This document shows, one piece after another, positions 1 to 23,034 of a stretch of DNA of 23,034 nt (within the stretch, counting starts at the first letter, position 1; each line of letters begins with the position of its first letter). The stretch is from a virus, in IMG/VR virus record IMGVR_UViG_3300017745_000064, positions 1 to 23,034 of that record. One strand, given 5' to 3'. The notes beneath the pieces were generated by a model, which was not told the DNA's origin, made no database searches, and saw nothing but the letters and a program-made list of their open reading frames with translations. A program made the position numbers and the translations under genes.

Positions 1-2375
1 CCGTCTGCGTACTTTACTGCTGCTTCTACAGTTTCATACAGTTTGTTTACAGGATTACCCTCTATGTCTACACCCTCTATCAGGCGTAACTCTTCTAGGG
101 TACTACGAAGTCCAACCAGAAGCTTTTGTTGTTGCTGTAGGTTCTTTGTAAGACCTTCCACGTTACCGTTGAAAGCTGCTGCTGTTGGCCCGTGTATGTC
201 AAGAGCTTGTCCCTCTTCAATAGTCTGAAGAAGAGATAAACCAAATATTCTAGTTGTTGATGTGTCTAATAATTCCGGGTCTACATTTGCTGCAATTAGT
301 TCTTGGCGAAGACCGTTGAAGTACTTGACTCGTGTCTTCAAAGCTTCTTGAAATTCTGGGCTAAAGTTTTGCATGTTCTGTAGGATTAAACCTGCAAGGT
401 CTAAATCTTGTTCGTTTATGTCCTCTGTGTCAAACTTTTTAAGCAACTTTGCTGCTTGGTTTTTGTCTCGCACCATACCGTAGACAATACCCACTATACC
501 CCCTACAAATTCTCCCAACATAGGATCGCCGCCGTATATTTCGGCAAATTGATTGCCAGTTGTCGCTCCCACTATAACCCAAGCGTCTTGAATTTTAGCT
601 TCTCTAACAAACTTAGGAATTTCGGATTCTACTACAGTTTTGCGAAGTTCTATTTTAGTCTGATGTATTTTTTTATTAACATCATCCAGACGCTGTGAGT
701 CCTTGAAAGATAATCCCTTCGGGGACTTTTGACGATCCAGTAAAGCCCGTCGTTGGCCTTGTAAACCTGAGTAATATCTAGCCATGTTTCGTACTTCGGT
801 ACGATTACTTGCAGCCATAGCTGCGTCTTCCAAGTGCATTCCTGCTTTAAAACGACTAGATGTACGCATACCATTTATGAAAGCAATTGGTTTTTCAATG
901 ATACCTGCAATTCCCCCGATAAGTTTTATGTCTTTGACAGACTCTACCATAAGACCCGTATCTATAGTATAGCCAAACATCTTTCCAATCTGTCTTTTTC
1001 GTATTGTTTGAAACTTACGCATTATGTCTTCAGGTTCAGCATCAGGGTAAAGCTTTTCTTCTTTGTCTCTAAACTCTCTAAATAACTTTGCTTCTTTTGC
1101 ACCAGCAGCAATCTTACGCGCTGTTGCAGGAGCAGTGCCACCTTTTACTTCCACAGCGATAGCAGCAGCCGCAGATGCAAGTCCTGAGAATCTACGAGCA
1201 ATTCTTTCCGCAACAGGATAGGATACGTTCAAACCTAATTGTGTGTATCTGTCTTGTATCAAGGCTGGCATTTTAGGAACAAAAGTATCTACCCACGCTT
1301 GACGATCCACAGAGTCAGACAGATTATAGTTCCCAACTTCCAAATCGCCTATCAGTGCTTGGTATGCTTCTCCGAAAACATACGCTACACCAGTAAGACC
1401 ATACCTAGCAACTTCGTTTGTTATGCCCACTAATTTAGATTTATCCCCGTACCCATATCCACCAAACTGTGGTAAATTAACGTGGTGTAAAATAATTCCT
1501 GCGCGGTTTCTGGCGTTTGTTTCTCCCGCCGCAATGAGCATTTCATCAAATCTTTTAGCAAAAAGAGCGCGATTGGTGTCTTCATCTACTCCTGAGTTAA
1601 TCATAAGGTTACGGTTGATTCTGTCTGGGGCATACGGTATTTTAAGTAGCTTATCGTCTACCTGTTCCATTACTCTTTCGTAATTTTCATCGAAGACAGT
1701 AGCCTTTAAGTAGTCTATGTCAACCATATCATACTTGGTTTTGTCACTGTTAGTAGGAGTAAATCCTACACCAACTCTAACTCCCCCGACTTGATTAACA
1801 AGTTCTTTACGTTCTTCAAGAGTACCAGCCTTAAATTCTGAAAATTTATATATTTTACCGTCAGACCCTTCAACAGCATCAAACGATAATAGATTATCCG
1901 CTATTTCTGGTACGTCATCTATAGAAATTATGGGAGTTACTTTGTCGTACGCACCTACTTTAATGGGCCGATCTCTTTTTATTGTTGTCTGTGAAAGAAG
2001 AAATGGATCACTAAATTTTGTTGTTATCTTTTCCGGGTCATCTGTCAGAGCAGGTTCGCTGGAAAGAAACGGCTTCTGTGATTCAGAAATCTTTATTCCA
2101 AATCCCTCTGTGTCGTACTTAAAAGTTCCTAAACTTTGATCTCCGGCTCCCGGAGTAAAGAAGGGTATAGCGTAGGGAAAGTTCTCACCGCGAGGATCAG
2201 GTTCTCCACTGGGCAGCTTGTCAAACGACCTTACCGCTACAGTAGGCTCTGGCAATGGTTCATCTGTAAGAACTTTAGTAGCAAGGGACCCACTAAAAGG
2301 AGCAGTTACAGCTTCTGCTAATGTTGCTGGACTACTTTTTAATGCGTCAAATATTGAAAACCCATCTTGAGACAT
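1..2375 (-). CDS. Large virion-associated protein, C-terminus outside window
   Basis: An open frame of about 791 codons runs from ATG at 2375 to the window edge with no stop in the stretches I checked, so the protein is incomplete at its C-terminus. It begins MSQDGFSIFDALKSSPATL. The start lies 8 bases after the preceding stop, with a strong AGAGGGG ribosome-binding site. I recognise no enzyme domain. The chain is mixed alpha-helical, with Gly/Ala-rich hydrophobic stretches, for example around residues 610-630 (EFVGGIVGIVYG) and an Ala-rich helix encoded near 1140-1200. Being last in the tail operon, after the fibre and nozzle genes, it occupies the place where short-tailed phages encode internal virion (DNA-ejection) proteins. 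That role is inferred from position and size only. Confidence 0.8.
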   Translation of the reverse strand, partial: MSQDGFSIFDALKSSPATLAEAVTAPFSGSLATKVLTDEPLPEPTVAVRSFDKLPSGEPDPRGENFPYAIPFFTPGAGDQSLGTFKYDTEGFGIKISESQKPFLSSEPALTDDPEKITTKFSDPFLLSQTTIKRDRPIKVGAYDKVTPIISIDDVPEIADNLLSFDAVEGSDGKIYKFSEFKAGTLEERKELVNQVGGVRVGVGFTPTNSDKTKYDMVDIDYLKATVFDENYERVMEQVDDKLLKIPYAPDRINRNLMINSGVDEDTNRALFAKRFDEMLIAAGETNARNRAGIILHHVNLPQFGGYGYGDKSKLVGITNEVARYGLTGVAYVFGEAYQALIGDLEVGNYNLSDSVDRQAWVDTFVPKMPALIQDRYTQLGLNVSYPVAERIARRFSGLASAAAAIAVEVKGGTAPATARKIAAGAKEAKLFREFRDKEEKLYPDAEPEDIMRKFQTIRKRQIGKMFGYTIDTGLMVESVKDIKLIGGIAGIIEKPIAFINGMRTSSRFKAGMHLEDAAMAASNRTEVRNMARYYSGLQGQRRALLDRQKSPKGLSFKDSQRLDDVNKKIHQTKIELRKTVVESEIPKFVREAKIQDAWVIVGATTGNQFAEIYGGDPMLGEFVGGIVGIVYGMVRDKNQAAKLLKKFDTEDINEQDLDLAGLILQNMQNFSPEFQEALKTRVKYFNGLRQELIAANVDPELLDTSTTRIFGLSLLQTIEEGQALDIHGPTAAAFNGNVEGLTKNLQQQQKLLVGLRSTLEELRLIEGVDIEGNPVNKLYETVEAAVKYAD

Positions 2376-2383
2376 ACTGTGTA

Positions 2384-5300
2384 CTACCCCTCTTGTTGTT
2401 TCTGCATAGATTTTAGAGCATCCTGATATTCAGGCATGGCCTTTGCGTCATCTATATTTTTTGCTTCCGGTAAATTCTTTATACGTCGTCTAAGATTTAC
2501 AGATTTGAGTATAGCTTCGTCGGTTACCACATTTTTAATGTCAGCGTCTTGTCCTAGTTGAGGATTCAACTGACTCAGTCTGGTAGTCATTGCGAGAATA
2601 CCATCGTCTAGACTCATTGAAATACTAACCAAAGGAGTCGCTGTTCCTACTAACTCATTTGCAATAGCAACTGCTGCGTTGTCCTTTACATTATCACTTG
2701 ATAAATACAATGACTGTACCCGTATTTCATCAATCATGGCAATCGCTGCTTGAATAGATGCTGCCTGTGCTTGAGGAGTAGTAGCAAAGTCTTGATTCAG
2801 GGATTGAAATATAAGTTGTACGTCTTGGTCAGATATAGTTCTGCCGCCTGTTCCCCCTTGAATTGTAGCAGCAAGTTCGTAGGCAAGCACAGTCAGGTGA
2901 AACTTTCTTGTAGCAAGAAGTCTTGTTTTTTGATCTTGTGCTTCAGCAGCTTCTTTAGCAATTTGATTAAACTTGTCTTCAAAAGTTTGCAATGCTTGGG
3001 TACTAAACTGAGTGCTTGTTGCTATACCACTGGCATTTGAAATACGTGTAGCAGTACTAGCTAAAAATTGCCTACCAAAGTTGTCTCCTACCACACCATT
3101 GGTAATTAGATTACTAATTCGTTTACCTATCTCTTGACCATAGTACTTAAGTCCATCCATAGTTTGATCGAAAGAAACAAATGTGCTAGATTCCATCAGT
3201 TCCCCGTTGGGCTTGATATAAGTCCGTAGGGAATTTATAGCAACTCTTTTAGCCCGAACAGAATTATCGTACTTAGCCTTGTAGCCTAGTCTAGCCCTAT
3301 CATCGGCTGCTCCAGCCTTGAACCCAAATTTATTTTTTAGCATTTTCATTTGGTCTGGTCCAAGCGTGTCTATTAGACTTCGTACAAACATTATTCCTGC
3401 TTCTGTATCTTCCCCTAGTGCTTGAGTAAACTTATTTGCCATTGCTTTTTTGTCGTTTGAACTCATGGCAGTTAATACTGTTTGATATCGCCCACTTCCA
3501 GTACCATTTATAAACGCTTGAAACATGTCTAGTTCTGTAATTGGTTCTTTTCCATCGCCACCGGGTACAATAATGGTGGTTGACATGGACGAAAACAAGT
3601 CTAAAGGAATTTGATTTACAGAAGCAACTGGCCCCAGTCCGTCTTCTCTTTGAACAGGCTCCAATGTTATGGGGTCACGTTTTTTAGCTATAAAACTACT
3701 TAACAGATTAACCGCTTCCTCATCTGAGTTTGTTAGTGTTTGTAACATGGGCATGATAGTCCGTTGTATGACATCCTTATATTTGGGTCCAATAACTGTC
3801 CCCGACATTAAAACACCGAATTTTTCATTATTTTCTGTTGTTATAGGCTCTCTACTTACAACGGCGGTAGAGTCAGGGTGTTCACCTAACATTAGTTGGG
3901 TTTGTATTTTTAAAGCCTCGTTTTCGTCACCTTCCATGTCTATGGAATTAAGATACGCTTTGAAACCGGGAATTTGAAGCAACTCTCCCATTCCTTGTTT
4001 TCGTAAAATATATGCGCTACTAATTCCAACAGTATTGTCTTGTTCTAACTCACCAGTTAAAAGATTCTTTTTTTGTTGTTTTATAGCCCTAACAAATGAA
4101 GGTCCGAATTTCTTCACCCACTGATGCCCTATTGGTATTTCCCCACCAAAATCGTCTGTAGGAGCAGTCCCCGTCTTTATAATCTCCATATTTTCTAATG
4201 TCTTACTATATATGGAGTCTATTTTTTCAGTCTCATCTTGTGTATCAAGACCTCCAACAATTGTGCCGTTAGGAAGCACAAGAGGGTTAGTGTATTTAGA
4301 TATTTCCAATGCCCCTTTTGTTTTAGCTGTATCAGCTTGAGTAGGCATTGCCTTAAAGATGCCTTTAGGTTCGTATTTAGTTCCTTCACCCCCCGGTGGT
4401 CCTATAACTTCCAACAGCCTAGATTCAGCCGCATTTTTAATATCGTCTTCACTAAAGCCGTCTTCGTCATCCCGTATGACAGTTTTTCCGTTTGAAAAAG
4501 TCTTGCCGTCCTCTGCCCCGTATTCAGTCACGACTGTTTTTGATGGAGCTTTTATTGATTGCTGTATAAGTTCACCACCTACAAATTTTCCTTTTTGTAT
4601 TTGTTCTTCGGGATAATATTCTAAAAGTTTGTCTTTGTTTTTCTCTTTAAGAATTGCACCATTTTGTAGGACTACGTAGTGATAATCATCACCCTCATTT
4701 TTACCGGGGCCAGTTATGTCTCTTTCATCTCGTGCCATTTCACCAAAAGCATTTACTGTGTTAGTAACCCTGCGAATATTAAACCCAGTTTTTCTGTGGG
4801 CATCAAAAGCATCTGCTTCGTTATCGTATCTAGTTTTTCCAACTATATAAACGACTTCGCGTTTCGCGCCTGAAACTTTATTGTTAACAGACTTTGCTGC
4901 TAACCTTATTACATCAGTGCTATACGGCTGGTTTTTGCCATCAATCCGTTGTCCAGCAAGAGGGGCGAACATCATTGCCGCCTTTGGTCCGTGTACTTGT
5001 TCGAGTTCTAATTGAGTCCTAAACTGTCCATCAGTTTTATCAAGAAATAAATCTTCAATTTTGGACTCTCCCTTATACTCTTTAAATCCACCCTTAATGC
5101 TGCCCGTTGAAAATATCCTTGAACCTTGAGGTATTCTGGTGGGACTACCAGCTATCTTCTCTCCAAACACGCCATCAGGACTGCGCCACCGTATACGGAG
5201 AGCGTTTTCATCCAGACGGATTCTTTCCTTCTCATCCTCTAGTCTTAACACCTCTGTTCTAGCAGCTTTAGCTGCCTCTTCAGCCTTTCTTTCTTCAGCC

Positions 5301-5386
5301 TCTGCTTTCTCATCCCTCTTGCTCTTTGCATACGCTGCACTTCCGGCAAGAAGACCAATTTCTAAAAGTTTTCCAAATCCAGACAT
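2384..5386 (-). CDS. 1000-residue probable internal virion protein
   Basis: This is the longest complete gene here (1000 aa). Its ATG overlaps the upstream stop as TAATG. Residues 1-20 form a hydrophobic, Gly/Ala-rich helix (GKLLEIGLLAGSAAYA). Residues 22-60 are a charged Lys/Glu/Ala helix that looks like a coiled coil. The remainder is soluble, mixed alpha/beta sequence without a motif I can assign; no lysozyme, transglycosylase or protease signature was evident. Large proteins downstream of nozzle and fibre genes in podoviruses are often ejection proteins that form a channel through the envelope, and the N-terminal hydrophobic helix would suit this. That function is inferred from context. 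A tape-measure-like role is less likely given the adaptor and nozzle genes. Confidence 0.8.
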   Translation of the reverse strand: MSGFGKLLEIGLLAGSAAYAKSKRDEKAEAEERKAEEAAKAARTEVLRLEDEKERIRLDENALRIRWRSPDGVFGEKIAGSPTRIPQGSRIFSTGSIKGGFKEYKGESKIEDLFLDKTDGQFRTQLELEQVHGPKAAMMFAPLAGQRIDGKNQPYSTDVIRLAAKSVNNKVSGAKREVVYIVGKTRYDNEADAFDAHRKTGFNIRRVTNTVNAFGEMARDERDITGPGKNEGDDYHYVVLQNGAILKEKNKDKLLEYYPEEQIQKGKFVGGELIQQSIKAPSKTVVTEYGAEDGKTFSNGKTVIRDDEDGFSEDDIKNAAESRLLEVIGPPGGEGTKYEPKGIFKAMPTQADTAKTKGALEISKYTNPLVLPNGTIVGGLDTQDETEKIDSIYSKTLENMEIIKTGTAPTDDFGGEIPIGHQWVKKFGPSFVRAIKQQKKNLLTGELEQDNTVGISSAYILRKQGMGELLQIPGFKAYLNSIDMEGDENEALKIQTQLMLGEHPDSTAVVSREPITTENNEKFGVLMSGTVIGPKYKDVIQRTIMPMLQTLTNSDEEAVNLLSSFIAKKRDPITLEPVQREDGLGPVASVNQIPLDLFSSMSTTIIVPGGDGKEPITELDMFQAFINGTGSGRYQTVLTAMSSNDKKAMANKFTQALGEDTEAGIMFVRSLIDTLGPDQMKMLKNKFGFKAGAADDRARLGYKAKYDNSVRAKRVAINSLRTYIKPNGELMESSTFVSFDQTMDGLKYYGQEIGKRISNLITNGVVGDNFGRQFLASTATRISNASGIATSTQFSTQALQTFEDKFNQIAKEAAEAQDQKTRLLATRKFHLTVLAYELAATIQGGTGGRTISDQDVQLIFQSLNQDFATTPQAQAASIQAAIAMIDEIRVQSLYLSSDNVKDNAAVAIANELVGTATPLVSISMSLDDGILAMTTRLSQLNPQLGQDADIKNVVTDEAILKSVNLRRRIKNLPEAKNIDDAKAMPEYQDALKSMQKQQEG

Positions 5387-5931
5387 TACTTTGGCCCCTC
5401 TACATCTAAGAAAGAAACGGACTCTGATTTTTCTGGCATTTTCATTGGAGTCATTTCTTCTTCAAACTTTTCCAAGTGCATACGCTCCTGCCTGTTCAAC
5501 TCTTCGTTCATAGAATTGTACAACTCAGGGTTACGTTGTTTAAGAATATTGAAGAAAGCAACATCATCTACAGCTTCTTCTTCTTCTCGTTCAACAAACA
5601 TTTGAGGTTCAAACCCCTCTTCCAGTGCCATATTATACAGATAAATACCAATTGCGGGTTTAATTAACTCTGCAACGTCAGGAGTGTAGTACCCCTGCAT
5701 GAAGCCTTTAAACGCGACTTGTCCAACAAGCTCTTCCACTGTAATTCCAGCGTAAAGCATTTTTAAAATGCCATCCCTTTGATCAGGAGTGTCAAGACTT
5801 TCAGTGATATAATCAATTGCATCATCAGGGTCAGCGTAAATAGGGGGACGTTCCCAAGCCCATTTTCCCGGGGGGTCTGTGAGGGAGTGTCCGGGGGGAG
5901 CAGCTAAAGCGTTTATTTTATCAAAAGCCAT
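5386..5931 (-). CDS. Hypothetical phage protein with GHSLT-PWERPP-like N-terminus
   Basis: A 181-residue acidic protein. The N-terminal segment (residues 14-40) reads GHSLTDPPGKWAWERPP followed by DPDDAIDY. I associate this proline-rich pattern with conserved structural or hypothetical proteins of marine tailed phages, but I cannot give a family name. The middle is predicted helical (YAGITVEELVGQVAFKGF) and the C-terminus is a Glu/Met-rich helix. It ends in TAATG overlap with the start of the 1000-residue gene, so the two are translationally coupled and probably act in the same virion step. No catalytic motif is visible. Confidence 0.75.
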   Translation of the reverse strand: MAFDKINALAAPPGHSLTDPPGKWAWERPPIYADPDDAIDYITESLDTPDQRDGILKMLYAGITVEELVGQVAFKGFMQGYYTPDVAELIKPAIGIYLYNMALEEGFEPQMFVEREEEEAVDDVAFFNILKQRNPELYNSMNEELNRQERMHLEKFEEEMTPMKMPEKSESVSFLDVEGPK

Positions 5932-5936
5932 ATTAT

Positions 5937-6551
5937 CTATCCAATTCTGGCATCTTTAGTATATGCCGGAGATCTGGTTGCAGTACGTTTTACAGAAACT
6001 CTTCTAAGAGCCGTGCTTCCAACAGGCTGAATACTTGCTAAAATTCTAGGGGGAATGTACGTTGTTTTCACATGGCCTGAAAGAAAATTATTCAACTTGC
6101 CTGAAGATAAAGCGTTAGCTACTCTTCCGTTTTTTCCTATAGGAATTTGGCTAACCTGCCCCGCTTGAAAGTCAGTATTACTACGCATCATTCCACTGGC
6201 TTGGGTTGTTCTTTTACCAGAAGGGGGTCCACCCATGTTTCCAAACATGTTTAAGAAAGAAGCACTTTTTTCTGCACCGCTTCCTTTAAGAGAGTCGTAC
6301 CCATCCTTAACAAAATCAGGTATAAAATCATCTACCGCTCCATAGATACTAGAGCCAATGCTTGTACCCTTAAAGGGAGTTACACCAAAATAGTTTAAAG
6401 CTTTACCCGCAAGGTTATCTCCTTTAAAATACTGGTTATCCATTCCTTCCATTCCCGGAACAGTATCTCCAAAAAAGTATTCTCCAGCAAATTTAGCACC
6501 TACTAAAGCTACTCCTGCTTTGAACCAGTTTTGTTTCCAAAATTTAGCCAT
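5937..6551 (-). CDS. Hypothetical virion protein
   Basis: A 204-residue protein starting at ATG 6551, 5 bases before the next gene. The N-terminus (WFKAGVALVGAKFAGEYFFG, residues 10-29) is a weak amphipathic or hydrophobic helix. The central part is Gly/Ser/Phe rich and the C-terminus is basic (VSVKRTATR). I recognise no family. It is part of the tight block of genes after the fibre and oxygenase genes, so it is likely a minor virion or ejection component, though this is inference from position only. Confidence 0.7.
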   Translation of the reverse strand: MAKFWKQNWFKAGVALVGAKFAGEYFFGDTVPGMEGMDNQYFKGDNLAGKALNYFGVTPFKGTSIGSSIYGAVDDFIPDFVKDGYDSLKGSGAEKSASFLNMFGNMGGPPSGKRTTQASGMMRSNTDFQAGQVSQIPIGKNGRVANALSSGKLNNFLSGHVKTTYIPPRILASIQPVGSTALRRVSVKRTATRSPAYTKDARIG

Positions 6552-6564
6552 TTGTCATTGGCTC

Positions 6565-7878
6565 CTAACTAAAAATGTTATCGATAACTGTATTTATAAG
6601 GTAATCATCGTATTTTGCGTCATACATGTCTTTATCTGCTGCGATAGAAGAAGCTTGCATAGCTGCGTTATGCGCTCTATCCTTTGAGTTTTCAGATGCT
6701 TTCATATTCCAAGAAGCTTGATCACGATACGCTTGCCATATGTTGTTCATGGCATTTTGATTAATACCTAAAAGGTTTAGTACGTTCTGTCTGTTTGTTT
6801 CGTTCGTAGCGGCGTTGTTAGCAGTGTTGACTGTCCTACGCCAGTTTGCATTGCTTTGATCAATTTGAAGCTGCATGTTTGCATTAAACTGATCACGGGT
6901 AGTTTGCATCTGGGCATTAAATTGATCCACAGCTACTTTTTGACTAACATTAAATTGTTCTAACCCTGCCTTACGATTTAACGAAGTTGTTTGAATTGTA
7001 GCCCCTAGCTCCGCAAAGAACATATCTACTTCGTTTTCGGATTTAGCATTGAATTGTTTTGCTGCGTTGTCTGCAGCAGCATCTGCTAATAACCCTGCTA
7101 CTTGACTTTGATAAGTAACAGTATTGGATTGTTGTTCATTAGTTAAGTTTGCCATGTCCATAGACAAAAACGCTTTAGAGTTTTGAACTGCTGCTTGTTG
7201 CCTGTTGTTTAAGTTCGCCATATCCATCGCGGCGGTGGTGGCAGCATTTTGTAAAGCAGCTTGTTGTTCGTTACTCAGATTGGCAAGTTGAATAGTGGCG
7301 TACTTACCCGCATCTTCTGATGCAATTTGTATTCCTGATTCAGTTACGGCTTGAACCATCGCTGCTGCAGCCATTGAACTTGCACCAAGTCCACGCTGTT
7401 GCATAATAGCTGTTACTTTACGAACTTGAGGTGCGGCCCATGCAGGAAGGGGTTGACCTGCCTGTATAGAACTCATCAACTGTCCCATTTGAAACTGGGT
7501 AGTTGCTCTAGGGTCAAGATTTGCTGTAGCGGCTGTGGCTAAACTTGCAGGAGAAACAGTACCCTGCGCTGCTTGCATTACGGCAGCATTTGAAACAGTA
7601 CCCTGTGCAGCAGTAGCAGCCCCCATACCGGGAGTTGCATCTGTTGATGTATAAGTTTGAGCGGTGGTAGCGGCAGGGGCTGTTTGATTATATGATGATA
7701 AATTAACTTGGGCCGGAGCCGGAGCTTGAGGAGCAGTTATTGTTTTACTTGTATCAGTCAGTAATTCATTTGTTTGTACTGTCTGGGGGGTTGTTGTAAG
7801 CTCTTGTGATGCGTCTAGTTTCTTTTGATCTGTTTGATCAAGCATCTTCTGCTTAACTTGTTTTTCTGTAACAGCCAT
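6565..7878 (-). CDS. Hendecad-repeat coiled-coil virion protein
   Basis: A 437-residue Ala/Gln/Asn-rich protein. Residues 1-150 are low-complexity Thr/Ala/Pro/Gln. From about 195 onward the sequence is a long helix with clear periodicity: ANLSNEQQ, ANLNNRQQ and ANLTNEQQ recur every 22 residues (199, 221, 243), and QFN or QSN recurs at 275, 308, 319, 330 and 341, that is at multiples of 11. An 11-residue (hendecad) period is typical of right-handed or straight coiled coils. The C-terminus (NMKASENSKDRAHNAAMQAS) remains helical. Length, composition and place between tail fibre and ejection-type genes suggest an elongated internal virion protein. No enzyme motif is seen. Confidence 0.75.
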   Translation of the reverse strand: MAVTEKQVKQKMLDQTDQKKLDASQELTTTPQTVQTNELLTDTSKTITAPQAPAPAQVNLSSYNQTAPAATTAQTYTSTDATPGMGAATAAQGTVSNAAVMQAAQGTVSPASLATAATANLDPRATTQFQMGQLMSSIQAGQPLPAWAAPQVRKVTAIMQQRGLGASSMAAAAMVQAVTESGIQIASEDAGKYATIQLANLSNEQQAALQNAATTAAMDMANLNNRQQAAVQNSKAFLSMDMANLTNEQQSNTVTYQSQVAGLLADAAADNAAKQFNAKSENEVDMFFAELGATIQTTSLNRKAGLEQFNVSQKVAVDQFNAQMQTTRDQFNANMQLQIDQSNANWRRTVNTANNAATNETNRQNVLNLLGINQNAMNNIWQAYRDQASWNMKASENSKDRAHNAAMQASSIAADKDMYDAKYDDYLINTVIDNIFS

Positions 7879-7881
7879 CTA

Positions 7882-8106
7882 CTAATCTTTCTGTAATACG
7901 CGATCTAGCTTGTCTTCTACACGATGCAACGCTTCCATAACACGACTCATATCTTCACGAACTTCACTACGGGTCACGTATTCTTCACGGGTGCGGTTAA
8001 GTAATATCTCTATGCGCTTAACTTCATTACTTAGAGTACTGGCCCAGTAACCAAACCCAAGAACAAGTATGCCAATGAGAGCATCTATAATGTGTACTAA
8101 ATCCAT
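7882..8106 (-). CDS. Small membrane-anchored coiled-coil protein
   Basis: A 74-residue protein with one N-terminal membrane segment (residues 5-24, IIDALIGILVLGFGYWAS) followed by a charged helix with heptad character to the C-terminus (EVREDMSRVMEALHRVEDKL). The topology resembles small XhlA-like or holin-accessory proteins, and similar short proteins occur near tail genes of marine phages. A role in membrane binding of the ejection apparatus is equally possible. It lies 3 bases from each neighbour, inside the tail operon and far from the lysozyme block, which argues mildly against a purely lytic role. Confidence 0.75.
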   Translation of the reverse strand: MDLVHIIDALIGILVLGFGYWASTLSNEVKRIEILLNRTREEYVTRSEVREDMSRVMEALHRVEDKLDRVLQKD

Positions 8107-8109
8107 GTA

Positions 8110-8664
8110 TTATCTCCAGCGAGGACCTTCAAACCATGAAACCAACGAGTAGCGAGTTCCTTTGGTTACAGGAGATACTCTATGTTGCAGTACGCTTGGG
8201 AAACAGAGTATTGTTCCCTTTGTCTTTAATTGATCTGGGTTGGGTGACTCAACCTCGTTGAACTGGAAGTCACCGCCCTCGTATGAACTTGGATCAGATA
8301 GCTGCAGTACGATACTTATCTTTCTGTCGTATGCAGTGTTTGCTGTCCAATCAACATCGTGGTGCCAGTGGTAGTGGGCTGCTTCAGAAGCACGGTACTC
8401 TGTAAACTGTACACTTCCAACATTCTGTACATCTAAGCCAAACGCCAATCGGTTAGCTTCTTGCACATGCCACCAGAGTATGTTTCTAATTTCTGGGTCT
8501 TCTACCCAACGAACGATACTAGAACGATGTTGGTTTTCTTGTGAGGCATCTTCTTGGTTAAAGGTTGTTGCTTGAATGGGTGGTAGTTGTTTAAGATCAT
8601 AGATCATGTTATTACATGAATTTGCAGGTATACCCCCCTGCCACATTTGCCATGCCTGTTTCAC
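8110..8664 (-). CDS. 2-oxoglutarate/Fe(II) dioxygenase, PKHD (prolyl hydroxylase-like) type
   Basis: A probable non-haem iron dioxygenase that uses O2 and 2-oxoglutarate to hydroxylate a substrate. Numbering is for a 184-residue protein starting at GTG 8664. The GTG overlaps the upstream TAG by one base (TAGTG) and has GGAG 8 bases before it; an ATG at 8682 is in frame but lacks a good site. The facial triad is HHD (H101, D103) and H161 (QHRVSP), with R171 ten residues later for 2-oxoglutarate. The flanking pattern (RKISIVLQLSD, YEGGDFQF, GTILCFPS, SLVSWFEGP) is typical of the PKHD/PiuC-like double-stranded beta-helix fold. The substrate is unknown. Its neighbours (fibre, chaperone, a second dioxygenase) suggest a virion target. 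Confidence 0.9.
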   Translation of the reverse strand: MKQAWQMWQGGIPANSCNNMIYDLKQLPPIQATTFNQEDASQENQHRSSIVRWVEDPEIRNILWWHVQEANRLAFGLDVQNVGSVQFTEYRASEAAHYHWHHDVDWTANTAYDRKISIVLQLSDPSSYEGGDFQFNEVESPNPDQLKTKGTILCFPSVLQHRVSPVTKGTRYSLVSWFEGPRWR

Positions 8665-9272
8665 TACACGTACTCCATCCATCCAGTAGCAATATACTTA
8701 TCACCAGATAGTGGTGGATTTCCTCTGTGGCAGTGGGTAAATCCTGCAGGAAAAATCAGTAGTCTACCAGCTTTGGGCTGTACTCGTTTTGACAGATACA
8801 AAAATTCAGTTTCGCCCCCTTGCTCAATATCATTTAGGTACAAGATAAAACTAATACATCTTGTTTTATTGAGAGGATTAGCATTTTCACAGTGCCATAT
8901 ATGATAACCTTCAGACGGTTTTGTTTTTTGTATTTTAAAACCTGTTGGCGATATACCCAAACTACCAGTTTCTAAGCCTGTAATAGTGTTAGTAATACCA
9001 TTTTTATACCTATCAACGTACGACATTATGTGATCGTTTGTTTGTTTTGCAACAAGAAGTACATTGTTATTTGGTACTACACTATCAACAGCATCCATAT
9101 GTATTTCAGAAAGGTTTAAAGAAGTATCTTTTGTTAAAGTTTCTTCTTCTTTATTTCTTTGATAGCTCTGTCCACATTTGTGTGCGTATTCAAAAGAGTT
9201 TATTACATCTATACATGTTTCTTCAGTTAATACGTCGTCTACAACGTGTATAAAATCATCAGTCGTTTGCAT
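8664..9272 (-). CDS. 2-oxoglutarate/Fe(II) dioxygenase, WHxE variant (prolyl 4-hydroxylase-like)
   Basis: A second non-haem iron dioxygenase of 202 residues, clearly different from its downstream neighbour. The proximal iron motif reads WHCE (H127, E129), so Glu replaces the usual Asp. The distal ligand is H180 (FPAGFTHCHRG), and K192 (GDKYIATGW) is placed to bind 2-oxoglutarate as Lys does in prolyl 4-hydroxylases. The intervening strands (RCISFILYLND, GGETEFLY, KAGRLLIFPAG) fit the jelly-roll core. The start overlaps the chaperone stop by 14 bases and the end overlaps the next dioxygenase by one base, indicating coupled translation. All ligands are present, so activity is plausible. The substrate cannot be read from sequence. 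Confidence 0.9.
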   Translation of the reverse strand: MQTTDDFIHVVDDVLTEETCIDVINSFEYAHKCGQSYQRNKEEETLTKDTSLNLSEIHMDAVDSVVPNNNVLLVAKQTNDHIMSYVDRYKNGITNTITGLETGSLGISPTGFKIQKTKPSEGYHIWHCENANPLNKTRCISFILYLNDIEQGGETEFLYLSKRVQPKAGRLLIFPAGFTHCHRGNPPLSGDKYIATGWMEYV

Positions 9273-9684
9273 ATGCTGTTATCCAATCAGGTTTAGTAGG
9301 CCACGATATGGTTTCTGGGAATCCTGATTGGGTTGGTACGTCTAGCATAGCTTGACGATAGGTTGTTAGTTCGTTCTGTTTGTCTGTGCCTAAAGCCCCC
9401 CATCTGATTGGGTTAGAAACTATGGGGTCTACATAAAGCTCTAGATCGTAACGCCTGTTGGCTCTTGCAGTACGAGCTAAATCTTCTTTGATTTCTTCTG
9501 CTGTAGGTGCTACGTATGCTTCGGTATTTGAATCTGCTGCCATTGCATCATACAAGGTAACAACATCAAATAAAGCACCGCTATCATCACGATGACAGGT
9601 AAATGGAATCCACCCATACTCCTCGTGATTTATTTCACAGGTTATTTCAGCTTCCCCCGTGAATTTTGCGTTTCTATAGTCCAT
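9259..9684 (-). CDS. Tail fibre assembly chaperone-like protein
   Basis: A 141-residue acidic protein. The C-terminal part (about residues 105-136) carries ELTTYRQAMLDVPTQSGFP and then ISWPTKPDW, a pattern (YRQALLD-P-Q-GFP-WPTKP) seen in phage tail assembly chaperones of the XkdW/DUF4376 kind encoded just after tail fibres. Residues 55-100 form a charged helix. It follows the collagen-like fibre by 25 bases with an AGGGAG ribosome-binding site, which is the expected position for a fibre chaperone. The role is assigned from the motif and gene order. Confidence 0.8.
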   Translation of the reverse strand: MDYRNAKFTGEAEITCEINHEEYGWIPFTCHRDDSGALFDVVTLYDAMAADSNTEAYVAPTAEEIKEDLARTARANRRYDLELYVDPIVSNPIRWGALGTDKQNELTTYRQAMLDVPTQSGFPETISWPTKPDWITAYAND

Positions 9685-9709
9685 TCTAAATACTCCCTTG
9701 AGTTTAAAA

Positions 9710-10975
9710 TTACGCTGTTCGTACGTACAAAGCTACACCGTAGTAGTAGTTTTCGTTATAATGTCGTGTAGCAGTATTCGCACCCATGTTTCTCCATGTA
9801 CCGCTCACAGAACTTCCACTGGATGAGTTTGACGAACTAAATGTAGTATATTGATACCCTGACTGATTTTGTTTATTATATCTAAGGCTACCACCAGATA
9901 CTGTGCTACTCACACTTACACTTCCGCTGTTTAAATACAATGCGGCGTAAGAACCAACAGCGTTAAAAGAGCTAGACGGAGTTCCGGCTGCTCCTGATGG
10001 ACCTGTCGGACCAGTTGGACCTGTCGGGCCAGTTGGACCTGTCGGACCTGCACTACCGTTGCTTCCGTTGCTTCCTGCTGGGCCTGTTGGACCTGTTGGA
10101 CCTGTTGGACCTGCTGCAATGGCGTTTGCTGTCGTTGCTTTTTTCCAAGCTGATGCAGAGGTATCATATACTGCCACTACATCATCAGTTGCTACTGAGG
10201 TTATAGTCCCAAAGCCTGTTAAAGCTGCACCTACGTTTGTACCGTCTGTTACATCAGCAGAAGCTTCTACACCGTCTAACTTAGTATGGTCAGCATCTGT
10301 GAATACATTACTGTCACTTGCACTTTCAACCAACGTTCTGATTTCAGCAGCAGTCTGGTCGGCAGTGGCTGAAGCCTCAATACCGTTTAACTTAGTATGG
10401 TCAGCATCAGTAAACACATTACTGTCTGATGCACTTTCGACCAATGCACGTATCTCTGACGCTGTTTGATCTGCAGTAGCCGAAGCCTCAATTCCGTCGA
10501 GCTTAGTACCATCTGTGGCTATATCTCGCCCATCCACTGTGCCAGTAACTACAATGTTACCGTTTGCAGTAATTGCACCTGCAGCAAAGTCACCATTTGA
10601 GTCCCGCGCCACTATGGTACTTGCAGTATTTGCATCTGTCGCGTTAGATGTTACTGTAAAGGTCGCTCCCTCTGCACCTGCAGAACCCGACAAACCGACC
10701 CCCGACACTGCACCTGCAGCGACGTAGTTGCCAGTTGTTTTTGTTCCTAGTGCAACAGAGTTGTTGGCAACAGCAGAGGCATCTACCGCTCCTGCTGCAA
10801 GACCTGTTGAGTCAATCTTCGGACCTTCGCCAGTTGTACCATCGTGGCTATGTCCTGTTGAGCCGTTAAAACCAGCTTGAATAGCATCAAACTCACCATC
10901 GAGGTCAGACGCATTGATTACGTTGCCATCTGCAATGTTGTTTGAGCTATCGTTTCTTACGTATCCTGTACCCAT
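9710..10975 (-). CDS. Collagen-like tail fibre protein
   Basis: A 421-residue receptor-binding fibre. Residues 1-50 ([20 protein letters not shown], then [11 protein letters not shown]) match the baseplate- or tail-attaching N-terminus found on many marine phage fibres. Residues 60-155 are a beta-rich shaft ([20 protein letters not shown]). Residues 158-231 are two near-identical 37-residue units, with a partial third to about 245. Residues 289-331 are collagen-like Gly-X-Y triplets, mostly Gly-Pro-Thr. Residues 335-421 form a Ser/Tyr-rich tip ending [10 protein letters not shown]...ALYVRT, typical of fibre C-termini. A GGAG site precedes the ATG. Chaperone and two hydroxylase-like genes follow directly, so the fibre is an obvious candidate substrate. 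Confidence 0.9.
9983..10111 (-). repeat. Collagen-like Gly-Pro-Thr triplet repeat in the tail fibre
   Basis: Residues 289-331 of the fibre hold about 14 uninterrupted Gly-X-Y triplets. Most are Gly-Pro-Thr, split by a short Gly-Ser-Asn and Gly-Ser-Ala stretch. Proline is in the X position and threonine in Y. Such runs form a trimeric collagen triple helix in phage fibres. At DNA level they are 9-base repeats prone to slippage, so the triplet number may vary between related phages. Confidence 0.9.
10283..10504 (-). repeat. 111-bp tandem repeat (37-residue units) in the tail fibre shaft
   Basis: Two direct copies of a 111-bp unit encode [19 protein letters not shown] and onward to [12 protein letters not shown] (residues 158-194 and 195-231). 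A partial third copy begins [13 protein letters not shown]. The protein copies differ at only a few residues, while the DNA has more silent changes, so the duplication is under protein-level constraint. Similar units recur in fibre shafts, where copy number sets fibre length. Confidence 0.88.
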
Positions 10976-10978
10976 TTG

Positions 10979-12505
10979 TTATCTCCTTCCATATAATGCG
11001 TACTGGACAGTCGCAGCATCTATGGTAAATGTTGAGTCGGTTGTTTGTCCTAGCGTTTCATATAAAAGTGAAACAGTGAAACCAGATCCCGTTACTGGCA
11101 CCTGATATATTGCACGTTGCTTTTGACCAAAGGTTGCAGTTCCGAATACCCCTGTTCCGTACGTTACTGCTGTACCCGTAGCATTACTAAGCGATATTGG
11201 TACGGGCTGCACAGAGTTTGCTTGGTCAAAATCGTACTTTATTGATAGTTGAACATCAAATATGCCGTTCGCATCAAAATAAGTTGTGGCTTTGTAAAGT
11301 GTCTTTCGTAGGTTTGGATCTTGTAATGGGACAAACGGTGTAGCGAATGTTGCGGTTATATTAACACCATCAAAAGTGTTACCCTGTTCCATTCGATATA
11401 CGTAGCCATCATCCCCGCCAAAAAACACGTACTCTGTAGTACCATCATATTCACTGCAAGCAGAGTATACTTTAAATCCTCTTAAATCATTCCATGCAAT
11501 GCCATCTTGTAATTGTGTTCCTGCTATACCTTTAGAACCAGTAGGTTGAATAGAACTATTATATCCAAATATTCTGTACTGACTCTTTTCACGTATAACG
11601 CAACTTGAAAACACGGAATTTGTATTTACCAAATCCAACATCTCAGTCTGAATTGGTTTTGATATTACTGCTAGTCCAAAGTCTCCTATTTTATCAGTGG
11701 CAGAAAATGTACGAAGACCGTCTGGTCCCAGAAATATAATATCGCCACCTATTTCTTGTACGGTGTCTGCTTCTACACAACCAAGATCACGAGATACGGG
11801 TTGTAATGTAAAGTCAGCTACACTATTACCTACAAGACGATTAATCCGACCTTCACTAAATATAATAAGTTGATCACGAAATACTATTAATCCTGTTACT
11901 TCGTCGCCTACGTTTATTATACCACCACCCGACGCACTTGTAAAGTCTTCATCTTCGTAAGGTGCAGAAAAAAGAAGCTTTCTGTTGTTTGCTATGAATA
12001 TGTGGTTTTTAAAATTTACTACAAAGTCTGCTCCGGTAAAGTCGGAGGACAATGAACTTAAAGATTTGAATACTGTGTTGTTAAAAGTAAACGGCTTACT
12101 TACACCGTCCACTACCATAATCTTTTCTGTGCCATCAAAATTGTATTTTAAGAAACGTACTTTACCAGAACCAGCATTTAGGTTTACACCTGCACTACTA
12201 AAAGAGGCATTGTTGGTTACTTCTGTCCATGTAGTACCACTTGATCTGTAAAGCCCAGTGTTTCGTGCTGCGTATACATTTCCACCATAATATATAAGCC
12301 CTCTAACAGGGCCACTATTTGAAAGTTGACTACTGCTCCACTTGCTGTATCCTTCAATACGTCGGTATCCACCGGACTGTGATGGTTCAAAGTTACGTAA
12401 GATACGAGCAGACCCCGGAGCACCTAGACCGTGTTGCAACGGAGATAAATTAGTAATTAAACCGCCTTTAAGTTCAAAGGCGTTGGTAGTCCAACGATCA
12501 GGCAT
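10979..12505 (-). CDS. Tail nozzle / tail tubular protein B-like
   Basis: A 508-residue beta-rich protein starting MPDRWTTNAFELKGGLITN, with the conserved-looking segment GSARILRNFEPSQSGGYRRI near the N-terminus. This opening (list of preserved loci followed by repeated YGGNVY-type and LIIFSEGRINRLVG strands) is what I associate with nozzle proteins of short-tailed marine phages, the equivalent of T7 gp12. Repeated blades of beta sheet suit a propeller-like nozzle. It directly follows the adaptor gene (start at 12505, adaptor stop at 12506), the usual order gp11-gp12. A family search would be needed to exclude a general phage stabilisation protein. Confidence 0.75.
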   Translation of the reverse strand: MPDRWTTNAFELKGGLITNLSPLQHGLGAPGSARILRNFEPSQSGGYRRIEGYSKWSSSQLSNSGPVRGLIYYGGNVYAARNTGLYRSSGTTWTEVTNNASFSSAGVNLNAGSGKVRFLKYNFDGTEKIMVVDGVSKPFTFNNTVFKSLSSLSSDFTGADFVVNFKNHIFIANNRKLLFSAPYEDEDFTSASGGGIINVGDEVTGLIVFRDQLIIFSEGRINRLVGNSVADFTLQPVSRDLGCVEADTVQEIGGDIIFLGPDGLRTFSATDKIGDFGLAVISKPIQTEMLDLVNTNSVFSSCVIREKSQYRIFGYNSSIQPTGSKGIAGTQLQDGIAWNDLRGFKVYSACSEYDGTTEYVFFGGDDGYVYRMEQGNTFDGVNITATFATPFVPLQDPNLRKTLYKATTYFDANGIFDVQLSIKYDFDQANSVQPVPISLSNATGTAVTYGTGVFGTATFGQKQRAIYQVPVTGSGFTVSLLYETLGQTTDSTFTIDAATVQYALYGRR

Positions 12506-13183
12506 TTAAACCGCCCTTGCATAAATATTCTCGTTTACATTTTGTACACGCATACGTTTCATTCCGTCTTCAAATTTTTGAAAAGAAGTACGTGCAGACT
12601 CTAAATTGTCTCTAAACATATATGCGTAGTACATAGAACCGTCTGTAATAACATGTCTGTATCTGTAGGGAATTGTAGGTACATCTGTGTCATTTAAAAG
12701 ATCAGCCGGGTACATAAAGTATTCGTATTCCACAGAATATGCTGCATCAGGAATTGGAGCAAATATTATGTCGTTATCTTGTGATCTTACAACATACTCT
12801 GGAGCAGATCCCTGAGTAGCCGTTTTATACTCTTCATCAATAAATCTACTAATATACTCATCGTAAGATAGTTGTGTTAATCTACGAGCATTGTCTACTA
12901 AAGGAGTAGTACTACGTTGAAGACGAACTGTATCAAAATCCACGTATTTAGCATTAGCAGGTAATGGATACCGTAGCTGTCCTGCAGTCAAGGTAATTGT
13001 ATCAAAGTTATGATTGAAGGGAAATTGAAAGTGTGATTGATTTATGTCTCGTATAGCAGCGTTTACAGCGTCCTTTATTTGAGAATAGACTCCTGTAGTG
13101 GTACCGAATTGTGTAGATGTTAACTCTGTTTCATTTAACCTACGACATACATCATTTGTTAAGCCAAGAAAATCATATGCCAT
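12506..13183 (-). CDS. Tail adaptor (tail tubular protein A-like)
   Basis: A 225-residue protein with an N-terminal helix (MAYDFLGLTNDVCRRLNETE), a second helix (SQIKDAVNAAIRDINQSHFQ), and then beta strands (FDTITLTAGQLRYPLPANAK). The C-terminal helix is rich in Tyr, Arg and Met (GSMYYAYMFRDNLESARTSF). This matches the build of gp11/gp4-type adaptors that sit between portal and nozzle in short tails. Adjacent to the nozzle gene with no spacer. The assignment rests on sequence pattern and order. Confidence 0.75.
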   Translation of the reverse strand: MAYDFLGLTNDVCRRLNETELTSTQFGTTTGVYSQIKDAVNAAIRDINQSHFQFPFNHNFDTITLTAGQLRYPLPANAKYVDFDTVRLQRSTTPLVDNARRLTQLSYDEYISRFIDEEYKTATQGSAPEYVVRSQDNDIIFAPIPDAAYSVEYEYFMYPADLLNDTDVPTIPYRYRHVITDGSMYYAYMFRDNLESARTSFQKFEDGMKRMRVQNVNENIYARAV

Positions 13184-13501
13184 CTAGTTTTTCTCCACCA
13201 CACGAAGTCTAACTTCCTGTTCTATAATAGTTGAATCACTGGCAGTCATACGGCATATTATATTGTAGGTTGAAAAGTTTGTACCCAAACCAAGAATTAG
13301 TGTAGCCACTGTGTTAGTATTTGTGTTACTTACATGTTGTAGGCCATCTACAATAGTGCCTTGAGTGAACGTAGCAAATGCACCATTAGTAAATATCTTC
13401 CATGTTACACTGCTGATGGTGTTAGTTCCAAGTTGAGCTTCCCAATCAATTGAATAATCAAGTTGGTCGTCAGGATCTTTGTCTTGCCATTTTAAAGCCA
13501 T
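13184..13501 (-). CDS. Small Ig-like virion protein (fibre-tail adaptor type)
   Basis: A 105-residue protein starting MALKWQDKDPDDQLDYSIDW. The body alternates strands (SSVTWKIFTNGAF, TVATLILGLGTNF, YNIICRMTASDSTIIEQEVR) in the style of an Ig-like beta sandwich. The KDPDD-LDYSIDW opening followed by such a sandwich is what I recall for small phage proteins annotated as fibre-tail adaptors. It lies between the fibre-like protein and the tail adaptor, supporting a structural link. The function beyond that is inference. Confidence 0.75.
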   Translation of the reverse strand: MALKWQDKDPDDQLDYSIDWEAQLGTNTISSVTWKIFTNGAFATFTQGTIVDGLQHVSNTNTNTVATLILGLGTNFSTYNIICRMTASDSTIIEQEVRLRVVEKN

Positions 13502-13502
13502 T

Positions 13503-14618
13503 TTATGCTGCCCTTCGTACTGACTGTAATTCTACTAAACGTACTGTTCTTGCTCTATTGAAGTTGTTAGCATTAAATGTGGTAGTAACTCCTGATGATG
13601 TAATTGTCCCAACAGCAGTTGTTCCTTGAACACTAGCCAGAGCTTCGGTAACATCCTCAACCAATGTGTTAACAGAACCTGTAGCCTGTACACCCGTCAG
13701 GGATGTTTTAACGCCACCGCCTACTGTGTTAATACTGCCTGTTCCAACTACACCCGTAAGCAGTGCTTGACCGTTAAGAACAATTGAGTTTACTTGCCCT
13801 GCACCCTGTACACCAGTAACAGTCTTGGATACGTTAGGCTGAATAGTTCCAATGGCACCTGTCGCAGAGACACTAGCCAGATTTTCATCTATATCAACCT
13901 CTAGTCCATTTACTTGAACCGGAGCTATTGCGCCTGTAGCCTGTACACCAGTTAGTTGTTTTGTACTAAAAGCCACACCGTATTTGGCTTTACCGTACCT
14001 ACCACTGCCGTAGATTGCTACGTAGTCTGCGTTAAATGTAACGTTAATGGTGTTACCCATCGCGTTACCATGCACTGTACAGTAGTATAGAAGACTACTA
14101 GGAGTACTGGCATCTACAACTATCTGAACATTTGCACCCGCGTTTCCGGGTGTTCCATTGACGGTTACGCCAGTAGTGTAAGAAGATCCAGAAGCAGCGT
14201 CTTTGAATCGCAACGGATGACCTGAGTTACTACTGTCAGACAGGTCAAAAGTATAAGTGTTACCTCTGGTGAAGGTTAAGACGGGAGCTTCTACACCCCT
14301 GCTGTAGTAACGGTTTATTGATCCGTTGTTAGCAACTGTAATTACGAAAGTATTTATTACAGTCGTCACAGACCCCAACGCAGACGTTCCTACTACGGAT
14401 GCTACTGTTTTGCTACTATCGTTAGCAGTGGTTACTGCAGTCACCTGTCCTGTAGCACTAACACCTGATGGTTGAGCTATTGAGACAAGTGTAATTGATC
14501 CTAGTGCGGAAGTACCACTAACTCCGGCTACAGTTACAATACCTGCCGCTCTTCCATAGGAAGCTGAACCGTACTTACCGGAACCAAAGATAGCATCAGA
14601 ATCGCCGTAAAAGGACAT
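13503..14618 (-). CDS. Repeat-rich fibre-like virion protein carrying a plastocyanin-like domain
   Basis: A 371-residue protein built of short beta repeats of the type TGVQATGSVNTL. I count nine: near residues 31, 51, 73, 223, 248, 268, 288, 308 and 328. The motif IFGSGKYGSASYG occurs at 10-22 and again as IYGSGRYGKAKYG at 202-214, so the chain looks like two modules, each opened by this motif. Inserted at about 91-196 is a cupredoxin-like domain (see the separate entry), followed directly by the second module. The C-terminus is basic (RARTVRLVELQSVRRAA). Its place among tail genes makes it a virion fibre or decoration candidate. Confidence 0.8.
   Translation of the reverse strand: MSFYGDSDAIFGSGKYGSASYGRAAGIVTVAGVSGTSALGSITLVSIAQPSGVSATGQVTAVTTANDSSKTVASVVGTSALGSVTTVINTFVITVANNGSINRYYSRGVEAPVLTFTRGNTYTFDLSDSSNSGHPLRFKDAASGSSYTTGVTVNGTPGNAGANVQIVVDASTPSSLLYYCTVHGNAMGNTINVTFNADYVAIYGSGRYGKAKYGVAFSTKQLTGVQATGAIAPVQVNGLEVDIDENLASVSATGAIGTIQPNVSKTVTGVQGAGQVNSIVLNGQALLTGVVGTGSINTVGGGVKTSLTGVQATGSVNTLVEDVTEALASVQGTTAVGTITSSGVTTTFNANNFNRARTVRLVELQSVRRAA
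14031..14348 (-). other. Cupredoxin (plastocyanin-like) domain in the fibre-like protein
   Basis: Residues 91-196 read as a small beta sandwich: FVITVANNGSINRYYSRG, TFTRGNTYTFDL, then SNSGHPLRF with H134, and finally LLYYCTVHGNAMGNTINVTF with C180, H183 and M187. His, then C-x2-H-x3-M near the C-terminus, is the ligand pattern of type 1 copper proteins; plastocyanin has C-x2-H-x4-M and amicyanin C-x2-H-x2-M. Domains of the HPLRF...YYC-H-GMG kind recur in marine phage structural proteins as I remember them. Whether copper is bound is not known. Confidence 0.72.
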
Positions 14619-14628
14619 GGCTTAGTCT

Positions 14629-15066
14629 TTAAGCTATGCGAATTACAGCGTTAGATGCGTTTGCAGCAGGGAACTGAATTGTAAGATCACCAGCAGTAGC
14701 AGATACGTTTCCACCAAAATCAATAACACAGATGGCTGAGTTTGAGTTTGCTGTATTGTAGATGATACAACCAGAAGCAGTTATCGTCACGTTTGAAAAC
14801 ACTTCATCTGCAAAATCTACAATAGCAGTAGTGCCATCAAGAGAGATAGCTGCAGAATCTAGTGCTTGTCCACCAGCAGAATAGTTAGTTCCTGATGCTT
14901 CATCAGAGTTACCAGTTACGTTTGAATAGTTTGTTGTTGCGGCATTATACGTACCAGACGGTGATGCCTTTATAAGTGCTAACTTGAGTGAATCTGAATC
15001 TAAGTCGTGTAAACCACCTAGAAGTTCAGATTTAAAGCTAGAACACATTGCTGTTGTGATTGCCAT
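14629..15066 (-). CDS. Small beta-rich virion protein
   Basis: A 145-residue protein starting MAITTAMCSSFKSELLGGLH, then LKLALIKASPSGTYNAATTNY. This opening is common in marine short-tailed phages, in a family I know only as a conserved structural protein next to tail genes. The remainder is Ser/Ala/Thr rich with alternating strands (GCIIYNTANSNSAICVIDFG). An AAAGGAG ribosome-binding site precedes the ATG. No catalytic residues are visible. A role as tail or head-surface component is inferred from composition and place. Confidence 0.78.
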   Translation of the reverse strand: MAITTAMCSSFKSELLGGLHDLDSDSLKLALIKASPSGTYNAATTNYSNVTGNSDEASGTNYSAGGQALDSAAISLDGTTAIVDFADEVFSNVTITASGCIIYNTANSNSAICVIDFGGNVSATAGDLTIQFPAANASNAVIRIA

Positions 15067-15089
15067 TTGGGTATTCTCCTTTGGGCAGT

Positions 15090-15449
15090 TTAGCGATTAG
15101 GGTCGTAGTACTCTTCAACAGAAATAGTTGTAAGAATGGTATCGGCTGTAGCAGCCGTAGCGTACACAATATCTCCTGCGTGAAGATATAACGGCACGTT
15201 GTCATTGAGAACGGCTTCAAAATCATTTGCGGTAATTTGATGATTCTCAAGAATACTGAGTGTAGCTGAAGCGGAAGAGTCAAGCCACTTCACTGTTACA
15301 TTACGATTTGTAGAATCTGTGTTGGATACTATTAATGCTCTAACAACAGCCGAATGGTTGCTTGGCACTGTATACAAAGTTGTCTGGTTCGTGTTTGTAT
15401 GATCTTTTGAATTACTAAAGAACTTACTTGCCGCGTTTGTTACTGGCAT
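15090..15449 (-). CDS. Small beta-sandwich virion protein
   Basis: A 119-residue protein with even alternation of strands (NQTTLYTVPSNHSAVVRALI, NVTVKWLDSSASATLSIL, VPLYLHAGDIVYATAATAD). The fold resembles short phage capsid- or tail-decorating beta sandwiches. GGAAGG lies 4 bases before the ATG. Its start is nested 26 bases inside the end of the upstream small basic gene, so the two are co-translated. No more specific family is recognised. Confidence 0.75.
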   Translation of the reverse strand: MPVTNAASKFFSNSKDHTNTNQTTLYTVPSNHSAVVRALIVSNTDSTNRNVTVKWLDSSASATLSILENHQITANDFEAVLNDNVPLYLHAGDIVYATAATADTILTTISVEEYYDPNR

Positions 15450-15588
15450 CAGACCTTCCTGTCTTTAACTTGTACTGCTTAACTCCACCGGGTAAAGTAC
15501 GTACAAGCTTTAAATTTTCTTCCTTGTATACGGGTAGAAACTTTGTTCTTCTTAAATCAACTGGCTTTAGTAGTTGATGACGTATCAC
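15424..15588 (-). CDS. 54-residue basic peptide gene with GTG start
   Basis: This gene starts at GTG 15588 and stops at TAA 15424-15426. The GTG overlaps the upstream TGA as GTGA, a classic four-base coupling. The product begins MIRHQLLKPVDLRRTKFLPV and is strongly basic (TLPGGVKQYKLKTGRSDASN, ending KRGK). It has no hydrophobic segment and no Cys. Two independent signs support it: the GTGA overlap at the start and the 26-base overlap with the next gene, with no other frame filling the space. Its function is unknown. Confidence 0.65.
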   Translation of the reverse strand: MIRHQLLKPVDLRRTKFLPVYKEENLKLVRTLPGGVKQYKLKTGRSDASNKRGK

Positions 15589-15716
15589 TTTTTATTCCAG
15601 TCTAAAACTGTACGATGTTTTTTCCAAAACCAGTTGCCGATACAAGTAAAGGGCTTACCCATAGAGAGTAACGCCCAACCTAGCTGCCTAATCAAACAGG
15701 GACGGATACCTGTCAT
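15585..15716 (-). CDS. Small Trp-rich peptide gene
   Basis: A 43-codon frame from ATG 15716, or 36 codons from TTG 15695, ending at TGA 15585. The C-terminal part reads IRQLGWALLSMGKPFTCIGN followed by WFWKKHRTVLDWNKK: a hydrophobic patch, an aromatic cluster and a basic end, which looks like a membrane-interface peptide. The ATG overlaps the upstream gene by 29 bases; the TTG overlaps by 8 and may be the true start. The stop forms GTGA with the next gene. I infer it is real from this chain of overlaps; the longer upward extension to 15875 is out-of-frame shadow. Confidence 0.55.
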   Translation of the reverse strand: MTGIRPCLIRQLGWALLSMGKPFTCIGNWFWKKHRTVLDWNKK

Positions 15717-15912
15717 CCGTGATATTATCCAACGCCTCAAGCCTACTATTTGCTTCTTCCCAGCATCCAATAGCTTTGTCCATTTCTTCAAGAAGGTTAG
15801 GATGCTCCCCAATAGCTGCTGGATTTTCGAGGTAATTTGTGAGAATATATTTTGCACTTTTTTTCTGTGCCTCATACTTGTGACGCAATGCGTCTATTGC
15901 TAATTGTTTCAT
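15688..15912 (-). CDS. Conserved small helical phage protein
   Basis: A 74-residue, highly helical protein (MKQLAIDALRHKYEAQKKSA, then NPAAIGEHPNLLEEMDKAIG). The MKQLAI-AL-HKYEAQ ... IGEHP ... EEMDK pattern is one I recognise from small proteins widespread in marine tailed phages, with no known function. It is the first gene downstream of the strong promoter at 15931-15959, with GAAGGGA 6 bases before ATG, so it is probably well expressed. No metal-binding or catalytic motif is visible. Confidence 0.8.
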   Translation of the reverse strand: MKQLAIDALRHKYEAQKKSAKYILTNYLENPAAIGEHPNLLEEMDKAIGCWEEANSRLEALDNITDDRYPSLFD

Positions 15913-15930
15913 GGTAGTCCCTTCAAACGT

Positions 15931-15959
15931 ATTATATACTAATTTTGAAGATTAGTCAA
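15931..15959 (-). promoter_or_regulatory. Near-consensus sigma70 promoter of the tail operon
   Basis: On the minus strand TTGACT (15959-15954) and TATAAT (15936-15931) are separated by exactly 17 bases. Five of six -35 and all six -10 bases match the consensus. The expected start point, near 15924, leaves a leader of about 12 bases holding the ribosome-binding site. It lies in the only intergenic gap of more than 45 bases between 15090 and 20500, which supports it. It should drive the tail genes with host RNA polymerase. Confidence 0.85.
15938..15956 (-). promoter_or_regulatory. Operator-like inverted repeat between the -35 and -10 boxes
   Basis: ACTAAT and ATTAGT form a perfect 6-bp dyad around a 7-base centre (CTTCAAA), overlapping the end of the -35 box and filling the spacer. 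A repressor or activator bound here would control the promoter. It is not followed by a T-run, so it is unlikely to be a terminator. The dyad is seen directly; the protein that would bind is unknown. Confidence 0.5.
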
Positions 15960-15964
15960 GAAAA

Positions 15965-16459
15965 TTAATTAACAAGACCAGATGCAATCGTGGACATCAT
16001 TAGTACAAAGAGTGCGATAGCTATAGCAACTACACCAGTGAGCAAGGCTCCTAGCTTAACATTCTCCATCATCTCTTCTTGTTTTCTAAATTCTTCGCGT
16101 CTGGCGGCGGCGGCAGCTTCCTTTGCAGCTTGAATACGTTTTGCTCTTTCTGCTACGATACCTTTCCAAGTACCCGGACCAAACCGCATATCAACCATAG
16201 TAGCTACTTCTTGAAGTTTTTCTGCAGCGATACGTGCGTCAATGACCTCACGAGCGACTGTGTCTACACCAAACTGATCCCCTAAACCTACACTACCCGC
16301 TTTTTTATTGCGGGTCTGCTGCACCTGTTTTTCGCCCTCAAACAGGTTGTCTATGTAACCTGCTATATCTCCAATATCGTTGGCGGTTCCTATTGCAGAT
16401 TTAATACCGTCTACGGCACTTTTTACAAGTGCTATACCTGCAAGTGTTTCTGCAATCAT
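15965..16459 (-). CDS. Membrane protein with C-terminal anchor and helical stalk
   Basis: A 164-residue protein. The N-terminus (LAGIALVKSAVDGIKSAIG) is an amphipathic helix. Residues 100-132 form an Ala/Arg/Glu-rich helical stalk (AERAKRIQAAKEAAAAARRE). Residues 136-160 are a single strongly hydrophobic segment (GALLTGVVAIAIALFVLMM). The arrangement suits a tail-anchored inner membrane protein. It is the last gene before the tail operon promoter and follows two more small membrane proteins, so it may belong to the lysis or envelope set. I recognise no named family. Confidence 0.75.
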   Translation of the reverse strand: MIAETLAGIALVKSAVDGIKSAIGTANDIGDIAGYIDNLFEGEKQVQQTRNKKAGSVGLGDQFGVDTVAREVIDARIAAEKLQEVATMVDMRFGPGTWKGIVAERAKRIQAAKEAAAAARREEFRKQEEMMENVKLGALLTGVVAIAIALFVLMMSTIASGLVN

Positions 16460-16484
16460 AGATTTACTTTCGCTTTGGTTGTGG

Positions 16485-16706
16485 TTATTCTACTATACGA
16501 ACTATATAGTTAGAACCATCAGCATTTTTGGATACTTCTACAGTTTTATTCTCACAGGAGTATCGCACTGTCTGGCTTTTCTTATACAGGTTCCTTTCTA
16601 TGGTTCTTTTAGCTTTTAGGCATTTTGATATCTTTTCAAATGCCGTGTGTTCAGAAACATCGCCGCCCATATACAGGATAAGAGTTATGGTTTTAATGAT
16701 TTCCAT
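16485..16706 (-). CDS. Small protein with N-terminal hydrophobic segment
   Basis: A 73-residue protein overlapping the upstream gene by 14 bases. It starts MEIIKTITLILYMGGDVSEH, a short hydrophobic segment, then TAFEKISKCLKAKRTIERNL and a strand-rich end (QTVRYSCENKTVEVSKN) with two Cys (C28 and C51). It could be a small periplasmic or envelope protein with one disulfide. The pattern ILYMGG-V-EHTAFEK is one I have seen in marine phages but cannot name. A spanin-like role is possible because a one-segment coiled-coil protein is encoded just before it. Confidence 0.72.
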   Translation of the reverse strand: MEIIKTITLILYMGGDVSEHTAFEKISKCLKAKRTIERNLYKKSQTVRYSCENKTVEVSKNADGSNYIVRIVE

Positions 16707-17091
16707 TTCTCATTTTCTCTAGGTTTTCTTCTAAGGCGTTTAATCGCTTTTCGTAGAACTCTAGGGTTAGCTTCTGTTGTTGGTCGTAGGGAGCTTTGCC
16801 CTCGTCTATCTGTGTAGCTAAGTCATCTAACTGATTCGACAAATGTTCAATGAGCATGAACTGTTCGCTGTCGGCTGGCAGACTGCCCATTTCACCTCTA
16901 GGCCATTTGATTCTGAACTCTGTGTTCTGTCCCAAATCAGCTTCCATCATTGTGATGTTTGTTTCTATCTGATTCAAGCGTTCGATGATACCGAAGTATG
17001 CCCATGTTGCTACACTAGCAGCAGCCACCATACTTATGATGTTACGTAGGGGTAACGCAACTTCTGTGTTCTCGTTTAGCTTTGTAGCCAT
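16693..17091 (-). CDS. Membrane-anchored coiled-coil protein (spanin-like topology)
   Basis: A 132-residue protein: cytoplasmic N-terminus to residue 15, one membrane segment at about 16-36 (RNIISMVAAASVATWAYFGI), then a soluble region with helices IERLNQIETNITMMEADLG and TLEFYEKRLNALEENLEKMR. This N-in, coiled-coil-out layout matches inner membrane spanins, but also many other phage envelope proteins. There is no lipobox partner that I can identify. The ATG overlaps the upstream stop as TAATG. Confidence 0.75.
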   Translation of the reverse strand: MATKLNENTEVALPLRNIISMVAAASVATWAYFGIIERLNQIETNITMMEADLGQNTEFRIKWPRGEMGSLPADSEQFMLIEHLSNQLDDLATQIDEGKAPYDQQQKLTLEFYEKRLNALEENLEKMRNGNH

Positions 17092-17300
17092 TATTCAATA
17101 CCTAGTATCCTAGATAATCCAAACACCTCTAGCAGCATAAAGGTAAAGAACAGTAACAAGATGCTACCTGCTATCAACTTGCCGCTAAAGTTTGTTGACC
17201 CTATGCGAATGGCAATAAACTCGTTGCCCAGTATTCTCAGTATCAGTTCAAAACTGTTTTCGGTGATGCTTACGGCTACGGGCTTTTCTGTATCAGTCAT
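17091..17300 (-). CDS. Small membrane protein, start set at 17300
   Basis: A 69-residue protein starting MTDTEKPVAVSITENSFELI, with one C-terminal membrane segment (KLIAGSILLLFFTFMLLEVF, residues 41-60). An upstream in-frame ATG at 17348 would add 16 residues but lies inside the preceding 52-codon gene. The chosen start overlaps that gene's stop as ATGACTGA and has AAAGAG just upstream. Function unknown; it is the first of three consecutive small membrane proteins. Confidence 0.72.
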   Translation of the reverse strand: MTDTEKPVAVSITENSFELILRILGNEFIAIRIGSTNFSGKLIAGSILLLFFTFMLLEVFGLSRILGIE

Positions 17301-17451
17301 TCTCTTTATCCATTTCAACGCAAAAACATTTCGCATCAGGATTGTCAAACCCGTGTTCCGTTATAGATACGTGACAGTGAGAAAACCACTTGTGGGTAGA
17401 GTGTACAGCAGCTTTAACTTCAATAAGGTTAGCCGCAATAATGCAGAACAT
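17293..17451 (-). CDS. 52-residue Cys/His-rich protein
   Basis: A small gene from ATG 17451 to TGA 17293. The start is 2 bases after the oxygenase-like stop, and the stop overlaps the next ATG as ATGACTGA. The product reads MFCIIAANLIEVKAAVHSTH and later FSHCHVSITEHGFDNPD, ending KCFCVEMDKEND. Candidate metal ligands are C3, H17, H20, H25, C26, H27, H33, C42 and C44. The tight packing on both sides and sensible composition support it as a real gene. Binding of a metal is inference; the HCH...CxC pattern is not one I can assign to a named family. Confidence 0.7.
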   Translation of the reverse strand: MFCIIAANLIEVKAAVHSTHKWFSHCHVSITEHGFDNPDAKCFCVEMDKEND

Positions 17452-17453
17452 AA

Positions 17454-18536
17454 CTACGCCGCTAGTTGCCACAAATTACTCGCATCTAATCCCATCCACT
17501 TGCTCCACTCTGCATAGTAGTGTCGCATACCAACTTCATCGTGAATGGTGCTGTTCTCGTGTCGTCCGTGTAAGATGTTACGGGGTTCTGTTCCCTCGCG
17601 CATTGTTGTACCTTGACCAGCTACGCCGATAAGGTCTTCGTGCAGGTTACGTCCGAATGGACCCCAAATAGAGTTGTGATGCTTGATACGAGTCGCACGT
17701 TCCTTTGGGGTATCCTTTTTAAGACCATAGCCACGAAACTCAATAAGAACCTTGTTTGGCCCAAGAGGTGTAACGCTATCGCTTCGATAAGCACTACCAC
17801 GAAGATTAAAATTAAATCCGGGGAACAGGTCAACCATGTACCATTGATTGGGTGGCAGGTTAGGGAAACTAAGCTCTCCTCTATCCTCAAACCCATCGTA
17901 CTCCTCGTAGTTAACGGTGAAGCTGCTAACATTAACATGTCCGTTATCGAATGGTATGTTTTTTCTAGCAAAGTATTCATCGTTAAAACCTGACACACGA
18001 TTAAAGTAATGCATGAAATCGTGATAGAACTCGCTGTTGGTATCGTGCCACAGCTTGTAGTTTGTATCTACTACTGCTTTGTGATAGTGGAAGACTTCCA
18101 TCTCTTCGGTGTCGATAGCATCCGTAATACAGTCAAATGCTCCTGCTGTCCACTGATCCACAGTCATGGGGTTGTTTTGATCAAGTGTAGTCCATACCAT
18201 ACCCCCGTGTTTGACTTCACACGGCAACTCTTTCCACATTCCTGAGTGATATGTTAAGGATAGATCGTTGCCAGAGGGACGTTTAACGTTGTCAGAAAGA
18301 AACGTTCTAACTTTGCCATCTTCAAACCGTATAGCTACTACATTGTGCAGTGCTATCTGTGTTGTCCTAAAATCACCTAATTTAGGTAACTCACTCGAAT
18401 GACACATAGGCACCCAAACTTTAGAAAAGATGTCTTCTATCTCTTGTGCATAAATGTCGTAGCTAGAGTAGATTAGAGAACTAATGTGTTCTACTTTAGG
18501 AGTTTTGAGCCAGTCTTTGTGATTGCGTGGTGGCAT
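17454..18536 (-). CDS. Rieske-type non-haem iron oxygenase homologue with degenerate Rieske domain
   Basis: A 360-residue homologue of ring-hydroxylating or quaternary-amine oxygenase alpha subunits. The start is ATG 18536, overlapping the upstream stop as TAATG; a GTG 12 bases earlier is less likely. Residues 28-121 follow the Rieske domain (YAQEIEDIFSKVWVPMCHSS, ELPKLGDFRT, AIRFEDGKVRTFL), but the cluster ligands fail. Where families have N-V-C-x-H-R-G it reads NVKRPSG (83-89), and where they have C-P-Y-H it reads LTYH (94-97). Only H97 remains. The catalytic domain keeps NSEFYHDFMH (E169, H172, H176) and EDLIGVAGQG (D301), possible iron ligands, though the usual H-x4-H is H-x3-H. Either the enzyme works without a Rieske cluster or it has a new function. 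Confidence 0.75.
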   Translation of the reverse strand: MPPRNHKDWLKTPKVEHISSLIYSSYDIYAQEIEDIFSKVWVPMCHSSELPKLGDFRTTQIALHNVVAIRFEDGKVRTFLSDNVKRPSGNDLSLTYHSGMWKELPCEVKHGGMVWTTLDQNNPMTVDQWTAGAFDCITDAIDTEEMEVFHYHKAVVDTNYKLWHDTNSEFYHDFMHYFNRVSGFNDEYFARKNIPFDNGHVNVSSFTVNYEEYDGFEDRGELSFPNLPPNQWYMVDLFPGFNFNLRGSAYRSDSVTPLGPNKVLIEFRGYGLKKDTPKERATRIKHHNSIWGPFGRNLHEDLIGVAGQGTTMREGTEPRNILHGRHENSTIHDEVGMRHYYAEWSKWMGLDASNLWQLAA

Positions 18537-18772
18537 TAGGCTATCCACTTTGTTTCAAAATCTTCATTAGAAATTTCACCACCTTTTTTTTCAGGGGGTT
18601 TAACTATGTTACCATCTTTATCACGAATCAGAGGTTTGCGATTTTTAATTGCGTCTTCAAATCTTTTTTTGTGGTATTGCCTTGTTTTTTCCAAATCCTC
18701 TGTATTATTCTTTTCAGCACTCTCTGCAGCTTTGCGTCCACGAGCCTCTTTTTCAGGTGAGTATGTTGCCAT
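18536..18772 (-). CDS. Small charged hypothetical protein
   Basis: A 78-residue, Lys/Glu-rich, helical protein (SPEKEARGRKAAESAEKNN, then DLEKTRQYHKKRFEDAIKN) with a short C-terminal IRDKDGNIVKPPEKK segment. No domain is recognised. It is coupled by TAATG to the downstream oxygenase homologue, so the two are translated together. Confidence 0.68.
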   Translation of the reverse strand: MATYSPEKEARGRKAAESAEKNNTEDLEKTRQYHKKRFEDAIKNRKPLIRDKDGNIVKPPEKKGGEISNEDFETKWIA

Positions 18773-18973
18773 TTAAGCTTTACCTCGTTCAAAATAGGCT
18801 TTTGATTTTTTATCAATTTGTTTATTAAGAGGGATGTTTCCTAAATATGATTTCTTTTCACCGTGTTCAAAAAGAATTACAGGCTTTTGAAGACTAAAGG
18901 GTTGCATATTATCTTCGCGTTCCTTTTGCTTTTCTTTAGACTTTTGAGCGGGACGGGGTTGTGTGTATCTCAT
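18773..18973 (-). CDS. Small basic hypothetical protein
   Basis: A 66-residue Lys/Gln-rich protein (MRYTQPRPAQKSKEKQKERE) with a hydrophobic stretch QPFSLQKPVILFEHGEKK. No family recognised. The ATG overlaps the upstream stop as TAATG and its own stop abuts the next gene's start. Likely a small cytoplasmic or virion-accessory protein. Confidence 0.62.
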   Translation of the reverse strand: MRYTQPRPAQKSKEKQKEREDNMQPFSLQKPVILFEHGEKKSYLGNIPLNKQIDKKSKAYFERGKA

Positions 18974-19320
18974 TATCTTGTCTCCGCTGCGCTAGAGGCT
19001 CGACGAGGTTGTACACGACCACCGTACATTTTACCTTTTCTGTACTTACCAGTTCCTTTTACATAAGCAACATAGTCCTCTGCTGAATCAAGGTAATCAG
19101 GCAAATCAATACCCTGCTCTTTATATCTCTTTTTAAGTCTACCTATATTACTGTTATAATACCCTATGTGAAATTTTTCAGGAGCAGACTTTGGAGGTAC
19201 TTTAGTTCTATCCATTCCCTCTGCACCAAAACCTATAGCAGATTTAACTGTCTCGACTACCGCACCCACTTGTTCTTTCGCGCTTTTTCTACCCGTTGTT
19301 TGAGATAAATTTGTTGTCAT
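18973..19320 (-). CDS. Hypothetical protein
   Basis: A 115-residue protein starting one base after the lysozyme stop. The N-terminal helix (KEQVGAVVETVKSAIGFG) is followed by a mixed central region (FHIGYYNSNIGRLKKRYKEQ) and a basic C-terminal tail (GKMYGGRVQPRRASS). No catalytic motif or membrane segment. Function unknown; membership in the lysis-proximal block is by position. Confidence 0.65.
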   Translation of the reverse strand: MTTNLSQTTGRKSAKEQVGAVVETVKSAIGFGAEGMDRTKVPPKSAPEKFHIGYYNSNIGRLKKRYKEQGIDLPDYLDSAEDYVAYVKGTGKYRKGKMYGGRVQPRRASSAAETR

Positions 19321-19321
19321 C

Positions 19322-19807
19322 TTAGAACTCTCCCGCTTTCATTGCGTCCGAAAGTTTAACAGCCCTCGAACCTACCTGTTTAGCCCATCTCGAATCCATC
19401 ATCTCAAGTGATGCTATCTCGTAGTTACCATCGTAGATTGCGGCCCACATGTTTTTGAACTTGCACAACCGGGGAACCCCCATATTGAATGCCATGTCCA
19501 TCAGTATCAACTGTCTTACACTATCCAAGTCTTCGACACAAGGATGAACTCGACACAATTCGTTTTCGACTATACGTATGTCGTTCATGGCAAGGTAACG
19601 AGCGTCAGCTTCTGTAATACCGTGTTCGTAGATTACATCCATACTAGGGATATCCATGTACTCTAATTCTTCTTTGGTAATACCCCTGTCTTTGAGGTTT
19701 CTACCTATTCCTATAGTTTCGATGCCTAAACTATCTTCATACACTGTAAGGACCATACCCTCGTGATGAATTAGTTTATCTAGGAAAAGTTCTGTTCTGT
19801 ATTTCAT
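19322..19807 (-). CDS. T4-type lysozyme (GH24 endolysin)
   Basis: A 161-residue muramidase that would cleave beta-1,4 links of peptidoglycan. The catalytic set aligns with T4 lysozyme at a constant offset of five residues: E16 (LIHHEG), D25 (YEDSLG) and T31 (ETIGIGRN) correspond to E11, D20 and T26. The C-terminal helices (SVRQLILMDMAFNMGVPRL, WAKQVGSRAVKL) complete the fold, and length equals the family norm of about 164. It has no signal peptide, so release requires a holin, provided nearby. Its ATG overlaps the upstream small gene as ATGA. Confidence 0.93.
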   Translation of the reverse strand: MKYRTELFLDKLIHHEGMVLTVYEDSLGIETIGIGRNLKDRGITKEELEYMDIPSMDVIYEHGITEADARYLAMNDIRIVENELCRVHPCVEDLDSVRQLILMDMAFNMGVPRLCKFKNMWAAIYDGNYEIASLEMMDSRWAKQVGSRAVKLSDAMKAGEF

Positions 19808-19926
19808 TTGGCTTTACCCCAGCTAATTATTTCGTCAATGGTTCGCCCACATCCGATACACTTAACTCTTTCCTTGTCCAATACACAAATTCCTTTGCAC
19901 GGACTCTTATTTTCTTTTGGATTCAC
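19804..19926 (-). CDS. 40-residue Cys-rich protein, DUF1289-like
   Basis: A 40-codon gene with GTG start at 19926 and TGA stop at 19804-19806, which forms an ATGA overlap with the lysozyme start. The product, MNPKENKSPCKGICVLDKER and then VKCIGCGRTIDEIISWGKAK, matches the DUF1289 pattern: S-P-C-x3-C followed by C-x-G-C-G-R-T-x-D-E-I-x-x-W. Four Cys (10, 14, 23, 26) are placed to hold a metal or Fe-S centre. DUF1289 proteins are common in Proteobacteria and their role is not established. It sits between a membrane protein and the lysozyme. Confidence 0.75.
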   Translation of the reverse strand: MNPKENKSPCKGICVLDKERVKCIGCGRTIDEIISWGKAK

Positions 19927-20152
19927 GCGACCTAGTTTCCACAGTGCTACTTGACTCGTGACCCATCCACACAGCAAAAGCCCCCGTCATAGCCCCGACA
20001 ACCGTCGATACAAACGCAGTTTGCTGGGTCGTTGCACTCGCACCTAGAGCCATGAACCACTGAACCACCTGATAGCTCATCAGTGTCATTGCCAGCATCA
20101 TCAGTCTTGGAAGGATTCGCCATGCTAATATTTTCTCCATTGTATATGTCAT
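19907..20152 (-). CDS. Small membrane protein, possible holin partner
   Basis: An 81-residue protein with two hydrophobic segments, ILPRLMMLAMTLMSYQVVQW (about 13-32) and TAFVSTVVGAMTGAFAVWM (about 45-63), and a charged Ser/Arg-rich C-terminus. The ATG at 20152 overlaps the holin-like stop as ATGA; an internal ATG at 20140 would give MEKILAWRILPRLMM. The position between holin-like protein and lysozyme suggests a lysis role. I recall similar proteins in marine phages with no experimental function. Confidence 0.78.
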   Translation of the reverse strand: MTYTMEKILAWRILPRLMMLAMTLMSYQVVQWFMALGASATTQQTAFVSTVVGAMTGAFAVWMGHESSSTVETRSRESKRK

Positions 20153-20532
20153 TTCTTACCAAAGAACTTTGTCGCTGACCGGACTCCAAAGCTTGCAGCA
20201 ACGATAACGCCCAAGCTGTACTGGTACCATTCAGGCATTTGCTCCAATTGTTGAAATCCGTTACGTACAAGGTCTTCCATTCCCGGTATAAAAGCTAAAA
20301 TAAGTGGTATGCTAAATAATATAGTGAGCCATTCGTCTTTCCAAGATGACTGGCTACCCTTCGCCATCTCCAAGTCCCAGTCAATTTCCCCCGTAGCTTT
20401 TTTCTGCATAACTACGGCTTCGGCTTGTGCCTTTGCTACCTTAGTAGCTGACTGGGCTTTCTTCTCCGCTACTTTGCCGGACATCCATGTGCCAGCAAGG
20501 TCTGCTATTGGTCCAATTAGGGCTGTTAGCAT
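20149..20532 (-). CDS. Holin-like protein, three-helix type (GTA holin 3TM family)
   Basis: A 127-residue protein. Start at ATG 20532 (MLTALIGPIADLAG) is preferred: AAGGAG lies 9 bases before it but only 3 before the alternative ATG at 20538. After a charged helical stretch (residues 22-45) comes DWDLEMAKGSQSSWKDEWLT, then hydrophobic ILFSIPLILAFIPGM and YSLGVIVAASFGVRSATKFF. This DW-LEMA-S-SWKDEWLT motif followed by two to three hydrophobic segments is the pattern of the phage holin family PF11351. It would permeabilise the inner membrane to release the lysozyme encoded downstream. Confidence 0.82.
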   Translation of the reverse strand: MLTALIGPIADLAGTWMSGKVAEKKAQSATKVAKAQAEAVVMQKKATGEIDWDLEMAKGSQSSWKDEWLTILFSIPLILAFIPGMEDLVRNGFQQLEQMPEWYQYSLGVIVAASFGVRSATKFFGKK

Positions 20533-20789
20533 TTCCATCGTCTCCTTGCTTGGCGCAAACGACTGTTAGGGTTCTTTGCAGCTTTCGGAAACTTCTTCAT
20601 CTGTCCGGCTGACCTTGCACAGAAAGATTTACGTCGTTTTGCGTCTTTGCTTCCGGGCTTCACTTTGCCTGTTACGGCAGTCTTCAATTTACTACCGGGG
20701 TTCTTGCGGCGATACGCAGCTACCCCAGCCTTAGTCATACCCGCACCCGACTTGGTAGGACGAAAATTCTTTTTGTTACGGGCTGGCAT
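20526..20789 (-). CDS. Small basic Cys-containing protein
   Basis: An 87-residue, extremely Arg/Lys-rich protein starting MPARNKKNFRPTKSGAGMTK; ATG 20789 follows the upstream stop by 4 bases. A GTG at 20813 with AAGGAAG upstream is an alternative that would overlap the neighbour by 20 bases. The sequence holds AGVAAYRRKNPGSKLKTAVT, AKRRKSFCARSAGQMKKFP and an end of ARRRWKC. No membrane segment. The very high basicity suggests nucleic acid binding, by composition only. Similar proteins occur in marine phages and large algal viruses as I recall; no named role. Confidence 0.7.
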   Translation of the reverse strand: MPARNKKNFRPTKSGAGMTKAGVAAYRRKNPGSKLKTAVTGKVKPGSKDAKRRKSFCARSAGQMKKFPKAAKNPNSRLRQARRRWKC

Positions 20790-20793
20790 TTTA

Positions 20794-21042
20794 TCAGCTT
20801 TTCTTGGTGGCACTTTTCTTCCTTCGCTTTCCTGATGCGGTAACAGACCACTTTACTGCTCGTGGTCCCGTCTTTTTGGCTGCTTCTTTTTTGGTTATAC
20901 GTTTGGCGACTTTGGCAGGTCTACAGGCAGGGTAGGGGCGTTTTTTTTTCTCTGAACCAGAGCGACCACACTTCTTGCCAGTCTTTACGTCTCGCCAGTC
21001 TTCCTTGAACCATTTAGTTAAGCCGCCTTTTGGTTTAGCCAT
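20794..21042 (-). CDS. Small basic protein with CGR...YPACRP motif
   Basis: An 82-residue protein starting MAKPKGGLTKWFKEDWRDVK. It holds KTGKKCGRSGSEKKKRPYPAC with C25 and C40, followed by a Lys/Arg-rich tail (KRRKKSATKKS). The W-DVK-G-CGR...YPACRP signature recurs in small marine phage and algal-virus proteins; I believe it belongs with DUF5872 but I am not certain. Two Cys flanked by Arg and Pro may bind a metal as a dimer. Overlaps the upstream stop as TGATG. Confidence 0.75.
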   Translation of the reverse strand: MAKPKGGLTKWFKEDWRDVKTGKKCGRSGSEKKKRPYPACRPAKVAKRITKKEAAKKTGPRAVKWSVTASGKRRKKSATKKS

Positions 21043-21221
21043 CAGGCATACGTCCCGCCACGCTTCTTATAGGTTCTAACTAACCAAGCATTTGCATATG
21101 CGCTTGGGTATACATCAAATTTACGTTTAGCCTCTGCCTTAACCCGTGCGTATAATGCTGCATTCTTTGGCTTTGGGCTTTTTGATTTTTTACTAGGTTT
21201 CTTAGGTGCTTTTCTAGCCAT
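21042..21221 (-). CDS. Small basic protein (KFDVYPSAYAN motif)
   Basis: A 59-residue protein from ATG 21221 (MARKAPKKPSKKSKSPKPKN). A GTG at 21260 would add 13 residues, but it overlaps the predicted promoter (21251-21279) and lies upstream of its expected start point, so I reject it; GGGGGT precedes the ATG. The conserved core is ALYARVKAEAKRKFDVYPSA followed by YANAWLVRTYKKRGGTYA, a sequence I know from marine phages and algal viruses. First gene after the promoter. Likely nucleic-acid binding by composition; no proven role. Confidence 0.75.
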   Translation of the reverse strand: MARKAPKKPSKKSKSPKPKNAALYARVKAEAKRKFDVYPSAYANAWLVRTYKKRGGTYA

Positions 21222-21250
21222 TGTGTATTTACCCCCGGCAAAGGTTGTTG

Positions 21251-21279
21251 CTTTTATCACAAAATAAATAAAGGGTCAA
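21251..21279 (-). promoter_or_regulatory. Sigma70-like promoter for basic-protein and lysis genes
   Basis: TTGACC (21279-21274) and TAAAAG (21256-21251) are spaced by 17 bases, matching 5 of 6 and 4 of 6 consensus positions. The spacer is AT-rich. The predicted start near 21244 leads into the small basic gene at 21221. The -35 box directly follows the hairpin. Weaker than the tail-operon promoter, so confidence is moderate. Confidence 0.5.
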
Positions 21280-21303
21280 GAGGGGCAAGTTGCCCTGCCC
21301 CCC
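21280..21303 (-). terminator. GC-rich hairpin, terminator-like, after the head genes
   Basis: GGGGGGCA (21303-21296) pairs with TGCCCCTC (21287-21280) around an 8-base loop, giving 8 pairs with one G-T. It lies 10 bases after the stop of the probable decoration gene. The run of T that follows (TTTATTTATTTTG, about 9 bases downstream) is not immediately adjacent, so it may be a weak terminator, an mRNA-stabilising 3' hairpin or an insulator of the next promoter. Confidence 0.5.
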
Positions 21304-21312
21304 AAGTATTAT

Positions 21313-21726
21313 TTAGGCAAACGGTGCGCCTGTTCCGGGATCACCCAGATCACACATTACTGCAACACAACGGATTTTACCGTCAAATGTAGCAGTAACA
21401 CCAAGAATGTCGATGTTATCTGCTGCAGTGTACAGCTTTGCAGTTTGACCAAATTCTTGTGCAACGGCAGAACCGCTAACATCAGTTACCCAAGTGTCAG
21501 CAGCAGCAGCATCACCCATGTCGATTGTAGGTGATCCTGTAGATGCGGCCTGATACACTTCGATACCTGCCATCAAGACCAGAGTGTTGTCTGGAATCTC
21601 AAAGACGTTAACAATGTCACCAGCAGCAAGATTAGTAGATGTGAAGTCGAGAACAACCTCAACAACCTGCGTCTTCTTACCAAGAGGGATACCAGCTACG
21701 GCACCAGTTACATTATAAGTAGCCAT
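21313..21726 (-). CDS. Probable capsid decoration protein
   Basis: A 137-residue beta-rich protein immediately downstream of the major capsid gene. It begins MATYNVTGAVAGIPLGKKTQ and alternates strands (VVEVVLDFTSTNLAAGDIVN, TLVLMAGIEVYQAASTGSP, GKIRCVAVMCDLG). No membrane segment or catalytic motif. Position and strand-rich build suit a protein that trims or decorates the capsid; this is inference. AGGGAG lies about 9 bases before ATG. It is the last gene before the hairpin. Confidence 0.7.
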   Translation of the reverse strand: MATYNVTGAVAGIPLGKKTQVVEVVLDFTSTNLAAGDIVNVFEIPDNTLVLMAGIEVYQAASTGSPTIDMGDAAAADTWVTDVSGSAVAQEFGQTAKLYTAADNIDILGVTATFDGKIRCVAVMCDLGDPGTGAPFA

Positions 21727-21740
21727 GTTTCAAGTCTCCC

Positions 21741-22730
21741 TTATGCAAAGTCTACAACGCCGCGAACGATAGCTTCTGGACGTAATACTTTCTGTCCAAA
21801 AACATGCAATCCACGAATAACGTCGGAGAACGATTCAGTTGAACGAACCACTTCTGTTTTCGCAATGTGCGAAGCAGTAGAGGTGGATGACATGTGACCT
21901 GCAAGAACAATGTTCTCAGAACCATCAGTTGCGAGGGTTGCAGATGCGTCTGTCAAAGTAACTTGGTCTGTGCCACCTGTGCTGTTAAGCGCAGTTGTTT
22001 TGTAGCAACGGAAGCCAGCAAGTGTGCCGACAGTTGCAAGACCGTTGCGAAGTGGTGAAGTAGCGTCACCGCTAACTTGCACTTCAGCAATTTTATTCCC
22101 GGCTTGGAAACACTTCTCGTAGAAAATTGGAGGTGCAACAAACCAGCGATTCTCTTCTGGCACTGACTCATCGTCAAGGAGACGGGCCATTGCAAGCATC
22201 AGGTTGATGCCGTTATCGTCTGTCTCAATGTTGATGGGTGCGTTTGCAGTACCAAGAGTACCAGCAGCAGCAGTAGTGGTCAGTGTTGTACCGGATACAG
22301 CAGAAGCTGCAATACCAGCACCGTCAGACATAGCCTGAAGAACAGTCTTGTCGTACTTACGCTTCAATGCAAATGCACCTGAAGAGGTAGCAAGTGCCTC
22401 GAAGTTTACGTGCGAATGACGCTCTTCAATGTCGTCGATTTTAAAAGCAAACGCATTAGCTTGATCGACAACCATTGTGATTTGATCGTCAGCCAAGTCT
22501 TGTGGGTTTACTACAGAACCACGACTGTAAGTAGATACTGTTACAGTCGGCTCTTTAATGATACGAACTGTATCGCCAAAGTTTTCAATTTCGCCAGCGT
22601 AGTCAGTGTTCGTGATGTCTTCAACAACCGAAGCGCGACGAAAGAATTTGAGAACTTTTTGGCTAAAAATTTCCGGTGCAAAATTACCGGAAGGCAGGTT
22701 ATTATAACCTGAAGCACTATTGAACGCCAT
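21741..22730 (-). CDS. Major capsid protein (HK97-fold, P22-coat-like)
   Basis: A 329-residue protein starting MAFNSASGYNNLPSGNFAPE. Features of HK97-fold coat proteins of this group are an N-arm, a helix with EIFSQKVLKFFRRASVVEDI, the P-domain-like GDTVRIIKEPTVTVSTYSRG, the spine helix KRKYDKTVLQAMSDGAG, the NINLMLAMARLLDDESVPEENRW region (written here in part), and a C-terminal strand and helix SDVIRGLHVFGQKVLRPE. I know this C-terminal pattern from capsids of marine short-tailed phages. AAGGA lies 8 bases before ATG. It follows the probable scaffold gene, the usual order. Confidence 0.88.
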   Translation of the reverse strand: MAFNSASGYNNLPSGNFAPEIFSQKVLKFFRRASVVEDITNTDYAGEIENFGDTVRIIKEPTVTVSTYSRGSVVNPQDLADDQITMVVDQANAFAFKIDDIEERHSHVNFEALATSSGAFALKRKYDKTVLQAMSDGAGIAASAVSGTTLTTTAAAGTLGTANAPINIETDDNGINLMLAMARLLDDESVPEENRWFVAPPIFYEKCFQAGNKIAEVQVSGDATSPLRNGLATVGTLAGFRCYKTTALNSTGGTDQVTLTDASATLATDGSENIVLAGHMSSTSTASHIAKTEVVRSTESFSDVIRGLHVFGQKVLRPEAIVRGVVDFA

Positions 22731-22759
22731 TGGTTCATTCCTTCTCTATTTTTGAGGTT

Positions 22760-23034
22760 TTAGGAGTTTAAGTCGATTCGCCCTTCATTCCGTGCTTGGT
22801 CGAGTTCAGCTTCCATCTTCTCGAACTCCCACGGTTTCATCTTGGCGATTTGCGAAGCTTTCCAAATTTTCTTATCTCCAATAGCATCCGTATTTACATC
22901 CCTAGTAGGGGTTTTGGTAACTGCGTCTGCTGCCGAAGCATCTTTGGTCTTCTTCTTTTTAGTTAAGCCTATGTCGGCTTTGTAGAGGTCTATGACCCGT
23001 GCCGCCCATCTAGCATCCTTGTTATTCTTGTAGA
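22760..23034 (-). CDS. Probable scaffold protein, C-terminus only
   Basis: The frame is open from the window edge to TAA at 22760-22762, giving about 91 residues of the C-terminus. It is Lys/Ala/Asp-rich and helical, with KASQIAKMKPWEFEKMEAEL then DQARNEGRIDLNS. The K-W-F-E helix near the end, low complexity upstream and location 29 bases before the capsid gene agree with a phage scaffold protein, whose C-terminal helix binds the coat protein. Assigned by position and composition. Confidence 0.6.
   Translation of the reverse strand, partial: YKNNKDARWAARVIDLYKADIGLTKKKKTKDASAADAVTKTPTRDVNTDAIGDKKIWKASQIAKMKPWEFEKMEAELDQARNEGRIDLNS

Follow-up and report, generated by a model that had tools for sequence, protein, structure and literature searches.

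The gene slot and its neighbours

The window, by which we mean the whole stretch of DNA analysed here (23,034 bases, from a virus record), holds a podovirus-like structural gene block on its minus strand. One gene of this block encodes a repeat-built protein of 371 residues in which a predicted cupredoxin domain is set between two repeat modules. The features of this gene and of its immediate neighbourhood are as follows.

13503–14618, minus strand: open reading frame (ORF) for a 371-aa repeat-built phage protein with a predicted cupredoxin domain (translation, gene order of homologues)
14349–14618, minus strand: N-terminal module, aa 1–90, with three GVxATGxI-type repeats; missing from some orthologues
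14553–14588, minus strand: first GSG-YG-A-YG motif, FGSGKYGSASYG, aa 11–22 (translation)
14031–14348, minus strand: predicted cupredoxin domain, aa 91–196 (AF2 model and PDB matches to copper proteins)
13506–14030, minus strand: C-terminal module, aa 197–371, with six repeats; alignable with gp55 of Roseobacter phage CRP-345
13977–14012, minus strand: second GSG-YG-A-YG motif, YGSGRYGKAKYG, aa 203–214 (translation)
14629–15066, minus strand: upstream neighbour, 145 aa, phrog_644, the fixed partner of the gene slot (80–91% identity at loci with and without the cassette)
13184–13501, minus strand: downstream neighbour, gp77-like fiber-tail adaptor PF23148 (Pfam 2.1e-13; synteny)
12506–13183, minus strand: SU10-type adaptor protein PF24175 (Pfam, synteny)

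Identical copies of the 371-aa ORF are present in two other viral contigs. Counted by eye, the flanks of the protein consist of about nine repeats of some 11 residues with the pattern GVxATGxIxxV, three before the domain and six after it. The two GSG-YG-A-YG motifs open the modules on either side of the domain; an earlier interpretation, made from the letters of the DNA and hereafter called the sequence-only reading, had picked out this arrangement, and both motifs are real.

The order of genes, from the 145-aa protein through the 371-aa ORF to the PF23148 adaptor and the SU10-type adaptor, is kept in relatives. The sequence-only reading had described the 371-aa protein as fibre-like. Gene order points the same way, the adjoining gene being a Pfam ‘fiber-tail adaptor’, whereas the protein's own sequence does not show it, its PHROG ‘tail fibre’ matches coming from the copper domain itself; an orthologue that lacks the domain gave no PHROG match. 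The fibre assignment is therefore owed to gene order, from which we consider the protein most likely to belong, in a podovirus-like marine phage, to the region where the tail fibres attach.

Other genes on the minus strand of the window also deserve mention. The best PHROG match of a 508-aa protein (10979–12505) is called ‘amidase’, and its CRP-345 relatives are annotated ‘tail structure protein’; these relatives, and a position following that of the SU10-type adaptor, point to a protein of the tail or nozzle. A 421-aa tail-fibre-like protein (9710–10975) contains tandem repeats and a collagen GPTGPT stretch. Downstream of the genes for this collagen-like fibre and for a tail assembly chaperone, two 2OG-Fe(II) oxygenase genes (PF13640; 8110–8682 and 8664–9272) lie side by side and overlap. 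Within the phage structural and lysis region, the product of 17454–18548 has a ring-hydroxylating dioxygenase alpha-subunit catalytic domain (PF00848, E 1.4e-7), a Rieske-type oxygenase by name; this is possibly a metabolic gene.

Predicted fold and relation to copper proteins

Modelled on its own with 35 homologues, the domain is predicted by AF2 to form a nine-stranded sandwich (mean pLDDT 96.2). The model of the full-length protein is confident for about aa 90–197 only, the flanking repeats being poorly modelled. On these predictions aa 91–196, which the translation places at 14031–14348 as the sequence-only reading had it, constitute a discrete domain with the Greek-key β-sandwich of the cupredoxins. 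That reading had further claimed that four residues recreate the spacing logic of a type 1 copper site, and the translation finds all four at the claimed positions.

14217–14219, minus strand: H134, first putative copper ligand, just before a strand (GHPLRF) (fold, alignments)
14079–14081, minus strand: C180, putative copper thiolate ligand, at a strand end (YYC) (fold, alignments)
14070–14072, minus strand: H183, putative copper ligand (fold, alignments)
14058–14060, minus strand: M187, putative axial ligand, in a C-x2-H-x3-M loop (alignments)

In the predicted fold H134 (domain residue 44) lies just before strand 46–50, C180 ends strand 85–90, and the loop that precedes the last strand contains H183 and M187. 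As modelled, the ligands are thus distributed over strands and loops as in a type 1 copper protein, and both the AF2 model and the profile alignments agree with the claimed spacing logic in ligand order and structural elements. Structure prediction, which had been proposed as a check, thus gave a cupredoxin whose ligands fall on the loops where they would be expected, and the best structural matches are copper proteins. The best solved match found by VIA-align is the N-terminal domain of the Hyphomicrobium copper nitrite reductase (2dv6; Z 10.1, rmsd 2.2 Å over 94 aa), followed by small laccases with Z about 9; sequence identity to the solved structures is 20% or less. The top Foldseek matches, with E-values of 0.003 and above, include the Hyphomicrobium nitrite reductase, rusticyanin, CueO, small laccases and plastocyanin.

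Single-sequence searches of Pfam, NCBIfam and the PDB with the window protein gave nothing useful, and the domain falls in no Pfam or NCBIfam family; a weak Pfam match of the protein to Pyr_redox_dim (E 0.067) was rejected. At the curated cut-off of PF00127 (plastocyanin/azurin) neither the 371-aa protein nor the domain gave a match, and one of the 35 window-type relatives matches this family with E 0.1. Rusticyanin is weakly matched by two of the 35 (E 0.0055). The best Pfam relative is PF25489 (At5g54830-like), a family named after a plant membrane protein, which matches 7 of 10 gp9-type and 5 of 35 window-type members. The window domain itself had no match at the curated cut-off of PF25489, and a viral relative, L037, exceeds the gathering score (28.4 versus 27 bits). 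A distant relation of the window domain to PF25489 thus appears likely.

By sequence, the link between the window domain and the copper proteins is made through the gp9-type copies, to which the window family is joined by a profile match with E 4e-20. When a gp9-type profile was compared with the whole PDB, 25 of the 26 matches were blue-copper or copper nitrite reductase chains, mainly amicyanin, plastocyanin, azurin, pseudoazurin and copper nitrite reductase, with amicyanin first (E 0.002). A first PDB profile search had returned mostly antibody chains, an artefact of the YYC motif. In hhalign comparisons with six bacterial PF00127 proteins, the C, H and M positions were paired with the ligands of those proteins (E 4e-6; E 8e-9), and the H134 position was also paired in the alignment with E 4e-6. 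The alignments suggest that the domain works like the PF00127 family, although it is not filed there.

The phage domain resembles the blue copper proteins (amicyanin, plastocyanin, pseudoazurin, rusticyanin and the N-domain of the Hyphomicrobium nitrite reductase) in its predicted cupredoxin sandwich and in the order H ... C-x2-H-xn-M. The gp9-type copies have a C-x2-H-x2-M loop as in amicyanin, and the window subgroup has C-x2-H-x3-M. One detail counts against the assignment: after the first histidine the phage copies usually continue with Pro (HP), and classical cupredoxins often with Asn. The phage domain also differs from the blue copper proteins in its setting, being a cassette in a large phage protein where those are soluble carriers of the periplasm or lumen, or domains of enzymes. 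A photosynthetic plastocyanin is a small, free, soluble protein, whereas the present domain is embedded in a repeat protein of 371 aa. Marine phages do encode a copper protein, the petE plastocyanin, as a metabolic gene; its product is a free, host-like electron carrier, whereas the phage cupredoxin described here sits inside structural proteins.

Conservation of the ligands and spread of the domain

All four ligands are invariant in the 35 close relatives, as are many other positions. In a diverse alignment of 20 domain copies (29–51% identity to the first row), from which recognizably degenerate copies had been left out beforehand, seven columns do not vary, and the ligands account for four of these. 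For a sample that was blind to the ligands, viral contigs were searched with the N-terminal 41 residues only and the pattern TYxFD[QLV][SD]DS, yielding 77 unique copies. Of these, 75 have all four ligands; this count was obtained by reading the sequences, pattern scripts having given 72 and 74 because they missed a few complete variants. L191 and L193, which are closely related to each other, make up the remainder: in them both histidines and the methionine have all become tyrosine, and the cysteine is kept. Among the 66 copies that are non-redundant, C180 is present in 66 and H134, H183 and M187 are each present in 65; outside the ligand positions, invariance is confined to the columns of the search pattern. 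Hundreds of homologues, with the putative ligands among the most conserved positions in copies selected without regard to them, argue that the domain is not a chance resemblance. The histidine codons of the homologues are a mixture of CAT and CAC and the cysteine codons a mixture of TGT and TGC, so that the constraint acts on the protein. Free variation at the four positions, the outcome that would have spoken against the copper site, is thus not what is seen, and where ligands are lost they are lost in concert.

The same pattern emerged when 14 complete phage records that contain the domain, those of cyanophage isolates, were searched with the diverse profile. After removal of one split duplicate, 32 distinct copies were obtained: 21 have four of the four ligands, 11 have none or one, and no copy has two or three. 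The four-ligand site thus appears, from these sequences, to be kept or lost as a unit and to be under joint selection. Such concerted retention and loss is what a metal site predicts, and is not predicted by a role in stability alone. This bears on the possibility that the domain is a relic, in which the cupredoxin fold has been reused as an Ig-like building block and the site is kept for the stability of the fold without metal. The 11 degenerate copies, found in large baseplate proteins, do indicate that the fold is usable without the site. Drift of a relic would, however, leave copies with two or three of the four ligands, and the site is instead lost as a unit and is intact in most copies of both samples (75/77 and 21/32). 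We consider a relic improbable.

The ligand-less copies (L218, L223–L226, L230, L232–L234 and the first L229 copy) belong to large cyanophage baseplate proteins, and intact copies occur in the same genomes.

The sequence-only reading had suggested that the domain is a cassette, and comparison of a single gene slot across syntenic loci confirms this. At this slot gp55 of Roseobacter phage CRP-345 has the repeats and no copper domain; in L007, L009, L010 and L066 the first module is missing and the copper domain is N-terminal; and in the window, L006, L201 and L202 its position is central. At one gene slot, then, the cassette has been gained or lost. It also occurs within T7-type tail fibres (PF03906), in tandem arrays of two or three copies, in a protein with SGL-like repeats (L015), and in long-tail-fibre proximal subunits and gp7- and gp9-type baseplate proteins of cyanophages. 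The many unrelated carrier proteins, together with the one variable slot, identify the domain as a mobile module of marine phage virion proteins.

The rarity implied by the sequence-only reading, which had called a copper- or redox-active virion surface unusual, is contradicted by these searches, since the domain is widespread in tail-fibre and gp9-type proteins of marine phages. Homologues were found in 336 stretches of viral contigs, and three different query copies matched 173, 336 and 342 phage records. In tblastn the gp9 copy of S-SSM5 matched 336 phage records, nearly all of them cyanophages, the features among the matches listed being mostly annotated as baseplate wedge or tail-fibre connector. 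Twelve gp9 or gp9-type proteins were read (L088, L093 and L244–L253, one of them annotated gp10-like), and all 12 have the complete H/C/H/M set at or near the C-terminus. The hosts of the carrier phages are diverse and include cyanobacteria, SAR11 and methylotrophs. Five PHROG families already contain the domain (30742, 677, 693, 708 and 27200; tail fibre, gp9-type connector, baseplate and unknown), and their listed descriptions speak of fibre, connector and baseplate, with no mention of copper or cupredoxin.

In cellular genomes the domain is rare: 2 of 249 Pseudomonadota gave a match, one being a phage contig in a single-cell genome and the other a pair of secreted-looking single-domain proteins. 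A search of plasmids found no copy. The genes for the pair are adjacent in a bacterial sequence (L237, 915–1493 and 1462–2016, minus strand), and the proteins end in FVDGFES and FANGFEP, which may be a surface-sorting tail.

A proposed role for copper in tail joints and fibres

For an intact, jointly selected site in the fold of a copper protein, the simplest reading is that it binds copper, and we think it very probable that H134, C180, H183 and M187 form a type 1 copper site able to do so. Occupation by another metal, such as zinc or iron, or a free cysteine that links fibre subunits covalently, would be alternatives. The identity of a metal is not readable from sequence, and cupredoxins can take up zinc when they are expressed in bacteria. 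On the other hand, amicyanin and plastocyanin hold their copper with just this arrangement, a histidine followed by Cys-x2-His-x2/3-Met on a cupredoxin fold, and a role confined to disulfide formation does not account for the conservation of the two histidines and the methionine being coupled with that of the cysteine. These alternatives are very unlikely.

An indication that a carrier protein reaches the particle comes from Synechococcus phage S-SCSM1, whose long-tail-fibre proximal subunit (QFG06495.1) has a copy near its N-terminus, at the fibre base, and bears the record note ‘virion protein’. The virion proteome of S-SCSM1 has been measured by mass spectrometry (PMC9602691), and we infer that the note reflects detection in that proteome. 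In S-CREM2, a phage with a printed proteome table, there is a weak partial copy only, outside the proteins that were looked at. Those copies that could be located are found in fibre proteins, at their base or middle or at a joint, and at the C-terminus of gp9; none of them lies at a demonstrated receptor-binding tip.

Virions are assembled in a cytoplasm that is poor in free copper. If copper is bound, loading would for this reason most likely follow assembly, either on lysis or at the surface of the cell. That the mature virion carries bound copper seems to us likely, if clearly less secure than the capacity of the site to bind it. The bound metal would then tie the loop of the first histidine to the C-H-M loop and so make the module rigid, and the module, locked by its metal, would be a structural part of the joints between fibre and tail and of the bases of fibres; electron transfer would not be its job. 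Positions in connectors and at the base and middle of fibres fit a rigid, metal-locked module better than an electron carrier that has no partner or a receptor-binding tip. Nevertheless, the metal-locked structural role is the least certain step of this explanation: given copper in the virion, we regard a mainly structural or joint function as an even call, and a structural role alone leaves unexplained why a copper site has been kept rather than one for zinc or calcium. For the explanation as a whole, namely that the cupredoxin of aa 91–196 has a type 1 copper site, is a mobile cassette within a probable tail-fibre attachment protein and acts mainly as a metal-locked structural module, our judgement is that it is probably correct.

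Two other uses of bound copper have to be weighed against this structural role. In one, the site would be redox-active, passing or storing an electron or sensing the change from the reducing cytoplasm to oxidizing seawater or the host surface, and would act as a switch for fibre deployment or as protection against oxidants. The H-C-H-M set is indeed the signature of electron-transfer cupredoxins, and the nearest relatives of the gp9-type profile are amicyanin and plastocyanin. However, neither a partner protein nor a conserved docking surface is known, and copies placed within large structural proteins and in tandem arrays suit a building block better than a shuttle. A redox function is accordingly unlikely in our view.

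The second possibility is a copper Trojan horse, by analogy with the Ferrojan horse hypothesis, in which copper held by the fibre would be presented to a host surface protein that takes up or responds to copper and would thereby aid adsorption. The precedent is iron, which is held by HxH motifs in the tail fibres of T4 (gp37) and of the alterophage R22Y and which has given rise to a receptor hypothesis (PMC11705849). The strict conservation of the metal ligands and the identity of the carriers, which are fibre proteins, are in keeping with such a role. Against it, the positions known for the domain are fibre bases, middles and joints and the C-terminal end of gp9, none of them a shown receptor-binding tip; hosts as different as cyanobacteria, SAR11 and methylotrophs have no known copper receptor in common; and a search of the 371-aa translation for the HxH motif itself found none. 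Capture of a copper receptor has, we believe, the same low probability as a redox function, and we retain the metal-locked structural module as the preferred reading.

The HxH iron in tail fibres is nevertheless the nearest published concept. As in that case, metal (here putative) would be held by side chains in the tail proteins of marine phages, with consequences for infection and for metal cycling (PMC11705849). The two differ in that the HxH sites are trimeric and lie in fibre shafts, whereas the phage cupredoxin would have an H-C-H-M site within a single domain, of another fold and with another expected metal. In our literature search no paper was found to report a cupredoxin from the virion proteins of phages, and the presence of one in marine phage tails seems to be undescribed so far; subscription papers and preprints were thinly covered, so that priority is not established.

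A broader generalization is possible, though we rate its chances at somewhat less than even: that ocean tailed phages, including most T4-like cyanophages by way of gp9, have functional type 1 copper sites in their tail joints and fibres, and that their attachment machinery carries copper, needs it or reacts to it. Should copper be bound, a virus group that is among the commonest in the ocean would have a redox metal in its infection apparatus, viruses would join the copper-binding ligands of seawater with their infectivity tied to copper chemistry, and the iron (Ferrojan) hypothesis would acquire a counterpart for copper. The C-terminal domain of the cyanophage gp9-type connector, so far named by its position only, gains a concrete identity. 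Isolates that carry the domain, S-SCSM1, S-SSM5 and P-SSM7, are already in culture.

Follow-up and report, generated by a model that had tools for sequence, protein, structure and literature searches.

What a phage could do with a Rieske oxygenase that has lost its Rieske cluster is the question raised by a reading frame in the IMG/VR virus record IMGVR_UViG_3300017745_000064, of which positions 1 to 23,034 were analysed (the window, 23,034 nucleotides). Pfam recognised the catalytic domain PF00848 (E=1.3e-7) in the encoded 360-aa protein and no Rieske domain. The N-terminal 80-100 residues match alpha subunits of Rieske dioxygenases (phmmer against the PDB, E-values to 5e-10), and this alignment ends about where the first ligand loop would be expected. 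Together with the model superposition described below, these matches bear out the preliminary description, which had called the protein a Rieske oxygenase homologue with a missing cluster; a C-x-H...C-x2-H motif is absent from all 360 residues. Judged by its sequence, the protein is best described as a Rieske oxygenase alpha subunit without a [2Fe-2S] site. The gene is the one long annotated as methanesulfonate monooxygenase MsmA in the SAR116 phage HMO-2011, whose host is the SAR116 bacterium Puniceispirillum marinum IMCC1322. The HMO-2011 protein gp61 is 75% identical over 98% of the length and also clusterless, and the lysozyme and neighbouring genes are common to the window and HMO-2011, and we see no essential difference between the two. 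Searching IMG/VR with the query peptides gave at least 599 matching stretches, every listed one of which was confirmed as a relative. PHROGs yielded no family for the clusterless protein. The features of the window are given in Table 1.

Table 1 Features of the clusterless oxygenase gene and of other reading frames in the window.
Feature	Position	Strand	Basis
Clusterless MsmA-type Rieske oxygenase alpha subunit (catalytic half), 360 aa; ATG at 18536	17457..18536	-	ORF, Pfam, HMO-2011 match, model
Stop codon of the clusterless gene	17454-17456	-
Residues 1-104, what is left of the Rieske domain scaffold; cluster-binding tip absent	18225..18536	-	PDB matches, alignment, model
Residues 77-104, variable deletion scar; CPH-x26-CMFH in intact MsmA	18225..18308	-	alignment, conservation, omega
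Residues 146-350, hyperconserved catalytic domain, omega 0.023	17487..18101	-	conservation, Nei-Gojobori
E169 codon; corresponds to the bridging Glu/Asp through which electrons pass between subunits	18030..18032	-	alignment, CntA comparison
H172 codon, predicted mononuclear iron ligand	18021..18023	-	alignment
H176 codon, predicted mononuclear iron ligand	18009..18011	-	alignment
D301 codon, predicted mononuclear iron ligand	17634..17636	-	alignment
Two adjoining 2OG-Fe(II) oxygenases in the tail region, beside a tail assembly chaperone (PF16778)	8110-8682, 8664-9272	-	PF13640
Probable tail protein, 421 aa; contains an internal repeat and a collagen-like stretch, GPTGPTG	9710-10975	-	

The bacterial relatives at 50-60% identity to the phage protein are intact MsmA proteins (methanesulfonate monooxygenase alpha subunits) of ~415 aa with the motif CPH-x26-CMFH. 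In an alignment to these, both cluster-binding loops, ~45-50 residues, are excised from the phage protein. The first deletion removes the CPHRGM.IE stretch, the second begins at the second spacer, takes in CMFHAWQF and ends immediately ahead of the conserved EVKxGG strand, and a short RPSG island is left between them. As both ligand loops are deleted, nothing occupies the ligand positions. The preliminary description had instead read a ligand substitution, with C-x-H changed to K-x-P in NVKRPSG and C-x2-H to LTYH; the RPSG of NVKRPSG corresponds to the inter-loop RPSG of intact MsmA, and the substitution has to be given up. The same holds for H97, which had been taken as the one surviving ligand: of 110 distinct sequences, only 48 have His in this column and 54 have a gap, and in entire subclades the sequence at this place is unrelated. 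E169, H172, H176 and D301 are present as first described and align with intact MsmA. The H-x3-H spacing is no departure from the norm, since intact MsmA has an identical E-x2-H-x3-H. The phage protein resembles MsmA in identity (about 56-64%), in the E-x2-H-x3-H...D site and in its place in the trees, but lacks the CXH-X26-CXXH Rieske motif that defines MsmA (PMC4433239).

An AlphaFold2 model built with 47 homologues (pLDDT 86, pTM 0.88) is closest, according to VIA-align, to the alpha chains of alpha3-beta3 enzymes, namely those of TPADO (Z 32.0, 2.9 Å over 324 residues) and NagGH (Z 31.9, 2.7 Å over 315 residues). The superposition that had been proposed as a check therefore agrees with a Rieske oxygenase fold, and the modelled protein retains the alpha-subunit fold with the cluster-holding tip absent.

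The loss is not confined to this phage. Among the matches listed, C-x-H...C-x2-H occurred in 0/200 viral homologue loci and EFYHD(F/Y)(M/L)H in 197/200, the other three being fragments, and intact relatives were found only in bacteria. These scans with the clusterless query comprised the best 80 loci each, which intact viral copies could escape; a better negative is the complete scan with the Rieske-half query (see below) and one pattern inside the Rieske loop (64 loci), which revealed no intact viral Rieske copy. In contrast to the scar, the catalytic part is almost frozen. E169, H172, H176 and D301 are invariant in all 110 distinct sequences, and among 82 phage orthologues mean conservation is 98% for residues 146-260 (98/115 invariant) compared to 59% for residues 81-104. 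Likewise, the dN/dS comparison suggested earlier returned Nei-Gojobori omega values of 0.023 for the catalytic domain, 0.12 for the N-terminal part and 0.27 for the scar, from pairs picked on catalytic-domain divergence, for which the dS values are not unbiased. For the same gene pairs (phage orthologues L001-L082), dS was 0.41 in the catalytic domain (146-350) and 1.1 in the N-terminal part. Recombination between the phages could explain the lower value, as could codon constraint or the choice of pairs.

The lost defining motif could be taken as the mark of a decaying or sequencing-damaged MsmA, a reading to which we give practically no credence. It is already refuted by conservation: the frames are open in hundreds of contigs, selection is strongly purifying and the loss occurred independently more than once. 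One-off decay is ruled out by the conservation across phage orthologues, the omega values and the invariant E/H/H/D.

The invariant residues also bear on function. In Rieske oxygenases, cluster and iron of one subunit are ~44 Å apart, and electrons instead cross ~12 Å to the neighbouring subunit via a bridging Asp or Glu (PMC7948474). In carnitine monooxygenase CntA, an alpha trimer with both centres in each subunit, unlike the phage protein, E205 mutants are inactive and the bridging Glu serves electron transfer to the neighbouring subunit's Rieske cluster (PMC7948474). Because electrons cross between neighbouring subunits, a clusterless subunit could be fed in trans. E169 is the equivalent of the bridging Glu and invariant although the phage protein has no cluster of its own, and therefore a Rieske-bearing neighbour makes the best sense of it. 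The preliminary description had offered a repurposed or partner-dependent oxygenase or a substrate-binding protein. Of these we favour the partner-dependent enzyme, whereas a substrate-binding protein is hard to square with an iron site and a bridging Glu that never vary. For the same reason we regard it as very unlikely that the protein is a repurposed non-redox protein, be it a virion component or a substrate binder with retained fold. The gene does lie in the late structural and lysis region, which is unusual for a metabolic gene, would suit such a role and counts against a split oxygenase; however, the closest cellular copy resides within a methanesulfonate operon.

This cellular copy is found in SAR116 bacteria, which encode the same clusterless protein with 76-80% identity to that of the phage. 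A few kilobases from it lies a second MsmA homologue of ~800 aa, hereafter the Rieske half. In 10/10 aligned copies it retains the cluster ligands C, H, C and H, and in 10/10 it has lost E/H/H/D; the copies from L311 and L091 show an intermediate decay, e.g. NFKLNHDRTIKFHQDFMK. Its C-terminal half is a putidaredoxin-reductase-type FAD protein (Pyr_redox_2 and Reductase_C). The Pfam assignments are complementary, with PF00355 but not PF00848 in the Rieske half and PF00848 but not PF00355 in the SAR116 clusterless protein. A structural model of the Rieske half reached a pTM of only 0.46.

The two halves occur together. The clusterless gene was detected in 12/136 genomes of the SAR116 order, and the same search detected the Rieske half in 11 of those 12, with an interrupted frame in one of them (G014); the twelfth (G006) contains Rieske-half fragments, one at a contig end. 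Three further genomes have both halves, and one MAG has no partner on a contig that ends 2 kb upstream. Altogether, the clusterless gene was found in 16 bacterial genomes, and the partner is present in 14 of them (one interrupted), in fragments in one and absent from one, the short-contig MAG. In two other MAGs (L097, L098), the clusterless genes are probably not bacterial, as their contigs look like phage; L097 carries ORFs resembling ribonucleotide reductase and glutaredoxin, as is usual for T4-like phages. One SAR116 MAG (G010; L312, L313) contains the split locus twice, with two of each half and uptake genes.

The locus of the pair also encodes an MsmB-like beta subunit (SnoaL_4, with Ring_hydroxyl_B below the cut-off), an MsmC-like Rieske ferredoxin, a LysR regulator and, with assignments made partly by eye, sulfonate-type ABC uptake, a TauE-like exporter and one-carbon genes. 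In L311, which probably belongs to IMCC1322, the three genes that separate the halves resemble, on inspection by eye, the sulfite dehydrogenase SoeABC. The likely host genome of HMO-2011 carries the split pair. For IMCC1322, two MsmA proteins with the Rieske motif in only one have been reported (PMC4433239), and SAR116 papers list msmA as a single gene; in the SAR116 genomes examined, the motif-bearing one has lost the iron site. In its composition the SAR116 pair fits the split Rieske type of NdmC/NdmD, with a clusterless catalytic subunit and a Rieske domain on a reductase, of which the phage encodes the catalytic half only. While msmB, msmC and a reductase accompany MsmA and are also present with the SAR116 homologue, 18 phage records, some of them fragments, contained no intact Rieske domain and no MsmB match, the latter in a weak search without a positive control. 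PF00355 matches in phage records were rejected as Rieske halves; they were the scaffold of the clusterless protein or short unrelated frames.

A division of this kind is known from the caffeine N7-demethylase NdmC/NdmD/NdmE, in which the catalytic subunit has no Rieske cluster and the Rieske domain is on the reductase (PMC4408171). The Ndm proteins belong to another subfamily with another reductase type and NdmC is not phage-borne, whereas in SAR116 the partner combines a complete alpha-type chain, its iron site dead, with a reductase. Reciprocal loss of centres has reportedly been described by Kunugi in 2013 for the two chains of the chlorophyllide a oxygenase of Micromonas. This enzyme likewise distributes one oxygenase over two polypeptides (PMC9615114), but is eukaryotic, acts on an unrelated substrate and involves no virus. 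The missing motif of HMO-2011 and marine viromes was already noted in 2015, without a split partner (PMC4433239). Thus, the missing motif in HMO-2011 and in one host protein was known, and the reciprocal SAR116 partner and the split are new here; in the literature searched, which was largely open-access, we found no report of this partner or of repeated loss in phages.

The phylogeny adds a second case. The trees, which include no outgroup of other Rieske oxygenases, place the phage protein among MsmA. A further viral clusterless group (clade 2), the contigs of which look T4-like, nests inside gammaproteobacterial intact MsmA. A single origin of the clusterless form was rejected (AU test, p=0.002), and the best tree needs three changes. 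Relatives in the bacterial order adjacent to clade 2 have one intact-length MsmA each; in this clade, phages excised the cluster without a known host split. On one clade-2 phage contig (L274), A-type Fe-S carrier-like ORFs with a GGGC-S/A-G motif (7585-7902 and 9397-9762) closely flank the clusterless gene, the downstream one matching PF01521 and the upstream one giving no Pfam match.

That clade-2 phage genes occur beside bacteria that have only intact MsmA counts against a split oxygenase and leaves room for two other explanations. The protein may be a mononuclear iron enzyme that receives electrons straight from a ferredoxin, a reductase or a small reductant without any Rieske-bearing neighbour. 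The iron site, invariant in the absence of a cluster, and the occurrence of clade-2 phages near bacteria without a split partner would agree with this, but a bridging Glu known for its contact with a neighbouring Rieske cluster is kept in 110/110 sequences, and nearby in SAR116 a Rieske protein with a dead iron site is retained as its dedicated partner, which makes direct reduction unlikely. Slightly less likely still is a dominant-negative or regulatory subunit that inserts itself into the MsmA trimers of the host and dampens or diverts host sulfonate oxidation. The same fold, with presumably the same interfaces, and the intact MsmA of the clade-2 relatives would allow for it; however, a poison subunit would need neither an invariant iron site nor such a low omega, and SAR116 bacteria retain the same protein in their own operon.

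Read from sequence, the deletion, the conserved iron site, the reciprocal host partner and the operon point to a split oxygenase. We consider it probable that the phage gene encodes the catalytic half of a methanesulfonate-monooxygenase-type Rieske oxygenase that joins a trimer of host subunits and is fed in trans. The loops deleted while E/H/H/D are kept, the strong constraint on the catalytic domain, the reciprocal SAR116 partner and the NdmC/NdmD precedent all speak for this explanation; a phage subunit beside another phage subunit, on the other hand, would lack an electron source. Within such a trimer, electrons would pass from the Rieske cluster of the neighbouring host alpha subunit to the iron of the phage subunit via E169. 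They would come from the Rieske-reductase fusion in SAR116 hosts, a partner that the phage protein may be expected to use given its identity to the host's own catalytic half, and from intact MsmA elsewhere. During infection, this would probably increase the oxidation of methanesulfonate, or of a sulfonate like it, to formaldehyde and sulfite.

As to the origin of the pair, the clusterless genes of SAR116 group together as a single clade within the phage tree (bootstrap 98), which suggests capture of the gene from phage to host. A phage clade that excludes the SAR116 copies appeared in 0/200 bootstraps, yet this arrangement was not rejected by the AU test (p=0.37). The Rieske halves are nearer to the intact SAR116 MsmA L116 than the clusterless proteins are, and a clade uniting clusterless proteins and Rieske halves was not rejected either (AU p=0.24). 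It may tentatively be speculated, as a possibility we hold with some doubt, that the SAR116 enzyme is a virus-host chimera, in which a phage lineage lost the Rieske tip of MsmA first, SAR116 captured the gene into its methanesulfonate operon and its own MsmA decayed to a Rieske-reductase subunit, while phages still plug their catalytic half into the host half.

HMO-2011-type phages are reported among the most abundant in marine viromes, and surveys have counted the phage 'msmA' as a sulfur-cycle gene able to degrade methanesulfonate. If the split reading is true, phage 'msmA' could not work alone but would be half of a two-protein enzyme in need of an electron-feeding subunit from the host. 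The methanesulfonate monooxygenase of SAR116 would then be a split enzyme whose halves have each lost the metal site that the other keeps, and phages would have removed the Fe-S cluster from the same enzyme at least two times. It would thereby become directly testable why viruses that borrow metabolic enzymes do away with their Fe-S clusters.
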